From the NCBI RefSeq assembly GCF_030295385.1, contig NZ_AP027079.1:1178001-1242000 (forward strand): 64,000 nt of DNA. Direction: 5' to 3'. Position 1 is the first letter of the stretch; every line of letters starts with the position of its first letter. The translations under genes were made by a program, and so were the position numbers. The DNA comes from Geothrix oryzae (GTDB lineage: Bacteria > Acidobacteriota > Holophagae > Holophagales > Holophagaceae). Shown piece by piece: positions 1 to 64,000 of the stretch. The notes under the pieces were generated by a model that did not search any database, had not been told where the DNA came from, and was given only the letters and a program-made list of their open reading frames with translations.

Positions 1-1
1 C

Positions 2-1381
2 GCCGTCATCCGCGATGCCTACGAGGTGCTGGGCGACCGCGTACCCGCCGATCCCGGCACCCATTCCCGCGAGGATCCCGCCACCCAGGCCCTGCTGGCC
101 CGGGGCGACAGCATCGGCGTGTTCTATGTCGAAAGCCCCGCCACGCGCCAGCTCCAGCAGCGGGTGCGTAAGGGAGACTTCGAGACGCTGGTGATCCACA
201 GCAGCCTCATCCGTCCCGCCGCCTACCGCTGGGTGGACCGCTATGTGAAGCGCAGCCGCAAAGAGGAAGTGTGGGAGCCCAGTGATCCCGTGTTCAACGA
301 GCTGCTGTCCGAGAGCTTCGGCGTGCTGGTCTATCAGGAGGATGTCATCAAGGTCTGCGTGGCGCTGGCGGGCTGGAGCCACCATGAGGCCGACCAGCTC
401 CGCAAGCTCCTGGGCAGGCCCGACTGCGAGGAGAAGCTGCCCTACTACGAGGCCCGGTTCCGCGGCGGCTGTGCCGCGCGCGGCGTGCGGCCTTCAACGG
501 CGGACGAGGCCTGGGACATGATCCGCACCTTCCAGGGCTACTCCTTCTGCAAGCCCCACTCCGCCAGCTACGCCCAGGTGAGCTTCGAGAGCGCCTGGAT
601 CAAGGCCCACCATCCGGCCGCGTTCTTCGCCTCCGTCGTCACCAACCAGGGCGGCTACTACCCGGCCATCGCCTACCTGGGCGATGCCCGGCGCCACCGG
701 CTGGTGGTGCGGGGGCCCGATGCGAACCTGTCGGCCTGGCCCTTCACCGCCGAGGGCGAGCAGGCCCTGCGCGTGGGGCTCATGCAGGTGCACGGTGCCC
801 TGAAGCCCGAAGTGCTGGAGCTGCTGGAGGAGCGCGGACGGCACGGCCCCTTCGAGACCCTGGATGACCTGCTGGCCCGCGTGAAGCTCTCCGTCACCAC
901 CGCCGAGGCCCTCTGTGCCGCCGGGGCCTTCGACCGCTGGGCGCCGGATGGTGACCGCACGCGCCTCATGTGGGCGCGACTCGGCGGCGTGCCTCCCGGC
1001 GTGCGTCCCTGCCCCACGGATCCCTTCGATCGCGCCGACCTGGAGCTTCAGACCATGGGCCTCTCGCTGGAGGTCCACCCCGCCGCCCTCTCCCGGGTGC
1101 GCAAGGGCGGCGGGCCCGACCGCGTGGCGGATGCCAGCCAGGGCAAGCCCGGCCGCTGCCTGCGCTTTTGGGCCCTGGTGGTGGCGGACAAGGAGGTGGG
1201 CACGGAGCGGGGCGACCGCATGCAGTTCGTCACCTTCGAGGACGACACCGGCCTCTGCGAAGCCGTGGCCTTCCCCGATGTCCTCAGGCGCCGCCAGCGG
1301 CCCTTCCGGGTGGGGGAGGTCGTGTCCGTCCGCGGGAAGACGACCCTGCAGGATGGGCTGGCGGTGTTCGAGGTGGGGTGA
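2..1381 (+). CDS. DnaE-family DNA polymerase III alpha subunit, C-terminal part (5' end outside window)
   Basis: The reading frame is open from base 2, so the gene starts upstream of the window; about 460 C-terminal residues are present. The text matches the fingers/C-terminal half of C-family replicative polymerases: a segment containing FYVESPATRQL, then LIRPAAYRW, GVLVYQEDV with ALAGWSHHEADQLRK, and FCKPHSASYAQVSF. A helix-hairpin-helix-like stretch and a C-terminal OB-fold (EAVAFPDVLRR...VSVRGK) follow. It should polymerise DNA. The SLIRPAAYRW form resembles the shorter, non-housekeeping DnaE proteins often called DnaE2/ImuC-like rather than DnaE1, but the catalytic PHP and palm domains are off the edge, so class and activity cannot be settled. 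It ends 35 bp from a convergent lipoprotein gene. Confidence 0.88.
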   Translation, partial: AVIRDAYEVLGDRVPADPGTHSREDPATQALLARGDSIGVFYVESPATRQLQQRVRKGDFETLVIHSSLIRPAAYRWVDRYVKRSRKEEVWEPSDPVFNELLSESFGVLVYQEDVIKVCVALAGWSHHEADQLRKLLGRPDCEEKLPYYEARFRGGCAARGVRPSTADEAWDMIRTFQGYSFCKPHSASYAQVSFESAWIKAHHPAAFFASVVTNQGGYYPAIAYLGDARRHRLVVRGPDANLSAWPFTAEGEQALRVGLMQVHGALKPEVLELLEERGRHGPFETLDDLLARVKLSVTTAEALCAAGAFDRWAPDGDRTRLMWARLGGVPPGVRPCPTDPFDRADLELQTMGLSLEVHPAALSRVRKGGGPDRVADASQGKPGRCLRFWALVVADKEVGTERGDRMQFVTFEDDTGLCEAVAFPDVLRRRQRPFRVGEVVSVRGKTTLQDGLAVFEVG

Positions 1382-1415
1382 TCGGAGAAGCGTGGTGCGC
1401 CCGTGATCCCAGGCG

Positions 1416-3485
1416 CTACGGGGTCTCCTTCAGGATCGTATAGGTCGATGTGGCTCCCGTCGCCAGCGAGTCCCGCCCAAAGACGGTCACCCGGCCCGTG
1501 TCATCAAAGACGAGGGCCGGGTTCCGCTCGTAGCCGATGAAACGGGGCGTCAAGGCGAGGGGCATCCAGGTGCCCTTGGAGAAGAGGTAGAGAAGGCGGT
1601 CGGTGGACGCGTTTGCGAGCAGGGCGATCCGGGACCGGTCGGCGGAGAGGGCGATGTCCCCGTCGTAGCGGAGGCCGAAGACGGAAGCGGCCCCCAGCCG
1701 ATACGGCGATTGCCAGGTGCCGGCGACCTTTTCGATGCACATCAGGTCCACATCCGGGAGGGGAGGGCCGCTGGGCGCGATCCGGTCGAATACGAGCAGG
1801 GCGCGGTCGGGGGCGGGGAACACCAGCTTGCTGAAGGCTCCGCTGCTGAGTTGGATCGTCGGAATGGGGGAGGCGGTCCAAGCGCCGCCGGAGGTTCGGA
1901 ACAGCTCGGTGCCATTTCCGTCGGAGCCCCAGACGACGGCATGAGGGGCATTCGACGGATCCACGGCGAGCGTCACGCGGTTGTAGGACTGGGCCGGGAG
2001 GACATTCAAGGATTCCTCGACCCAGCCGGAGCTGTCCTTGTGAAGGTAGACAAGAGAGGCGGTCGACGGTCGCTGATCCTGGCTTTCATCGAGGAGGAGG
2101 TGGATCTGCCCGGATGAATCCAGCTCGAAGGCGTTGCCGCTGGATGCAGAGGCGGAGCCGGTGAACACCTTTCGGGTGAGGATGGGCTCGGACTGCCACT
2201 GGGTTCCGTCGTGCCACTCGTGGATCAGGTCGAACTCCACCCACACCCCGCCCACGGGCTTCAGCGAGACGAAGTGCGGGTGGTCCGAGGCATCGAATCG
2301 GACATAGGGATAGAGCCACAAGGCCCCCAGGGCTGGGTGCGCGTCCCAGGTGGACCCGTTGAAGATCCGCACCCCCGGGGAAGCCTTGTCGTCGAGGCTC
2401 AGGCAGGTCGTTCCATGGCCTGACCGGAACAGCCAGGTCGCGGTCGGAAGCGTCAGGACCTGGGTCGACACCACGGGCGCATTGGGGACCTGGTATTGAG
2501 CATGGGCGATCAAGGACCAGATGGAGGCCGTGGCGGACTTCGTTTCGAGGTAGTACTCGTAGGTGCCGGGCGTGCTTACGGCATCCACGAAGGTGGTGGC
2601 GCTTGGCGGCAGGTGCGCGATGTCCGTGACGAAGCTGGACGCGTAGCCATTCCCCGACCCGGGGGACCTCCACACCACGATCTCCGTGGCGAGGCTGCTG
2701 CGGTTCTTCCACCCGAGATGGATGCCGTCCGCCTGGGCGACGGCGGAAAAGGCGGTCACCGAGGAGACCGGGATGGGGGGTGCGGTGGCCAGGGCCGGAG
2801 CGCTTGAAACCGAGCCCTTGGCATAGGTGACCCGGTAGGAGCAGGTGGTGCCTTCCAGGAGATCCTGATCCATGAAGGAGAGTGCATCGGCGCCGAGCTG
2901 CGCGAGGGGCTGCCAGCCGCTGAAGCTGCCATCGGGGTTCAGCAGGGCCTTGTCCACCCGGACGGCATCTGCTGCCAGGGAGGCCTTCGCCCAACTGATG
3001 AACAGACCTCCCCGAAGCAGGGTCGTCGTCACCTGGGAGGCCGGGCGCAGCCCTCGGAAATAGGGAACGACATTGGTGTACTCGTACCTGATGCCACCGC
3101 GGACCGCGCACAGCCGGAATTGGAGATCCAGCAGCTCGGGGGTGCTCGGGTCGAAAGTCAGGATGATGCTCTCCCAATTCGCGGGGAGGATGTCGTTCGT
3201 CAACGACTGGAAAGGGCTGCCCGCCACGCTGGCCTCGAGCAGGAAGCCGTCATAGGTTGCGATGGGCCTGACCCAATCCAGCTGGATGATGTCGAAACTC
3301 GAGCCTTGCTTGAGGGTCAGGCTGGAGGCAAAGGTGATGGGCTGCTGCACCTTGGCGGGGACGGCGGATCCGCCAGACCCGCCGCCGCACCCCGGCAGGG
3401 CCAACAGGAGGAGAACGGCACCCACGGCCACCAGCCATTCCTTCAAATCCGCGAAACTCGAGAGCAAAGGCTTGCAGGGACGCAT
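1416..3485 (-). CDS. Large secreted lipoprotein with fibronectin-III-like segments, function unknown
   Basis: The 689-residue product begins with a long lipoprotein signal peptide: a hydrophobic core (WLVAVGAVLLLLALPGC) ends in a lipobox-like LPGC, followed by a Gly/Ser tether. I chose the ATG that gives this signal; the frame stays open far upstream only because of high GC. Residues from about 50 to 380 hold repeated beta-sandwich-like units with Tyr/Trp-rich strands resembling fibronectin type III (for example SYRVTYAKG and YEYYLETKSA). The C-terminal half has repeated D-x-S/D-x-x-P/G turns that look like a beta-propeller. It is probably anchored in the outer membrane or periplasm. No enzymatic motif is visible. 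The gene is convergent with the dnaE-like gene and divergent from the DUF2911 gene across 276 bp in which I see no other gene. Confidence 0.72.
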   Translation of the reverse strand: MRPCKPLLSSFADLKEWLVAVGAVLLLLALPGCGGGSGGSAVPAKVQQPITFASSLTLKQGSSFDIIQLDWVRPIATYDGFLLEASVAGSPFQSLTNDILPANWESIILTFDPSTPELLDLQFRLCAVRGGIRYEYTNVVPYFRGLRPASQVTTTLLRGGLFISWAKASLAADAVRVDKALLNPDGSFSGWQPLAQLGADALSFMDQDLLEGTTCSYRVTYAKGSVSSAPALATAPPIPVSSVTAFSAVAQADGIHLGWKNRSSLATEIVVWRSPGSGNGYASSFVTDIAHLPPSATTFVDAVSTPGTYEYYLETKSATASIWSLIAHAQYQVPNAPVVSTQVLTLPTATWLFRSGHGTTCLSLDDKASPGVRIFNGSTWDAHPALGALWLYPYVRFDASDHPHFVSLKPVGGVWVEFDLIHEWHDGTQWQSEPILTRKVFTGSASASSGNAFELDSSGQIHLLLDESQDQRPSTASLVYLHKDSSGWVEESLNVLPAQSYNRVTLAVDPSNAPHAVVWGSDGNGTELFRTSGGAWTASPIPTIQLSSGAFSKLVFPAPDRALLVFDRIAPSGPPLPDVDLMCIEKVAGTWQSPYRLGAASVFGLRYDGDIALSADRSRIALLANASTDRLLYLFSKGTWMPLALTPRFIGYERNPALVFDDTGRVTVFGRDSLATGATSTYTILKETP

Positions 3486-3761
3486 GGTGGAGACTCGGGA
3501 GGAGGAAGGTGGCAAGGGTGCGACCTGCCAGGCCATGAGATGGGCACGAGGCAGCCTGTTCAGGCCACGGTCTGAGCCGCTCCGCTTGGGGGAACCCAAG
3601 GGCGCAGGGGCGCGGTTCATGCATAGAGGCGAAGATCTGATTTTAGGGTCCCACGAGTGGCCCGGCAGAGCCAGGGACCCGCCCCTGGAATCGCACGGGT
3701 CGTCCCAGCGCGCTTCCCGATCCGGGTGGCTTCGGCGCAGGATGCTCTCCGGAGGTGTTCC

Positions 3762-4790
3762 ATGCGCCGCATCGCCTTTGCCCTTCTGGGGGTCGCACCC
3801 GCGCTCATCGCCCAGGCGCCGCCCCTCACGCTTCCCCAGGCCAGCCCCCAGGCCCTGGTCCGCCAGACGGTCGGGCTGACGGAACTCGAGGTGTCGTACC
3901 ATCGCCCCGCGGTGGCGGGCCGCAAGGTCTGGGGCGGGCTGGTGCCCTTCGGTCAGGTCTGGCGGGCCGGGGCCAACGAGAACACGGTCGTGGCCTTCTC
4001 CACGCCCGTCCGGGTGGGCGGCACGGTGCTGCCCGCAGGCCGCTACGGTCTCCACATGGTGCCCACGGCCACGACCTGGACGGTGATCTTCAGCAGTCAG
4101 TCCCACGGCTGGGGCAGCTACGGCTACACCCCCAAGGAGGACCTGGTCCGCATGACGGTGACCCCCGTGGCGGCCGAGCCCATGGAGCGCCTGGCCTTCA
4201 CCTTCGACGACCCCACCGAGGCGGGCGTCACCCTGTCGCTGCGCTGGGAGAAGCTGCGGGTGCCCATCCCGCTGGCGGTGGACACGAAGCAGGCCGTGGT
4301 CCAGAGCCTGCGGGACCAGTTGCGGGGCCTCCACCAGTTCTTCCCCGAAAGCTGGAGCGCCGCCGCGGGCTGGTGCGTCCGCATCGAGGTGAACCTGGAT
4401 GAGGCCATGACCTGGGCGGACCGCTCCCTGGCGTTGAAGGAGACCTTTGCGGGGGCGCGCGTCAAGGCGGCGCTGCTCGAGAAGAAGGGGGACGCCCGGG
4501 GCGCCGAGGCCCTGCGGGCGAAGGCCCTGGCGAAGGCCACGGAGCCGGAGGTCAACCAGCTGGGCTACGCGCTGCTGGGCCAGAACAAGGTGGATGAGGC
4601 CCTGGCCCTCTTCCAGCGGAATGTCCAGGATCACCCGGACTCCTGGAATGTCTACGACAGCCTGGCCGAGGCCTATGCCCTCAAGGGCGACAAGGCCCAG
4701 GCCATCGCCAACTACCGCCGGGCCCTCGACAAGGTGAAGCAGGAGGACCAGCGCCTTCGCATCCAGGGCGAACTCGACAAGCTCAAGTAG
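3762..4790 (+). CDS. DUF2911 domain protein with C-terminal TPR repeats, exported
   Basis: This 342-residue protein starts at an ATG preceded by GGAGGTGTTCC, a strong ribosome-binding site that fixes the start. Residues 1-18 (MRRIAFALLGVAPALIAQ) form a signal peptide. Residues about 25-180 match the DUF2911 family, with the typical YHRPAVAGRKVWGGLVPFG and WRAGANENT segments and PAGRYGLH. The rest is helical with TPR-like units (NQLGYALLGQNKVDEALALF and DSLAEAYALKGDKAQAIANY). DUF2911 proteins are common in Bacteroidota and Acidobacteriota and have no established function; a periplasmic scaffold or stress role is plausible. The next gene, a secreted hydrolase, begins 52 bp downstream on the same strand. 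Confidence 0.85.
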   Translation: MRRIAFALLGVAPALIAQAPPLTLPQASPQALVRQTVGLTELEVSYHRPAVAGRKVWGGLVPFGQVWRAGANENTVVAFSTPVRVGGTVLPAGRYGLHMVPTATTWTVIFSSQSHGWGSYGYTPKEDLVRMTVTPVAAEPMERLAFTFDDPTEAGVTLSLRWEKLRVPIPLAVDTKQAVVQSLRDQLRGLHQFFPESWSAAAGWCVRIEVNLDEAMTWADRSLALKETFAGARVKAALLEKKGDARGAEALRAKALAKATEPEVNQLGYALLGQNKVDEALALFQRNVQDHPDSWNVYDSLAEAYALKGDKAQAIANYRRALDKVKQEDQRLRIQGELDKLK

Positions 4791-4842
4791 GCAGGCGGAC
4801 GGCGTGGCACATCGGAAACGCCGGTTTGCTATGCTCCCGCCC

Positions 4843-5829
4843 ATGCCCCGCGCCATCCTCGTGCTCCTGTTGCTGCTCGCCGCCCCGGCCTTCGCCCAGG
4901 ACGCGGCTCCGGAACCCCTGGGCGTGGCGCTGGAGAACCATCCCTATCCCCATCCCGTGCGCTTCTTCCCGGTGACGGTGGAGGGGCAGGATCTGCGGAT
5001 GGCCTACATGGATGTGGCACCGCTTGGCCCCGCCAACGGTCAGGCGGTGCTGCTGCTCCACGGAAAGAACTTCTTCGGGGCCTACTGGGAGGGCACGATC
5101 CAGGCCCTGTCGGCGGCGGGGTACCGGGTGGTGGTGCCGGATCAGATCGGCTTCGGCCGGTCGCCCAAGCCCGACCTCCACTACAGCTTCGAGCTGCTGG
5201 CGCAGACCACGAAGGCCCTGCTGGACAGCCTGGGCGTGGCGAAGGTGGTGGTGGTGGGCCACTCCATGGGCGGCATGCTGGCGGTGCGCTATGCGCTGCT
5301 CTATCCGGCGGCCACGGCGCGGCTGGTGCTGGAGAACCCCATCGGCCTGGAGGACTACCGCGTGAAGGTGCCCTTCACCAGCGTCGATGCCACCTACAAA
5401 TCCATGCTCGCGCCCACGCGGGAGGGGTTGGATCGCTTCTACCGCTCGTACTTCGCCACCTGGAGGCCCGAGTTCGGGGTCTGGGCCGACCTGGCTTGGC
5501 GGGCGACGCTCAGCGGCGAGTGGCCTCGGGCGGCCAAAGCTTCCGCCCTGACCTACGACATGATCTACACCCAGCCCGTGGTGCAGGACCTGCCGCGCCT
5601 GGCCGTGCCCACGCTGCTGGTCATCGGGCAGGCGGATCGCACGACGCTGGGGCGCGGGGCGCTGAAGCCCGAGGTGCTGGCGACGCTGGGCCGCTATCCC
5701 GAGCTGGGGCGCCATGCGCAGGCCGCCATCCCCGGCGCGAAGCTCGTGGAGCTCGCGGGCGTGGGCCACATCCCCCATCTGGAGGCGCCGGAGCGCTTCC
5801 ACGCGGCGCTACTGGCGTTCCTGAAGTAG
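4843..5829 (+). CDS. Exported alpha/beta hydrolase
   Basis: The 328-residue product has a signal peptide (MPRAILVLLLLLAAPAFAQ), which decides the start at the internal ATG rather than an earlier one. The alpha/beta-hydrolase fold is clear: oxyanion-hole region LLLHGKNFFGAYW, nucleophile elbow GHSMGG carrying the catalytic Ser, acid region VIGQADRT, and the catalytic His in GVGHIPHLEAPERF near the C-terminus. It resembles proline-iminopeptidase and haloalkane-dehalogenase-like periplasmic hydrolases, but the substrate cannot be told from sequence. It lies between the DUF2911-TPR gene and the SPOR-NlpC/P60 gene in a same-strand run with gaps of about 25-50 bp, so the three may be cotranscribed. 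Confidence 0.86.
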   Translation: MPRAILVLLLLLAAPAFAQDAAPEPLGVALENHPYPHPVRFFPVTVEGQDLRMAYMDVAPLGPANGQAVLLLHGKNFFGAYWEGTIQALSAAGYRVVVPDQIGFGRSPKPDLHYSFELLAQTTKALLDSLGVAKVVVVGHSMGGMLAVRYALLYPAATARLVLENPIGLEDYRVKVPFTSVDATYKSMLAPTREGLDRFYRSYFATWRPEFGVWADLAWRATLSGEWPRAAKASALTYDMIYTQPVVQDLPRLAVPTLLVIGQADRTTLGRGALKPEVLATLGRYPELGRHAQAAIPGAKLVELAGVGHIPHLEAPERFHAALLAFLK

Positions 5830-5855
5830 GCGGGCGGGATCTCGGAGGCGGAACC

Positions 5856-6644
5856 ATGAAGATGGGGCGGGGAGCCGGGAAGATCCTCATGGCCCTGCTG
5901 GTGCTGACGGCGGCCTGCAGCCGCGCGCCACACCCCCTGCCGGAGCGGACCCCACCGGAGCGGCCCCGGGGCACGGCCGCCCGGGCCCTCCCGCGCCTGG
6001 GCTACACGCTGCAGGCGGGGGCCTTCGCCAAGGTGGAAAACGCCGCGCGCTTCGCGGAGTCCCTGCAGGCCCAGGGACTGGAGGCCACCTACTACGCTTC
6101 GGGCGAAGGCCTCTACCGGGTGCGCTTCGGCGATTTCGCCACCCGGGAGAAGGCGCGGGCCAGGGGCGAGGCCCTGAAGCGTGCGGGCGTGATCGAGGCT
6201 TTCTGGGTGGTGGCGCCGGACGGTTCGGCTCCGGGGGCTTCGGGCCGCCCGCAGATCCACCCGGCGGACGAGCGGGGCCTGCGGGCCAGCCTGGTGGAGA
6301 CCGCCCGGGGCTACCTGGGCGTGCCCTACCTGTTCGGGGGCACCACGGAGCGGGGGTTCGACTGCTCGGGCCTCACGGGGGCGGTCTACCGGCTGAACGG
6401 ACTGCGGCTGCCGCGCTCGTCCCAGGCCCAGTTCGAGGCGGGCAGTCCGGTGGATCTGGAGCAGGCCCGGGCGGGGGACCTCCTCTTCTTCGCCCCAGGG
6501 GGCGGGCGGGTGAGCCATGTGGGGCTGTATGTGGGGCAGGGGGCTTTCATCCATGCCCCTTCGGCGGGGCGGGGGATCTGTCAGGATCAGCTTTCGGACC
6601 GCTACTACCAGAAGGCCTTCGTGGGGGCCCGGACCTACCTCTAG
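5856..6644 (+). CDS. Lipoprotein with SPOR domain and NlpC/P60 cell-wall endopeptidase domain
   Basis: The 262-residue protein starts at an ATG 5 nt after GGAGGCGG. Its signal peptide ends in a lipobox (LTAAC), so it should be lipid-anchored in the periplasm. Residues about 48-118 form a SPOR domain (GYTLQAGAFAKVENAARF ... YRVRFGDF), a fold that binds glycan strands lacking stem peptides and localises proteins to division sites. Residues about 140-262 are an NlpC/P60 hydrolase with the Cys in FDCSGLTGAVYR and His residues in VSHVGLYVG and FIHAPS. NlpC/P60 enzymes usually cut the D-Glu/m-Dap bond of stem peptides. The SPOR plus NlpC combination suggests a septal peptidoglycan hydrolase. Confidence 0.92.
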   Translation: MKMGRGAGKILMALLVLTAACSRAPHPLPERTPPERPRGTAARALPRLGYTLQAGAFAKVENAARFAESLQAQGLEATYYASGEGLYRVRFGDFATREKARARGEALKRAGVIEAFWVVAPDGSAPGASGRPQIHPADERGLRASLVETARGYLGVPYLFGGTTERGFDCSGLTGAVYRLNGLRLPRSSQAQFEAGSPVDLEQARAGDLLFFAPGGGRVSHVGLYVGQGAFIHAPSAGRGICQDQLSDRYYQKAFVGARTYL

Positions 6645-6697
6645 AACGGGCTCTAGAACCGGGGTTTGAGCATCAATTGCGACTGGCTGTCGATTTT

Positions 6698-6728
6698 TTG
6701 AAAATTGGATGCAGAACCGGCCTATACT
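6698..6728 (+). promoter_or_regulatory. Probable sigma70-type promoter of the cold-shock gene
   Basis: TTGAAA (6698-6703) and TATACT (6723-6728) are separated by 19 bp in a locally AT-rich patch of otherwise GC-rich DNA. A start near 6735 would leave a leader of about 93 nt, consistent with the long leaders of many csp mRNAs. The spacer is longer than the optimal 17 bp, so the exact -35 is uncertain. Confidence 0.5.
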
Positions 6729-6827
6729 GTGGATTGCCCGTCAGTCGTGCGGGCAGAACAAGCGTTGCAGCCTCGCCTGGAAGGAACAATGCATCTACAT
6801 CCAGGACAAAGAACATAGGTAGGCAAC

Positions 6828-7031
6828 ATGGCTCAGGGAACCGTTAAGTGGTTCAACGCCGAAAAGGGTTTCGGATTCATCACCCCCGATGACGGTGGTG
6901 CGGATCTGTTCGTTCATCACTCCGCGATCGAGACCACGGGCTTCCGCACCCTGGACGAGAATCAGCGCGTCAGCTTCCAGGTTGGTCAGGGCCAGAAGGG
7001 CCCCCAGGCGACCAACGTCAACAAGCTGTAA
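6828..7031 (+). CDS. csp: Cold-shock protein (CspA family)
   Basis: The 67-residue protein is a single cold-shock domain of the usual family length. RNP1 is present as KGFGFI and RNP2 as LFVHHSAI, with the aromatic residues used to bind single-stranded RNA or DNA. CspA-family proteins act as RNA chaperones that melt mRNA structure during cold shock or rapid growth. The gene stands alone, with its own promoter-like sequence and an unusually clean UUCG-loop terminator, so it is probably a highly expressed monocistronic transcript. Confidence 0.96.
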
Positions 7032-7051
7032 TTCATACTGTTCAACATCGG

Positions 7052-7081
7052 ACCGGCCTCCTTCGGGAGGCCGGTTTGTTT
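7052..7081 (+). terminator. Intrinsic terminator of the cold-shock gene
   Basis: A perfect 10-bp stem (ACCGGCCTCC / GGAGGCCGGT) with a TTCG tetraloop is followed by TTGTTT, 20 bp after the csp stop. The same ACCGGCCTCC stem recurs in the hairpin between tatA and tatC. Confidence 0.88.
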
Positions 7082-7162
7082 ATGCCCTCCAGGACTTTCC
7101 TTTTGGCATCCCTTTGGCGGTAGTCCTCCTGTCCCGGCCGCTGGCTGGGCGAGAGGTGCCTA

Positions 7163-7906
7163 ATGGACTCGGGATACTATGTCGCCGCCGGCAGCTTGAA
7201 GGCCCGGGCCTTCCAGCTGGATGTGGTGGCGAACAACCTGGCGAACGCCGCGACGGTGGGCTATAAGCCCGACCAGCCGTTCTTCGCCGTCTTCAACAAG
7301 GCCGCAGGGAGCGGGCGGAAGCTGCCCCTGAGCGGCAGCGTGAACGATGGGGTGGTGTTCGGAGAGACTGGCGTGGTCACCACGCAGGGTGCCCTCCGGG
7401 CCACCGGCCGTTCCCTGGATGTGGCCATCGAAGGCAATGGCTTCCTGATGGTGCGCACGCCCGGCGGCGATCGGGCGACCCGGGATGGCCGCCTCCAGAT
7501 GGGCCAGGATGGGCAGATCCAGGCCATGGATGGCAGCCCATTACTGGGCAAAAACGGCCAACCCATCACCGTCGACCCCAAGAACGGCACGGTCTCCATC
7601 ACGGCGGACGGCACCGTCTCCCAGAAGGAGCAGGTGCTGGGCCAGCTGGATGTGAAGGCCTATGAGAAGCCCGGTGCCCTGAAGCGCACCGGCGCCCTCC
7701 GCTTTGATCCCGCGGGGGCGGCGGAGGCCCCCGTGACGGGCACGGTCACCCAGGGCCACCTGGAGCAGAGCGCCGTGGACACGGCCTCCACCATGGTCGA
7801 GATGATCCGCCTGAACCGGCTCTTCGAGCTGAGCATGAAAGTGGCCTCGACCCTCACGAACGATCTCGATTCGCGCTCGATCAACGATGTCGCGATCACC
7901 CGCTAG
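7163..7906 (+). CDS. flgF: Flagellar basal-body rod protein FlgF
   Basis: The 247-residue product belongs to the flagellar rod/hook family. The N-terminal ANNLANAATVGYKPD motif and C-terminal heptad-like helix (DTASTMVEMIRLNRLFELSM) are the pair that packs into the axial rod, and the middle holds the conserved VAIEGNGFLMVRTPGG. It is shorter than FlgG and lies directly upstream of it, the usual order flgF-flgG. FlgF builds the proximal rod in the periplasm after export by the flagellar type III system. The start follows GAGAGGTGCCTA. Confidence 0.92.
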   Translation: MDSGYYVAAGSLKARAFQLDVVANNLANAATVGYKPDQPFFAVFNKAAGSGRKLPLSGSVNDGVVFGETGVVTTQGALRATGRSLDVAIEGNGFLMVRTPGGDRATRDGRLQMGQDGQIQAMDGSPLLGKNGQPITVDPKNGTVSITADGTVSQKEQVLGQLDVKAYEKPGALKRTGALRFDPAGAAEAPVTGTVTQGHLEQSAVDTASTMVEMIRLNRLFELSMKVASTLTNDLDSRSINDVAITR

Positions 7907-7957
7907 TCCTCAGTCTTCAATCTTCAACGATTTCAGTGAATTGACCGGGAGGTTCTC

Positions 7958-8746
7958 ATGATGCGTGCGATGTGGTCGGCGGCGGCGGGCATGAATGTCC
8001 AGCAGTACAACATGGACACCATCTCCAATAACCTGGCGAATGTGAACACCACGGGCTTCAAGAAGGCCCGGGCCGAGTTCCAGGATCTGCTCTACCAGAC
8101 CGTGAACCTGGCGGGCACGAACTCCAGCACCAGCAGCACGATCCCGGCCGGCATCCAGCTGGGCCACGGCGCGAAGCTGCAGAGCCTCATGCGGCAGTTC
8201 AGCACCGGCAACCTGCGCCAGACGGCCAACCGCTTCGACATGGCCATCGAGGGCGACGGCTTCTTCCGGGTCACCCAGCCGGACGGCACCCTGGCCTACA
8301 CCCGGGATGGCGGCTTCACCACGGACCAGAACGGCGCCCTGGTGAATTCGGCGGGCTACCTGCTGGATCCCCAGATCACCATCCCCCAGGACGCCCTGAG
8401 CGTGACCATCGCCGGGGACGGCACCGTGAGCGTCACCCAGCCCGGGCAGACCCAACCCCAGCAGGTGGGCCAGATCACCCTGTCGCATTTCGTCAACCCC
8501 ACGGGTCTGAACCAGTTGGGCCGGAACCTGCTGCAGCCCACCCTGGCCAGCGGCGAGGCCATCGACGGCACGCCCGGCTCGGATGGCCTGGGCACCATCA
8601 ACCAGGGTTTCCTGGAAGTCTCCAATGTGGATGTGGCCGAGGAGATGGTGAACATGATCATCGGCCAGCGGGCCTACGAGGCGAACTCGAAGACCATCCG
8701 CACCGTGGACGACATGCTCAGCCTGCTGAACAACCTCAAGCGGTAG
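7958..8746 (+). CDS. flgG: Flagellar distal-rod protein FlgG
   Basis: The 262-residue protein has the family's standard length and motifs: N-terminal MWSAAAGMNVQQYNMDTISN and NLANVNTTGFKK, central MAIEGDGFFRV, and C-terminal GFLEVSNVDVAEEMVNMIIG followed by QRAYEANSKTI. FlgG forms the distal rod that crosses the periplasm through the P- and L-rings. The start lies 7 nt after GGGAGG. It ends 4 bp before flgA, so these two are very probably cotranscribed with flgF. Confidence 0.97.
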   Translation: MMRAMWSAAAGMNVQQYNMDTISNNLANVNTTGFKKARAEFQDLLYQTVNLAGTNSSTSSTIPAGIQLGHGAKLQSLMRQFSTGNLRQTANRFDMAIEGDGFFRVTQPDGTLAYTRDGGFTTDQNGALVNSAGYLLDPQITIPQDALSVTIAGDGTVSVTQPGQTQPQQVGQITLSHFVNPTGLNQLGRNLLQPTLASGEAIDGTPGSDGLGTINQGFLEVSNVDVAEEMVNMIIGQRAYEANSKTIRTVDDMLSLLNNLKR

Positions 8747-8750
8747 CCCC

Positions 8751-9428
8751 ATGCGCGCCGCGGCCCTGCTCCTCCTCGCGCCGGCCCTGGTGGCCCAGGC
8801 GCCGGTCTCCCCGGCCGAACACCTGGCCGATGCGGCCGTGGCGTTCGCCCAGGCCGAGGCGGCCAAGCTGGGCGGAGCGCATACCTTCAAGATCGCCCAG
8901 CCCCCCCGGGTGCCGGTGGTGCGGGCCGGGGCCCTCACCTTCGAGCCTTCCCACCTGAGCAAGCGCGAGCCCCTGGGCCGGTTCTTCGTGGTGGTGGCCC
9001 TCAAGGTGGATGGCGAAAAAGTCGGCATGGCCCGGGTGGATCTGGACGGCAGCTGGGTGGGCACGGTGCTGCGCGCCAAGGGCGACCTGGCCCGCAAGAC
9101 CGAACTCTCCGCGGACCAGGTGGAGTCCAGCCCCTTCGAGGGCGTGCCGCCGGAGGGGGCCCTGACGGCGATTCCCGAAGGCCAGCGCCTCATGCGCTCG
9201 GTGATCTCCGGGAAGATCCTCACCCGGGCCGACCTGGAGCCCGTGCCCCTCGTCCAGTCCGGCGACAAGGTGCGCCTGACGGCCACCCACGATTCGCTCA
9301 GCATCACCCTGGACACCACCGCCCGCAGCCGGGGCGGCCTGGGGGACCGGGTGCGCCTGGAGGCCCCCGGAGCCCGGCGGCAGGTCACCGCCGTCATCAC
9401 CGGACCGGGCGAGGCCAAGCTCCAGTAG
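8751..9428 (+). CDS. flgA: Flagellar P-ring assembly chaperone FlgA
   Basis: This 225-residue protein begins with a signal peptide (MRAAALLLLAPALVAQ). Its C-terminal half is a SAF-like domain (GQRLMRSVISGKILTRADLE, then VQSGDKVRLTA and GDRVRLEAPGARRQVTAVI), the hallmark of FlgA. FlgA chaperones FlgI during P-ring assembly in the periplasm. It starts 4 bp after flgG. In many diderms flgH and flgI (L- and P-ring) follow flgA; here they do not, and an unrelated DUF1292 gene is next, so the ring genes must lie elsewhere. Confidence 0.88.
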   Translation: MRAAALLLLAPALVAQAPVSPAEHLADAAVAFAQAEAAKLGGAHTFKIAQPPRVPVVRAGALTFEPSHLSKREPLGRFFVVVALKVDGEKVGMARVDLDGSWVGTVLRAKGDLARKTELSADQVESSPFEGVPPEGALTAIPEGQRLMRSVISGKILTRADLEPVPLVQSGDKVRLTATHDSLSITLDTTARSRGGLGDRVRLEAPGARRQVTAVITGPGEAKLQ

Positions 9429-9515
9429 GCTCCAGTCAGGGCGGGGTTCCGCACTTATTCCCTTGGCCGGAAAGGGCCCGGGCCGTATTCTGATCCCTTG
9501 CGCAAGGAGGAGCCC

Positions 9516-9863
9516 ATGGCTCACGAGGGTCACGAACACGGACCGGACTGCAACCACGATCACGATGATTCCTTCGAGATCGAAGTCGTTGAACTCGAAG
9601 ATGAGAATGGCGAGAAGGAAGAGTTCGCGATTCTCGAAGAGCTCGAGTTCGAGGGCCGGAACTTCGCCATCCTCGCGCCCCTGGCCGAGCTGCAGGCCCA
9701 GGAAGAGGGCACCGCGGATCCCGAGGAGGGCCTGAGCCTGGAGATCTTCGAGGTCAAGGACGACATGTTCACGCCCCTCGAGGACGAAGAGCTGGCCGAG
9801 CGCCTCATGAAGCACCTCGATGAGCAGGAAGCCAAGCTCAAGGCCGAGGAAGAGAAGGACTGA
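9516..9863 (+). CDS. Small acidic DUF1292 protein with histidine-rich N-terminus
   Basis: The 115-residue protein starts after AAGGAGGAGCCC. Residues 3-19 are rich in His, Asp and Cys (HEGHEHGPDCNHDHD), a pattern that often binds zinc, nickel or copper. Residues about 21-80 resemble DUF1292 (FEIEVVELEDENGEKEEFAI ... FAILAPL), a family of unknown function that is common in Firmicutes. The rest is very acidic and helical. The DUF assignment is by pattern. It stands after the flagellar genes on the same strand with an 87-bp gap, so cotranscription is uncertain. Confidence 0.75.
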   Translation: MAHEGHEHGPDCNHDHDDSFEIEVVELEDENGEKEEFAILEELEFEGRNFAILAPLAELQAQEEGTADPEEGLSLEIFEVKDDMFTPLEDEELAERLMKHLDEQEAKLKAEEEKD

Positions 9864-9881
9864 CCGGATACAGAACGCCGG

Positions 9882-9915
9882 CATGGCAGGGCCCCCGTCC
9901 GGGGGCCCTGCCATG
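9882..9915. terminator. Probable bidirectional terminator hairpin
   Basis: A perfect 15-bp inverted repeat (CATGGCAGGGCCCCC and its complement) with a 4-nt GTCC loop lies between the convergent DUF1292 and VOC genes. There is no strong T-tract on either side, so termination efficiency is uncertain. Confidence 0.65.
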
Positions 9916-9950
9916 TCTCGACTTCTGTCTGAACGGGATGCGCCGCCGGT

Positions 9951-10742
9951 CTAGAGCGTGCCCTGGAAGAGCGAGAAGACGGCCCCCTGCGGATCCGCGA
10001 TGACAGCGAAGCGGCCCACCTTGGGGATGTCGCGCGGGGGCACCCGGATGGTGGCGCCGAGGGCCTGGGCCCGGGCGGTGCGCTCATCCACATCCTTGAC
10101 CATGAAGTAGATCATCCAATGGGAGGGGATCTCCTTCCAGGCCGGTCCCCAGTGCTCGGTGATCTCCATCATGCCGCCGAAGTGGGTTCCCTCCAGCACC
10201 CACTCGAAGTAGGGCATGGCGGGGTCGCTGGGCGGTTTGGCGGTCCAGCCGAAGATCTGCGGGTAGAAGGCCTGGGCGGCCTGGGCATCCTTGGTGGCGA
10301 GTTCGGTCCAGCAGAAGGCGCCGGGCTCCATGTACGCCGAGGCGCCCTTGTGGTTCCGGGGCTGCCAGATCGCGAAGACCGCGCCGGCCGGATCCTGGAG
10401 CACGGCCATCCGTCCCTCCTCCATCACATCGAAGGGCCCCGCGAGGATCTGGGCGCCGAGTTCCCTGGCCTTCGCGGCCGTGGCGTCGGCGCTGGCGACG
10501 GACACATAGGAGAGCCAGTTCGGGGGGACGCCGTGCTTGAGCTGCTCCTCGCCCTGGGCGCAGAGGCCCGCGGCCTGCCGCTCCCCCAGGGAGAAGATGG
10601 CGTAGTTCCCCATGGAGCTGGGAACCTCGCGGGCGCGCCAGCCGAGCAGGTCCCCGTAGAAGGCCTGGGCGGCCTTCAGATCGCGGGTGGCCAACTCGGG
10701 CCAGCAGAAGGTTCCAATCGCGGGAAGAGTGGCCTGGGCCAT
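9951..10742 (-). CDS. VOC-family protein with two tandem glyoxalase-like domains
   Basis: The 263-residue protein consists of two homologous VOC halves. Each begins with an F-C-W-x-E-L-A-T motif (GTFCWPELATRDLKAAQAFY and GAFCWTELATKDAQAAQAFY) and ends with a D-P-x-G-A-V-F strand. The start is set by CCGGAGGTGATC just upstream of the ATG. Tandem proteins of this type resemble the mycobacterial CFP30B/27-kDa antigen group; metal-dependent isomerase or dioxygenase chemistry is typical of the VOC superfamily, but the substrate here is unknown. It is divergent from the aconitase-like gene across about 170 bp. Confidence 0.9.
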   Translation of the reverse strand: MAQATLPAIGTFCWPELATRDLKAAQAFYGDLLGWRAREVPSSMGNYAIFSLGERQAAGLCAQGEEQLKHGVPPNWLSYVSVASADATAAKARELGAQILAGPFDVMEEGRMAVLQDPAGAVFAIWQPRNHKGASAYMEPGAFCWTELATKDAQAAQAFYPQIFGWTAKPPSDPAMPYFEWVLEGTHFGGMMEITEHWGPAWKEIPSHWMIYFMVKDVDERTARAQALGATIRVPPRDIPKVGRFAVIADPQGAVFSLFQGTL

Positions 10743-10911
10743 GATCACCTCCGGAAGTGGGGCCCCAGCATGAAGCGGTTCGCCGAGGGGGGCAATACGC
10801 AAAAAGGATGAAGGCCGAACGCGATTCACAGGGGCTCATGTTCAGAGCCGCTCCTTCGCCACCAGGCCTCCGGGTTTCAATCCGCGCCCGCCCCTGGCGT
10901 AAGCTGAACCG

Positions 10912-12858
10912 ATGCTGAACGACCCGATCCTCTTCACCGGCCGGATCCTCTTCCTGACGGAAGACCCCGCCGCGATGGCGCGTCAGCTGGGCGGCGAGGA
11001 CCTGGATCCTGCCGAAGCCGGTCCCCTGCGGGATCAGATCAGCACCGACGAGATCACGCCGGCCTTCATCTGCTACCACTTCGACGAGAAGCTGGGTGAC
11101 TTCCCCTACCTGGGCCTGAAGTGCGGCGAGGTCTTCCCGGTGAAGGAAGGCTCCGTGCGCGGGGGCGGTTTCACCGTCAGCGTGGCGGGCAAGCGCCGGG
11201 GCAAGGGGAGCAGCCGGGAGGCCAGCCCCTACGCCGAGCTGTGCGCGGGCCTCCGCCTCGTGGTCGCGGAGAGCTTCGAGCGCATCTACCGCCAGAACGC
11301 CCAGAACCTGGGTCTGCTCACCAGCACCGACTTCGGCCTCATCCCGCGGATCCGCCGGGGCGAAGCCATCCCGCTCGCCGAATTCACCGAGGGGCTTGAT
11401 CCCGTCACGGCGGAGATCGTGCGTCGCGGCGGGCTCTTCGCATACAACGCCGCCCGTCTGGCCGGCGAGGTGGTGCCGCCCCTGCCATCGCATGGTCCGC
11501 GCCCCATGACCTACGCGGAGAAGCTGCTGGCCCGCCACGCGGTGGTGGACGCGGCGGCCGGGCAGGTGGGGCTTCAGGTGGTGAAGCCCGGCGATGGACT
11601 CTTCGTGAAGACCGATTGGCGCTTCAGCCACGAGTATGTGACGCCCATGGCCGCCCGTTTTCTGGAGAAGGCCCTGGGGCCCGGGGTCGTCCTCCGGGAT
11701 CCGGCCCGCATCCTGGCCTTCCGGGACCACCTCACCTTCCTGCACCACAGCATGAAGGCAGAGCACCGGGCCCTGGGTCTGCTGAGGGTGGCCGAAGGCC
11801 TGAAGCCCGCGCAGGAGGCCTTCTGCGCGAAGCACGGCATCCGTCTGCACGGCGAGCTGCCCGACGGTTCCGGCAGCGAGGGCATCTGCCACTCGATCAT
11901 GACCGAGCGCTACGCCTGTCCTGGTCAGGTGGTGGTGGGCACGGACTCGCACACGCCCCACGCCGGGGCCCTGGGCTGCCTCGCGTTCGGCATCGGCACC
12001 ACGGATATCGCCTGCGCCTGGGTGACGGGGGATGTCCGCGTCACGGTGCCGCCCACGCTCCGCGTACGGCTGGAGGGCCGCCTCCGGCCCGGTGTCTCCG
12101 CCAAGGATCTGGTGCTGCACCTCCTGGCCCAGCCCCTCATCCGCGAGGGCGGCGCCATCGGCCATGTGGTGGAGTACCAGGGTCCGGCCCTGGCGGACCT
12201 CGACACCGACGAGCGGGCCACCCTCACCAACATGGCCGCGGAGATCGGCGGATTCACGGGACTCATCGCCCCGGATGGGGAGACGGTGCGCTTCGTGCGG
12301 GAGCGCCGCGGCGTGGACCTGGTGCTGGAACCCTGGATGGGCGGGGATGAGGGGGCCGACTACGCCCAGACCCTCACCGTGGACTGCGGGGCCCTGGGGC
12401 CCATGCTGGCCCGGCCCGGCGACCCGGGGAATGGGGTGGCCCTGGCGGACCTGGGCGAACTGGTGCCCATCGACATCGCCTACTTGGGCAGCTGCACCGG
12501 CGGCAAGCGCGAAGACCTGCGCCGGGCTTACGAGGTGGTGAAGGCGGCTGCCGCCGAGGGGCGGCGGGTGGCCGATGGCGTGCAGTTCTTCGTCCAGTGC
12601 GGCAGCGAGGATGTGCGCCGTCATGCGGCCGAGCAGGGTTGGCTGGCGGCTTTCGAGGCCGTGGGGGCCGTGGTGCTGGGCAGCTCCTGCGGGGCCTGCA
12701 TCAACGCGGGCCCTGGCATCTCCACCCGCCCGGACCAGGTGACCATCAGCGCCATCAACCGCAACTTCCCGGGCCGCAGCGGGCCGGGCCGGATGTGGCT
12801 GGCCAGCCCGGCCACCGTCGCCGCCAGCGCGCTGGCAGGGCGCATCACGGGGCCCTGA
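10912..12858 (+). CDS. Aconitase/isopropylmalate-isomerase family hydro-lyase with swivel domain first
   Basis: The 648-residue protein carries both halves of a LeuC/LeuD-type hydro-lyase in one chain, in reversed order. The swivel (LeuD-like) half is N-terminal, with GSSREA at residues 99-104. The catalytic (LeuC-like) half follows, with VVVGTDSHT (340-348), GSCTGGKREDL (Cys528) and SSCGACINAG (Cys593, Cys596). The three cysteines should hold the [4Fe-4S] cluster that binds the substrate hydroxyl and carboxylate. AcnB also places the swivel first, but this protein lacks the AcnB HEAT-like N-terminal domain and is about 200 residues shorter. It probably isomerises a 2- or 3-hydroxy tricarboxylate (citrate, homocitrate or isopropylmalate-like). 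No leu or lys genes adjoin it, so the substrate is open. Confidence 0.88.
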   Translation: MLNDPILFTGRILFLTEDPAAMARQLGGEDLDPAEAGPLRDQISTDEITPAFICYHFDEKLGDFPYLGLKCGEVFPVKEGSVRGGGFTVSVAGKRRGKGSSREASPYAELCAGLRLVVAESFERIYRQNAQNLGLLTSTDFGLIPRIRRGEAIPLAEFTEGLDPVTAEIVRRGGLFAYNAARLAGEVVPPLPSHGPRPMTYAEKLLARHAVVDAAAGQVGLQVVKPGDGLFVKTDWRFSHEYVTPMAARFLEKALGPGVVLRDPARILAFRDHLTFLHHSMKAEHRALGLLRVAEGLKPAQEAFCAKHGIRLHGELPDGSGSEGICHSIMTERYACPGQVVVGTDSHTPHAGALGCLAFGIGTTDIACAWVTGDVRVTVPPTLRVRLEGRLRPGVSAKDLVLHLLAQPLIREGGAIGHVVEYQGPALADLDTDERATLTNMAAEIGGFTGLIAPDGETVRFVRERRGVDLVLEPWMGGDEGADYAQTLTVDCGALGPMLARPGDPGNGVALADLGELVPIDIAYLGSCTGGKREDLRRAYEVVKAAAAEGRRVADGVQFFVQCGSEDVRRHAAEQGWLAAFEAVGAVVLGSSCGACINAGPGISTRPDQVTISAINRNFPGRSGPGRMWLASPATVAASALAGRITGP

Positions 12859-12957
12859 GAAAGACCGGCTCGAAATCGCCGGGGAGCCCGGTAAGGTGGC
12901 TGGGTGGACCCGGGGCCGATGCCGGCGCGCCGGGCCACCCGCCGGAGATCCCCACTG

Positions 12958-13854
12958 ATGTCATCCGTCCGCCTCTGCTCTCTGCTCCTGTCCTCGAGTT
13001 GGCTGTGGGCGGAAGTCCCGATTCCAAGCCAGGGCGCCCCGATCCCCACGAATCCGGCCCCCAAGGCCCCGGAATCAGCCATGGCGACTCCGGCGATGGG
13101 TTCTTCTTCGGATCCGGATCGCTTCTCCAACCTGCCCCGGCTGCTGCTGGACGATGCGGGGCATGTCGTCAGCGCCCCCGCGCGCTGGGATCGCTCGGAC
13201 TGGGTCGCGGTCGGGGCGGGGACCGCGGCGGTGGTGGGCGTGGGCCTGCTGCTGGATCGCTCGACGGACCGGTTCATGACGAACCACGCCAACGCCTCCT
13301 GGGATCGCGCCGCCAAGAATGTCCAGAAGTTCGGGGGCACGCCCAGCGTGCTGATCGCCGGGGGCACCTACCTCGCGGGAGTGGCCTTCAAGGATCCTGA
13401 AGTGCGGGCCACGGGCATCGACACCATGGTGACGATGGGGCTCGCCCAGCTCCTGCTCACGATTCCGCTGAAGACCGTGGCCGGCCGATCGAGGCCCAAC
13501 GAAGGCAAGGGCACCCACGACTTCCACCCCCTGAACGGCGGGGCGTCCTTCCCTTCGGGTCACACCACCCAGGCGTTTGCCCTGGCCTCGGTCATCTCCG
13601 AGCACGCGGACCGTCCCTGGGTGTCCGGCCTTTCCTATGGGCTGGCGGGGCTGGTGGGCCTGTCGCGCGTGGAGCAGCGACAGCACTTCCTGTCCGATGT
13701 GGTGGCGGGGGGGCTGATCGGCACCTTCGTCGGCAAGGCGGTGGTGGCCCACAACCAGGCCCTGCGGGCCGATGCGCGCCGGAAGGTGTCCATGTCCTTC
13801 TCGCCGATCTTCCAGCCGGGCGGCTACGGGGTCAGCGTGGCCATGGTGTTCTGA
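12958..13854 (+). CDS. PAP2-family membrane phosphatase
   Basis: The 298-residue product has a signal peptide (start chosen at the ATG 10 nt after CCGGAG), a Pro/Ala-rich spacer, and a PAP2 (type 2 phosphatidic acid phosphatase) domain. The three catalytic motifs are visible: KTVAGRSRP, FPSGHTTQAF and SRVEQRQHFLSDVVAG (the SR-x5-H-x3-D form). Such enzymes dephosphorylate phosphatidic acid, undecaprenyl diphosphate or lipid A at the periplasmic face. Two or three hydrophobic helices flank the motifs. Its last 23 bp overlap, tail to tail, the dgkA gene, whose product does the opposite reaction on lipids. Confidence 0.9.
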   Translation: MSSVRLCSLLLSSSWLWAEVPIPSQGAPIPTNPAPKAPESAMATPAMGSSSDPDRFSNLPRLLLDDAGHVVSAPARWDRSDWVAVGAGTAAVVGVGLLLDRSTDRFMTNHANASWDRAAKNVQKFGGTPSVLIAGGTYLAGVAFKDPEVRATGIDTMVTMGLAQLLLTIPLKTVAGRSRPNEGKGTHDFHPLNGGASFPSGHTTQAFALASVISEHADRPWVSGLSYGLAGLVGLSRVEQRQHFLSDVVAGGLIGTFVGKAVVAHNQALRADARRKVSMSFSPIFQPGGYGVSVAMVF

Positions 13855-14203
13855 CGGCCATCGACCAGACGAAGGCCAGGAAGGTTCCCACCGCGGTCAG
13901 GCTGAAGACGAGGACGGCGCCGGCGGCGCAGTCCTTCGAGATCTTGATGGCGGGGTGGATCTCCGGGTGCAGGTGGTCGAGGGCGTGCTCCAGCGCCGTG
14001 TTGAAGAGCTCGGCGGCGAGCACCAGCCCGCAGTTGAGCAGCAGCAGGGCCCACCAGATCGCCGGCGGACGCAGGGCGATCAGCAACACCACCGCCGCCA
14101 GCGCCATCAGGCTCTGGAAGCGGAAGCTGGCTTCCAGCTGCCAGGCGGTGCGGATCCCCTGGAGGCTGTACGAGAATCGCTTGGGAAACGGCTGGTTCTT
14201 CAT
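13832..14203 (-). CDS. dgkA: Diacylglycerol kinase (undecaprenol kinase-like), DgkA family
   Basis: The 123-residue integral membrane protein has the standard DgkA size and three transmembrane helices. The signature ELFNTALEHALDHLHPEIHP followed by KISKDCAAGAVL contains the Glu and Asp residues that bind Mg-ATP. In Gram-negative bacteria DgkA phosphorylates diacylglycerol; in Gram-positives the same fold phosphorylates undecaprenol. Either would feed envelope lipid recycling here. It is convergent with, and overlaps by 23 bp, the PAP2 phosphatase gene, and is divergent from the L,D-transpeptidase/Mur ligase gene. Confidence 0.95.
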   Translation of the reverse strand: MKNQPFPKRFSYSLQGIRTAWQLEASFRFQSLMALAAVVLLIALRPPAIWWALLLLNCGLVLAAELFNTALEHALDHLHPEIHPAIKISKDCAAGAVLVFSLTAVGTFLAFVWSMAVRTPWPR

Positions 14204-14323
14204 GCGGTCCTTGGAGGAAACGGTCCATTGTGACAGCGCCGTTTCCCGAGCCTAGCGCTTCACTTTCAAAGTGTGTGAATCTGGGAAATCCGCGGGCCCA
14301 CCCGTTTCCCCGAGAGTTCTTCG

Positions 14324-16324
14324 ATGCCCGATCCCGTCGCCGCCGCGCGCTACCATGCCCTCCTGCTGGCGGGCCTCGCGCGCGCGGGCGCACCGGCGCC
14401 TGAGCCGGGCGCCAGGATCCTGGTGGTGGACACGGCCCGCCAGCGCCTCGGGCTTCTGGAGGGCGGTCGGCTGTCGTTTGAAGCAGTCATCTCCACCGCG
14501 AAAAACGGCCTGGGCTGCGAGGAGAACTCCTATCGCACGCCCACGGGCTGGCACCGCATCCACGCGCGCGTCGGGGCGGGGGCCGAATCCGGGGCCGTCT
14601 TCCGCAGCCGCGTGGCCACGGGTGAGGTGTGGCGGGGGGAACCGCGCGACGAGGACCTGATCCTGACGCGGGTGCTCACCCTGGATGGCCTGGAGGAGGG
14701 ATGGAACCGGGGCCCGGGGCGGGATTCGCTGGCGCGGTTCATCTACCTGCACGGCACCAACCAGGAATCCCAGCTGGGCTCGCCCGTCTCCCACGGCTGC
14801 GTGCGGCTGGCCAATGCCGAGGTGGCCGATCTCTTCGAGCGCGTGGCGGAAGGGGATCTGGTGCTCATCAGCGGGGACTCCCCCGGCGATGATCTAGCCG
14901 GCGACCTGGGCGGTGGCCTGGGCCTGGGCCGCCTGCATTTCGCGGGCGTGGCCGGCAGCGGCATGAGCGCCCTGGCCCAGTTCGTGGCCCTCAAGGGCGG
15001 GCGGGCCAGCGGCAGTGATCGCAGCTTCGATCGGCACCAGAGGCCCGAGGCGCGGGCCCAGCTGGAAGCCCTGGGCGTGGCGATCCATCCCCAGGATGGC
15101 TCGGGCCTGGAAGGCGATTGCGCCGCGCTGGTGGTGTCCACGGCGGTGGAGGAGGAGGTTCCGGATCTGGTGGCGGCCCGGCGCCTGGGCGTACCCGTGA
15201 TCCACCGCTCCGAGTTGCTAGCGCACCTCGTGGCGCGGTACCGCACCGTGGCGGTGACCGGCACGAGCGGGAAATCCACCACCGTGGCCATGATCTTCGA
15301 GATCCTGCGGGGCGCGGGCCGGGATCCTTCCGTCGTCACGGGGGGCGAGCTGGTGGCGCTGCAGCGCGAGGGCCGCTGGGGCAATGCCTGGGCGGGAGCC
15401 TCCGACCTGCTGGTCATCGAGGCCGATGAAAGCGATGGCTCCGTGGTGCGCTACCACGCGGCCGTAGGCGTGATCCTGAACCTGCAGCGGGACCACAAGG
15501 AGATGGGGGCCGTGGCGGAGATGTTCCACGCCTTCCGGGCCCAGGTGCGGGAGACGGCCGTGGTGGGCGAGTCGGAGAACCTGCGCGGGTTCGCCGGGGG
15601 AGGGACGGTCTTCGGCTTCGGGTCCGGGGCCGGGTTCCGCGGGGAGGCCCTGCGGCTGGCGCCGGAAGGCTCCTGCTTCAGCGTGCAGGGCGTGCCGTTC
15701 CGCCTGCCGGTGCCGGGCCGCCACAATGCCGAAAACGCCCTGGCCGCCCTCGCGGCGTGCCACGCCCTGGGCGTGCCGCTGGCCGCCATGGTGGAACCGC
15801 TGGCCCGGTTCCAGGGCGTGGCCCGGCGCTTCCAGGTGCTGGGCACGCGGCGCGGAGTCACCGTGGTGGATGACTTCGGCCACAACCCGGCCAAGGTGGC
15901 CGCCTCGATCCGCGCCGCGCACCTGCGGGTGGGGGCCGCCGGCGGTCGCGTGCTGGCGGTCTTCCAGCCCCACGGCTACGGCCCGCTCAAGTTCCTCCGC
16001 GCCGATTTCGTGGAGTCCTTCGCCGCGGAACTGGCGCCCGGCGACCGGCTCTGGTTCCTGGAGGTCTTCTACGCGGGAGGCACCGCCGCCCGGGACATCA
16101 GCTCCGCCGAGGTCGTGGCGGACCTCGCGGCCCGCGGCGTGGCCGCCGAACATGCGCCGACGCGGGAATGGCTGGTGGATCGGCTGGTGGCCGAGGCGGG
16201 ACCCGGCGACCTCATCCTGGTGATGGGTGCGCGGGACCCTTCGCTGACGGACCTGGCCTTCACCCTCCTCCAGGGGCTCTCAGAACGCGAACTCGAAGAT
16301 GAATTTGAGGGTCCACCGCTCTGA
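14324..16324 (+). CDS. Fusion of L,D-transpeptidase (YkuD) domain with MurC/Mpl-type Mur ligase
   Basis: The 666-residue protein has two enzyme domains. Residues about 30-185 are a YkuD L,D-transpeptidase with ARILVVDTARQRLGLLEGG, LHGTN (His143) and the catalytic SHGCVRL (156-162, Cys159). Residues about 202-666 are a Mur ligase of the MurC/Mpl type: Rossmann-like GVAGSGMSALAQF, ATP loop GTSGKSTT (313-320), EADESDGS (366-373), GRHNAENA, and VDDFGHNP (515-522), where MurC normally has D-D-Y-A-H-H-P. No signal peptide precedes the YkuD domain, so both halves should be cytoplasmic. YkuD enzymes can act as L,D-carboxypeptidases, and Mpl re-ligates murein tripeptide to UDP-MurNAc, so a coupled recycling role is a reasonable inference. 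Its 3' end overlaps the next, convergent gene by 45 bp. Confidence 0.93.
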   Translation: MPDPVAAARYHALLLAGLARAGAPAPEPGARILVVDTARQRLGLLEGGRLSFEAVISTAKNGLGCEENSYRTPTGWHRIHARVGAGAESGAVFRSRVATGEVWRGEPRDEDLILTRVLTLDGLEEGWNRGPGRDSLARFIYLHGTNQESQLGSPVSHGCVRLANAEVADLFERVAEGDLVLISGDSPGDDLAGDLGGGLGLGRLHFAGVAGSGMSALAQFVALKGGRASGSDRSFDRHQRPEARAQLEALGVAIHPQDGSGLEGDCAALVVSTAVEEEVPDLVAARRLGVPVIHRSELLAHLVARYRTVAVTGTSGKSTTVAMIFEILRGAGRDPSVVTGGELVALQREGRWGNAWAGASDLLVIEADESDGSVVRYHAAVGVILNLQRDHKEMGAVAEMFHAFRAQVRETAVVGESENLRGFAGGGTVFGFGSGAGFRGEALRLAPEGSCFSVQGVPFRLPVPGRHNAENALAALAACHALGVPLAAMVEPLARFQGVARRFQVLGTRRGVTVVDDFGHNPAKVAASIRAAHLRVGAAGGRVLAVFQPHGYGPLKFLRADFVESFAAELAPGDRLWFLEVFYAGGTAARDISSAEVVADLAARGVAAEHAPTREWLVDRLVAEAGPGDLILVMGARDPSLTDLAFTLLQGLSERELEDEFEGPPL

Positions 16325-17059
16325 CGCGGCGGTGAGCCCGCGACCGAGGCCGACATTGAACACGAGGGGGGCGTGGTCCACATCGAGCGTCAGGAACAGG
16401 CGCTGGCTCTGCTCCCGCGAGAGGTCCACCTGATTCAGCAGGCCGTGGTCGAGGTAGAGCTCCAGCCCCGGGGCGGCAGTCTTCCACCGGGTGTAGGTGG
16501 CCTTCCAGGCCGTGGCGAAATCCGGGGTGCCGCGCCCCTGGCCGTCGGAGAGCGGCCAGGTGAAGACCGGGTTCACGGCTAGGAGCCAGTCCTGGCCCTG
16601 GACGCCCGCGAGGCCGCGCAGTTCGGTCTCCCAGCGCAGGTCGGAGAAGCTGCGGTTCGTGCGGGCAACCTCGAGGTTGAGGCCGAGGAAGGGCCCCGTG
16701 GCCTCCTCGCCCGCGCCCCGGATGGGCAGCCATTTCAGGCGGAACTTGGGCCCCGAGAACCGGTAGTGGTGGTCGGTGTCGAGGGCCGTCGGCAGGTAGA
16801 GGCCGATGTCGAGAGAGGGCAGGAGCCCGTACGAGATCTCGGGGGTGAGGTTCCAGGATCCATTGAAGGGCAGCCCGGGCGGCGCCTCCTTGGGCCCCTG
16901 CAGGATCCGGTTGAGGTGCAGTTCCAGCCCCACTTTCCCGGGTTTCTGGATGTCGTTGGTGTAGACCTGGATCTCGTCCGCGAATCCCTGGGCGCTCAAA
17001 GCGCCCCCGGGCAGCAGGAGAAGGCACAGCGCCAGGGGGCGGGACCACGCTCGGAACAT
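16280..17059 (-). CDS. Outer-membrane beta-barrel-like protein, function unknown
   Basis: The 259-residue protein has a signal peptide (LALCLLLLPGGALSAQG) and then alternating polar and hydrophobic strands rich in aromatic residues (LELHLNRIL, YRFSGPKFRLKWLP, LGLNLEVA). It ends in FIFEFAF; a terminal Phe preceded by alternating hydrophobics is the usual signal for Bam-dependent outer-membrane insertion. It resembles the transporter-like barrels annotated as MetA-pathway or phenol-degradation OMPs, but I cannot name a substrate. The start has no strong ribosome-binding site (ACCTC/GAGGTCGT region upstream). Its 3' end overlaps the LDT-Mur ligase gene on the other strand. Confidence 0.75.
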   Translation of the reverse strand: MFRAWSRPLALCLLLLPGGALSAQGFADEIQVYTNDIQKPGKVGLELHLNRILQGPKEAPPGLPFNGSWNLTPEISYGLLPSLDIGLYLPTALDTDHHYRFSGPKFRLKWLPIRGAGEEATGPFLGLNLEVARTNRSFSDLRWETELRGLAGVQGQDWLLAVNPVFTWPLSDGQGRGTPDFATAWKATYTRWKTAAPGLELYLDHGLLNQVDLSREQSQRLFLTLDVDHAPLVFNVGLGRGLTAASERWTLKFIFEFAF

Positions 17060-17163
17060 ACGACCTCTCGGATGATCGCTAGAAAGTAGTCGAGACAGGT
17101 ATTTCGTGCCAGGGCTTTTCGGGGTCGGGCGCCTCCCGGGGGGCTCTCGCCTACACTGGGACC

Positions 17164-17955
17164 ATGACGCCTTCGACCCTCCGCGCTGTCATGGCCGCCC
17201 TCCGCAAGCCGGAGAGCGGCTGTCCCTGGGACCTGAAGCAGGACCATCAGACGCTGGTCCGCTACCTCCGCGAGGAGGCGGCGGAGGTGCTCGACGCGCT
17301 GGCGGCGCACCGGCCCGGGGACGCCGCCACGGAAGTGCACCTCTGTGAGGAGCTCGGCGACCTCTGGCTGCAGATCGCCTTCCACGCCCAGCTGGCGGCG
17401 GATCGCGGCGCCTGGGACCTCCACGAGGTGGAGCGGGCGGTGGTGGAGAAGCTGGTGCGCCGCCATCCCCATGTGTTCGCCGAGGTGGAGGTGGCGGGTG
17501 CCGAGGAGGTGCTCACCAACTGGGCCGCCATCAAGCGCGAGGAGAAGGGGCTCGGGCCCGAATCGGAGCCCCGGCTGCTGGAGGGCATCCCGGCTTCCAT
17601 GTCCCCCATGGACGAGGCTCTGGAAATCGGCCGGCGCTGCGCCAAGGTGGGCTTTGAATGGCCGGATCTCGAAGGCGTCCTCGACAAGGTGAAGGAGGAG
17701 GTGGCCGAGCTGCAGGCCGAATCCGACCCCGTGCGCGTGGAAGAGGAGTTCGGCGATGTGCTCTTCAGCCTCATGCAGTGGGCCCGGAAGAAGGGCGTGG
17801 ATCCCGACGCGGCCCTGCGCCGCCAGATGATCCGCTTCAAGGGGCGCTTCGAGTCCGTGGAGGATGACGCCCGGGCCGCCGGAGGCTGGGACCACCGCGA
17901 CCTTGATCAGATGGAAGCGGCTTGGCAGGCGGCGAAGCGGAAGGCGAAGCCATGA
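17164..17955 (+). CDS. mazG: Nucleoside triphosphate pyrophosphohydrolase MazG
   Basis: The 263-residue protein contains the two MazG repeats of the long family form. The first repeat has CPWDLKQDHQTLVRYLREEA with EVLDAL and EELGDLWLQIAFHAQ. The second has VKEEVAELQ and EEEFGDVLFSLMQWARKKG. The E-x2-E and E-x2-D pairs bind Mg ions. MazG hydrolyses NTPs and dNTPs to monophosphate plus pyrophosphate, removing aberrant nucleotides and modulating (p)ppGpp responses. Its stop overlaps the start of the next gene in ATGA. Confidence 0.95.
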   Translation: MTPSTLRAVMAALRKPESGCPWDLKQDHQTLVRYLREEAAEVLDALAAHRPGDAATEVHLCEELGDLWLQIAFHAQLAADRGAWDLHEVERAVVEKLVRRHPHVFAEVEVAGAEEVLTNWAAIKREEKGLGPESEPRLLEGIPASMSPMDEALEIGRRCAKVGFEWPDLEGVLDKVKEEVAELQAESDPVRVEEEFGDVLFSLMQWARKKGVDPDAALRRQMIRFKGRFESVEDDARAAGGWDHRDLDQMEAAWQAAKRKAKP

Positions 17956-18449
17956 TGGCGCTGCTCGCCCCGCGGGGTGGCACGCCGCCGCCTGCAGCCG
18001 TGCTGCTGCTCGTCCCGGTGGTGTTCCTGGGGGTGTCCTGGCTCACCAACCGGCTCATGGGTCTTCCGGCCCTCTACGCGGCCTTCCCGGCCGATCCCAC
18101 GGATCCCATCGAGAGGAACCTGGGCTGGCAGCAGATCGAATTCGGCGCCCTGCGGGGGCACTCGCCCATCTCCCTCAAGGTGGGGCGGCGCTGCCTCCAC
18201 CTGAAGCAGCCCTTTCCCTTCCAGCCCGCCTGGTGGCAGGGGCCCGCCTCCATCCCCTGGGACCAGATCCGGATCGAGAAGGAGGCGAATGCCTCCGCCT
18301 GGGCTTTCATGAGCGCCGCCGAGTTCCGGCTGGGGCCGGAAGGCCGCTTGATCCGCCTGCGCGGCAGGGCCGCCCGGCGGCTCCAGGACCTGGTGAAACG
18401 GCGTCAGGAATGCGGCCCGCCCGCGGCAGGGCCGATCAGGCCCCGCTGA
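17952..18449 (+). CDS. Hypothetical single-pass membrane protein
   Basis: The 165-residue product starts inside an ATGA overlap with mazG, which is the reason for choosing this ATG over one 30 bp upstream. One hydrophobic helix (AAVLLLVPVVFLGVSWLTN) sits near residue 25, followed by a soluble domain with Trp-rich strands (IERNLGWQQIEFGAL, WWQGPASIPWDQIRI). The layout resembles small membrane proteins with a PH-like beta domain, but that is only a resemblance. I do not recognise a family. Translational coupling suggests it is expressed together with MazG. Confidence 0.7.
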   Translation: MMALLAPRGGTPPPAAVLLLVPVVFLGVSWLTNRLMGLPALYAAFPADPTDPIERNLGWQQIEFGALRGHSPISLKVGRRCLHLKQPFPFQPAWWQGPASIPWDQIRIEKEANASAWAFMSAAEFRLGPEGRLIRLRGRAARRLQDLVKRRQECGPPAAGPIRPR

Positions 18450-18501
18450 CATTTATTTGGATGAGCATTGAATGAGGTCGCGCCGCGAACGCAGAGACCG
18501 A

Positions 18502-20730
18502 TCAGTTGAGGTTCAGCCGCAGGACACCCCAGGCGGAGGCGCTGTAGAGGATCCCATTGCGGAAGGCGAGGCCCGAGCCGGTGAAGTTCAGGGTGGCGGG
18601 CGTGTTGAAGACCGGCACCCGGCAGGCCACGCCGCTGGAGGAGATCTGCAAGGGCCCCCACCCGCCGATGTCCTGGACGAGGAGGCTGCCGTTGCGGTCC
18701 ACGGCGATGCCGGATGGGGCGTAGAGGAGCTTGCCCACATCCGCCACGCTGGCGCTACCCGCGCTGCCCAGGGTGAACCGGAGGGTGGTCACCCCTCCCT
18801 CGGGGCTGATTCGGCGAATGGCGGCATTGCCGAAGTCCGCCACGAAGAGGATGCCTGAAGGATCCACAGCGAGGCCGTAGGGATGGTCGAACCTCGCCGA
18901 GGCGCCGATGCCGTCGGTCGACCCGGCCTGACCGGCCATTCCGGCCAGGGTGGTGACCAGGCCATCGGGGCCCATGCGCCGGATGGCATTGCCGTCGGTC
19001 ACATAGAGGTTGCCCTGGGCATCGGCGGCGAGCCCTGCGGGCGCGCTGAACCGGGCCTGGGAGCCCAGGCCGTCCTGCGTCCCCGTCTGACCGGCCGCGC
19101 CGGCCACCGTCGTGACCTGCCCGGCGGGCGTGATCTTCCGAAGGGTCGCGTTCAGGGCATCCGTGACGAAGACATTGCCGGACCCGTCGACAGCCGTGCT
19201 CACGGCCGCGCCGAACAGGGCCTGGGAGGCCGGTCCGTCGAGGGCCCCGCTCTGGTTGGGGACTCCGGCGTAGGTGCTGACGGTGCCCGCGGGGGTGATT
19301 TTCAGGATCGTGTTGTTGCTGGCGGGGAGGAAGACATTGCCTGCGGCGTCCATGCCGAAGTTCACGGGACCGAAGAGGGCGGGCCTCCGCTGGCCCGCCA
19401 GGGTGGTCACCTCGCCATCGGGCTTGATGGCACGGATCGCACTGTTCTGGTAGTCGGCGACCAGCACCTGCCCCGCGGCATCCACGGTCAATCCGGAGAT
19501 GGTGGAGAACCTGGCCGTGGCCCCGGGACCATCGACCCAGCCCAATTTCCCTTCCACGCCGGCGAAGATCGAGACCGCGCCCGCCGGGGTGATCCTGGCG
19601 ATGGCGTTCTCCCCGCCCACGAAGAGGCTGCCGTCGGGCCCGAGCGCCAGGGCGTTGGGGTTCCAGAGGGGCAGGGTGGTCGGCCAGGGGGCGCGGGTGG
19701 TGACGACACCTCCAGGGGTGATCGACCGGACGGCCCAGTTGCCGCTGTCCACCACGAGGAGGCTGCCGGAGGCATCCACCACGAGCCCGCTCGGTCGGAC
19801 GAACCGGGCCGAAATCCCGGCCCCATCGATGCGTCCCGTCATCCCGGGCGATCCGGCGAGGGTGCTCACCTGCCCCTGGGGCGTGACCAGCCGGATGGTG
19901 TGGTTTCCGGTGTCCGCCACATAGATGTTCTCGGCGGCGTCCACGGCCAGGCCCTTGGGGTAGTTGAACAGGGCCGAGGCCCCCACGCCGTCCGCGCTTC
20001 CCGTCTGGTCGGGAACGCCCGCGAGGGTGGTCAGCGCGCCCCCGGGCTTGAAGCGGCACAGCGAGGATCCCACGAAGAAATAGACATTCCCGGAGGGCCC
20101 CATGGTCATGTACGACGGGCCTCCCTGGGGCAGAGAGGGGAGCGGCGTCGACACCAGGCCCTGGGCCGAGAGCATGCGGATGGCCCGGTTCCCGTAGTCG
20201 GCGATGAGCAGGTTGCCGGAGGGGTCCGCCACCACGGCCGAGGTGTAGCTGAACCTGGCGAAGGCCGCGGGCCCATCGACGACGGGTGCATTGGGGATGC
20301 TCGCCAGCAGGCTGGTGGCACCGGCGGTCGCCGGGAAGACCGTCAGCGTGCAGGTGGCGCTGACGCTCCCGCCGGCATTGCTGGCCGTCAGGGTGTAGGT
20401 GGTGGTCTGGTTTGGATGAACCCAGCAGGTGCTACCGGTGACGGTTCCGATCCCCTGGTCGAGGGTCAGGCTGGTGGCCCCGGTGACCTGCCAGGCCAGC
20501 TGGGCGGAGGAGGAGCCGCCGAGAAGGTAGGAGGGCGCGCTGAAGTAGCCGATGGTCGGGGCCGGCGTCGGGGCGGGGGCGGCGGCCTGGGTCCCACCGC
20601 TCCGGCTCCCGCAGGCCAGGGCCGCGGCCAGCAGAAGGCCCGTCGCGACCAGGGCCAGGGGCCTCCCGAGAAACCGGCGGCCCTTTTCAGCCTGGATGGC
20701 CCAGCAGGAGAGGACGGTCACCATGGACAT
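18502..20730 (-). CDS. NHL-repeat beta-propeller lipoprotein
   Basis: The 742-residue protein starts after CGGAGCCACT and has a lipoprotein signal (LLLAAALACG). An Ig-like segment (about residues 60-130, TTTYTLTASNAGGSVSATCT) precedes about nine NHL-type repeats of roughly 55-60 residues. A typical repeat reads as VTTLAG, then DG-x-G-x-x-ARF, then GLAVD-x-x-GN-x-Y-V-AD, then N-x-A-I-R-x-I-T-P-x-G. NHL repeats form a six- or seven-bladed propeller used for ligand or protein binding; there is more than enough here for one propeller. It is probably a surface or periplasmic binding protein. The enzyme or partner is unknown. Confidence 0.85.
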   Translation of the reverse strand: MSMVTVLSCWAIQAEKGRRFLGRPLALVATGLLLAAALACGSRSGGTQAAAPAPTPAPTIGYFSAPSYLLGGSSSAQLAWQVTGATSLTLDQGIGTVTGSTCWVHPNQTTTYTLTASNAGGSVSATCTLTVFPATAGATSLLASIPNAPVVDGPAAFARFSYTSAVVADPSGNLLIADYGNRAIRMLSAQGLVSTPLPSLPQGGPSYMTMGPSGNVYFFVGSSLCRFKPGGALTTLAGVPDQTGSADGVGASALFNYPKGLAVDAAENIYVADTGNHTIRLVTPQGQVSTLAGSPGMTGRIDGAGISARFVRPSGLVVDASGSLLVVDSGNWAVRSITPGGVVTTRAPWPTTLPLWNPNALALGPDGSLFVGGENAIARITPAGAVSIFAGVEGKLGWVDGPGATARFSTISGLTVDAAGQVLVADYQNSAIRAIKPDGEVTTLAGQRRPALFGPVNFGMDAAGNVFLPASNNTILKITPAGTVSTYAGVPNQSGALDGPASQALFGAAVSTAVDGSGNVFVTDALNATLRKITPAGQVTTVAGAAGQTGTQDGLGSQARFSAPAGLAADAQGNLYVTDGNAIRRMGPDGLVTTLAGMAGQAGSTDGIGASARFDHPYGLAVDPSGILFVADFGNAAIRRISPEGGVTTLRFTLGSAGSASVADVGKLLYAPSGIAVDRNGSLLVQDIGGWGPLQISSSGVACRVPVFNTPATLNFTGSGLAFRNGILYSASAWGVLRLNLN

Positions 20731-20793
20731 AGTGGCTCCGGGATATGGGGGAAGGCCGGAACAGTATAGGCGACTGGGTTTGTCTCGATGAAG

Positions 20794-21849
<1,056 letters not shown>

Positions 21850-21926
21850 GGCGTCCTCCTGTGAAGAAACCTGCAAATGTATCTAATTGGCGTACGAATT
21901 CGGCGGAATCGTAGCTCAGATACCTC

Positions 21927-21954
21927 TTCACACTATGCGACTGAGGGGTAGACT
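21927..21954 (+). promoter_or_regulatory. Possible promoter of the DASS carrier gene
   Basis: TTCACA (21927-21932) and TAGACT (21949-21954) are 16 bp apart, upstream of a 42-nt leader. Five of six -35 bases but only four of six -10 bases match the sigma70 consensus, so this is tentative. Confidence 0.3.
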
Positions 21955-21996
21955 ACGCACCGAAATCCCACCCCATCCTAACCATGGAGGCTCCTT

Positions 21997-23751
21997 ATGA
22001 GCCATGAACCCGTTTCCGGAACGGCCCCGGCCGGAGGCTCGTCCGGCTGGCAGGGCGCCAGGCTGGTGCCAACCCTCGCGACCGTCCTTCTGGGTCTGCT
22101 CCTGTATGTTGGATTGCCTCGCCTGATGTCCGTGCCCGACGCCAAGCTCTTCACGGGCCAGCCTGCGGCGGCCAAGCCCGCTCCAGCGGCCGCCAAGCCC
22201 CCCATCAAGCCCGTTTCGGCGGTGGCCACGCCAATCCCAGTGGCGGCTCCGGCGCCGGCCAAGTCGCTGACCAAGGCCCAGCTGGAGGCCAAGGTGAAGG
22301 CGGAGGCTGAAGCCAAGGCCAGGGTCGAGGTCGAGGCCAAAGCGAAGGCGGAAGCCGATGCGAAGATGAAAGCCGAAGCGGAAGCCAAGGCCAAGGCTGA
22401 TGCCGAAGCCAAGCGGAAGGCCGACTGGGTGAAGGGGCTGCACCTCTTCGCCATCTTCGTCACCACCATCGTTGGCATCATCGTCAAGGCGCTGCCCATG
22501 GGGGCGGTGGCCATGATCGGCATCGCCGTGACGGCCCTCACGGGCACCCTCGGCATCGCGGATTCCATGAGCGGCTTCTCGGATGTGGTGATCTGGCTGA
22601 TCGTGCTGGCCTTCTTCATCTCCCGGGGCTTCATCAAGACGGGCCTCGGCGCCCGCATCGCCTACACCTTCATGGCCCTGCTCGGCAGGCGGACCCTGGG
22701 GCTCAGCTACGGCCTGGCCGCCACGGACCTGGTGCTGGCGCCGGCCATTCCCAGCAACACCGCCCGCGGCGGCGGCATCGTCATGCCCATCATGGCCTCG
22801 TTGGCCCGCGCCTACGGCAGCAACCCCGGCGACGCCAGCGCCCGGAAGATGGGCTCGTTCCTCACGCTGACCGCCTACCAGGTGAACTGCATCACCAGCG
22901 CCATGTTCCTCACCGCCATGGCCGCCAATCCGCTGGCCCAGAAGCTCGCGGGCGACCTCAAGGTGAACATCACCTGGGGCGGGTGGGCCCTCGCGGCCCT
23001 TGTGCCCGGCGCGGTGGCCCTGCTCCTGGTGCCCTTCCTGATCTACCGGCTCCACCGCCCCGAGATCACGGAGACGCCGGAGGCCGTGGAGATGGCCAAG
23101 GGCCATCTGCGCGACCTGGGGCCCATCAAGCGCCAGGAGTGGATGATGCTGGGCGTCTTCGTGATGCTGCTGGTGCTGTGGATCTTCGCGAAGCAGCTGG
23201 GCGACCTCAATCCCACCACTTCCGCCCTGGCGGGTCTTGCGGTGCTGCTCCTGAGCGGAGTCTTGAACTGGGAGGACATCAAGGCCGAGACCGGCGCCTG
23301 GGACACCCTGGTGTGGTTCGCGGCCCTCGTGATGATGGCCAGCTTCCTCAACAAGCTGGGCATGGTGCCCTGGTTCAGCAAGACCATGGGCGGCATGGTC
23401 GCGGGCAAGGGCTGGATCGCCGCCTTCCTGGTGCTGGCGCTGGTCTATTTCTACAGCCACTACTTCTTCGCCAGCAATACGGCCCATGTGGCCTCGATGT
23501 ACGCGGCCTTCCTCGGCGTCTCCATCGTGGCCGGGGCGCCCCCGGTGCTTGCCGCCCTGGTGCTGGCCTTCTTCAGCAACCTCTTCGCGGGCATGACCCA
23601 CTACGGGACGGGGCCGGCGCCGGTGTTGTTCGGAACGGGCTATGTGGAGCTGGGCACCTGGTGGCGGACGGGACTCATCGTGAGCGTCGTGAACATCCTC
23701 ATCTGGGTGGGTCTCGGCGGCCTCTGGTGGAAGGTGCTGGGTCTCTGGTAG
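21997..23751 (+). CDS. DASS-family carboxylate carrier with a long Ala/Lys/Glu-rich insertion after TM1
   Basis: The 584-residue protein is a divalent anion:sodium symporter (SLC13/CitT-TtdT type). TM2 onward is typical: [40 protein letters not shown], the SNT motif in [13 protein letters not shown], a second SNT ([13 protein letters not shown]), and a C-terminal [16 protein letters not shown]. Carriers of this type import or exchange tartrate, citrate, succinate or malate. Here the normally short loop between TM1 (24-40) and TM2 (about 147) is enlarged by about 100 residues: a Pro/Ala stretch (55-88) and a charged helix of repeated AEAKAKAEA-like units (90-144). It is divergent from dmlA, which supports a role with C4 hydroxy-acids. 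Confidence 0.9.
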
Positions 23752-23767
23752 GTTTCCCCCGCTCACG

Positions 23768-23795
23768 AAAAAGCCCCGCGGCAGCGGGGCTTTTT
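23768..23795. terminator. Bidirectional intrinsic terminator
   Basis: A perfect 12-bp stem (AAAAAGCCCCGC and its complement) with a GGCA loop gives a T5 tract on either strand. It sits between the convergent DASS and Dcu carrier genes, 16 bp from each stop. Confidence 0.92.
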
Positions 23796-23811
23796 CGCAG
23801 GGGAGGAGTCC

Positions 23812-25146
23812 TCAGCCCAGGATCTTCGACAGCCCGTAGGCGACGCAGGTGGAGACGCTGACCCCGATGAGGCCGGGGATCATGAAGCTGTGGTTGAGCA
23901 GGTACTTGCCGATCCGCGTGGTGCCGGTGCGGTCCATGTTGATGGCGGCGAGGTCGCTGGGGTAGAAGGCGAAGAAGAAGTAGGCGTAGCTGGCGGGGAT
24001 GAGGCTGAGCAGCAGCGGCGTGGGCAGGCCCAGGGCGTAGCCGAAGGGCAGCATGATGGTGAGCGTGGCGGCCTGGCTCTTCACGAAGGCGGACACGGCG
24101 AACATGGCGAGGGCGAAGGTCCAGGGGGCCACCTGCACCATGGTCTTGATGTTGGCCACCAGGTAGCTCTCGTTGGCCTTGATGAAGGTCTCGCTCATCC
24201 ACGCGATGCCGAAGATGGAGACGACGGCGATCATGCCCGCGATGAAGACGCTGGAGCGGGCGATGTCCGGGGCCTTCACCTTGGTGGCGAACAGGATGAA
24301 CGAGCCGAAGGCCAGCATGACGATCTGCACCACGGTGGTCATGGGCACGACCTTGCCGTTCACCAGGGGCAGGAGGCTGGGCTTCATGGCGATGAGGATG
24401 ATGGTCAGCACGCCGGCGAAGAAGAGGCCCACGGAGAGCTTTGCGGTGAAGGGGATCTCCATGCCCAGGGTGGTCACATTGGCGTCCAGGGCCTTGGCGA
24501 ACTCGGGATCCTTCATGCGCTCCAGGAACTCGGGGTCCTCATCCAGCTCCTTGCCGCGGTTGAAGCTCCAGGCGGCGGCGGCCAGCACGCCGATGATGCC
24601 GGCGGGCAGGGTGATGCGGATGATGTCGAAGAGGCCCACGGGATGGCCGTTCTTCGCGGCCATGGCCAGGAAGGTGGTGACGGCGGCGGCCACGGGGCTG
24701 GCCGTGATCCCCATCTGGGAGGCCACGCTCGAGATGGCCATGGGCCGCTCGGGGCGGATCCGGGTCTTCAGGGCCACATCGGAGATGACCGGCAGCAGCG
24801 CGTAGACCGCATGCCCCGTGCCCACGCAGACCGTGAGGAAGAAGGTGGAGAGGGGCGCCAGGATGGTCACATATTTGGGGTGGGCGCGGAGCAGGCGCTC
24901 CGTCAGCTGCACCAGGTAGTCGAGGCCGCCCGCGACCTGCAAGGTGGCCGACGCGGTCACCACCGCGAGGATGATGAGCATCACATCGATGGGGGGCGTG
25001 CCCGGGGCCACGCGGAAGCCGAGCACCAGCACGGCCACGCCCAGGCCGCCGATGAGGCCCAGCGCCACGCCGCCCTTCCGGATGCCCAGGAGGATGGCCG
25101 TGAGCACGAGTACGAACTGGATCCAGAACATGAAGGCTGGGGACAT
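23812..25146 (-). CDS. dcuA: Anaerobic C4-dicarboxylate transporter (DcuA/DcuB family)
   Basis: The 444-residue membrane protein has about ten to twelve helices and the family signatures QVAGGLDYLVQLTERLLR, HPKYVTILAPLSTFFLTV, SQMGITASPVAAAV, SQAATLTIMLP and TGTTRIGKYLLNHSFMIPG. Dcu carriers exchange fumarate, malate or aspartate for succinate under anaerobic conditions. The start follows AAAGGAGAACG. It converges with the DASS carrier, and the intergenic hairpin terminates both. DcuA and DcuB cannot be told apart by eye. Together with the neighbouring D-malate dehydrogenase it points to organic-acid metabolism without oxygen. Confidence 0.92.
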   Translation of the reverse strand: MSPAFMFWIQFVLVLTAILLGIRKGGVALGLIGGLGVAVLVLGFRVAPGTPPIDVMLIILAVVTASATLQVAGGLDYLVQLTERLLRAHPKYVTILAPLSTFFLTVCVGTGHAVYALLPVISDVALKTRIRPERPMAISSVASQMGITASPVAAAVTTFLAMAAKNGHPVGLFDIIRITLPAGIIGVLAAAAWSFNRGKELDEDPEFLERMKDPEFAKALDANVTTLGMEIPFTAKLSVGLFFAGVLTIILIAMKPSLLPLVNGKVVPMTTVVQIVMLAFGSFILFATKVKAPDIARSSVFIAGMIAVVSIFGIAWMSETFIKANESYLVANIKTMVQVAPWTFALAMFAVSAFVKSQAATLTIMLPFGYALGLPTPLLLSLIPASYAYFFFAFYPSDLAAINMDRTGTTRIGKYLLNHSFMIPGLIGVSVSTCVAYGLSKILG

Positions 25147-25362
25147 GGTCTCGTTCTCCTTTGAACCAGGTGTGTGGAAACCTGGGACGGCTGGAATCGT
25201 AGCAGACGAGTAGGTAATGAATGGAGCGGATGGCCGGTTTTTTTAGTTGAATAACCCCAGGTGGGTCGACCCCGGCCCCAGACCGGATCGTGTCATCAGG
25301 ATGGTCCTGCGGATCCGCCCCGCCAGGTGGAACCGCCGAGTAGATCTGCGGGGCAGGTTAGG

Positions 25363-26754
25363 ATGACCCCTTCAGGATGGCCCGCCGTGAATGCCCTTCC
25401 CTTCCATGTCGTCACCCTCACCCACCCGGGATGGGAGGAGGCCCTGGCCTGCGCAAAGCGCCTGCCCGGCGATGCGCTGCCGGAACTGCGGCTGGACCTG
25501 TTCCCCGAGGCGGATCCCGAGGCCCTGGTGGACGCCTTGAGGCGCCGCTGTCTGGTGACCTGCCGCCGGGTCTCCGAGGGCGGCCGCTGGCCTGATGAGG
25601 ACCCGGAAGGGCGACTGACCCACTTGGCCAAGGCCGTGAAGGGCCGTCCGGCCTGGCTGGACTTGGAGTGGGACCTGCCCGTGCCGGAGGAGATCCAGGC
25701 CGCCCGGACCCATGTGCGGCTGCTGCGCTCGATCCATGTGCCGCCCGGTGTCTTCGACCTCGAGGCCCGGCTCCAGCGCCTGCCGGAAGGTGAGGCCTTC
25801 AAGTGGGTGGGCTGGGCAGATCGCCTGGAGGATAACGCCCGCCTGAGGCCCGCCCTGGCCTGGGCCCGGGATCGTGGCCTGGCCCTGTCCGCCTTCCTCA
25901 TGGGGCCCAAGGGCATCCCCAGCCGCGCCCTGCAGGGAGCCTGGGGCGGGGCCTTCACCTATGCCGCACCGGACGATGGCCCCGCGGCCGCCCCGGGCCA
26001 GCTCCCCCTGGCCACGCTCCAGGCCTGGCGCTGCGCCCGCCTGCATCCGGGGCACGGTCTCTGCGGCGTCATCGGCGATCCGGTGCTCCATTCCCGGGGC
26101 CCGGCCTTCCACAACCCGCGGTTCCAGCGGGCCTTCAAGGATCTCCTCTACCTGCCCCTGGCCTGTGGAGAGGCCGGGGAGGCGGTGGCGGCCCTGGAGG
26201 CCCTCGGCGTCTTGGGCCTGAGCATCACGGCGCCCCTCAAGCTGGACCTGCCGCAGGCCCTGGGCCTGGAAGGGCCCCTCAATACCCTCTGGCGGCGGGC
26301 GCCCGGCGATCCCTGGCAGGGCGCCAACACGGATGCGGAGGCCTTCGGGCAGGCGCTGTCCAGCCTGGTCCCCGGACCCGTGCTGCTCCTCGGCGCTGGC
26401 GGCGTGGCGCGCACCAGCCGCGCGAGCCTGGAAGCGGCCGGCCGGCCGGTGCTCCAGGTCTCGCGTCAGCGGCCCGTGACGCCCGGCGAGGTGGCGGCCT
26501 TCGGCCCCGTGGGTCTCGTTCAGGCCACGAGCCTGGGGATGGCGCCGGAGGATCCCGCCCCCTTCGGCGATCTGCTGGAGGCCGCCCGGCCGTCCGCCCG
26601 CTGGGCCGTGGAGTGGATCTACAAGGAGGACACCGCCTTCGCCCTCTGGGCCCGGGAGGCGGGCCTGGCGCTGGTCGAGGGGAGCGCCCTCTTCGAGGCC
26701 CAGGCGGAGGCGCAGAGCCGGCGGTTCATCGAAGGCTGCGGGGGGGCGCTCTAA
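25363..26754 (+). CDS. aroDE: Bifunctional 3-dehydroquinate dehydratase / shikimate dehydrogenase (AroD-AroE)
   Basis: The 463-residue protein joins two shikimate-pathway enzymes. Residues about 12-225 are type I dehydroquinase with ELRLDLFPEADP, LVTCRR, a catalytic-His strand RSIHVPPG, the Schiff-base Lys in AFKWVGWADR, and APGQLPL. Residues about 230-463 are AroE with GVIGDPVLHSRGPAFHN, LSITAPLKLD (catalytic Lys), GANTDAEAF and an NADP loop LLLGAGGVARTS. AroD dehydrates 3-dehydroquinate and AroE reduces 3-dehydroshikimate with NADPH, so the fusion channels consecutive steps. Fused AroD-AroE is standard in plants and known in some bacteria such as Chlamydia. The start is uncertain: an ATG at 25363 or a GTG at 25387, both with weak ribosome-binding sites. 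Confidence 0.92.
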   Translation: MTPSGWPAVNALPFHVVTLTHPGWEEALACAKRLPGDALPELRLDLFPEADPEALVDALRRRCLVTCRRVSEGGRWPDEDPEGRLTHLAKAVKGRPAWLDLEWDLPVPEEIQAARTHVRLLRSIHVPPGVFDLEARLQRLPEGEAFKWVGWADRLEDNARLRPALAWARDRGLALSAFLMGPKGIPSRALQGAWGGAFTYAAPDDGPAAAPGQLPLATLQAWRCARLHPGHGLCGVIGDPVLHSRGPAFHNPRFQRAFKDLLYLPLACGEAGEAVAALEALGVLGLSITAPLKLDLPQALGLEGPLNTLWRRAPGDPWQGANTDAEAFGQALSSLVPGPVLLLGAGGVARTSRASLEAAGRPVLQVSRQRPVTPGEVAAFGPVGLVQATSLGMAPEDPAPFGDLLEAARPSARWAVEWIYKEDTAFALWAREAGLALVEGSALFEAQAEAQSRRFIEGCGGAL

Positions 26755-26788
26755 GTCATAAGGAGCCGATACCTGATAGCTTCTACCC

Positions 26789-28045
26789 ATGGATCTGCTG
26801 CTCGTCGAGGACAAGGACAGCTTCCGCCGCCTGCTGACCCAGGCCCTCGAGGGGTCGGCCTGGTCGGTGCGGGCGGTGGCAGATCCGCAGGAGGCCCTGA
26901 GGGCCCTGGAGGCGGCGCCGGCCCATGTGCTGGTGACGGATCTGCGCCTGCCGGGCATGAGCGGGCTGGAGCTGATCCGGCGGGCCCGCCAGCTCCAGCC
27001 GGGCCTGCGCGTGGTCCTCATGTCCGCCTTCGGAGAGCCCCGCGACATCGTGGAGGCCATGCGGCTCGGCGCCGACGACTTCCTGCCCAAGCCCTTCGAC
27101 CTGGACGCGTTCCTGGCCCTGCTGGACCGCCTGCGGGCCCTGGTGGGCGCGCCGCCCCCGGACCCGGCGGAACCCTGGATCGCCCACGGCGCCCCCATGC
27201 AGGCCCTGGAGGGCGCCCTGGGGCGGGCGGCCGCCACGGCCCTGCCCGTGCTCTTCCGCGGGGAGCGCGGCGCCGGCAAGAGCCGCTGCGCCCGCCGGCT
27301 CCATGCGCTGCGCCATCCGGCAGCCCCCTTCCTGAGTCTGGCCGCCGAGACCCTGGGTCCCGAGGGGCCGGATCCGCGCACCCTGCAGCTGCTCCAGGGC
27401 GGCAGCCTGTACCTGGCGGACCTGGCCCACCTCTCGCCGGGGGCCCTGGGGCCCCTGACCCGGGCCATGGACGGCCCCCTTGGGGCGGGATTGTGCTGGA
27501 TGGCCGGTGTGGACGCCGAAGTCGCGCTGCCCCCGGACCTGGCCCAGCGCCTTGGGTCGCTGGAGCTGAAAGTCCCCCCCCTGCGCGAGCGCCGGGAGGA
27601 TCTCCTGATCCTGGCGCGGCTCTTCCTGACGCGGGCCGCGCGGCGCGAAGGCCGGCCGGAGCCCTGGCTGGAGCGGGCCGCCGAGCGCCAATTGCTGGAT
27701 CACGCCTGGCCCGGCAACCTCCGCGAGCTGGAGGTGCTGGCGGGGCGGACGATCCTCTTCTCCGAAGGGCCCGTCATCCGCGCCTTCCCGGATCTCGGGC
27801 TGGACGGGGCCCCCCTGCGCCTGCCCTGGCCGGCACCCGGAACCCTCGAGGTCATGCTAAAGGCCGTGGCGCGCTCGGCGGAGGGCGAGCTGCTGCGGAA
27901 GGCCCTGCGGGAAGCGGGGGGAGACCTCCCCCCGGCGGCGGAAGGTCTGGGGCTGACGGTGCGAAGCCTCGCCCAGCGCTTGCGGGAGCATGGCATCCCT
28001 CTGGAAGATGGAGATCCCGACTCCGTTCCACGGAAGGCCCCATGA
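26789..28045 (+). CDS. NtrC-type response regulator with degenerate AAA+ domain lacking GAFTGA
   Basis: The 418-residue protein has an N-terminal receiver (residues 1-115) with phospho-acceptor Asp51 in VTDLRLPG and conserved Lys101 in LPKPF. A sigma-54 activator-like AAA+ region (about 128-350) keeps a P-loop as GERGAGKS (158-165) and PGNLRELE, but its Walker B region reads GGSLYLADL instead of GGTLFLDE, and the GAFTGA loop needed to contact sigma-54 is absent. A Fis-like C-terminal helix pair (ELLRKALREAGGDLPPAAEG) remains. It probably binds DNA or partner proteins without activating sigma-54 promoters. It starts a four-gene unit joined by ATGA overlaps with moxR, a rodZ-like gene and a helical-repeat gene. 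Confidence 0.88.
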   Translation: MDLLLVEDKDSFRRLLTQALEGSAWSVRAVADPQEALRALEAAPAHVLVTDLRLPGMSGLELIRRARQLQPGLRVVLMSAFGEPRDIVEAMRLGADDFLPKPFDLDAFLALLDRLRALVGAPPPDPAEPWIAHGAPMQALEGALGRAAATALPVLFRGERGAGKSRCARRLHALRHPAAPFLSLAAETLGPEGPDPRTLQLLQGGSLYLADLAHLSPGALGPLTRAMDGPLGAGLCWMAGVDAEVALPPDLAQRLGSLELKVPPLRERREDLLILARLFLTRAARREGRPEPWLERAAERQLLDHAWPGNLRELEVLAGRTILFSEGPVIRAFPDLGLDGAPLRLPWPAPGTLEVMLKAVARSAEGELLRKALREAGGDLPPAAEGLGLTVRSLAQRLREHGIPLEDGDPDSVPRKAP

Positions 28046-29025
28046 TCCAGGATCCGCCCCAGCCTCCTCCCGTCCTCGCCCCCCCGGTGCGTTCCCCGGA
28101 AGGCATCCGTCCGGCGGCCCGGGCGGGGCTCACCGCGCTGCAGGCCGTGGTCGTGGGCAAGGAATCCCAGGTCCGGCGGGCCTTCGCGGCCCTCCTCGCC
28201 GGGGGCCATGTGCTGCTGGAAGACCTGCCGGGCGTAGGCAAGACCACCCTGGCCAAGGGGCTTTCGCGCATCCTCGGCGGCAGCTTCCAGCGGGTGCAGG
28301 GAACCAACGACCTGCTGCCCTCGGACCTGCTGGGGGTGCACCTCTGGGACGCCAAGGAGCAGTCCTTCCGTTTCCAGCCGGGGCCGGTGTTCTGCCATGT
28401 GCTGTTGCTGGACGAGCTGAACCGCATCGGCCCCAAGACCCAGAGCGCCATGCTCGAGGCCATGGTGGAGGGACAGGTGACCCTGGATCGCAGCACCCAT
28501 CGCCTCCCCGATCCCTTCTTCGTCATCGCCACCCAGAACCCGCTGGACCATGCGGGCACCTTCCCCCTGCCCGAGAGCCAGCTTGATCGCTTCTCCTGCG
28601 CCCTCCACCTCGGTTATCCAGACCGGGAGGCCGAGCGGCGCATCCTCAAGGGGGAAGCCGGCTCGGAACGCCTGGACACCTTGAACCCCGCCCTGGATCT
28701 CGAGGGCTGGAAGCAGGCCCGCGCGGCCGTCCGGGCCGTCCGGGTGTCCGATGCGGTGCTGGATTATGCTGAGCGCATGGTGGACCGCATCCGCACCGAA
28801 GGGGGCTTCTGCTCCACCCGCGCGGCCAAGCACTGGCTGGGGCTGGCCCAGGCCGAAGCCTGGCTGGAGGGCCGCGACTTCATCACGCCGGACGACCTGC
28901 AGAGCACCCTGGCCGACACCATGGCCCACCGCGGCAGCCTGGACGAGCGGCGCCTGAGCCGCAACGACCGGCGCGAGCAGCTGGCCCGGCTGCTCAAGGA
29001 GCTGCCCGTGGGGTGGGCGGGATGA
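28042..29025 (+). CDS. MoxR-family AAA+ ATPase
   Basis: The 327-residue protein begins in the ATGA that ends the NtrC-like gene. It shows the MoxR pattern: Walker A LEDLPGVGKTTLAKG, the family marker QGTNDLLPSDLLG, Walker B VLLLDELNRIGPKTQSAMLE, sensor 1 FVIATQNPLDHAGTFPLPES and the arginine-finger region QLDRFSCALHLGYP. MoxR ATPases act as chaperones that mature metalloenzymes or protein complexes, usually beside VWA-domain genes. No VWA or DUF58 gene is adjacent here, which is atypical. Its stop overlaps the rodZ-like start. Confidence 0.94.
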   Translation: MIQDPPQPPPVLAPPVRSPEGIRPAARAGLTALQAVVVGKESQVRRAFAALLAGGHVLLEDLPGVGKTTLAKGLSRILGGSFQRVQGTNDLLPSDLLGVHLWDAKEQSFRFQPGPVFCHVLLLDELNRIGPKTQSAMLEAMVEGQVTLDRSTHRLPDPFFVIATQNPLDHAGTFPLPESQLDRFSCALHLGYPDREAERRILKGEAGSERLDTLNPALDLEGWKQARAAVRAVRVSDAVLDYAERMVDRIRTEGGFCSTRAAKHWLGLAQAEAWLEGRDFITPDDLQSTLADTMAHRGSLDERRLSRNDRREQLARLLKELPVGWAG

Positions 29026-29837
29026 GGGGCGACGATACGGTCGGCCAGCTCCTCCAGGAGGCGCGCATGGCCAAGGGGCTGTCGCGCGAGATCCTGGCCC
29101 TGGAGCTGAAGCTGCCCATCCGCCACATCGAGGCCATCGAGGCCGACGACTGGGCGGCCCTGCCGCCGGGCCGCTCCCGTCCCCTGGCCCGCCAGCTGGC
29201 GGAGCGCCTTGGCGTGGACCTGGAATTCCACACCGATGCCTTCCAGACGGTGCCCGGCGCCCAGGAATGGGCTCCGCCCGATCCGCGGCAGGAGCGCCTG
29301 GAGCGCGTCGTCATGGGCCTTTTGACTGCGGCCTCGGTTCTGGTGGTGCTGTGGCTGGTGGTCCCTGGCCCGAGCCTGGGGCGGAAGCCGTCGCCCAGCT
29401 ACCTGTCCGCCCTGCCCAGGGCCGCGCTGCCGCCCCCCCCTCCGCCTTCCACCGCGGCCTATCCGGTGCTGGGCGAGCTGCTGCCCGAGGCCCCCCTGAA
29501 CGAGCAGGGCGTGCTGATCAGCCTCCGGTCCATGGACACCTGCGAAGTGCGGCTGGAGCCCCTCCCCGAATCCGGCGAGCAGGCTCAGACCCACACCCTA
29601 CGCGTGTCCGAACCCTGGCGGCTCCGGGTGAAGGGGCCCTTCGCGCTGGTGCTGGACAACGCCGGGGTGGTGAATGTGGAAGTGGCGGGCGTGCGGATTC
29701 CCCATGGCCAGAATGTGGGCGAGGCCTGGACCGGCCGCTTCGACGCCGAGGGCCGCTGGCTCCGGCCGTCGCCGCCGCCGACCGAGCCGCCCGAACCCGC
29801 GACCCCCGATGATGACGAGGATGGACCCCGACCATGA
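29022..29837 (+). CDS. RodZ-like protein: helix-turn-helix, one membrane helix, periplasmic domain
   Basis: The 271-residue protein has an N-terminal HTH_25-type domain (LLQEARMAKGLSREILALEL then KLPIRHIEAIEADDW), the RodZ fold that binds MreB rather than DNA. A single transmembrane helix (VVMGLLTAASVLVVLWLVVP) lies near residue 105, followed by a Pro-rich linker and a C-terminal DUF4115-like domain (WRLRVKGPFALVLDNAGVVN then VEVAGVRIP). Such proteins link the cytoskeleton to envelope growth. It overlaps its neighbours by ATGA at both ends. mreB is not nearby, so a role other than rod-shape maintenance is possible. Confidence 0.85.
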   Translation: MRGDDTVGQLLQEARMAKGLSREILALELKLPIRHIEAIEADDWAALPPGRSRPLARQLAERLGVDLEFHTDAFQTVPGAQEWAPPDPRQERLERVVMGLLTAASVLVVLWLVVPGPSLGRKPSPSYLSALPRAALPPPPPPSTAAYPVLGELLPEAPLNEQGVLISLRSMDTCEVRLEPLPESGEQAQTHTLRVSEPWRLRVKGPFALVLDNAGVVNVEVAGVRIPHGQNVGEAWTGRFDAEGRWLRPSPPPTEPPEPATPDDDEDGPRP

Positions 29838-30943
29838 GCATGCACCCCATCGTCGAACGGTTCCTCCTGGGCACCCTCCCCGAGCCCATGGTGGTGGCCC
29901 TGGTCGGCGGGAGTCTGCCGGTCCCCGCCAAGGACCTGCTCCAGGCCCTGGCCCATGTGGCCCTGGAGGAGACGCCCCACACGGCCCGGGCCCTCGGTTT
30001 CTTCGCCACCATGCCCGAGTCCATGCTCGCCGGTCTGCTGCTGGAGCCCGTGGAACCACCGCGGCCCCTGCAGCTGGTGCTCTGCCACCGCAAGGAGCCG
30101 GCCCTGCTCGAAGCGGCCCTCCTCAACCCTTCGCTGACCTCGGAGATCGTCGAAGCCTCGGTACCGAGCCTGCCGGGCTCCGTGCTCGAGATCGTGCTGA
30201 ACAACCAGGTGATGTGGATCGAGCGCCCGCGCATCCTCGACCTGCTGGAGGAGCACCCCGAGGGTGAATATGTCATCAAGCGGCGGGTGAACGAATACCG
30301 CTACGAAGTGCTGCGCCTCATCCCCGAGGAGGTCAAGAAGGACCGCTTGGAGATCATCAACGAGGTCGAAGCCGGGAAGCTGGATCGAGCCTGGTCCGAG
30401 CTGCCCCTGCCCAAGACCAAGTCGCAGGAGGAGGCGGACGCGGAGATCGAATCCGAGGAACAGGCCGCCGAGCGCCGTCTCCTCGCCCAGAAGCCCCTGG
30501 TGCACGAGGATGGCCAGGAGATCAACCTCACGGTGACCCAGCGCATCACCAAGCTCAGCACCAACCAGAAGATCATGCTGGCCATCAAGGGGGGCAAGGA
30601 GGAGCGCGCCATCCTCATCCGCGAGGCCAACCGCCTCATCCAGGTCAATGTCATCCGCAACGGCCGCATCACCGAATCCGAGATCGCCTACATCGCCCAG
30701 ATGCGCACCGTGAACGAGGAAGTGCTGCGCATCATCTCCAACAGCCGCGAGTGGATGAAGAAATACCCCATCACCAAGGCCCTGGTCATGAATCCCCGCA
30801 CACCCCTGCCCGTGGCCATGACGCACTTCAAGCGCCTGATCGACAGCGACATGAAGCTGCTGATGAAGGACCGCAATGTGCCCGAGCTGATCCGCCGCGA
30901 GGCCAAGCGCCTGGTGGAGATGAAGGCCCACGGGAAAGGGTAG
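29834..30943 (+). CDS. Conserved all-helical repeat protein, unknown function
   Basis: The 369-residue protein is predicted to be wholly helical and soluble, with no signal peptide or membrane segment. The N-terminal half shows HEAT-like units (LLQALAHVALEETPHTARAL, EALLEAALLNPSLTSEIVEA-like spacing). The C-terminal half has a conserved block (KIMLAIKGGKEERAILIREA, EIAYIAQMRTVNEEVLRII and YPITKALVMNPRTPLPVAM) that looks like helical hairpins with a fixed spacing. I recognise it as a conserved protein of unknown function, not a named family. The ATGA overlap with the rodZ-like gene and position in the NtrC-MoxR-RodZ unit suggest a shared process. A strong terminator follows. Confidence 0.8.
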   Translation: MSMHPIVERFLLGTLPEPMVVALVGGSLPVPAKDLLQALAHVALEETPHTARALGFFATMPESMLAGLLLEPVEPPRPLQLVLCHRKEPALLEAALLNPSLTSEIVEASVPSLPGSVLEIVLNNQVMWIERPRILDLLEEHPEGEYVIKRRVNEYRYEVLRLIPEEVKKDRLEIINEVEAGKLDRAWSELPLPKTKSQEEADAEIESEEQAAERRLLAQKPLVHEDGQEINLTVTQRITKLSTNQKIMLAIKGGKEERAILIREANRLIQVNVIRNGRITESEIAYIAQMRTVNEEVLRIISNSREWMKKYPITKALVMNPRTPLPVAMTHFKRLIDSDMKLLMKDRNVPELIRREAKRLVEMKAHGKG

Positions 30944-30969
30944 GGCGGTGGGGTTCCCCCCTTGGCCCC

Positions 30970-31005
30970 AAATCAGAAGGCCCCCGACCGGGGGCCTTCT
31001 GATTT
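30970..31005. terminator. Bidirectional terminator between the MoxR operon and tRNA-Gly
   Basis: A perfect 16-bp stem (AAATCAGAAGGCCCCC and its complement) with a 4-nt GACC loop lies 26 bp after the operon stop. It shares its last base with the encoded CCA end of the opposing tRNA-Gly, so both transcripts end in the same hairpin. Confidence 0.85.
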
Positions 31006-31079
31006 GGAGCGGGCGATGGGGATTGAACCCACGACATCAAGCTTGGGAAGCTTGCGTTCTACCACTGAACTACGCCCGC
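31005..31079 (-). tRNA. tRNA-Gly (anticodon CCC)
   Basis: The complementary strand folds into a full cloverleaf: acceptor GCGGGCG/CGCCCGC, D-stem GTTC/GAAC, anticodon stem CAAGC/GCTTG with loop TTCCCAA, and T-arm GTGGG-TTCAATC-CCCAT. The anticodon CCC reads GGG. Discriminator T and a genomically encoded CCA are present, giving 75 nt. There is no variable-arm extension. Confidence 0.95.
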
Positions 31080-31128
31080 GGCAGGCCATCATCCTACCGC
31101 AAAGGCCCCGGGTGGGGCCAGTCCGGGC

Positions 31129-31845
31129 TCAGCCCAGGTAGGCCGCGATCACGCGCTCGTTCCGGCTCAGCTCGTCCGGGGTGCCCTCGACGGCAATGCG
31201 CCCGCGTTCCATGACATAGGCGTAGTCGGCGACCTCGAGGGCGCTCTTGGCGAACTGCTCCACGAGGAGGAGGGTGATGCCCTCTTCCTTGAGGCGGCGG
31301 ATGGTGCGGAAGACCTCCTGCACGATGACCGGCGCGAGGCCCATGGAGGGCTCGTCCAGCAGCATCACCTTGGGGCGGGCCATGAGGGCGCGGCCGATGG
31401 CCAGCATCTGCTGTTCGCCGCCGGACAGGGTGCCGGCGGCCTGGCGGGTGCGATCCCTCAGGCGGGGGAACAGGTCGTAGACCCGGTCCAGGTCGCCGCG
31501 GGCCTTGGTCCGGTAGCCGAAGAACCGCGGCAGGCGGCTGTAGGCACCCAGGAGGAGGTTGTCCTCCACCGAGAGCGGGCCGAAGACCTTCCGGCCCTCG
31601 GGGGCGTGGGCGAGGCCCAGGCGGGCGATGCGGGAGGCATCCAGGCCCTGCACTTCCTGGCCGTCGAGGACCACGCGGCCCCGGCCCGGCTTGAGGCCCC
31701 CGGAGATGGCGCGCATGGTGGTGGTCTTGCCCGCGCCGTTGGCGCCGATGAGCGCCACGAGGGTGCCCTTTTTCACCGACAGCGTGGTCCCCGTCAGCAC
31801 CTCGCTGGCGCCGTAGCCCGCATGGAGATCCTCCACTTGCAGCAT
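31129..31845 (-). CDS. livF: Branched-chain amino-acid ABC transporter ATP-binding protein LivF
   Basis: The 238-residue protein is a small ABC ATPase of the LivF group: LHAGYGASEVLTGTTLSV, Walker A LIGANGAGKTTTMR, signature LSGGEQQMLAIGRALM, Walker B VMLLDEPSMGLAP, H-loop region LLVEQFAKSALEVADYAYVM, and the typical C-terminal NERVIAAYLG. It energises uptake of leucine, isoleucine, valine or related substrates with LivH, LivM and LivG. It is the last gene of the liv operon and starts after AAGGAGCGATCC, 11 bp past the stop of livMG. Confidence 0.95.
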   Translation of the reverse strand: MLQVEDLHAGYGASEVLTGTTLSVKKGTLVALIGANGAGKTTTMRAISGGLKPGRGRVVLDGQEVQGLDASRIARLGLAHAPEGRKVFGPLSVEDNLLLGAYSRLPRFFGYRTKARGDLDRVYDLFPRLRDRTRQAAGTLSGGEQQMLAIGRALMARPKVMLLDEPSMGLAPVIVQEVFRTIRRLKEEGITLLLVEQFAKSALEVADYAYVMERGRIAVEGTPDELSRNERVIAAYLG

Positions 31846-31856
31846 GGATCGCTCCT

Positions 31857-33824
31857 TCAGGCGGGCAGCGGCTCGGCGCCGCCGGCGGTGTCAGTGTCGG
31901 TCTCGGGTTGCGGGGGCTGGCCCAGGTAGGCCTCCACCACCTTCGGGTGGCGCTTCACCTCGTCGGGCGTGCCTTCGGCGATGACGCGGCCGCCGTCGAG
32001 CACGGTCACGGTGTCGCAGAGCTCGCTCACGACATCCATGTGGTGCTCGATGAGGAGGATGCTGATGCCGCGCCGGTGGATCCGCTTGATGATCTCGATC
32101 AGCTGGACCACATCGGGATGGGCTAGGCCCGCGGCGGGTTCGTCCAGGATGAGCAGGTCCGGCTTGCGCGCCAGGGCCCGGGCCACCTCCAGGAAACGCT
32201 GGGCGCCGTAGGTCAGATCCTTGGCCCGGGTGAGGGCCTGGTCCTTCAGTCCGACCCGGTCCAGCAGGCAGAGGGCATCGGCCTGGGCTTGGCGCTCCTC
32301 GCGCCGGGCGAGCCCCAGCAGCACCAGGGGCAAGGGGCTGCGGTACACCCCCCGGAGCGCCACCATGACATTTTCGAGGGCCGTCAACTCGGCGAAGAGC
32401 TGGAGGTTCTGGAAGGTGCGCGCCACGCCGGACTTCGACACCTGGAAGAGGCTTCCGGACGGCAGCACCATTCCGCGGAGCAGGATGCGGCCCGCGGTGG
32501 GCGTGTAGAGCCCGGAGATGACATTGACCACGGTGCTCTTGCCGGAGCCGTTGGGTCCGATGAGGCCGTGGATGCTGCCGGACTTGATGGTCATGGAGAG
32601 GCCGTCCACGGCCTTCACGCCGCCGAAGTGGCGCCGGAGGTCCTCGAGGACGAGCAGGGGCGCGCCATCCGAGGCGCGGGGCGGCAGGATGGCCTCGATG
32701 TCCGAAGGTTCGGGCAGGGGCGCATGGGGCACCCGGAAGAGCTTCGCCAAGAAGATGGCGAGAAAACCCATGAGACCCTCGGGCAGGCCCACCACCACCG
32801 AGAAGAGCATCAGCGCGAAGATGGCCTTGCGCCAGTCCTCGGTGTTCTCCACGAAGAAGCCGCCCACCACCAGGAGCCCCATGGCCGCCACGGGGGCCAG
32901 GGCCTGGAAGGGGCGCGTGGTCTTCTTGACGAGGCCCCGCAGGCCCGCCGCCAGGGCCATCGCAAAGCCCAGGCCCGAGAACACCTGGAAGAGCAGCCGG
33001 TTGGAGAGCAGGTTGGGCAGCAGGACAATGACAGAGGCGCCCACAAAGGCCCCCCAGAGGCTCTTGCGGCCGCCGAGGACCACCCCCAGCAGCAGGATGA
33101 TCATCAGGTCGTAGACGAAGCTCTGGGGCTGGAGGTACTGGAAGTTGAAGGCGTAGAGCCCGCCCGCCAGGCCGCCGAGCCCCGATCCCAGGGCGAAGGC
33201 CGCGACCTTGTGCCGGTAGGTGCCGACCCCCATGGCATCGGTGGCGATGGGGCTGTCGCGCAGGGCCTCGAAGGCCCGGCCCCACTGGGAGGCCAGCAGG
33301 TTGCGCATGAGCATCCACACCACGGCCAGCAGGGCCATGCAGAGCCAGTAGAAGAGGGGAGGGGTGAGGGAGTGGCCGAAGATGGGCGGCCGGGTCAGGC
33401 TCAGGCCCTGGGCGCCCCCCGTGAGGCCTTCCAGTTCGTTGAGCGCCGTGGTGCTGAGGGCCGCGAAGCTCAGGGTGGCCAGGGCGAACTGGGGGCCTTC
33501 CAGACGCAGGGCCGGCAGGGCCAGCAGGCCGCCCAGCAGGAGCCCCACGGCCATGGCGGCCAGGAGCGCCGGTGCCATGCCGAGGCCCAGCTTGGTGACG
33601 GCGAGCCCGGCGGTGTAGGCGCCCAGGCCCAGGAAGGCCACATGGGCGAGGTTCACCTGGCCCAGGTAGCCCACGGTCACATCCAGGCCGATGAGCAGGA
33701 TGCCGTAGATGGCCAGCAGGGTGAGGAGGCCCAGGGCGTAGGGGTTCACCACCAGCAGGGGGATGGTGGCCAGCAGGGCGAAGACGATGAGCTCGGCGCC
33801 GCGGAGGAGGAGGATGCGCTTCAT
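31857..33824 (-). CDS. livMG: Fused branched-chain amino-acid ABC transporter permease-ATPase (LivM-LivG)
   Basis: The 655-residue protein fuses two subunits normally encoded separately. Residues 1 to about 335 are LivM-type permease with about ten helices and the YLGQVNLAHVAFLGLGAYTA motif. After a linker ending near SDIEAILPPRAS, the LivG ATPase follows, with Walker A LIGPNGSGKST, signature-region LTYGAQRFLEVARALARKP, Walker B LLILDEPAAGLAHPD and H-loop LLIEHHMDVV. Note that the signature reads LTYGAQ, as usual for LivG. I start at the ATG 6-11 nt downstream of GGAAGG; a GTG 6 bp earlier would overlap livH in GTGA. A direct permease-ATPase fusion forces 1:1 stoichiometry. Confidence 0.93.
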   Translation of the reverse strand: MKRILLLRGAELIVFALLATIPLLVVNPYALGLLTLLAIYGILLIGLDVTVGYLGQVNLAHVAFLGLGAYTAGLAVTKLGLGMAPALLAAMAVGLLLGGLLALPALRLEGPQFALATLSFAALSTTALNELEGLTGGAQGLSLTRPPIFGHSLTPPLFYWLCMALLAVVWMLMRNLLASQWGRAFEALRDSPIATDAMGVGTYRHKVAAFALGSGLGGLAGGLYAFNFQYLQPQSFVYDLMIILLLGVVLGGRKSLWGAFVGASVIVLLPNLLSNRLLFQVFSGLGFAMALAAGLRGLVKKTTRPFQALAPVAAMGLLVVGGFFVENTEDWRKAIFALMLFSVVVGLPEGLMGFLAIFLAKLFRVPHAPLPEPSDIEAILPPRASDGAPLLVLEDLRRHFGGVKAVDGLSMTIKSGSIHGLIGPNGSGKSTVVNVISGLYTPTAGRILLRGMVLPSGSLFQVSKSGVARTFQNLQLFAELTALENVMVALRGVYRSPLPLVLLGLARREERQAQADALCLLDRVGLKDQALTRAKDLTYGAQRFLEVARALARKPDLLILDEPAAGLAHPDVVQLIEIIKRIHRRGISILLIEHHMDVVSELCDTVTVLDGGRVIAEGTPDEVKRHPKVVEAYLGQPPQPETDTDTAGGAEPLPA

Positions 33825-33826
33825 CG

Positions 33827-34705
33827 TCACACCTTCCGGATGGTGGCTTTGCCGAACACGCCCGTGGGCCGCACCGCCAGGGCGAGGATCAGCAGGACGA
33901 GACCCGGCGCCTCGCGCCAGCCGCTTCCCAGGTAGAAGCTGGCCAGGCTTTCCAGCGCGCCCAGGAACATGCCGATGAGCACCACGCCGAAGCCCGAATC
34001 CAGGCCGGCCACCACGGCCACGGAGAAGGCCTTGAGGATGAGCGCCGAGGCCATCGTGGGGCCCACGGTGGTGATGGGGGACACGAGGATGCCCGCCAGG
34101 GCCGCCACGGCGCCGGACAGGCCATAGGACAGCATCACCGTGCGGGTGGCGGAGATGCCCATGAGCTCCGCGGCGTCGCGGTCGGCCGATACCGCCTCGA
34201 AGGCCTTGCCCAGCAGCGTGCGGCGCTTGAAGAGCTCAATGGCGCCCATGATGGCCAGCACGCCCACGGCCACGGACAGCTCCAGCCGCGTGACATCCAC
34301 CCCCAGCACATGGATGGGATCCGCCGAGATGGGGGTGGGGAAGGGCCGGTCGTCGCGACCCCAGATGTTCTCGGCCGCCGAGAAGAAGAAGAGGCCGATG
34401 ATGATGCTGAGCAGGATCCAGCCTTCGCTCTTCTGCTCGAGCGCGAGCCGCACGCCGGCCCGTTCGACCACCAGACCGAGCACCGCGCCGAAGAGCAGGC
34501 CGCCAGGGATCATCAGCCAGTAGGGCAGGCCGAGGTTCGTGAGGGTGAGGCTGAAGAAGGCCGAGACCATCACCAGCTCGCCCTGGCCGAAGTTGATGCT
34601 CTTGCTGGTGGCGTAGGTGAGCTGGAAGCCGTACGCGATGAGCGCGTAGACCAGGCCCATCAGGGCGCCGCTCACGGCCATCTGTCCGATGATCTGGGCA
34701 TTCAT
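33827..34705 (-). CDS. livH: Branched-chain amino-acid ABC transporter permease LivH
   Basis: The 292-residue membrane protein has about eight helices and LivH landmarks: GLVYALIAYGFQLTYATSKS followed by INFGQGELVM, RTLLGKAFEAVSADRDAAEL-type cytoplasmic loop that couples to the ATPase, and a C-terminal VRPTGVFGKATIRKV. It forms the translocation pore with the LivM half of the next protein. It is separated from the binding-protein gene livK by a hairpin with a T-tract, which would lower its expression relative to livK. Confidence 0.95.
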   Translation of the reverse strand: MNAQIIGQMAVSGALMGLVYALIAYGFQLTYATSKSINFGQGELVMVSAFFSLTLTNLGLPYWLMIPGGLLFGAVLGLVVERAGVRLALEQKSEGWILLSIIIGLFFFSAAENIWGRDDRPFPTPISADPIHVLGVDVTRLELSVAVGVLAIMGAIELFKRRTLLGKAFEAVSADRDAAELMGISATRTVMLSYGLSGAVAALAGILVSPITTVGPTMASALILKAFSVAVVAGLDSGFGVVLIGMFLGALESLASFYLGSGWREAPGLVLLILALAVRPTGVFGKATIRKV

Positions 34706-34733
34706 GCGGGCCTGCCTCGAAAGGGGAGGAGGG

Positions 34734-34759
34734 AAAAAGCGGGGGGCCGAAGCCCCCCG
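34734..34759 (-). terminator. Intrinsic terminator/attenuator between livK and livH
   Basis: Read on the minus strand, an 8-bp GC stem (CGGGGGGC / GCCCCCCG) with a TTCG loop is followed by C and TTTTT, 18 bp past the livK stop. It lies inside the operon and would let most transcripts end after the binding-protein gene, with readthrough into livH. Confidence 0.85.
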
Positions 34760-34776
34760 GTTCGCGGGTGCGGAAG

Positions 34777-36042
34777 CTACTTCGTCTTGCCCTTGCCTTT
34801 GACCTTGGCGGGTGTGGCCGTCACGGCGGACTTGCGGAGGCGTTCGCGGTCGGCGTCGTTGCCGAAGACCACGCGGCCGTCCTTCACCATGCCCATGACG
34901 GTCTGCTCGCGGCGGAAGGCCTCGTGGGTGGTCACATCCGCGGGGTCCCACTTGGTGTAGGGGTGGTTCCAGGTCGCGATGACACCCACCACGGGCTCCT
35001 TCAGATCCTCGAGCGCCTCCTTGACCTTGCGGGTGTCGGTGGTGCCGGCCTGCTTGACGGCGGCGGCCATGAGGTAGACGGCGTCATAGCCCTGGGCGGC
35101 GGCCACGGGGGAGGGGATGCGGCCCACCTTGAAGGTCTTGTGGTAGCCGTCGATGAAGCTCTTCGCCTTGGGGGTGATGGGCTCCTCGATGAAGGTCTGC
35201 GGCATCAGCGTGCCGTTCCCGTTCTTGCCGGCGTTGTCGATGTAGTTGGACATGGAGAGCGTCCAGCCGCCGATGAGGGGGGCCTTCATGCCGATCTTGG
35301 CTTGGCCGTTGGAAATGGCCGCCAGCTCGGGCCCGATGCCCCAGATGAGGATGGCCTGGGCGCCCGCAGATTTGGCGCGCAGCAGCTGGGCGGTCATGTC
35401 CTTGTCGCCGATGTTGAACTTCTCCTGGGCCACCACGGTGAGCTTGTTGCCCTGCTTCTTGATCTGGTCCAGCATGTCGTCGCGGCCGGACACGCCGTAG
35501 TTGGTGGAGTCATAGACCACGGCCACCTTGGTGAACTTGCGGTTGATGGCCTCTTCCACCACCATGGCCGCCTGGATGCCGTCGTGGGCCGCGAAGCGGA
35601 AGATGGAGCAGTCCTTCACGCCGGCCTTGCTCCACTGGGTCATGGAGGCCGATCCGGCCGCGGGGCAGATGATCTTGGTGATGCCCTTCTCCTGCAGGTG
35701 CTTGTCGCCCGCCATGCAGACGCCGGTGTTCACGGTGCCGATCACGCCGGTGAGATCGCTCATGGCCGCCAGTTCCTGGGCGATGAGGGCGCCGCGCTCG
35801 TTCTTGGCCTCGTCGTCGCGCTCGATGATCTCGATTTTCATCTTCCGGCCGCCCACCTGGATGCCCCCGGCGGCATTGATCTCGGCGATGGCGAGCTTGG
35901 AACCGTCCCGCGCAGAGGTTCCCATGGGCGCCGAACCGCCGCTGAAGGGGCCCGTGAGGGCGATCTTGACGGTGTCTCCACCTGCGGCCTGCAGGCCGAA
36001 GGCGGCAGTCAAGAGCGAGACGAAGAAGGTCTTCTTCAGCAT
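34777..36042 (-). CDS. livK: Branched-chain amino-acid ABC transporter substrate-binding protein LivK
   Basis: The 421-residue protein starts after GGGAGGACCC and has a signal peptide (MLKKTFFVSLLTAAFGLQAA). It is a type 1 periplasmic binding protein of the LivJ/LivK group: IALTGPFSGGSAPMGTSARD, EINAAGGIQVGGRKMKI, DSTNYGVSGRDDM and AAAQGYDAVYLMAAAVK. A basic C-terminal tail (VKGKGKTK) is unusual. It captures an amino acid or another small acid in the periplasm for the LivHMGF complex. Substrate cannot be fixed; some members bind amides or aromatic acids. Confidence 0.94.
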   Translation of the reverse strand: MLKKTFFVSLLTAAFGLQAAGGDTVKIALTGPFSGGSAPMGTSARDGSKLAIAEINAAGGIQVGGRKMKIEIIERDDEAKNERGALIAQELAAMSDLTGVIGTVNTGVCMAGDKHLQEKGITKIICPAAGSASMTQWSKAGVKDCSIFRFAAHDGIQAAMVVEEAINRKFTKVAVVYDSTNYGVSGRDDMLDQIKKQGNKLTVVAQEKFNIGDKDMTAQLLRAKSAGAQAILIWGIGPELAAISNGQAKIGMKAPLIGGWTLSMSNYIDNAGKNGNGTLMPQTFIEEPITPKAKSFIDGYHKTFKVGRIPSPVAAAQGYDAVYLMAAAVKQAGTTDTRKVKEALEDLKEPVVGVIATWNHPYTKWDPADVTTHEAFRREQTVMGMVKDGRVVFGNDADRERLRKSAVTATPAKVKGKGKTK

Positions 36043-36158
36043 GGGTCCTCCCGGGGGAGATCAGGTTGGAGTGGCTTGGTGGCCGCAAGCATAGCGGCCC
36101 CCGCCCGCCCTGGGAAGGCGCGCCGGTTCCTTCCACGCCCGCGGCAAGGTGTGGCCGC

Positions 36159-37205
36159 CTACCTGGGCTGGAGGGCTTCGAGCCTGGCGTGCACCCAGGC
36201 CAGCAGATCCTCGCCGCCGACCACGCGCTGCTCGGCGATGAACAGCGGCATTCCGAGGGCCCGGGCATGGGCCTGGCCGAGCTTGACGGCGTCCTTCTCG
36301 GTGCACACGAGCCAGGCGGCTCCTTCCGTTCGTGCCTCATTCTGAAGCCGCACCAGGTCGGCGGGCGAGGGGCCACGGTGGTCGGGAAAGCTGCGGGAGC
36401 CCACCCAGACCACGCCGGCCACCAGCAGATCGGCATAAAAGGCCTCGGGGTGGCCGAGGCCGCACCAGGCATAGGCGGGACCAGCCACCGGGGCGGGGCC
36501 GGGCAGGGGGGACCGGGTTTCCGTCCCCCAGGCCCGGAGGGCGCCGAGGGTGAAATCCACCCAGAAGATGGGACCGCCACCGTAGCGGGACCACCAAGCC
36601 TCCACCGCGGCGCGATCCTTCACGCGGCCCGCCCGCGTGACCACCAGCGCATGGGCCCGGCGGGCGCTGTCCATGGGCTCGCGCAGGTCGCCCAGGGGCA
36701 GCATGCGGCCGTCACCCCAGAGACGCACGCCGTCCAGCACCAGCAGATCCAGATCGCGATGGAGGGCCCGGTGCTGGAAACCATCGTCCAGCAGGAGGCA
36801 GCGCAGCCCCGGCCGCTGGGCCAGGGCCCGGAGGGCGGCCGCATGGCGCTTGCGCCCCACGACCACGCGGCCCGGATCCAGACGCCGGGCCATGAGGAGG
36901 GGTTCGTCCCCGGTCTGGCGGGGGTCGGAATCCGCCTCGACGCTCATGGGATCAATGTCCCGCCGCCCGCCGTAGCCCCGCGAGAGCACGGCATTGGCCC
37001 ACCCCGCCGCCTCCAGGCCCTCGGCCAGGAACAAGGTCAGGGGGGTCTTGCCGGTGCCGCCGGCGCTGAGGTTGCCCACGGACACCACGGGCACCCCCGC
37101 CCGCCCGACCCGCTCGGGATGGGCGTCGAAGCTGCGGTTCCGCGCGCGCACCACCCTTCCGTACAAAGGGGCGAGCGGAGCTGCCAGATGGCGCAGAATG
37201 GACAT
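36159..37205 (-). CDS. lpxK: Tetraacyldisaccharide 4'-kinase LpxK
   Basis: The 348-residue protein has the LpxK Walker A as NLSAGGTGKTPLTLFLAEGL, the SRGYGG motif, GDEPLLMARR and a Walker-B-like LLLDDGFQHRALHRDLDLLV. LpxK transfers phosphate from ATP to the 4' position of the lipid A disaccharide at the inner membrane. An N-terminal hydrophobic-amphipathic helix supports membrane association. Its presence shows that the organism makes lipid A. It is divergent from the fRMsr-like gene with only 26 bp between the starts, so their promoters must overlap. Confidence 0.95.
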   Translation of the reverse strand: MSILRHLAAPLAPLYGRVVRARNRSFDAHPERVGRAGVPVVSVGNLSAGGTGKTPLTLFLAEGLEAAGWANAVLSRGYGGRRDIDPMSVEADSDPRQTGDEPLLMARRLDPGRVVVGRKRHAAALRALAQRPGLRCLLLDDGFQHRALHRDLDLLVLDGVRLWGDGRMLPLGDLREPMDSARRAHALVVTRAGRVKDRAAVEAWWSRYGGGPIFWVDFTLGALRAWGTETRSPLPGPAPVAGPAYAWCGLGHPEAFYADLLVAGVVWVGSRSFPDHRGPSPADLVRLQNEARTEGAAWLVCTEKDAVKLGQAHARALGMPLFIAEQRVVGGEDLLAWVHARLEALQPR

Positions 37206-37231
37206 GGATCCAGGTTAGCGGAGGGACAGGC

Positions 37232-37753
37232 ATGAGCGAGGGCATCCTGCTGGAGAAGGTGGCGCGGGGCGCTCTGCTGCCCCAGGCGGAGCGGGTGGCC
37301 CGGCTCGAAGCGGCCCTCCCCCAGATCCTGGCCGCCGTGGCGGGCGAGACCGGCGAAGTCGCGCTGGAGGCCACCCTGGCCTGCCTCCTGTGGGAGGCCC
37401 TTCCCCAGACCAACTGGTGCGGGTTCTATCGGCGCGTCGGCGAGGGGATGCTGGCCGTGGGTCCTTACCAGGGGGGCATGGGTTGCCTGCGCATCGCCTT
37501 CGAGAGGGGCGTCTGCGGGGCCTGCGCGCGCACCGCCACCACCCAGCTGGTTCCGGATGTCCACGCCTTCCCCGGTCACATCGCCTGCGATGACGCCACC
37601 CGGAGCGAACTCGTGATCCCGGTCATGATCGGGGGGCGCCTGGAGGCGGTGCTGGACCTGGATTCCCCCCATCCAGAGGGTTTTTCCGGGGCCGAGGCCC
37701 GGCTTCTGGAAGGCCTGCTGGCCCGGGCTTTTGCCGGTGCGATGAAGGGCTGA
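37232..37753 (+). CDS. msrC: GAF-domain free methionine-(R)-sulfoxide reductase
   Basis: The 173-residue protein is a single GAF domain with the fRMsr signature: NWCGFYRRV, VGPYQGGMGCLRIAFERGVC, GACARTATTQLVPDVHAFPG and HIACDDATRSELVIPVM. Cysteines in GCLRI, GVCGAC and HIACD match the positions used in the catalytic disulfide cycle. The enzyme reduces free methionine-R-sulfoxide with thioredoxin and protects against oxidation. The start follows GCGGAGGGACAGGC. It is divergent from lpxK and followed at 52 bp by the cNMP/FHA gene. Confidence 0.92.
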   Translation: MSEGILLEKVARGALLPQAERVARLEAALPQILAAVAGETGEVALEATLACLLWEALPQTNWCGFYRRVGEGMLAVGPYQGGMGCLRIAFERGVCGACARTATTQLVPDVHAFPGHIACDDATRSELVIPVMIGGRLEAVLDLDSPHPEGFSGAEARLLEGLLARAFAGAMKG

Positions 37754-37805
37754 GGTTCACCCGCCCGGGGGCATGGGGTAACCTAGGACACTCCCCGGGA
37801 CCTTC

Positions 37806-38528
37806 ATGGCTGAACCCAGCTTCATCGATCAAAGCAAGCTGCGCTTCCGCGAAGGCGAGATCGTCTTCCGCAAGGGGGAGATGTCCCAGCAGATGTACAT
37901 CATCCTGGCGGGCAAGGTCCGGCTCTATGTCTCAGAGGAGCCCAAGGGCGATTGGGCGGAAGAACTGTCCAAGGGGGACTTCTTCGGCGAGGGCAGCCTG
38001 CTCGAGGCCCTCCCCCGTCAGCACACGGCCCTGGCCCTGGAGGACTCGGACCTCATCGCCATCAACCGCGGCACCTTCCTGCGCATGATCCGCCAGAACC
38101 CGGAAGTCTCCGTGAAGATGATGCAGCGCCTGGCCCAGCGGCACCGGGAAGTGGGCGAGCGCCTGGAGACCCTGGACGCCCAGCGGCCTCAGAAGGCCCC
38201 AGGCGGCCCGGTGGCGAACCTGATCTCCGTGCTGGGTGGCAAACCCCATCCGATCCTGTCCCATGGCTCGCTCATCGGCCGGTTCGACCCCACCACCGGC
38301 GTCCACCCCGACATCGACCTCTCGGAGGAGGACCACAACCTGAGCGTCTCCCGGCGCCATGCGCGCATTCTCTGCGAGCACGGCCGCTATTTCCTGCTGG
38401 AGGAGCCCGGCGTGGCCAATGGCACCTTCGTGCGCGGCGAGCGGATCCTGCCGGGCGAGCCCCGGGAACTGAAGCACGGCGACCGGGTGGGCTTCGGCAT
38501 GGTGGTGCTGTTCTTCGAAAAGACCTAA
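37806..38528 (+). CDS. Cyclic-nucleotide-binding (CRP-like) domain fused to FHA domain
   Basis: The 240-residue protein joins two regulatory domains. Residues about 12-118 are a cNMP-binding fold with FREGEIVFRKGEMSQQMYII, the phosphate-binding cassette region GDFFGEGSLLEALPRQHTAL and LIAINRGTFLRMI. No DNA-binding wing follows. Residues about 155-240 are an FHA domain with SLIGR, SRRHARI and FVRGERILPGEPRELKHGDR. FHA domains bind phosphothreonine peptides, so the protein may link a cyclic nucleotide signal to a Ser/Thr-kinase partner. The cassette lacks an obvious canonical Arg-Ser pair, so ligand binding needs direct test. No kinase gene is adjacent. Confidence 0.88.
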   Translation: MAEPSFIDQSKLRFREGEIVFRKGEMSQQMYIILAGKVRLYVSEEPKGDWAEELSKGDFFGEGSLLEALPRQHTALALEDSDLIAINRGTFLRMIRQNPEVSVKMMQRLAQRHREVGERLETLDAQRPQKAPGGPVANLISVLGGKPHPILSHGSLIGRFDPTTGVHPDIDLSEEDHNLSVSRRHARILCEHGRYFLLEEPGVANGTFVRGERILPGEPRELKHGDRVGFGMVVLFFEKT

Positions 38529-38563
38529 CCTTCCCGCGCAGCGGAAAGGGGAAGGAGGAGCCG

Positions 38564-38791
38564 ATGGGTACGGACCTGCATGTGGAGCTTTGGCGGGATG
38601 AGCATGGTGTCATCCGGGAGTTGGTGCAGTTCGGGCTGGACGAGATCGGCGGCGCTTGCGTGATCCGCGAGCGCAACAGCCTCGATGCCCTCGACGGGGA
38701 TGTTAACGAGGGCGACGCCATCGTCGCCCGCTTCGGCGACCCGGAGGATGCCCGGGACTTCCTGCGCGACGAGGGCTTCGAGCCTGTGTAA
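38564..38791 (+). CDS. Small acidic hypothetical protein
   Basis: This 75-residue protein starts after AAGGAGGAGCCG, a strong ribosome-binding site, 35 bp past the cNMP/FHA stop. It is acidic and mixed alpha/beta (ELWRDEHGVIRELVQFGLDE, then ALDGDVNEGDAIVARFGDPE) and has no signal peptide or membrane helix. I do not recognise a family. The good ribosome-binding site and same-strand spacing argue that it is real, probably cotranscribed with the regulator upstream and the DUF1569 gene downstream. Confidence 0.65.
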   Translation: MGTDLHVELWRDEHGVIRELVQFGLDEIGGACVIRERNSLDALDGDVNEGDAIVARFGDPEDARDFLRDEGFEPV

Positions 38792-38815
38792 TCGTGGATG
38801 GGCAGGAGGTGATTG

Positions 38816-39265
38816 ATGCATTCGTTGTTCAACCCGACGGACCGGGACGCCTTGGCTCGCCGGATTGCAGAGCTGGAGCCGGATGCCCAGCGCCAATGGG
38901 GGAAGATGGATCCCGCCCAGATGTTGAGGCACTGCGCCATCGCCTTGGGTGATCTCCTGGGTGAGCGCCCGGTGAAGCAGGTCTTCCTCGGCAAGCTGAT
39001 CACGCCCCTGATCCGGGGCCAGATTTTCGGGGACAAGCCCTTCCGCCGGAACTCCCCCACCGACCCGATCTATGTGGTGGCCGATGCCCGCGACTTCGAG
39101 GCCGAGCGGGCCCGGCTGGCCACCCTCATCGACCGTGTGGTCCAGCTTGGCGCCGCGAAGACCGAGGGCATGGTCCATCCCTTCTTCGGGCGGCTCAGCG
39201 GCGCCCAGTGGGGCCAGCTGATCTACAAGCACTTCGACCATCATTTGAGGCAGTTCGGGGCCTGA
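38816..39265 (+). CDS. DUF1569 (DinB-like) domain protein
   Basis: The 149-residue protein starts at an ATG after GGAGGTGATTG. It resembles DUF1569, a DinB-like four-helix family: WGKMDPAQMLRHCAIALGD, GKLITPLIRGQIFGDKPFRR and HPFFGRLSGAQWGQLIYKHF with terminal DHHLRQFG. The three His positions (in LRHC, VHPFFG and DHHLRQ) fit the metal site seen in DinB folds. Such proteins often act in thiol or glutathione-like transferase chemistry, but no substrate is known here. Confidence 0.82.
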   Translation: MHSLFNPTDRDALARRIAELEPDAQRQWGKMDPAQMLRHCAIALGDLLGERPVKQVFLGKLITPLIRGQIFGDKPFRRNSPTDPIYVVADARDFEAERARLATLIDRVVQLGAAKTEGMVHPFFGRLSGAQWGQLIYKHFDHHLRQFGA

Positions 39266-39270
39266 TGCTA

Positions 39271-39315
39271 TCCGGGGGGACCGCCTGCTCGCGGTGCTTG
39301 CGATGTCCCCCCGGA
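39271..39315. repeat. Imperfect-loop inverted repeat in intergenic region
   Basis: Arms TCCGGGGGGAC (39271-39281) and GTCCCCCCGGA (39305-39315) form a perfect 11-bp stem around a 23-nt loop, 6 bp after the DUF1569 stop. It could form an RNA hairpin terminator without T-tract, or be part of a palindromic element with the longer repeat 48 bp downstream. Confidence 0.6.
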
Positions 39316-39363
39316 GCCCCCACACCTCGACCGGGCAAAGCTCGGCCTCGGTGTTCGAATCTT

Positions 39364-39415
39364 TTCTTACCTGCAAAATCGCCCGGCGTTTGCCGGGCGA
39401 TTTTGCAGGTAAGAA
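39364..39415. terminator. Very long perfect inverted repeat (24-bp stem), probable bidirectional terminator
   Basis: Arms 39364-39387 and 39392-39415 are exact complements around a GTTT loop. The stem core is AATCGCCCGGC / GCCGGGCGATT with a T4 run inside each arm. It separates convergent DUF1569 and etfA genes and begins 6 bp beyond the etfA stop. The stem is much longer than an ordinary terminator. Confidence 0.7.
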
Positions 39416-39421
39416 CGGAGC

Positions 39422-40393
39422 TTAGTTGGTACCGATCCCCATGGTCTTCGCGGCCTTGGTGAGTTCGGGGACGACTTCGAAGAGGTCGCCGACGATCCCG
39501 TAATCCGCCAGCTTGAAGATGGGGGCCTCGGGATCCTTGTTGATGGCGACGATAAACTTCGAGCCGCTCATACCGGCGATGTGCTGGATGGCGCCGCTGA
39601 TGCCGCAGGCGATGTAGAGGGTGGGACTGACGACCTTGCCGGTCTGGCCCACCTGCATGCTGTGGGGCAGGCCCCAGCCGGCGTCCACGGCGGCCCGGGA
39701 GGCGCCGACGACGCCCCCGAGGGCGTCCGCCAGTTCCTCGAGGATCTTGAAGTTGGCGCCGTCCTTCATGCCGCGGCCGCCGCTGACGATGACATTGGCT
39801 TCGCTGAGGTCCACCTTGCCGCTGGCCTTGGCGAGGATCTCCTTCACCACGGACTTGAAGTCGCTGGCCGGTACGGCCAGGGTTTCGGTGGTTCCGGCCG
39901 CGGCCTTTTCGGCGGCGGGGAACACATTGGGGCGGGTGGTGGCCACCTGGACCCCGCTGGCGAAGGAGGTGGTGGCGAAGGCCTTGCCTGCGTACACCGG
40001 GCGGACGGCCTGGAGCTTGCCATCGACCATGGACAGGCCGGTGACATCCGAAGCGTAGCCGGCGCCCAGGCGGGCGGCGGCGCGGGGCGCGACATCCTTG
40101 CCCACGGCCGTGGCGGCGGCGAGGAGCACGGTGGCGCCCTTGCTCTTCACGGCGTCGGCGAGGACGGCGGCGAAGACATCACTGGAATAGGAGGTCAGGG
40201 CCGGGCCCTCGGCGGTGAGGATCACATCGGCACCGTACTTGGCGGCCTCCGCGGAACCCGAGCAGGAGGCACCGGCGAAGAGGGCGCCCAGCTGCTTGCC
40301 GGCGGCATCCGCCAGACGGCGGCCCTCGCTGAGGGCTTCGAGGCTGGGTTTGCGGATCTGGCCGTCCTTCAGTTCACAGAACACGAGAATCAT
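39422..40393 (-). CDS. etfA: Electron-transfer flavoprotein alpha subunit
   Basis: The 323-residue protein is EtfA, with the FAD-binding C-terminal half showing [51 protein letters not shown] and [17 protein letters not shown]. The start is the second ATG, 8 nt after GAAAGGA; the first ATG abuts that site. EtfAB accepts electrons from acyl-CoA or other dehydrogenases and passes them to the quinone pool or, in bifurcating forms, elsewhere. It lies 45 bp after etfB on the same transcript. A dehydrogenase or EtfQO gene is not adjacent. Confidence 0.95.
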
Positions 40394-40438
40394 GGATGTC
40401 ATCCTTTCGAATCGGATCAGTCGGCAGAGGGGGAGCGG

Positions 40439-41188
40439 CTAGAAGACCTTGGCTTCGTCCTTGAGGGCCTGGAGCAGGGCCTGGGCCTGGGCGGCGGCAT
40501 CGCCTTCCAGCTTCCGGCCTGCGGGCCGCTCAGGGGGAAGGGCCAGGGCGCTGATCTGAGCGCCCGTGGTCGCCGGAGTGGCCTCCACTTCCTCGATGGT
40601 CTTCTTCTTGGCGGCCATGATGCCCTTCAGGCTCGCGTAGCGGGGTTCGTTGAGCCCCTTCTGCGCGGTGATGACCGCGGGCAGCGCGCCCTCGACGATC
40701 TCGGTGCCGCCCTCGATCTCGCGCTCGGCCTTGAAGGTGCCCTCGCCGAGTTCCAGCTTCACGACCACATTCGCCTGGCCGATGCCCATCAGCTCCGCCA
40801 GCATGGGGCCCATCGCGGCGTTGTCGCCGCCGAGGCCCTTGTTGCCGCAGAGGATCAGATCGAAGCCCTTGTCCTTCGCGTAGGCGGCGATCATCTGCGC
40901 CACGGCGAAGGCATCGCCCTGACCGTCGCCCTTCAGCAGCACGGCGGTATCCGCGCCCAGGGCCAGCGCGTTCTTGAGGACTTCCTTCACGGAATCACCG
41001 CCCACGGAGAGGGCGACCACTTCCGCGCCTTTGCCTTCCTTGATGCGGATGGCCTCTTCGAGCGCGTACTCGTCATAAGGGCTGGTGATCCACTTGACAT
41101 CGGCAGGATCGAGCGAGCGCCCATCGGCGGCGACCTTGATCTTGGTCTCGGTATCGGGGACCTGTTTGAGGGCGACGAGGATCTTCAT
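40439..41188 (-). CDS. etfB: Electron-transfer flavoprotein beta subunit
   Basis: The 249-residue protein is EtfB: MKILVALKQVPDTETKIKV, SPYDEYALEEAIRIKE, LALGADTAVLL, LILCGNKGLGGDNAAMGPML and PAVITAQKGLNEPRYASLKG. It holds AMP and pairs with EtfA. The ATG lies after GGAGCGCCC. The C-terminal tail is rich in Ala, typical of the family. The two genes form a simple etfBA operon that ends at the long inverted repeat. Whether the Etf bifurcates electrons cannot be read from these two proteins alone. Confidence 0.95.
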   Translation of the reverse strand: MKILVALKQVPDTETKIKVAADGRSLDPADVKWITSPYDEYALEEAIRIKEGKGAEVVALSVGGDSVKEVLKNALALGADTAVLLKGDGQGDAFAVAQMIAAYAKDKGFDLILCGNKGLGGDNAAMGPMLAELMGIGQANVVVKLELGEGTFKAEREIEGGTEIVEGALPAVITAQKGLNEPRYASLKGIMAAKKKTIEEVEATPATTGAQISALALPPERPAGRKLEGDAAAQAQALLQALKDEAKVF

Positions 41189-41399
41189 GGGCGCTCCCTG
41201 ATGCGTCTTGGACGAGCCGGCCGTGGGCCGGTGCAAAAGGGCATTCTAGCGCGAGGAAAGGCTCCATCTCGGTGGGCTTTATCGTTCTTTGTGCCAGGAA
41301 TCACCCTTGTCTCCGGGTAGGAACGGCCATGCCCGGAGCATGGTCCTGGGCATTGTCCTGAGGTAGCATCCACCGGCGTTCCGGTATGGTGGTCTGATC

Positions 41400-42488
41400 A
41401 TGCGCGACCTCACGCCGATCTTCGATGGAGCCCTGGTCCTCACGGGAGGCGGGACCGGCGGCCACTTCTTTCCGGCGCTGGCGCTGGCGGAGGGAGCTCG
41501 CGCCCGGTGGTCTGACCGTCCGATCACCTTCGTGGGTGCGTGCCGAGGCATCGAGGCCCGGGAACTGCCCGCAGGCCCCTGGCCCCATCTGCTGCTGGAT
41601 GTGGAGGGCTTCCTGGGGCGCTCACCCCTGAGGGCGGTGAAGTCCGCCTGGAAACTGTGGCGCGCCATGGCGCGGCTGAAATCCCTGTGGCGCCGCGAGC
41701 GGCCCTGGGCTGTGATCGGCACGGGGGGCTACGGCGCGGCCCCGGCGCTGCTGGCGGCGCGGGCCCTGGGCATCCCCTTCTTCCTGCACGAGAGCAATGC
41801 GGCACCGGGCGCCCTGGTGAAGCTCCTGGCGCCGAAGGCGCGGCGCGTGTGGTGTGGTCTCGAGGCCGTGCGGCCCATGCTGCCCGGAGCGGACTGCCGG
41901 CTGGTGGGCACACCGGTGCGCGGAGCCTTCCTCCGGGACTTCCGGCGAGCCGAGGAATTGACCGCGCCTTTCCGGCTGCTGGTGCTGGGCGGAAGCGGCG
42001 GTGCGCGGGCCCTCAACGAGGCGATGCTCGCCGTCGCCCCGGCGTTGCTGGAGGCCCACCCGGAGTGGGAGATCCTGCACCAGGCGGGGGCCGCGGAAGC
42101 CGAGCGGCTGAAGGACCGCCCTCGCCATGCCCGGCATGCGCTGGTCCCCTTCATCGCCCGCGTGGACGAGGCCATGGAGTCGGCCAGCCTCATCGTGAGC
42201 CGCTCCGGGGCCAGCACCTGCGCGGAGCTGAAGGCCGCCGGGCGGGGGGCCATCCTGGTGCCCCTGCCCACCAGCGCCAACGACCACCAGCGCATGAACG
42301 CCCGGGCCCTGGCGGAGGAAGGCCGGGCCACGGTCGTGGAGCAGGCGGAGGATCTCGCCTCGCGGCTGGAGGCGGCCATCCTGCCCCGCATGGGGGATGC
42401 GACGATGCGACAGGACTTGTCCAAGGCGCCTGAGCCCAACCGGGCCGTGGACCTCTGCCTGGATGACCTGGCGTCCTACCTGGGCTGA
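41400..42488 (+). CDS. murG: UDP-GlcNAc:undecaprenyl-pyrophosphoryl-MurNAc-pentapeptide GlcNAc transferase MurG
   Basis: The 362-residue GT28 enzyme makes lipid II from lipid I at the inner leaflet. Landmarks are TGGGTGGHFFPALALAE, IGTGGYGAAPALLAARALGI, FLHESNAAPG, LVLGGSGGARALNE and the C-terminal UDP-GlcNAc site SRSGASTCAELKAAGRGAIL with PLPTSANDHQRMNARALAE. It lies outside any mur/fts (dcw) cluster: neighbours are etfB and tatC. The ribosome-binding site is weak. Its last 13 bp overlap the convergent tatC gene. Confidence 0.95.
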   Translation: MRDLTPIFDGALVLTGGGTGGHFFPALALAEGARARWSDRPITFVGACRGIEARELPAGPWPHLLLDVEGFLGRSPLRAVKSAWKLWRAMARLKSLWRRERPWAVIGTGGYGAAPALLAARALGIPFFLHESNAAPGALVKLLAPKARRVWCGLEAVRPMLPGADCRLVGTPVRGAFLRDFRRAEELTAPFRLLVLGGSGGARALNEAMLAVAPALLEAHPEWEILHQAGAAEAERLKDRPRHARHALVPFIARVDEAMESASLIVSRSGASTCAELKAAGRGAILVPLPTSANDHQRMNARALAEEGRATVVEQAEDLASRLEAAILPRMGDATMRQDLSKAPEPNRAVDLCLDDLASYLG

Positions 42489-43246
42489 CGGGGTTCGGCG
42501 GCCCAGGCGACGGCGACGGAGATGAAGTAGAGGCCGAGCAGGACCACGCTGAAGAAGATGGTGGTGACGACGACATCGCCGGGGGTGAAGAAGGCGCTGA
42601 AGATCAGGATGGCCATGGTGGCGTGGCGCCAGTACTTCAGCATCAGGCGGGCGGTCACGATGCGGAACTTCGCGAGGAAGAAGAACAGGACGGGCAGCTC
42701 GAACATCACGCCGGTGATGAGCGTGGTGGAGATGAAGAGGTCGAGGTAGTCCGAGACATGGAGGTTGGCGCGCAGCCCGGCGGCGGCGGCTTCCTGGAAG
42801 AGGATGTCGCCCAGGAACTTGAAGGCCTGGGTGTAGGCGAAGGCCGATCCGGCCAGGAAGCAGCCCGAGGTCACCACCACGAAGGGGATGACGAGGCGGC
42901 GCTCCTTGGGCAGGAGGCCGGGCCGGATGAAGGCCCAGAGCTGGTAGAAGAGGAGCGGCGCGGCAAGGAAGGCGGCGGCCCAGAGGGAGAGCCGCATCAT
43001 GCTGAAGAAGGGCTCGGTGAGATCGGTGAAGGCGAAGGGCTGGAGCTCGGCGGCGGCCTTGCCGGTCTGGCGGGCCATGGCGTCGAGGAAGGGCTTCTGG
43101 GCCCAGATCCAGAGCTTGAAGCGGAAGGCGTAGGTCGCCGCGAAGCACACGGCCACGATGAGGAGCGAGCGCACAATGCGCACCCGCAGCTCCTGCAGGT
43201 GCTCCCAGAAGCTCATCTTGTCGGGCGGCGCGGCCGGAAGCGGCAT
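42476..43246 (-). CDS. tatC: Twin-arginine translocase subunit TatC
   Basis: The 256-residue membrane protein has six helices and TatC landmarks: MSFWEHLQELRVRIVRSLL, FTDLTEPFFSMMRLSLWAA, FYQLWAFIRPGLLPKERR and FFTPGDVVVTTIFFSVVLLG. TatC binds the twin-arginine signal of folded export substrates and forms the translocon with TatA. The start follows CAGAGGACC. It lies downstream of tatA, with a terminator-like hairpin between them. Its 3' end overlaps murG. Confidence 0.95.
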   Translation of the reverse strand: MPLPAAPPDKMSFWEHLQELRVRIVRSLLIVAVCFAATYAFRFKLWIWAQKPFLDAMARQTGKAAAELQPFAFTDLTEPFFSMMRLSLWAAAFLAAPLLFYQLWAFIRPGLLPKERRLVIPFVVVTSGCFLAGSAFAYTQAFKFLGDILFQEAAAAGLRANLHVSDYLDLFISTTLITGVMFELPVLFFFLAKFRIVTARLMLKYWRHATMAILIFSAFFTPGDVVVTTIFFSVVLLGLYFISVAVAWAAEPRQPR

Positions 43247-43270
43247 GGTCCTCTGGGTGAGATGAGGGGG

Positions 43271-43302
43271 AAAAGGGACCGGCCTCCCTGGGGAGGCCGG
43301 TC
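43271..43302 (-). terminator. Hairpin with T-run between tatA and tatC
   Basis: On the minus strand a stem of 11-12 bp (GACCGGCCTCC / GGAGGCCGGTC) is followed by CCTTTTCCCC, 19 bp past the tatA stop and 24 bp before the tatC start. It would reduce transcription into tatC, giving more TatA than TatC, which matches the known stoichiometry. Confidence 0.75.
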
Positions 43303-43320
43303 AATGAAGGGCCTTCAGGC

Positions 43321-43506
43321 CTACTTCTTGTCCTTGTCGGAGGTGACATCTTCCTTCACGGAATCCGTCAGCTCCTTGCTGGCCTTCTTGAACTCCTGGA
43401 TGCCCTTGCCGAGGCTCTTGCCCAGTTCCGGCAGGCGGGAGGGGCCGAAGAAGATCAGCAGGGCGATGCCGATCAGCAGGATTTCCATCATTCCGAGGTT
43501 GCCCAT
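43321..43506 (-). CDS. tatA: Twin-arginine translocase subunit TatA/E
   Basis: The 61-residue protein has the single N-terminal helix (MMEILLIGIALLIFFGPSRL), the conserved F-G-P-x-x-L-P-x-L-G hinge, an amphipathic helix (KSLGKGIQEFKKASKELTD) and a charged tail. TatA oligomerises to form the Tat pore. It starts after CGGAGCGCACCC. It is followed by tatC on the same strand. Confidence 0.94.
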   Translation of the reverse strand: MGNLGMMEILLIGIALLIFFGPSRLPELGKSLGKGIQEFKKASKELTDSVKEDVTSDKDKK

Positions 43507-43535
43507 GGGTGCGCTCCGAGTCGGGTGGTGCGGTG

Positions 43536-43883
43536 TCAGGGTTTCAGATCGGCCAGCGATACATCGCCGGGAAGATCGAGTTCCATTCTAAGCAGAGCCT
43601 GCCCGTGGGTCTTGCCCTGAGCATCGGTTTTCACGCTTTCGCTGCCGCCGCCGCCGAGCGAGTCGTGCAGGATGAAGTTGATGGCCTTGAGGTTAGGCAC
43701 CTCGAAGCGTTCAATACTGCCTTTACATATGATTGAAAAGTGATGTTTGACGCGCTCCGCCGTGAGCTCCCGCTGGAGGAGCCGGTAGCCGGCCTCCGTG
43801 TAGGCAATGACGCCCACATTGGAGCCGTCGCCCTTATCGCCGCTGCGGGCATGGGCGATGTCTTCGAGTCGGATGCGGGTCAT
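43536..43883 (-). CDS. AtuA-like ferredoxin-fold domain protein (stand-alone C-terminal AtuA domain)
   Basis: The 115-residue protein matches the C-terminal domain of AtuA (acyclic terpene utilisation) proteins: IRLEDIAHARSGDKGDGSNV, NLKAINFILHDSLGGGGSES and TDAQGKTHGQALLRMEL. In other bacteria this domain exists as a small separate subunit beside a large AtuA-type protein in acyl-CoA or terpenoid catabolism clusters. Here the large partner is not adjacent: the upstream gene is UDP-glucose dehydrogenase, joined by an ATGA overlap, and tatA follows. The ATG is preceded by GGAGGGGAA. Function is unproven. Confidence 0.82.
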   Translation of the reverse strand: MTRIRLEDIAHARSGDKGDGSNVGVIAYTEAGYRLLQRELTAERVKHHFSIICKGSIERFEVPNLKAINFILHDSLGGGGSESVKTDAQGKTHGQALLRMELDLPGDVSLADLKP

Positions 43884-45235
43884 TTCCCCTCCACGGCCCG
43901 GCGGCCCAGGGAGTGGTAGGTCCAGCCTTTGGCCTGCATGGCTTCGGGCCGGAACAGGTTGCGGCCATCGAAGATGCGGCGGGCCTTCAGGGCCTTGGCC
44001 ACCGCCTCTAGGTCGGCCTCGCGGTATTCGGACCATTCCGTGGCGATGAGCAGGGCGTCGGCGCCTTCGCAGGCGGCCAGCGGCGATTCCGCGTAGCGCA
44101 CCTTGTCGCCGATCTTCGCCTTCACGGCCTCCATGGCGGCGAAATCATGCACCACCACTTCGGCGCCCAGGTTCACCAGGCCATCGATGAGCTCCAGGGC
44201 CATGCTTTCGCGGATGTCGTCCGTGTTGGCCTTGAAGGCCAGGCCCCAGAGGGCGAAGCGCCGGTCTTTCAGCGGGGCGGGGACGCCGGCCTGCACGCCG
44301 AAGTGCGCCTTCACCTTCTTCAGGAGCACCTGCTTCTGGTGGCGGTTCGCTTCCACGGTGGCGGCCAGGGTCATGAGGGGGTGGCCCTGCTCGCGGCCCA
44401 CCTTGAGCAGCGCCTGCAGATCCTTGGGGAAGCAGGAACCGCCGAAGCCGGGGCCGGGGTTGAGGAAGGCGGGACCGATGCGGTGGTCGGCGCCGATGGC
44501 CGTCTTCACATGATCCACATCCGCGCCCACGCACTCCGCCAGGTTGGCGATCTCGTTGATGAAGCTGATGCGCAGGGCCAGCATGGCGTTGGCGGCGTAC
44601 TTCGTGAGTTCGGCACTGGGCGGATCCATGCGGAACCACTTGCCGCCGCTGCGGTCCAGGAAGGACTGGTAGAGTCCCTTCATCACGGCCTCGGCGTGAT
44701 CCGAGCGGCAACCCACCACCACGCGGTCGGGCTCCAGGAAGTCGCCGATGGCCGAGCCTTCCCGCAGGAACTCGGGGTTGCTCACCACCTCGAAGGCGCG
44801 GTCGGTATGGGCGGCGATCTCGGCATGGACGCGGGCGGCGGTGCCCACGGGCACGGTGCTCTTGTCGACCACGATCAGCGGCTTGGCGTCCTTGGCACGG
44901 AGGGCCATGGCATCGCCGATCTGGCCCGCCACGGCCAGCACATACTTCATGTCGGCGCTGCCATCTTCGCTCTGGGGGGTGCCCACACAGATGAAGGCCG
45001 CGTCCGCATCCGCGATGCCGGCCTTGAGGTCCGTGGTGAAGCGCAGGGCGCCGGAGGCCAGGTGCCTGGCGAGGAGCTCGTCCAGGCCCGGCTCGAAGAT
45101 GGGCGATTCGCCTCGGGAGAGGGTGGCCACCTTGGCCGCGTCCACATCCACCCCGAGAATGCGGTGCCCCGCTTCGGCGAAGCAGGCCGCCGCCACCAGC
45201 CCCACATATCCCGACCCGATGACCAGCACCTGCAT
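43880..45235 (-). CDS. ugd: UDP-glucose 6-dehydrogenase
   Basis: The 451-residue protein is a UDP-glucose/GDP-mannose dehydrogenase family enzyme: NAD loop VLVIGSGYVGLVAAACFAEA, VDKSTVPVGTA, SNPEFLREGSAIGDFLEPD, ELTKYAANAMLALRISFINE and the catalytic Cys in GPGFGGSCFPKDL. It oxidises UDP-glucose twice to UDP-glucuronate for polysaccharide or LPS sugars. The start follows GAGGACATC. Its stop overlaps the AtuA-like start (ATGA). It is divergent from tolQ across 57 bp. Confidence 0.95.
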   Translation of the reverse strand: MQVLVIGSGYVGLVAAACFAEAGHRILGVDVDAAKVATLSRGESPIFEPGLDELLARHLASGALRFTTDLKAGIADADAAFICVGTPQSEDGSADMKYVLAVAGQIGDAMALRAKDAKPLIVVDKSTVPVGTAARVHAEIAAHTDRAFEVVSNPEFLREGSAIGDFLEPDRVVVGCRSDHAEAVMKGLYQSFLDRSGGKWFRMDPPSAELTKYAANAMLALRISFINEIANLAECVGADVDHVKTAIGADHRIGPAFLNPGPGFGGSCFPKDLQALLKVGREQGHPLMTLAATVEANRHQKQVLLKKVKAHFGVQAGVPAPLKDRRFALWGLAFKANTDDIRESMALELIDGLVNLGAEVVVHDFAAMEAVKAKIGDKVRYAESPLAACEGADALLIATEWSEYREADLEAVAKALKARRIFDGRNLFRPEAMQAKGWTYHSLGRRAVEGK

Positions 45236-45292
45236 GATGTCCTCGCGCAAAGCATCCAGTGTAGCTTGCTATCATTCGGGGGAGGAGACAGC

Positions 45293-45984
<692 letters not shown>

Positions 45985-45988
<4 letters not shown>

Positions 45989-46803
45989 GAGGCCACCGGC
46001 TTCCGCTCTCCCTGGATTGGGAGGACTGGTTCCAGCTCTGCTGCCCGCCCTACGACCAGCCCGAGGCCCTGGACCGCTTCGAATGCCGGCTGCCGCTGGC
46101 CACGGAACGGTCGCTGGCCTTCTGCGCGGAGCTGGGCGCCACGGCCACCTGGTTCTGCCTGGGGGACCAGGCCGCACGCCATCCCGGCCTGCTGCGGCGC
46201 ATCGTGGCGGAGGGCCATGCCATCGGCCTGCACGGACTCACCCATCGGCGCGCGTTCGAGATGAGCCGCACCGAGTGGCGGGCCTCGGCGCGCGACGGCC
46301 GGGCTCTGCTGGAGGACCTGTCGGGTCAACCGGTGGTGGGCTACCGCGCTCCGGAGTGGAGCCTGCGGGGGGTGGCCGCGGACTGGTGGCAGGATCTTCC
46401 GGAGCTAGGTTTCCGGTACGACTCCAGCCGCGTGCCGCTCTCGGTCATCGGAAATCCGGCCTGGCCCCGGCGTCCCCACCGCCTTCCCAACGGGGTGTGG
46501 GAGCTGCCGCCTCCCGTGCTCTGGTCGGGGCCACCCCGGTCGCCGCTCTGGGGCTGGGGGCCGCGGGTGCTGCCCTTCAGCCTCGTGCGCCGGGCTCTGG
46601 AGACTCTGGCCGCCGAGGATGCGGGCACGCCCCTGGTGCTGCACCCCTGGGAGCTGGACGAGGGCCAGCCGGACCTGCCCGGCGCCTCGTTCGGCCACCG
46701 GTTCGCGCACAGCGCCGGTCTGCGGGGTCACGCGGGGCATCTGCGGGACCTGTTCGCGGGGTTCCGCCTCACGACCCTCGAAGCCTGGGTGGAGGCCCGA
46801 TGA
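45985..46803 (+). CDS. Polysaccharide deacetylase (NodB/DUF3473-like), apparent CTG start
   Basis: The frame opens after a stop at 45940-45942 and contains the full deacetylase fold from LPLSLDWEDWFQ onward: metal-binding Asp in SLDWED, HGLTH (H-x3-H), GYRAPEWSL and a C-terminal VLHPWELDEGQPD typical of the DUF3473 branch. No ATG, GTG or TTG lies between the stop and this N-terminal motif. The codon in position is CTG at 45985, in a CTGA overlap with the tolQ stop. A GTG at 46204 would delete the first metal motif. I therefore call 272 residues from CTG. The enzyme should remove N-acetyl groups from a polysaccharide, perhaps an exopolysaccharide. No secretion signal is seen. Confidence 0.82.
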
Positions 46804-47522
46804 AGGACGCGCCGATCATCCTCCTCGCGCCCTCCGAAGACAAAGCCCCCGGCGGAACCCCGGCACGCCTCGCGGAGACGCCCGCCCAGCGTTGGGTGCG
46901 GGAGCGGCTGGTGGCGTTGGCGAAAAAGAACGATCCCGAGGTCCTGAGGAAGGTCTTCGATGTCAAGGAGCTCGCCCTGGCCAAGGCCCGCGCGGAGGCC
47001 CTGGCGCTGGGAGGCGTCGTTCCCGTGCTGCCGGCGCTGGCGCGCTATACGGGGGTCGCCTTCCAGGCTCTCGACGCGGCCACCCTGCCGCCGGAGACCT
47101 GGGCTCAGGTGTTCGTCCTGTCCAACCTGCGGGGCCTGGTGCGCGGCGACGAGCCCGTGCCGCCCTACAAGCTCAAGGCCGGCGCCATTCCCGGCCTGAG
47201 GGCCCACTGGCGGGAGGCCCTCCCGGCCCAGCTGGCGGCGATTCCCGCCGGGCCCCTGTGGGAGTTGCTGCCCGGCGATGGGGCCGACCTGCTCAAAAGC
47301 TGGGTGCGGCCCCGGCACACCGTGGAGATCTTCGATGCCCGCGGCAGGGCCATCAGCCACTTCTCGAAGAAGTACCGGGGTCTGGTGGCGCGATGGATCC
47401 TCGCGCACCGGCAGGGCGACCCGCGCAAGGTGCTGAAGGGAAGAATTTCCGGCTGCCAGTGGGCCGGGGCGGACGAGAACGACCGGGGCGGCCTGGCCCT
47501 CCGGCTGCTGGTGGAATCATGA
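46800..47522 (+). CDS. yaaA: YaaA-family peroxide stress protein (DUF328)
   Basis: The 240-residue protein starts in the ATGA that ends the deacetylase. YaaA/DUF328 landmarks are ILLAPSEDKAPGG, AIQRYTGV-like ALARYTGVAFQALD, VLSNLRGLVRGDEPVPPYKL-type segment and the C-terminal HFSKKYRGLVARWILAHR. In E. coli YaaA lowers free iron during hydrogen peroxide stress and binds DNA. The position between a deacetylase and a DUF309 gene is unusual and does not explain its job. Confidence 0.9.
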   Translation: MKDAPIILLAPSEDKAPGGTPARLAETPAQRWVRERLVALAKKNDPEVLRKVFDVKELALAKARAEALALGGVVPVLPALARYTGVAFQALDAATLPPETWAQVFVLSNLRGLVRGDEPVPPYKLKAGAIPGLRAHWREALPAQLAAIPAGPLWELLPGDGADLLKSWVRPRHTVEIFDARGRAISHFSKKYRGLVARWILAHRQGDPRKVLKGRISGCQWAGADENDRGGLALRLLVES

Positions 47523-48307
47523 GCGACGCCTGCAATCAGACCCCCTTCTGGCAGCGCCAGCCGCGACTGCCCCTGGAGATCCACCGGTTCCTTCAGGACC
47601 GCCTGGAGGCGGCGCTGCACGATCCGGAGGCCCGCCAGGCGCTGGTCTGGCCGGTCATCCTCGGGGCCCCGGGGCTGCGGAAGCTCCACCCTGCGGGCGT
47701 TCCGGAAGGGGAGCTGCTGCTCCATGCCGCCCGGATGCTCGGCGCCCTGGGCCACCACGATCCGCTGGCGGCCTGGGAGGCCCACCGCCGGACCTGGCCG
47801 GACACGGCGGAAGGTGGCCCCGAGGGATGGCGCCCGGCCGCGACCTGGGGGGCCTGGGGTCCCCTGGTGAGCCTGCGCTGCGGCTGGCAGCTGGCGGCCC
47901 TCACGCCGCTGCCCCTGGGTGAACGCTACCCGCTGGCCTGTGGCGTCTCCCTCTTCAACCATGGGCTCTACCACGAGTGCCACGATGCCCTGGAACCCCT
48001 GTGGACCGCGGCGGAGGGCGACTTGAAGGACCAGCTCCAGGGGCTCATCCTCCTGGCGGGGGGCTACCACCATCTCCAGCTCCAGAACGCGAGCGGCCTG
48101 GCGGCCCTGTGGGAAGAGGCCCTGGGCCGGCTGGAGGCCTGCGGAGGCCGCGTTGTCACGCCCTGGGGCGAGGTGCGGGCCGAGGCGGCGCTGGACCTGA
48201 CGGCCCGGCGGCTGGACCATGGAAAGCGCATGATGGACGATGCGGACGAGGATGCGCTCTTCGGACCCCTGTGGGCCCTGGACCGCCCCACCTGGGAGCT
48301 GGCATGA
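47519..48307 (+). CDS. DUF309 domain protein
   Basis: The 262-residue protein starts in the ATGA that ends yaaA. The C-terminal part has the DUF309 motif LFNHGLYHECHDALEPLW followed by LKDQLQGLILLAGGYHHLQL, with His and Glu residues that suggest a metal site. The N-terminal 100 residues are an extension I do not recognise. DUF309 proteins have no firm function; some are linked to riboflavin or RNA metabolism by neighbourhood. Here it is coupled to nadB by another ATGA. Confidence 0.85.
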   Translation: MSDACNQTPFWQRQPRLPLEIHRFLQDRLEAALHDPEARQALVWPVILGAPGLRKLHPAGVPEGELLLHAARMLGALGHHDPLAAWEAHRRTWPDTAEGGPEGWRPAATWGAWGPLVSLRCGWQLAALTPLPLGERYPLACGVSLFNHGLYHECHDALEPLWTAAEGDLKDQLQGLILLAGGYHHLQLQNASGLAALWEEALGRLEACGGRVVTPWGEVRAEAALDLTARRLDHGKRMMDDADEDALFGPLWALDRPTWELA

Positions 48308-49878
48308 GCAAAGCGGCCGATCTGCTGGTCCTGGGCGCGGGCATCGCCGGCTGTTCGGCCGCCCTGCGCGCGGCGGATCTGGGCGTCTCCGTGGTGCTGG
48401 TGGCCAAGGATGAGCTGGGTGGCAGCAACACCTCCTGGGCCCAGGGCGGCATCATCGGACTGGCGCCGCCCGAGGAGGGGGATTCCGCGGACCTGCTGGC
48501 CGCCGACATCGAAGCTGCCGGGGCGGGCCTGTGCCGGCCCGAGGCGGTGCGGCTGCTGGCGGAAGAAGGTCCGAAGCTCTGCCGCGCCTTTCTGTGGGAG
48601 CGGCTGGGCGTGCCCTTCGACCTGGGGGCGAACGGGACTCCTGATCCCACCGCCGAGGCCGCCCACAGCGCGCGGCGTATCTACCACGCCAAGGACGCCA
48701 CCGGGCTGGCGATCCAGACTGCCCTCAGTGAGGCCGTCCGGAAGCATCCGAACATCCAGGTGCGGGAGCATCTCTGCCTGGTGGATCTCATCACCAGCCC
48801 CCACCACTGCGTCAGCCCCGTGCGGGTGTACGAGCCCATCCGCGTCCACGGCGCCTACCTGTTCGACCCGGCCACGGGGGAAGTGGAAGGGGCCCTGGCC
48901 CGGCGGACCCTGCTCGCCACCGGCGGCCTCGGGTACCTCTATCTGCACACCACCAATCCTCCGGGCGCCACAGGCGACGGGCTCGCCGCGGCCTACCGGG
49001 CCAGCGCCCGCATCGTGAACTGCGAATACCTCCAGTTCCACCCCACGACCCTCTATGTGCCCGGCAAGCCCCGCACCCTGCTGACCGAGGCCCTGCGCGG
49101 CGAAGGCGCGCGGCTGGTGAACCGCAAGGGTGAGCGGTTCATGACGAAGTACGCTCCCGAGCAGCTGGAGCTGGCCCCCCGCGATGTGGTGAGCCGGGCC
49201 ATCTTCCAGGAGATGGCGGCCAGCGGAGAGCCCTGCGCCTTCCTGGACCTGGCCCCCCTGGCGGCGAGGCTGGACCTCGACGAGCACTTCCCCACGGTGA
49301 TGGCGGCCTGCCGCGCCGAAGGTATCGATCCGCACCGCCAGCCCATTCCCGTGGTGCCGGCGGCGCACTACTTCTGCGGAGGCGTGCTGGTGGATCTGGA
49401 TGGCCGCACCAGCCTGCCGGGCCTCTTCGCGGCCGGAGAGGTGGCTTGCACGGGGCTTCACGGCGCCAATCGCCTGGCCTCCACCAGCCTGCTCGAAGGC
49501 CTGGTCTGGGGATTCCGGGGTGCCGAGGCGGCCGCCCGCGAACTGGCCGGGGCCTTGGAGCCGGATCCCGGGGACCTCGCCGCTTGGCGCACGCCGGAGA
49601 CCTCCAAGGAGATGGATCCGCTCCTCATCGACCAGGACTGGGGGCTGATCCGCAGCACCCTGTGGAACTACGCCGGCATCGTCCGCACCAAGGCCCGGCT
49701 GGAGCGGGCCAAGGCGGACCTGCACTATCTGGCCCACCGGATGGAGCGCTTCTATCACGAGTCCACCCTCAGCCGGGAACTGCTGGAGCTGCGGAGCGGC
49801 ATCCTCTGTGCCCGCCTCATCCTCAACGCGGCCCTGCAGAACCCTGAAAGCCGGGGCTGCCACTACCGGGTTGATTGA
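48304..49878 (+). CDS. nadB: L-aspartate oxidase NadB
   Basis: The 524-residue flavoprotein starts in the ATGA that ends the DUF309 gene. NadB landmarks are LVLGAGIAGCSAALRAADLG, GSNTSWAQGGI, ARRIYHAKDATGLAI, the substrate-site EYLQFHPTTLY, TEALRGEGARLVN, AAHYFCGGVLVDLDGRTSL and GANRLASTSLLEGLVWG. It oxidises aspartate to iminoaspartate, the first step of de novo NAD synthesis. nadA and nadC are not adjacent. It is the last gene of the tolQ-deacetylase-yaaA-DUF309-nadB run; 51 bp separate it from sdaA. Confidence 0.94.
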   Translation: MSKAADLLVLGAGIAGCSAALRAADLGVSVVLVAKDELGGSNTSWAQGGIIGLAPPEEGDSADLLAADIEAAGAGLCRPEAVRLLAEEGPKLCRAFLWERLGVPFDLGANGTPDPTAEAAHSARRIYHAKDATGLAIQTALSEAVRKHPNIQVREHLCLVDLITSPHHCVSPVRVYEPIRVHGAYLFDPATGEVEGALARRTLLATGGLGYLYLHTTNPPGATGDGLAAAYRASARIVNCEYLQFHPTTLYVPGKPRTLLTEALRGEGARLVNRKGERFMTKYAPEQLELAPRDVVSRAIFQEMAASGEPCAFLDLAPLAARLDLDEHFPTVMAACRAEGIDPHRQPIPVVPAAHYFCGGVLVDLDGRTSLPGLFAAGEVACTGLHGANRLASTSLLEGLVWGFRGAEAAARELAGALEPDPGDLAAWRTPETSKEMDPLLIDQDWGLIRSTLWNYAGIVRTKARLERAKADLHYLAHRMERFYHESTLSRELLELRSGILCARLILNAALQNPESRGCHYRVD

Positions 49879-49929
49879 CCCGGTGGCTGGCTCAGGCCAA
49901 TTGATTGCATGATCGGGGACAATGAGGGC

Positions 49930-51329
<1,400 letters not shown>

Positions 51330-51330
<1 letters not shown>

Positions 51331-52079
51331 TGCGCCGATCCGCTGCCCTGCTGTTCACCGTTCCCGCCCTGCTCTCGGGCCAGACCGCGGCAATGGACGG
51401 AGGCCGGCTGGAGCCCGCCTGGTTCGGGCCCGGGGTGACTTTCCAGTCCACGAAGGCGCTCGGGTTCCAGTGGCTGAAACCGGGGCTCGACCTCCGCCAG
51501 CGGTCCATCCGGCTCAAGGCCTGGGAGCCGGCCGCCTGGGTGCTGGGCAAGCGGGCCCTGAAAGACCAGGCCTTCCTGCAGCGGGTGGAGGATGCCCTCC
51601 CCGGACATCTGGAGAAGGGGCTCCGGCGCGGCCTGAAGGGGAGCCTTCCCGTGTCCCAGGCCAGCGGGGACCTCCACCTCGTCGCCCGGGTGGTGGATGC
51701 CGTGGGTCAGGCCGATGACTACATGTCCATGGGGGCAGTCGTCCTCTCCTTCGACCTCAAGCTCGTGGATGGGGATACGGGGGAACTGCTCGGCGCCTTC
51801 CACGACACCTTCGAGGGGACGAACCCCGAGGCCGTTCCCGTCCGGTTTGGGCGCTGGTGCGAGGACCTGGGGCGGACCCTCGGCGGGTTTGCGGCTTCCC
51901 CGGTGGCTCCCTCGGCGGCCCGCCCAGAGGCTCCGAAACCGGTCCAGGCCGCTCCGCCGCCGCCCGCTTTCGATCTGGAGGGGGCCCTGCGCCGCATCGA
52001 AGGGCTCAAGCGCGACGGTCTGCTCAGCGAGGAGGAATACCAGACCCTGAAGAAGAAGGCGGCCGACCGGGCGAAGTGA
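51330..52079 (+). CDS. Exported protein with DUF3313-like body and C-terminal SHOCT domain
   Basis: The 249-residue protein starts one base after the sdaA stop begins to overlap (TGATG) and has a signal peptide (SAALLFTVPALLSGQ). The middle (WLKPGLDLRQRSIRLKAWEP ... DLHLVARVVDAV ... DLKLVDGDTGELLGAFHDTF) resembles the DUF3313 family of outer-membrane-associated proteins. After a Pro/Ala linker, the last 40 residues (IEGLKRDGLLSEEEYQTLKK) are a SHOCT oligomerisation domain. The function is unknown, and its coupling to sdaA may only reflect transcription. Confidence 0.75.
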
Positions 52080-52682
52080 TTACACCGGCCAGGGGCCCGC
52101 GCCCTGCCGCACCAGGATGGGTTCCTCTCCGCATAGGTCCACGATGGTGCTGGGGACCCCCAGCGGCTGCCCACAGTCCACCACCAGGTCGAGGGCGTGG
52201 CCGAGTTCCTCCTCGAGTTCCCAGGCGGTGTTCAGCACGGGCTGATCGGGCAGGGCCGCGCTCGTGGTGATGATCGGCTCGCCGAGCATCGCCACCAGGG
52301 CGCGGCAGAACGGATGGTCGGGAATGCGGAGGCCCACCACCTGCTTGTTCTGGAGGTACCGCGGCACCTCGCGGCTGGCCGGCAGGAGCACCGTATAGGG
52401 ACCGGGCAGCATCTGTTTCAGGATGCGGAATGTGGGCGTCTCGAGGTGGCGCGTATAGCGGCAGAACATCTCCATGTCGGAGCAGAGGATGGACATGGGC
52501 TTCTTGGGATCGCGCCCCTTGAGCAGCTGGATGCGGTCCACGGCCTTCTTGCGCGACACGAGGCAACCCAGGCCGAAGAGGGTGTCCGTGGGGTAGGCGA
52601 TGACGCCGTCGCGCTGCAGCAGCTCGACGATGCGTTCGAGGTGGCGCACCTGGGGGGTCTCGGGGTGCAGGGTGAGGATCAT
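52080..52682 (-). CDS. YrdC/YciO/Sua5-family protein (L-threonylcarbamoyladenylate synthase-like)
   Basis: The 200-residue protein has the YrdC fold: IAYPTDTLFGLGC, KGRDPKKPMSILC, YTVLLPAS, GLRIPDHPFCRAL, TSAALP and the terminal PSTIVDLCGEEPILVRQGAG. TsaC/Sua5 enzymes make threonylcarbamoyl-AMP for t6A37 of tRNA; the KGRDPKKPMS form is closer to YciO, which may have weak activity. Length matches YciO/TsaC, not Sua5. The start overlaps the NUDIX gene stop in ATGA. It abuts the SHOCT gene tail to tail with no spacer. Confidence 0.88.
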   Translation of the reverse strand: MILTLHPETPQVRHLERIVELLQRDGVIAYPTDTLFGLGCLVSRKKAVDRIQLLKGRDPKKPMSILCSDMEMFCRYTRHLETPTFRILKQMLPGPYTVLLPASREVPRYLQNKQVVGLRIPDHPFCRALVAMLGEPIITTSAALPDQPVLNTAWELEEELGHALDLVVDCGQPLGVPSTIVDLCGEEPILVRQGAGPWPV

Positions 52683-53353
52683 GGCGCCCCCAACTGGTCC
52701 CACCGGGCCCGGCCCGCAGAGGGGTGGTCCTGGGGTCGCTGGAAGAACCGTTCCGCCAGGGCCGCGTCCAGGTCCGCGCCAAGGCCGCTGCGCTTGGCCT
52801 GGAGGGCCAGGAGGGCCAGGACCGTCAGGCTGTCGGTGATCTCCCCCGAGAGCACGCGCCGCACGCAGTCCGCAAAGGGTTCGCGGTGGAGCATCAGCTC
52901 CTCGTCGTCCTCCGCGTGATGGCCCGCCGTGGGCGTGAGGCCCGTGGCGAGGAAGAGGAAGGCCTCCTCTTCGGTCGAGGAGTTGCTCGTGTGGAAGAAG
53001 CAGAGGGGCTCCCACACCTGGGCGGCGAGGCCGGCCTCCTCGGCCAGCTCGCGGCGGATGGCTTCGAAGGGGCTCTCGGTCGTGTCGCCGCCCCCTTCGG
53101 GGATCTCCCAGGAATAGGCCTCCAGGGGATAGCGCCACTGACCCACCAGCACCACGCGGTCCGCTTCATCCAGGGCCAGGACGCCGCAGGCGGTGCGGCG
53201 GAATCCGCAGACGGCGTAGCGTCCCTCGGCGCCTTTGCGGTGCCGGAAGCGGTCCTCGCGGATGCGGATCCAGGGCGAGTCATACACGAACCGACGCTCG
53301 AGGACGGTGTAGGGGTCCGGATGTTCGGGCCGGGGCAGGGGTTTCAGGTCCAT
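52679..53353 (-). CDS. NUDIX hydrolase (ADP-ribose pyrophosphatase-like)
   Basis: The 224-residue protein has a complete NUDIX box, G-x5-E-x7-REL-x-EE-x-GL, seen as GGGDTTE then RRELAEEAGL. The N-terminal beta segment (VLERRFVYDSPWIRIREDRF) and WEIPEGG are typical of ADP-ribose pyrophosphatases (NudF/YffH type). Such enzymes hydrolyse ADP-ribose or ADP-sugars with Mg ions. It ends in an ATGA overlap with the YrdC/YciO gene, so the two are cotranslated. It lies downstream of the rpsO terminator. Confidence 0.9.
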   Translation of the reverse strand: MDLKPLPRPEHPDPYTVLERRFVYDSPWIRIREDRFRHRKGAEGRYAVCGFRRTACGVLALDEADRVVLVGQWRYPLEAYSWEIPEGGGDTTESPFEAIRRELAEEAGLAAQVWEPLCFFHTSNSSTEEEAFLFLATGLTPTAGHHAEDDEELMLHREPFADCVRRVLSGEITDSLTVLALLALQAKRSGLGADLDAALAERFFQRPQDHPSAGRARWDQLGAP

Positions 53354-53365
53354 CTTCTGAACATA

Positions 53366-53395
53366 GCAAAACGCCCGCTTGCGCGGGCGTTTTGC
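53366..53395 (-). terminator. Terminator downstream of rpsO
   Basis: A perfect 13-bp inverted repeat (GCAAAACGCCCGC and its complement) with a TTGC loop lies 14 bp past the rpsO stop. The T4 run is inside the stem, a form seen at several other places in this window. Confidence 0.82.
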
Positions 53396-53409
53396 GAAGC
53401 GGTGAAGGC

Positions 53410-53679
53410 CTACCGACGGAGGCCGAGACGCTCGATGAGGGTGGCGTAGCGCTCCTTGCTCTTCTTCTTGAGGTAGTCGAGCAGGCGGCGGCGCTGGCCG
53501 ACCATGATCATGAGGCCGCGGCGGCTGTGGTAGTCCTTGGTGTGGGTCTTGAAGTGCTCGGTCAGGTCGTTGATGCGCTTGGTCAGGATCGCGACCTGGA
53601 CCTCGGGCGAACCCGTATCCGACTCGTGCTGCTTGTAGTCGTCGATGATGATCTTCTTCTGTTCCACATTCAGGGCCAT
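53410..53679 (-). CDS. rpsO: 30S ribosomal protein S15
   Basis: The 89-residue protein has S15 length and motifs: [40 protein letters not shown] and [19 protein letters not shown]15 binds the central domain of 16S rRNA early in 30S assembly. The start follows AAAAGGAGCCACC. In many bacteria rpsO is autoregulated through its leader and followed by pnp; here pnp is not adjacent downstream. Confidence 0.98.
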
Positions 53680-53812
53680 GGTGGCTCCTTTTCGGGGGAT
53701 CGCCCGTCACCCGAACCCTCAGTCCCGTACCGAAGGTGGGTCGAATCTGGAGGAGGCCAGATGCCTTTTGCTTTTCAACGACCATTTTCTTCCGGCAATA
53801 CCGGCGAAAAAA

Positions 53813-53898
53813 TGGTGCGGATAGAGGGACTCGAACCCCCACGTCTTGTGAACACTAGTACCTGAAACTAGCGCGTCTACCAATTCCGCCATATCCGC
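53813..53898 (-). tRNA. tRNA-Leu (anticodon CAG)
   Basis: The complement folds into a class II tRNA of 86 nt with encoded CCA. Acceptor GCGGATA pairs with TATCCGC, the anticodon stem CTAGT/ACTAG holds loop TTCAGGT, a long variable arm (about 15 nt) follows, and the T-arm is GGGGG-TTCGAGT-CCCTC. Anticodon CAG reads CUG, the main leucine codon in this GC-rich DNA. Confidence 0.95.
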
Positions 53899-53984
53899 TT
53901 GAAAGAACAACCCGGGGCCCGAGGGATCCGGATGTGCCGAACTGCAAGCCTAGCGCGGTTCACCGGCGGAGGCAACAGGCATTC

Positions 53985-54443
53985 TCACCACTCCCGGTAG
54001 GGGATGCCGTTCATGCCGGTTCCCTGCGAGAGGCTGAAGACATCGTAGACATGCCCGCCGCCCCAGCTGGTGCTGTTGGCGTCGTCATTGGTGTTCCGCA
54101 GACCCCACTCGGCCTTGCCGGTGAAGGGGTCGACGGGGATGCGGCGCAGGAAGCGCACTTTGCGGCTGATGGACCCGGCGGCCGGGACGCCCTCCACCAG
54201 GACCTCCAGGCTTTCGGGATAGAAGTTCGCCTCGGCGGGCGGAGCCTTGATCTTCTGCTGCTCGGCCTGCTTCTTGTAGTCATCGATGGCCAGGCGCATC
54301 TCGCGCAGGGCGCGGCGCAGCTCCAGCTCATGCTGGCGCTTGAGGCCGTTGCGGGCCAGGGGCACCGTCACGGAGGCGAGGATCAGCAGCACCGTGGCCG
54401 TGATGACCAGCTCGAGGAGGGTGAATCCGCGCTGGCGGCTCAC
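53985..54443 (-). CDS. Type II/IV pseudopilin (GspG-like)
   Basis: The 152-residue protein has a class III signal with a short leader (MSRQRG) before FTLLELVITATVLLILAS, including the Glu at +5 of the mature pilin. The C-terminal half has the DPFTGKAEWGLR motif and Asp-rich loop (NTNDDANSTSWGGG) seen in calcium-binding GspG-like pseudopilins. It should be cleaved by a prepilin peptidase and assembled into a pilus or pseudopilus. The start overlaps the secretin stop (ATGA), so it is cotranslated with the secretin. Confidence 0.88.
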   Translation of the reverse strand: MSRQRGFTLLELVITATVLLILASVTVPLARNGLKRQHELELRRALREMRLAIDDYKKQAEQQKIKAPPAEANFYPESLEVLVEGVPAAGSISRKVRFLRRIPVDPFTGKAEWGLRNTNDDANSTSWGGGHVYDVFSLSQGTGMNGIPYREW

Positions 54444-56749
54444 TGCACCGTCACGAGGGCGTTGGACCAGCGCCCGGAGATGGGGAGGTTGCCCACCAGG
54501 AACTGGCCGCTCTGGATGAGGACCGGCGCGTTCCCGGCGGTGAGGCCCTCCAGCACGAGGGTGGCCAGAAGCCCGCTGTCGACGCCGGCGCCATTGCGCT
54601 TGAAGGTGATCTTCAGGGCGCCGTCCTTGCCCGGGAACTGCTCCAGGCTTCCGCCTTCGCCGGTGATGAAGTCGCCGGGTGCCACCGCGTTCAGCCGAAG
54701 GCCGGCCGGCAGGCGCAGGTCCATGGAGCCGGAGCTGAGGCCCTTGCCGCCGCTGACGGTGAGGCTGATCTGCACCTTCTCACCGGCCTTGATCTCCGAG
54801 GCCACGGGAGACATGAAGATCACCAGGTCCGAGGCCGTGGGGGGACGCGGTTCCTCGATGGGCTTCTTGTCCTGGATGGCGTCCGCCGGAGGGGGCGTGG
54901 GATTGGAAGGCGTGGCCGGGTTGGTGGTTGGGTTGGTGGCCGGGGCGGCCGTTCCGCCGGCGGGGCCAGCGGCCGGCGCGGTGGCGGGGGTCGTCGCGGC
55001 GGGATCGGCCGCAGGTGCCTTCTTGACGGCCTTGGGCGTGAAGGGGCCCGCCTGGGCGGTCGCATCCTCGGGGTTGAAGGCCGACATGTCCTGGTCGCTG
55101 ATCACGGGCTTCCGCACCAGTACGGCCCGGATGGTGAGGATCACATCGGTCTTGGCCTTGCTGTTGCGCGTGTTGCCGGTCAGCCGCCCGATGAACGGGA
55201 TGTCGGCGAGGCCCCAGATGCCCTGGAGGCTCTTCTGCTCCTCGTCCTTCAGCAGGCCGCCGAAGATGGCCGTCTCGCCATCGCGCAGGCGGGCGGAGGT
55301 CTTGATCTCGCGCTTGCCGAGGTCGGGGCGGCCGGGGGTGGAGCCGGACTTGAGGGTGGTAACCAGGCTCTCGATCTTGAGGGTGATCTCGCCATTGTGG
55401 TGGACGCGCGGCTCCACCTTGATCTTCACGCCCACATCCTCGTAGGAGAACGAGGTCTGGCCCACGCCGCCGAGCAGGGACGAGGCGTTGGCGGTGCCGG
55501 TCGTTCCGGTGGTGGGCAGGGAGAGCTGGCTCTGCGTGGTGGAGATCTTCTCGCCGATGTTGACTTCGCCGGTCTCGCCGGAAAGCACGCGCACATTGGG
55601 GCTGGCGACCAGGCGCGCATCGCCGTTGCCCTTGAGGAAATCGAGGGCGAGGTTGGGGAACAGCACGCGGATGTCGGCGGTGTGGATCTTGGTGAACCCG
55701 GAGTTGGTGTTCATGCCGGAGGTGTTGTTCACCGTGGTGGCGCCCATGCGGTAGGTGCCGGAACTGTCGGAGGCGTTGATGACAGGCAGCAGGCCGATCT
55801 GCTCGAGGCTGTTCTCGGTGACTTCCATCAGCTCGAGGTAGACCATGACTTCGGCCTTGGCCTTGTCGAGGCTGCGGATCACCTGGTCGACGATGGTCAG
55901 TTCCAGAGGCTTGGCCTTCACGATGATGGCGTTGAGCCGCTTGTCGATGATCACCCGCAGCTGCGGGTTGATGGTGTTGAGGACCTGCCGCACATCGTTG
56001 GGATCGGCGTTCGCCAGGTAGATGGTCTTGAGGATCTGGTTCTCGTAGGCCTCGCGGTTCTGGGGCGTGGATTGGAAGACCATGATGGTGTTCTTGTCGA
56101 TCACCTTGTAGAACAGGTCGTTCTGCAGCATCAGCGTGTCCAGCACCCGCTGGAAGGCCAGGCCCCGCAGGTCGATGGAGATGGTCTGATCCACGAAGGA
56201 TTTGTGGGGGATGATGTTCACGCCCGAGGCGCGGCTCAGGGTCGCGAAGATCTCCTTCAGGCTGGTGCGGCGGCTGAAATTCAGGTCGATGCCTTCGATG
56301 GACCGGGGATTGAGCTGCACGGCGTTGGCGGCGTCGGCCTTGGCCTTCATCAGCTCGAGATCCTCCAGGGCATCCGCCTCGGCCCGCTCCCGGGCGGCCT
56401 TCTGCTCCAGCTTGATCAGCCAGTCCTGGGCGATCTGGTTGTCGGGGTCCAGCACCAGGGCCTTGCGGACCTCCATCAGCACCGTATCGTTCATGCCCCG
56501 CCCTTCAGCCTGCCGGGCCTGGGCGAGGTGGGTCTCGGCGGCGCGCTGGGAGGCCCGCTTGATGCCGATGCGGGCCTTGGTGTTCGAGGGGTCGCTCCGC
56601 AGCACATCGCGGTAGGCGACCACGGCCTCGTCGTAGCGGCCCTCGTCGAAGGCCCGGTTGGCCTTGTGCAGGCTGCACCCGAGGGTCAGCAGGAGGGCTC
56701 CCGCGAGGATCAGGGCGTTCCGGAAGGGGGCGAAGGAGGGAATCGGCAT
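54440..56749 (-). CDS. Secretin (GspD/PilQ family) with N-terminal TPR and C-terminal cohesin-like domain
   Basis: The 769-residue protein starts at the ATG 8 nt after GAAGGA and carries a lipobox (LLTLGC, Cys25). TPR-like helices (AFDEGRYDEAVVAYRDVL) run to about residue 95. A secretin N-terminal region follows (LKEIFATLSRASGVNIIPHK, then secretin_N near IVKAKPLELTIVDQVI). The secretin gate is at about 370-560 (VEPRVHHNGEITLKIESL, SARLRDGETAIFGGLLKDEE, IPFIGRLTG). A Pro/Ala/Thr linker (575-640) leads to a cohesin-like beta domain (ASEIKAGEKVQISLTVSGG). It should form the outer-membrane pore of a type II secretion or type IV pilus machine. Confidence 0.92.
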   Translation of the reverse strand: MPIPSFAPFRNALILAGALLLTLGCSLHKANRAFDEGRYDEAVVAYRDVLRSDPSNTKARIGIKRASQRAAETHLAQARQAEGRGMNDTVLMEVRKALVLDPDNQIAQDWLIKLEQKAARERAEADALEDLELMKAKADAANAVQLNPRSIEGIDLNFSRRTSLKEIFATLSRASGVNIIPHKSFVDQTISIDLRGLAFQRVLDTLMLQNDLFYKVIDKNTIMVFQSTPQNREAYENQILKTIYLANADPNDVRQVLNTINPQLRVIIDKRLNAIIVKAKPLELTIVDQVIRSLDKAKAEVMVYLELMEVTENSLEQIGLLPVINASDSSGTYRMGATTVNNTSGMNTNSGFTKIHTADIRVLFPNLALDFLKGNGDARLVASPNVRVLSGETGEVNIGEKISTTQSQLSLPTTGTTGTANASSLLGGVGQTSFSYEDVGVKIKVEPRVHHNGEITLKIESLVTTLKSGSTPGRPDLGKREIKTSARLRDGETAIFGGLLKDEEQKSLQGIWGLADIPFIGRLTGNTRNSKAKTDVILTIRAVLVRKPVISDQDMSAFNPEDATAQAGPFTPKAVKKAPAADPAATTPATAPAAGPAGGTAAPATNPTTNPATPSNPTPPPADAIQDKKPIEEPRPPTASDLVIFMSPVASEIKAGEKVQISLTVSGGKGLSSGSMDLRLPAGLRLNAVAPGDFITGEGGSLEQFPGKDGALKITFKRNGAGVDSGLLATLVLEGLTAGNAPVLIQSGQFLVGNLPISGRWSNALVTVQ

Positions 56750-56766
56750 CGGGGGCATCCTTCGGA

Positions 56767-57420
56767 TCAGAATTGATTGACGGGGGCGCCGCCGGAGGCC
56801 TCGCGGACCTCCAGGACCAGCCGCAGGTCCGGGTACTTGGTGTTCTGGAACTCAGCGCGGGTATCGAGGATGGACACCAGCTTCCAGCGTTCCTTGAGGA
56901 CGGTCCCCTGGAGCAGGGTCACGGGCTCTTCGCCTTTCATGAAGGCTCCGACGAGACCCGAGGGGCTGCCCTTGAAGAACCCCAGGTAGCGGAGGTCCTG
57001 GGGCCGCGCGGAGTATTCCGCGGCCTTCTCCTGGGCCAGCCGCTGGCGCTCGATCTCCTCGGGCGTGGGAGGCGGCGGGGGCGGGGGCGGCTTCACTTTG
57101 GCGGGCGGGGGCGGGGGCGCCTCGAAGAGGAAGAGGTCGCGCTGCACCTTGGCGCCGGGGGGGAGCTCCCCCGCCTTGTCGAGGGCGGCGAGATCCGGCA
57201 GGCGGCGCAGCCCCTGCATCTGGCGGGGATCCAGCGCAACGGCGGTCCTGGCGGCGGCCGTCCGCCGCGCCCGGGGGGCGTCCGGCGCGAAGAAGGAATA
57301 AAGGGCGTAGCCGATGACCAGCACGAACCCGGCGAGGGCCGCCTGCGTCCGGCGGTTCGTGCGCAGCTCCTGGGTCATGGCCTGGAAGTCGAAAGCGCCG
57401 GTGGGCGCGGGGGCGGTCAT
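56767..57420 (-). CDS. PilP/GspC-like inner-membrane protein of the secretin operon
   Basis: The 217-residue protein has one N-terminal membrane helix (ALAGFVLVIGYALYSFFAP), a Pro-rich linker with PPPPPPPP, and a small C-terminal beta domain (LRYLGFFKGSPSGLVGAFMK then VTLLQGTVLKERWKLVSI). That domain resembles the HR/PilP fold that contacts secretin N-domains. It lies between pilO-like and secretin genes, where pilP stands in type IV pilus operons. The start overlaps the pilO-like stop (ATGA). The assignment rests on domain shape and order. Confidence 0.8.
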   Translation of the reverse strand: MTAPAPTGAFDFQAMTQELRTNRRTQAALAGFVLVIGYALYSFFAPDAPRARRTAAARTAVALDPRQMQGLRRLPDLAALDKAGELPPGAKVQRDLFLFEAPPPPPAKVKPPPPPPPPTPEEIERQRLAQEKAAEYSARPQDLRYLGFFKGSPSGLVGAFMKGEEPVTLLQGTVLKERWKLVSILDTRAEFQNTKYPDLRLVLEVREASGGAPVNQF

Positions 57421-57995
57421 GCCTCCTCCTCCCGATCCGGTGTGCCGGCCTTGCGGAAGGCTCGGAGCACGATGTCGAGCCGGGCCCCTTCAGGGCTCTC
57501 CTCCAGGCGGCCGTCCCGCACGGCGAAGGGCAGGCCGGAACCTTCCAGTTCGAGCATGAAGGCCTTGTGGCTGGCGTAGACGCCGATGGCGACGAACTCC
57601 ACATCGATGGCTTCCAGGTCCGTGCCGCGGGAGCCCTCCCGGCTGGGCAGGCCGTACTTGATGGTCTGCAGGCGCAGGCCGTGCTTCTGGGCAAGCTCAT
57701 GCAGCTGCTTGCTGAGGGTCCACTGGAGCTCGCCGGCGGAGCCCCGGGGCAGGCGGCCCTCAAGGTCGGCGAGGGTCTCCCGGCCCCGGCGGATCCGGTC
57801 GGCCAGCTGCTGGAGCTCCTTGAGCCGTTGCACCTGCTGGTTCCGGTTCAGCTCGGCTTCTCGCTTGGCCCTCAGCTTCTGGGCCAGCTGCTGGGATGCG
57901 TCGGGCAGGAGGAAGAAGGCCACGCCCAGGCCCAGGGCCAGCCCCAGGCCACCAATGGCAAGGCGCAGGCGGCTCGTGCGGAGGGGGCTGCTCAT
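57417..57995 (-). CDS. PilO-like pilus assembly protein
   Basis: The 192-residue protein has one membrane helix (LAIGGLGLALGLGVAFFLLP), a coiled coil (LRAKREAELNRNQQVQRLKE) and a C-terminal ferredoxin-like domain (LQWTLSKQLHELAQKHGLRL ... DVEFVAIGVYASHKAFMLEL). This is the PilO layout, in which PilO pairs with PilN in the periplasm. It overlaps both neighbours by ATGA. Sequence conservation in PilO is low, so the call relies on topology and on the position after pilN. Confidence 0.82.
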   Translation of the reverse strand: MSSPLRTSRLRLAIGGLGLALGLGVAFFLLPDASQQLAQKLRAKREAELNRNQQVQRLKELQQLADRIRRGRETLADLEGRLPRGSAGELQWTLSKQLHELAQKHGLRLQTIKYGLPSREGSRGTDLEAIDVEFVAIGVYASHKAFMLELEGSGLPFAVRDGRLEESPEGARLDIVLRAFRKAGTPDREEEA

Positions 57996-58840
57996 GGGAG
58001 GGGCCTCTTCGGGATACGGGGCTGCCGCCGGGGCCGACGGGTCTCTTCCTCTTCGTCCGTGGGCGGAGCGGGGCGGACCTGGAGCTTTTCAGCCGCACCC
58101 TGGGCGGCCGCGCCCTGGCTCAACGCCGGCGAGGGGCGCCCCGGGACAGGTCCCTGGGGACCGGACTTCGCGGCGGGAGGCGCCGCGATGGCGGGCCTGA
58201 GTCCCGCGGGGAGGGCGGCCGGAGCGGCGGCCCTGGCGGGGGCGGTCTTCACGGGTTTGAACTGGAAGGGTGGAGGCACGGTGGCGGCCGGGAGGCTCAG
58301 CTCGAAGTCCCAGCCTCCGCCCTGCCGCTCGGATTCCCGCTCGAGAATCACCTGGGCGAAGACGGGTGTGGCGCGCAGGGCGTCCACGAACGCGACTTCG
58401 GCCTGCTGGGTGCGGGCCTCGGCCTTCAGCTTCATCACCACCTGCTGGCCGCTGCTGCGGGCCCGCTGGAGGCCCTTCAGGCGCATGTCGGGGACCATGC
58501 ACTGCTCCAGCTCGGCGGTGATCCGCGACCAGGGCAGGCTCCGCTCCAGGAGGATGCGCTCGGCGACCTTCCAGCGGGACTGTTCGCGGGCGGCGTCCAT
58601 GTCCTGGAGGGAGGTCTGGAGGTGCTGTTCCTGCTGGGCGGCGCGCCGGGTCTCCTCGGCGAAGGTGACGGCCTCGCGGCCCGCGCGGCCCGCCTGGTGG
58701 TAGGCCCGCCAGGTGAGGCCGAGGGAGCCCAGCAGGGCCACCGTGCCCAGCCCCAGGGCCGCCCAGCCCAGGGCCTGGTGATGCTGCCGCCACCGGCTGG
58801 GCCGGGGGGCCAGATTGAGGTGAAGGACGGGAACGGCCAT
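57992..58840 (-). CDS. PilN-like pilus assembly protein with long Pro/Ala-rich tail
   Basis: The 282-residue protein begins with the PilN cytoplasmic motif HLNLAPRPSRW, which in PilN binds PilM. A membrane helix (GLGTVALLGSLGLTWRAYHQ), coiled coil and ferredoxin-like domain (MRLKGLQRARSSGQQVVMKL then FVDALRATPVFAQVIL) follow. The last 90 residues are Pro/Ala-rich and end in a basic RRPRRQPRIPKR tail, longer than in typical PilN. It overlaps pilO by ATGA and pilM by TGATG. Confidence 0.85.
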   Translation of the reverse strand: MAVPVLHLNLAPRPSRWRQHHQALGWAALGLGTVALLGSLGLTWRAYHQAGRAGREAVTFAEETRRAAQQEQHLQTSLQDMDAAREQSRWKVAERILLERSLPWSRITAELEQCMVPDMRLKGLQRARSSGQQVVMKLKAEARTQQAEVAFVDALRATPVFAQVILERESERQGGGWDFELSLPAATVPPPFQFKPVKTAPARAAAPAALPAGLRPAIAAPPAAKSGPQGPVPGRPSPALSQGAAAQGAAEKLQVRPAPPTDEEEETRRPRRQPRIPKRPLP

Positions 58841-59571
58841 CAGGGCGCCTCTGCCATGGCGAAGCGGTCATCCAGGATGCGGGTGGGGATGCCCGCGTCC
58901 GGCCAGCTGGACGCGCCCCAGACATGGAGGCTCTGCGGCGTCCGTGATTCCCGCTGGAGGAAGGCCGCGCTGGGGGCGATGCGTTCCTCGTTCCAGCCCT
59001 GGGGATCCAGGGGTTCGCTCCACTGGCGGAGCAGGCAGAGCGTCCGACCCCAGGCGACCAGGCTGCCGGCATAGCGGTTCCCGCCCGCAGGGCTCAGCGA
59101 GAGCAGCATGCCGGGCAGGTCGAGGGTGGGGGCCAGCAGGTTGTAGAGGTGCAGCCAGCGGGGGGTGATGGCGTGGAGGTTCCGGTCCAGGCGCAGGCCC
59201 AGCTGGAGGAGGGAGTCCCGGAGGTCCTCGCGGATGCCCGAGGCCAGCCAGGTTCCAGGCTCGATCTCGATGGCCTGGACGAAGTGGGGTTCCTCCAGGG
59301 CCAGGGACTGGCTGAAGCGCCAGCGGAAGAAGGCTTCCTGGGCCTCGGCGCCCCGCGGCAGCTCCGCCTGGTCCCTCAACAGCACGGAGGGCGCCCAGAG
59401 GTCGTCGATCACCCAGCGCGTGGGTCCCAGGGGCAGGGCGGCCAGGGCCTGGGCCAGCTGGTCCTCCGTGGGGAGGCCGGCCAGGGGCCGCCGGTGCGTT
59501 CCCGCGGCGAGGCGGTGGGCCTCCAGCCAGAGGAGGGAAGTCTCCGGGGCTTGCAAGAAAGGCAGCCTCAC
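58840..59571 (-). CDS. Divergent PilM-like protein, first gene of the pilus/secretin operon
   Basis: The 243-residue protein starts at a GTG just after GGGAGTGAGGTC; an upstream TTG has poorer spacing. It resembles the N-terminal part of PilM-type actin-fold proteins: LLRDQAELPRGAEAQEAFFR, WRFSQSLALEEPHFVQAIEI and LLQLGLRLDRNLHAITPRWL. It is shorter than usual PilM (about 350 residues) and no clear ATP-binding phosphate loops are visible, so it may not bind ATP. Its position before pilN supports the call. It is divergent from smc. Confidence 0.75.
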   Translation of the reverse strand: MRLPFLQAPETSLLWLEAHRLAAGTHRRPLAGLPTEDQLAQALAALPLGPTRWVIDDLWAPSVLLRDQAELPRGAEAQEAFFRWRFSQSLALEEPHFVQAIEIEPGTWLASGIREDLRDSLLQLGLRLDRNLHAITPRWLHLYNLLAPTLDLPGMLLSLSPAGGNRYAGSLVAWGRTLCLLRQWSEPLDPQGWNEERIAPSAAFLQRESRTPQSLHVWGASSWPDAGIPTRILDDRFAMAEAP

Positions 59572-59797
59572 GACCTCACTCCCTGAATGGCGGGCTGGCA
59601 AGCCTCCGGCCCGACATCCGTCGTCGGGTCGGGCACGGGGTCTTGGAGGGGCTCCACAAGTGACTCCTGACTGGGGCAGAGGGAGAGATCGAGTCTACCG
59701 GGCCTGCCCCGGTTTCCCAAGGGGGCCAGACAAACACGAATGGTATGGAATGATGGGGGGAGATGTTCCCCACTGTCACCCCCGGAGCGCTGACCGC

Positions 59798-62700
59798 GTG
59801 CGCCTGATCTCCCTCGAACTCCACGGATTCAAGTCCTTCGCTGATGCCCAGAAGCTCAGTTTCCCCGGTGGCATGACTGCCGTCGTGGGCCCGAACGGCT
59901 GCGGCAAGTCGAACATCTCCGACAGCCTGGCCTGGGTGCTGGGCGAGCAGCGGGCCTCCATGCTGCGCGGGGCGGAGATGGCCGATGTCATCTTCGCGGG
60001 CACCGCCCAGCGGCGGGCTACGGGCCTGGCCGAGGTGAAGCTGGTCCTGGAGATGCCCGATCCGGCCCTGCCGGGTTCGACCCGGGAGGTGACCATCTCC
60101 CGCCGGCTCTACCGCGACACCGGCAGCGAGTACCGCATCAACGGCCGGGAGGCCCGGCTGAAGGATGTCCAGGACCTGCTGCTGGACACGGGCATGGGCA
60201 CCCGGGCCTACAGCTTCATCCAGCAGGGGCAGATCGATCTCATCCTCAGCAGCAAGCCCAAGGACCGGCGCCTGCTGCTGGAGGAGGCCGCCGGCATCAC
60301 GCGGTACAAGCTGCGCCGCGCCGACGCCGAGAAGCGCCTGGATGAGACCAAGGCGAACCTGCAGCGCCTCGACGACATCCTCTACGAACTGAACAAGCAG
60401 ATGGACTCGCTGCGCCGCCAGGCGGCCCGGGCCCGGAAGGCCAAGGAGCTGGACGAGGAGATCAAGGTCACCCAGCGCATCCTGCTGGCCGGCAAGGTGG
60501 TGGAACTGGAGGCGGCCAAGCGGCGCCTCCTCGACCAGCTGGATCAGACCGAGCGCCGGGTGGCGGAACTCACGGCCCAGGTCTCGGAGAAGGCCTCGGA
60601 AGTGGAGGCCCTGCGCCTCTCCGTGGACGAGCAGCAGCAGGCCCAGGCCAAGCGCACCAGCGCCATCCTCGGGCTGGACCAGCGCCTGCAGCTGGCGGAC
60701 CAGGAACGCAGCTTCCAGGAGGACCGGCGGAGTGAGGCCCAGGGGCACCGGAGCCGGCTGGGCGAGCACATCCAGGCCCTGGCGGCGCGGCTGGCGGAAT
60801 CCGGGGATTCCTTCACGGCACTCGAGGCCCAGCTGAAGGAGGCCGCGGATCGCCTCGGCCAGCGGGAGGCCGACCTGGCCAAGGCCGAGGAGCTCCTGGC
60901 CCTGGCCCAGGGGTCGCTGCGCCACGAGGAAGCGGAACTCCAGGCCCTGCGGGAGCGCAAGGCCGAATCCCAGAAGGAGGCCCTGGCCCGCCAGAAGCAG
61001 CGCCTCGGGTTCCAGAGCCAGATCGCCCAGCTCGAAGGCCGGCTGGATGGCCTCAACCATGAAGAGTCGGTGCGCGCCCCGCGCCTGGAGACGCTCCAGA
61101 CCGAAGCCGGCCAGGTGGAGCGGACGCTGGAGGGTCTGCTCGCCCAGCTGGAACAGGCCGAAGAGGCGGCGCTGGACCAGCGCCGCCGGGCGGACCAGCT
61201 GGAGGAAGTCCAGCGCGCCCTGGCCCAGGATCACCATCGGGCCGAGGCCGAACTGGATGCGGCGGAACGGCGCCTGCGCCAGCTCTCGGACCTGTTGGCC
61301 AAGAGCTTCGGCGATGAGGCCATGCAGAAGGGCCTCACCTGGCTCCGCGAGCAGGGGGCCCGGCCGCGGGCCCTGGTGGAGCTGCTCACAGTGGACGAGG
61401 CCGTCCGGCCGGATCTGGAGCGCCTCCTGGGGAGCTGGCTCCAGACCCTCGCGGTGGAGGCCTCCCTGGTGCAGCGGGCCGCCGAGGCCCCGGGCCATCT
61501 CCTGCTGGCCCTCGACGGGGCGCAGGCGGTTCCTGCGCCGCCCGAAGGCTGCGAGCCCCTGAGCGCCCATCTCCACTGGACCAGCTCGGAGCGGCCCCTC
61601 GGCCGGCTGCTGGACCGCGCCTTCCGCTGCTCCGACGAGGCCCTGCCGGCCCTGGCCCTGGCCCACCCGGACCTGGCCTTCGTGTCGCCGGGCGCCATCC
61701 GCCTGCCTTTCGGCCCCGTGCAGCTGGGCGTGTCCGCGCCCGCCGCCTCGCCGCTCAAGCTGCGGGTGGAGCAGGAGGAGGCCAAGGCCACCCGCGAGGC
61801 CCTGCTGGACCGTCTGGAGGACCTGGAGGCCCGGCGTGCCAGCGGAGGCGACGAGACCCGGGCGGCTCGGGAGCGGTCCGTGGAGATCGACGAGGATCTG
61901 CGGGTCCTGCGCCGCCGCGTGGACTCGTTGAAAGCCCAGAGGACGGGGCTCCAGGCCCAGCTCTCCGAGATCAACGCCGCCAGCGAGCGGGCCGACGCCC
62001 TGTGGGAGCAGATCGAAGCCGAGATCAAGCGGCTGCAGGGGCTGCTGCGCGACCTGGAGGAGCACCCGGAGGAGGTAGGCGACGCGGCCCTGGACGAGGC
62101 CATCCATCAGGCCGAGAGCCTCGTCCGCGAGGCCCGGCAGCGGCTGGATGGGCGCCGCGACGAGCGCCTGGAAGTGGCCCGGAGCCGCGACGCGGCCTGG
62201 GCTGAGCGCGACGGCCACGAGCGCCACCTCCAGCTGGCCCAGCGGGGCCGGTTCGATCTGGAGGCCGAGCGCCAGCGGTTGGAGGCGGAATCCGCCGACC
62301 AGTCTTCGCGGGCGGAAGCCTGCGTGAAGCGCCTGGCGGAGCTGGAATCCGAATCCCAGGAGCTGCTGCGGGAGCGGGAAACCGTGCAGGCCCAGGCGCA
62401 GGAGGCTCAGCCGAAGCTGGAACTGGATCAGGAGGCCCTGCGCGTGCAGGAGCGGGGCGCCCGCGAGTTCCAGGAGGCTCTGGAGAACGCCCGGGCCCAG
62501 CACCAGGAAGTGCTGATCCATGGTGCCCAGGTGCAGGGCAGCCAGGAGGCGCTGGCCAAGGAGGTGGAACTGGCCCTGGGGCTGGAGATCCCCGCCTTCC
62601 TCGCCGGGATCAGGGAGGCCGAGCGCGAGGCCTGGGACGAGGGCGAGCTGGTGCACCAGACCCGTCTGAACGAGCTGCACGGCCGGCGCATGGACCTGGG

Positions 62701-63307
62701 CGGCGTGAACCCCCTGGCCATCCAGGAACTGGAAGAGGCGGAGACCCGCCTGACCTTCATGAATGAGCAGCGGGCCGATGTCACCGCCGCCATCGGGAAC
62801 CTGGAATCCACCATCCAGGAGATCAATGCCACCAGCGAGGATCGGTTCCGCGAGGCCTTCGACTTCGTGAACAGCCGCTTCCAGGAAGTGTTCCGGGAGG
62901 CCTTCGGCGGCGGCAACGCCCACCTCAGCCTGGAGGACCCGAAGAACCTGCTGGAGTGCGGCATCGAGATCACGGCCCAGCCCCCCGGCAAGACCGCCAA
63001 GGCGCTCACGCTGCTGAGCGGCGGTGAGAAGGCCCTCACGGCCATCTCGCTGCTCTTCGCCATCTTCCACTTCAAACCCAGCCCCTTCTGTGTCCTGGAC
63101 GAAGTGGATGCGCCCCTGGACGAGGCCAACGTGGGCCGCTTCGCCGCCATGGTGCAGAAGATGAAGGCCGACACTCAGTTCATCGTGATCACGCACCAGA
63201 AGCCCACCATGGTCGCGGCAGACACCCTCTATGGCGTCACCATGGAAGAAGCCGGCTGCTCCCGGCTGGTGAGCGTGCAGCTGCGGGAGGCCGAGGCGCT
63301 GGTGTGA
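59798..63307 (+). CDS. smc: Chromosome segregation protein SMC
   Basis: The 1169-residue protein has the full SMC plan: Walker A VVGPNGCGKSNISDSLAWVL near the N-terminus, the Q-loop SFIQQGQIDLIL, two long coiled coils broken by a hinge (about residues 510-670, KGLTWLREQGARPRALVELL), and the C-terminal signature LTLLSGGEKALTAISLL with Walker B FCVLDEVDAPLDEANV. It starts at GTG (59798), which gives MRLISLELHGFKSF, with CGGAG 12 nt upstream. SMC with ScpA and ScpB loads near the origin and aligns chromosome arms. scpA and scpB are not adjacent. Confidence 0.97.
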   Translation: MRLISLELHGFKSFADAQKLSFPGGMTAVVGPNGCGKSNISDSLAWVLGEQRASMLRGAEMADVIFAGTAQRRATGLAEVKLVLEMPDPALPGSTREVTISRRLYRDTGSEYRINGREARLKDVQDLLLDTGMGTRAYSFIQQGQIDLILSSKPKDRRLLLEEAAGITRYKLRRADAEKRLDETKANLQRLDDILYELNKQMDSLRRQAARARKAKELDEEIKVTQRILLAGKVVELEAAKRRLLDQLDQTERRVAELTAQVSEKASEVEALRLSVDEQQQAQAKRTSAILGLDQRLQLADQERSFQEDRRSEAQGHRSRLGEHIQALAARLAESGDSFTALEAQLKEAADRLGQREADLAKAEELLALAQGSLRHEEAELQALRERKAESQKEALARQKQRLGFQSQIAQLEGRLDGLNHEESVRAPRLETLQTEAGQVERTLEGLLAQLEQAEEAALDQRRRADQLEEVQRALAQDHHRAEAELDAAERRLRQLSDLLAKSFGDEAMQKGLTWLREQGARPRALVELLTVDEAVRPDLERLLGSWLQTLAVEASLVQRAAEAPGHLLLALDGAQAVPAPPEGCEPLSAHLHWTSSERPLGRLLDRAFRCSDEALPALALAHPDLAFVSPGAIRLPFGPVQLGVSAPAASPLKLRVEQEEAKATREALLDRLEDLEARRASGGDETRAARERSVEIDEDLRVLRRRVDSLKAQRTGLQAQLSEINAASERADALWEQIEAEIKRLQGLLRDLEEHPEEVGDAALDEAIHQAESLVREARQRLDGRRDERLEVARSRDAAWAERDGHERHLQLAQRGRFDLEAERQRLEAESADQSSRAEACVKRLAELESESQELLRERETVQAQAQEAQPKLELDQEALRVQERGAREFQEALENARAQHQEVLIHGAQVQGSQEALAKEVELALGLEIPAFLAGIREAEREAWDEGELVHQTRLNELHGRRMDLGGVNPLAIQELEEAETRLTFMNEQRADVTAAIGNLESTIQEINATSEDRFREAFDFVNSRFQEVFREAFGGGNAHLSLEDPKNLLECGIEITAQPPGKTAKALTLLSGGEKALTAISLLFAIFHFKPSPFCVLDEVDAPLDEANVGRFAAMVQKMKADTQFIVITHQKPTMVAADTLYGVTMEEAGCSRLVSVQLREAEALV

Positions 63308-63629
63308 CGAAACGCTTGTGCTGGGGCGCTTTCGCCCCTCTTTCCACGCCGCTCAAGGGCTTTTTGGCTGTCAATGCGAAAGAAAGCGAAAATGTGGAAA
63401 ACCCCGGCTCGGGATTGCTCGGCAGATTCTGCTAATGTCGTCAATATAAGTATTGAATATAAAGAAGATGAATAGATTGCAATTTCGCTTTCCGGGCTAG
63501 GGAAATCTGTCTTTCGACTGGATTTAGACCCTCCGGAAGGCCCTAATCCACAGGCTTTTCCACAGGCCCTTGAGACGGCTTCGTAACTACCTGGAAAAGC
63601 TCATGTGACAGCGGCGTGACGAAACCGGA
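63308..63629. other. AT-rich non-coding region with DnaA-box-like nonamers (possible origin or DnaA-binding site)
   Basis: This 322-bp gap has no supportable gene. The segment around 63433-63490 is strikingly AT-rich for this DNA. Three sites each differ by one base from the DnaA box TTATCCACA: TTTTCCACA on the minus strand at 63393-63401, TAATCCACA at 63544-63552 and TTTTCCACA at 63556-63564 (the last two 12 bp apart in the same direction). No dnaA, dnaN or gidA gene is present in the window. A terminator for smc (63323-63344) lies at its left end. Confidence 0.5.
63323..63344 (+). terminator. Probable terminator of smc
   Basis: A 6-bp GC stem (GGGGCG / CGCCCC) with a CTTT loop is followed by TCTTTCC, 16 bp past the smc stop. 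The stem is short but the position fits. Confidence 0.55.
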
Positions 63630-64000
63630 TCAGCCTTCCATGCCGGCCGCGAGGAATTCCGGCCTCAGCCATTCCCGCAGCGTCTCTTCCCCGACACCGA
63701 GGTTGGCGAGGTGCTCGGTGGCCATCTTCAGGCTCTGGCCTTCGTCGCTGCAGATGAGCAGGCGCTGCTTCCAGGCCTCGATGGCCCGGCCGCGCAGCTC
63801 CGGTTCGCCGTTGTCCATGCGCTTCTCGAGGACGAAGCCCAGGTTGTTGGCGGCCTTGCGGTGCTGGGGCTCGAGGGCGAGGGCCTTCTCGTAGGCCTCG
63901 GTGGCCTCCTTCCAGCGATCCGTGACTTCCAGGGCCACGCCCCGGGCGTTCCAGACATCGGAATCCTCGGGGGCCAGGGCCATGGCCTGCTCCACCATCT
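63630..64000 (-). CDS. TPR-repeat protein, C-terminal part (5' end outside window)
   Basis: At least 122 C-terminal residues are visible; the frame stays open to the window edge. One or two TPR units are clear (VWNARGVALEVTDRWKEATE followed by AYEKALALEPQHRKAANNLG). A helical segment with WKQRLLICSDEGQSLKMATE ends in LREWLRPEFLAAGM. It is probably a protein-interaction scaffold. No function can be given from this fragment. The gene reads toward smc and is separated from it by the AT-rich non-coding region. Confidence 0.75.
   Translation of the reverse strand, partial: MVEQAMALAPEDSDVWNARGVALEVTDRWKEATEAYEKALALEPQHRKAANNLGFVLEKRMDNGEPELRGRAIEAWKQRLLICSDEGQSLKMATEHLANLGVGEETLREWLRPEFLAAGMEG

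Follow-up and report, generated by a model that had tools for sequence, protein, structure and literature searches.

A fused ElsL-like YkuD domain and MurC-related ligase in Holophagaceae, a predicted enzyme for trimming and re-ligation of murein peptides

Described recycling enzymes and the fused gene

Cytoplasmic trimming by a YkuD enzyme (ElsL) and re-ligation by Mpl-type enzymes are both already known from murein peptide recycling. According to the available text of PMC8649774, ElsL of Acinetobacter baumannii is a leaderless cytoplasmic YkuD L,D-carboxypeptidase that converted disaccharide tetrapeptide to tripeptide in vitro in a cysteine-dependent manner, with activity on tetrapeptide and none on pentapeptide, and E. 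coli LdcA likewise cut murein tetrapeptide to tripeptide in vitro. The same text reports that ampG or mpl mutations relieved the poor growth of a double mutant in elsL and ldtAb. It also reports that re-use of tetrapeptide gives stems unable to act as donors in PBP cross-linking, which is why trimming matters. Caulobacter and Agrobacterium were reported to be without LdcA and Mpl, and the authors suggested that recycled peptides are broken down (available sections of PMC13046382 and PMC9790009).

One gene of the window (the whole 64,000-nucleotide stretch of DNA analysed here, from a single-contig genome of 3.27 Mb) was translated into 666 residues with a single terminal stop (Table 1). The closest named matches in a scan of the genome collection were Geothrix (Holophagaceae, Acidobacteriota), the top one (L028) with 94 % identity in its best segment. 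Pfam placed a YkuD domain (PF03734; 69.3 bits, gathering cut-off 23.4) and three Mur ligase domains in this frame, all above cut-off, as expected from the initial annotation, which had read it as a YkuD domain joined to a Mur ligase in one continuous frame. The motifs named at that stage were also found in place (His143, Cys159, GTSGKST, EADESDG at 366 and HNAENA at 467). An AlphaFold2 model of the whole protein (31 sequences) had a mean pLDDT of 88.8 and a pTM of 0.88, with pLDDT below 50 at residues 63–67, 131–137 and 187–197.

Table 1. Features of the fused gene, with positions in the window and the evidence for each
Feature	Position	Strand	Evidence
Fused gene: ElsL-like YkuD and MurC-related ligase, 666 aa	14324..16324	+	Translation, Pfam, relatives' matches
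YkuD domain (L,D-carboxypeptidase/transpeptidase fold), residues 31–182	14414..14869	+	Pfam, NCBIfam, fold match
Catalytic-type His143 (YLHGTN)	14750..14752	+	Motif; invariant in alignment A3 (17 domains)
Catalytic-type Cys159 (SHGC)	14798..14800	+	Motif; 55/55 fused clade frames
Linker, residues 183–203	14870..14932	+	Between Pfam domains; pLDDT <50 at 187–197
Mur ligase N-terminal (UDP-MurNAc) domain, residues 204–307	14933..15244	+	Pfam Mur_ligase
Mur ligase middle (ATP) domain, residues 311–479, GTSGKST 313–319	15254..15760	+	Pfam Mur_ligase_M, motif
Mur ligase C-terminal (amino-acid/peptide) domain, residues 501–637	15824..16234	+	Pfam Mur_ligase_C
DDFGHNPAK (516–524), altered from MurC DDYGHHPTE	15869..15895	+	N 100/100, K 100/100 in clade
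QPHG (548–551) then YGP; Gly and Pro replace MurC Arg377 and Arg380 (H. influenzae numbering)	15965..15976	+	Motif comparison
GARD (635–638), altered from MurC GAG[N/D/T/S]	16226..16237	+	Arg 99/100 in clade

Of the YkuD-type NCBIfam models, ElsL (NF040925) gave by far the best match to the N-terminal half (135.4 bits, E 1.5e-39, model positions 8–160 of 164), compared with 25.5 bits for the second-best, although the score lies below the curated ElsL cut-off of 270 bits. By sequence model, then, the YkuD half resembles ElsL. Both are leaderless YkuD proteins with an SHGC cysteine, and a cytoplasmic recycling role, if the fused protein has one, would be a further likeness, whereas ElsL stands alone and the window's domain is fused to a ligase. 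The published list of ElsL orthologues dropped proteins longer than 200 residues (PMC8649774, as far as its text is available) and would therefore have left out a 666-residue fusion. A free-standing YkuD protein of 161 residues, closest to ElsL, was found in genome G246 of the delta-type phylum and was 48 % identical to the window's YkuD domain over 153 positions; the same genome carries an unfused ligase of the clade described below (L076), and no S66 protein was found there. Like the histidine, the SHGC cysteine was invariant among the 17 aligned YkuD domains.

No signal peptide or membrane helix was seen at the N-terminus from frame starts, hydrophobicity and the predicted helix. The open frame began at the start of the match in L034 and one codon earlier in L063, the most hydrophobic 11-residue stretch starting within residues 1–50 had a mean of 1.55 (Kyte–Doolittle) and contained Arg, and a helix was predicted at residues 4–18. 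The initial annotation had reported this absence and contrasted it with YkuD enzymes normally acting outside the membrane; the leaderless N-terminus holds, but the puzzle is weaker given the cytoplasmic precedent of ElsL (available text of PMC8649774).

Modelled alone, residues 1–185 (pLDDT 89.6) matched B. subtilis YkuD (1y7m; Z 16.5, 116 residues, rmsd 2.2), and the nearest solved folds were mostly L,D-transpeptidases; an ElsL structure was not among the PDB fold matches listed, so that the comparison is no test of ElsL likeness. Both the YkuD fold and these structural neighbours would suit an exported or membrane-bound fusion whose YkuD half works on the sacculus as an L,D-transpeptidase. 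This reading is hardly credible given that the closest NCBIfam model is a cytoplasmic enzyme and that the partner in the same chain is of the ATP- and UDP-MurNAc-type, and it was rejected because no leader was seen.

The ligase half and its altered pocket

The ligase half scored below the cut-offs of both the MurC model (TIGR01082; 289.1 bits, cut-off 335.1) and the Mpl model (TIGR01081; 121.6 bits, cut-off 388.7). Its fold matched MurC 1p31 with Z 37.5 (438 aligned, rmsd 2.2) and Mpl 3hn7 with Z 30.5 (434 aligned, rmsd 4.7). In trees rooted on E. coli Mpl, the sole Mpl included, the ligase fell into a clade apart from MurC, with a support of 0.993 (0.919 in a reduced tree).

Motifs were compared between 100 distinct clade sequences, 55 of them from the Holophagaceae group, and 14 MurC sequences. 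The MurC signatures HHPTE, QPHRYxR and GAG appear in the clade as HNPxK, QPHGxxP and GARD: all 100 sequences had HNP for HHP and Lys for the Glu two residues past the Pro, while Arg377 was replaced by Gly in 98, Arg380 by Pro in 97 and GAG by GAR in 99. The initial annotation had taken the H-to-N change as a sign of a distinct substrate pocket. The change is real and is accompanied by the loss of two MurC arginines, but it marks the whole clade and not this protein alone.

In MurC, binding of the incoming amino acid is attributed to Tyr346, His348, His376, Arg377 and Arg380 in H. influenzae numbering (available text of PMC3060825). At the corresponding positions the window protein has kept His348 and His376 and has Phe for Tyr346, Gly for Arg377 and Pro for Arg380. 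The loss of the two arginines would fit an incoming L-Ala without a free carboxylate, since in a peptide substrate L-Ala would be the first residue.

The Mpl motif is (S/T)AFFDKRSK, and E. coli Mpl carries CAFFDKRSK. The Mpl motif pieces AFFD, DKRSK/DKRAK and EPRSNT occurred in none of the 100 clade sequences and were also absent from the window protein; this absence, together with the score under the cut-off, ruled out Mpl membership. What the window ligase has in common with Mpl is the proposed reaction, the three-domain Mur ligase architecture and the overall fold (3hn7), whereas it is without the Mpl motifs, scores below the Mpl cut-off and in the tree stands apart from the single Mpl included. 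MurC is its nearest relative in sequence and fold, and the general UDP-MurNAc and ATP motifs are retained; it differs from MurC in its score below cut-off, in the altered DDYGHHPTE, QPHRYxR and GAG motifs and in that the host has a separate true MurC. By the model cut-offs the ligase is therefore a member of a distinct MurC-related clade, neither MurC nor Mpl, so that of the 'MurC/Mpl-type' label first given to it only the MurC relationship stands.

The best-scoring model and the nearest fold would both allow the ligase half to be a second MurC that adds L-Ala, with the YkuD half as an unrelated passenger. It scored only 289 bits against the 335-bit cut-off, however, in a host whose true MurC scored 548 bits, and the clade is recurrently linked to two unrelated L,D-carboxypeptidases (see below). 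Two arginines believed to bind alanine are moreover replaced across nearly the whole clade, and on these pocket changes the second-MurC explanation, which we regard as very improbable, was rejected.

Distribution of the fusion and of its unfused relatives

A strong match to the fused protein was present in 47 of the 61 Holophagaceae genomes sampled. Both halves were matched in 45, as one stretch in 41 and in split pieces in four, and the ligase alone was matched in G013 and, where a contig starts, in G007; in the other 14 sampled genomes no clade member was matched. The 41 single matches ran from residue 1–8 to about residue 650 or further, with 63–91 % identity outside the window's own genome, and about 10 of these full-length rows carried a flag for one stop within the match. 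Such full-length, single-stretch matches in relatives argue that the fusion is neither due to chance nor an assembly artefact, and a frameshift or misassembly, which had been raised as a possible source of the joined frame, was ruled out on this evidence. The dN/dS ratio was about 0.17–0.32 in the YkuD half and in the ligase half (five comparisons).

Across a sample of 197 Acidobacteriota genomes, ligase-clade matches above 500 bits were found in 18, all Holophagaceae, and the next-best score (353 bits) came with MurC-type motifs. The collection scan gave 58 loci, of which 48 had both halves and nine the ligase only, the remaining one being L077. Fifty-five of the 100 distinct ligase-clade frames also held an in-frame YkuD match (54 from Holophagaceae, plus L162 from the delta-type phylum, a fused copy from outside the Acidobacteriota). 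These frames were picked by profile and not by motif; SHGC was present in every one and HG[T/S] in 54. Two draft Holophagaceae records (L070 and L072) had the YkuD and ligase parts in different or overlapping frames. The range of the architecture, a question left by the initial annotation, thus covers 45 of the 61 Holophagaceae genomes (the four split matches included) and L162. A search of viral contigs for the motif patterns found none.

Unfused clade ligases were found by score in 34 of 289 alphaproteobacterial genomes (calls at 390 bits or more; next score 344). Thirty of these loci were retrieved together with at most 1.5 kb of flanking sequence; short loci could hide neighbours. Motifs were tabulated for these 30 and for G391, with G284, G484 and G300 left out. 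An S66 (LdcA-type) gene adjoined the ligase in 24 of the 30 fetched loci, 17 times divergently and seven times in tandem (downstream on the same strand). L133 was counted as divergent by hand, the script having called it convergent owing to an over-long stop-to-stop frame. The genomes of the six fetched loci without an S66 neighbour all had S66 elsewhere. Among the unfetched loci S66 was adjacent by coordinates in G391 and G300, elsewhere in G284 and missing in G484, giving 26 genomes with S66 adjacent, seven with S66 elsewhere and one with none. Chance adjacency would be about 0.2–0.4 % per genome on assumed sizes, and the same search found S66 next to none of 12 control loci with MurC-like hits, all from Acidobacteriota. 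Three of the neighbours themselves contributed to the S66 locus profile; Pfam independently confirmed S66 in those three and in L083, and recovered it from additional genomes when whole genomes were searched. A search of plasmids with the alphaproteobacterial ligase P0003 gave no match at E 1e-40.

The S66 link also took the form of a fusion. In L083, from a rumen alphaproteobacterial MAG, the ligase and both S66 domains lie in one 764-residue frame, with S66 at the opposite end of the ligase from the YkuD domain of the window protein. Loci with tandem and divergent S66 formed separate groups in the reduced tree, with L083 among the tandem loci, and S66 was divergent in L081, L082, L084 and L085 of the collection scan, L085 being the same as L126 of the 30. 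L077, a locus from a gapped Holophagaceae MAG, has a ligase with no YkuD domain ahead of it; nothing within the locus matched YkuD, and S66 is the next gene.

The S66 and YkuD folds are unrelated. LdcA (S66) has the function proposed here for the YkuD half and repeatedly lies next to ligases of the clade or is fused to them, whereas it belongs to another Pfam family and was not found in the window's host. Because two unrelated L,D-carboxypeptidases are recurrently joined to one ligase clade, we argue for murein tripeptide, the product of both, as the substrate of the ligase.

In the delta-type phylum, that of L075, clade members were found in 7 of 198 genomes. The fused L162 and its nearest relative, the unfused L161, were sister to the Holophagaceae ligases in the trees; no YkuD was found upstream of L161 by eye or by profile, and apart from L162 none of the fetched delta-type loci had S66 or YkuD beside the ligase. 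Neither S66 nor ElsL was detected at the thresholds used in five of eight ligase-bearing delta-type genomes (G247, G569, G695, G668 and G639) or in the alphaproteobacterial G484 and G244.

Such genomes without a recognized carboxypeptidase, and pocket residues unlike those of both MurC and Mpl, would be in keeping with a ligase whose substrate, prepared by the carboxypeptidase, is another peptide or amino acid (such as a dipeptide, a non-murein peptide or a D-amino acid). ElsL and E. coli LdcA, however, both make tripeptide from murein tetrapeptide in vitro (PMC8649774, in its available text), and another substrate seems unlikely, although a preference of the clade for a different peptide or amine may exist.

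Host pathway and proposed function

Searched with the MurC model, the host genome gave its true MurC (548 bits) and the fused protein (290 bits); the remaining matches reached 69 bits at most, so that no further MurC/Mpl-type protein was found above that score. Neither an S66 LdcA nor another YkuD protein was found in searches of the host genome; AmpG was present at 427.6 bits, above its model cut-off. Whether the genome has separate murC, mpl and ldcA genes had been posed as a check on the initial annotation, and only MurC was recovered, Mpl having been sought through the MurC-model search. Judged from this inventory, the fused protein would fill two gaps in the peptide-recycling pathway of the host.

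The fused protein is quite probably a cytoplasmic bifunctional enzyme that combines tetrapeptide trimming with UDP-MurNAc:tripeptide ligation. Anhydromuropeptides would enter the cytoplasm via AmpG, and the ElsL-like YkuD domain would use Cys159 and His143 to take the terminal D-Ala off L-Ala-gamma-D-Glu-mDAP-D-Ala. The ligase would then join the tripeptide to UDP-MurNAc in an ATP-driven reaction, with MurF acting next. Coupling would withhold from the ligase untrimmed tetrapeptide, which once ligated would be a source of toxic precursors. We infer both activities, the order of the steps and the reason for coupling. The linkage to carboxypeptidases, the fusions and the pocket changes support trimming and ligation, while the closeness of the ligase to MurC in sequence and fold, the ligase-bearing genomes in which neither S66 nor ElsL was detected, the delta-type loci with neither S66 nor YkuD beside the ligase, the unfused state of L161, the lower clade support in the reduced tree and the 14 of 61 Holophagaceae genomes with no clade member count against it; as a function predicted from sequence, the single-chain trimming and re-ligation first suggested for this gene is the best-supported reading.

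The same two activities could also work in the other order, and the probabilities of the two orders overlap. The ligase would then accept any murein peptide, tetrapeptide included, and the carboxypeptidase would trim the resulting UDP-MurNAc-tetrapeptide as a form of proofreading. The domain and linkage evidence applies equally here, Psychrobacter Mpl weakly accepts tetrapeptide (available text of PMC3060825), and tetrapeptide precursors are harmful without a carboxypeptidase (available text of PMC8649774). The substrate shown for ElsL in vitro in the latter text is, however, disaccharide tetrapeptide, and we hold ligation before trimming to be possible but doubtful.

Taking trimming and re-ligation together with the distribution of the clade, it seems reasonably likely that a third UDP-MurNAc ligase family, beside MurC and Mpl, recycles murein peptides in Holophagaceae and in some of the Alphaproteobacteria and of the delta-type bacteria. 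This ligase would form a module with any available L,D-carboxypeptidase, be it a fused YkuD domain at the N-terminal end, a fused S66 at the C-terminal end or the product of a neighbouring gene, and the fused active sites would make up one trimming-and-ligation or proofreading machine. Mpl was found in none of 289 alphaproteobacterial genomes (E 1e-70), drawn with the same centre and settings as the ligase sample and so presumably the same 289, of which 34 have the clade ligase by score, and direct re-use of peptides may therefore occur where searches for Mpl fail. The reports on Caulobacter and Agrobacterium, as far as the texts of PMC13046382 and PMC9790009 are available, fit the patchy distribution of the clade and lend no support to its function.

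No description of the fusion, of the ligase clade or of its pairing with two carboxypeptidases was found in the open-access PMC literature, including the available parts of PMC13046382, PMC9790009, PMC8649774 and PMC12844806. What is new, in the sense of being absent from this literature as searched, is the ligase clade, the way it pairs as a module with two unrelated carboxypeptidases, and its fusions. Together the fusion and the S66 pairing point to an overlooked route of cell-wall recycling, and the fusion offers a testable case for why trimming and ligation might need to be coupled. The HNPxK, QPHG and GARD motifs provide a handle for finding further proteins of the clade.

The gene neighbourhood of the fusion gives no clear hint to its function, and the neighbours of the fused gene were absent from all five of the more distant loci shown. 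In 49 related Holophagaceae loci, many of them truncated at contig ends, the neighbours included an aconitase-like gene (window 10912–12858, named by eye) in 39, a mazG-like gene in 25, dgkA-like and PAP2-like genes in 12 each, and the gene at 16280–17059 in four.

Neighbours of the fused gene

The aconitase-like gene lies close to the gene for the YkuD–Mur ligase fusion in 39 of the 49 related Holophagaceae loci, many of them cut by contig ends, and has no evident connection to cell-wall recycling. The presumed diacylglycerol/undecaprenol kinase-like gene, divergently oriented and separated from the fused gene by 120 bases, was present in 12 of the 49.

Features of the window
Feature	Position	Strand	Length (aa)	Basis of name
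His-rich acidic small protein	9498-9863	+		
Aconitase-like	10912-12858	+		by eye
Diacylglycerol/undecaprenol kinase-like (presumed)	13832-14203	-		
Transporter-like frame	21997-23751	+	584	
LivM-/LivG-like frame (presumed)	31857-33830	-	657	by eye
LivK-like binding protein (presumed)	34777-36042	-		

Related ligases in other genomes

The collection scan revealed a fused gene of the Holophagaceae type (64 % identical) in a MAG titled Hyphomicrobiales (locus L068), the title or binning of which may be wrong. Three loci (L078, L079 and L150) grouped together in the tree as one ligase subgroup, and no S66 (LdcA-type) carboxypeptidase gene adjoined the ligase in their fetched loci. The ligases of L078 and L079 lacked a stretch of the middle domain, and no S66 gene was found anywhere, at the thresholds used, in G244, the alphaproteobacterial genome holding L079.

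Other frames in the window

The His-rich region of the small protein (HEGHEHGPDCNHDHDD) is N-terminal, and the protein is possibly metal-binding. The transporter-like frame comprises an N-terminal hydrophobic segment, a long Ala/Lys/Glu repeat stretch and then a membrane domain. A further single frame presumably joins the LivM-like permease and LivG-like ATPase of an amino-acid ABC transporter, which we take to be accompanied by the LivK-like protein.
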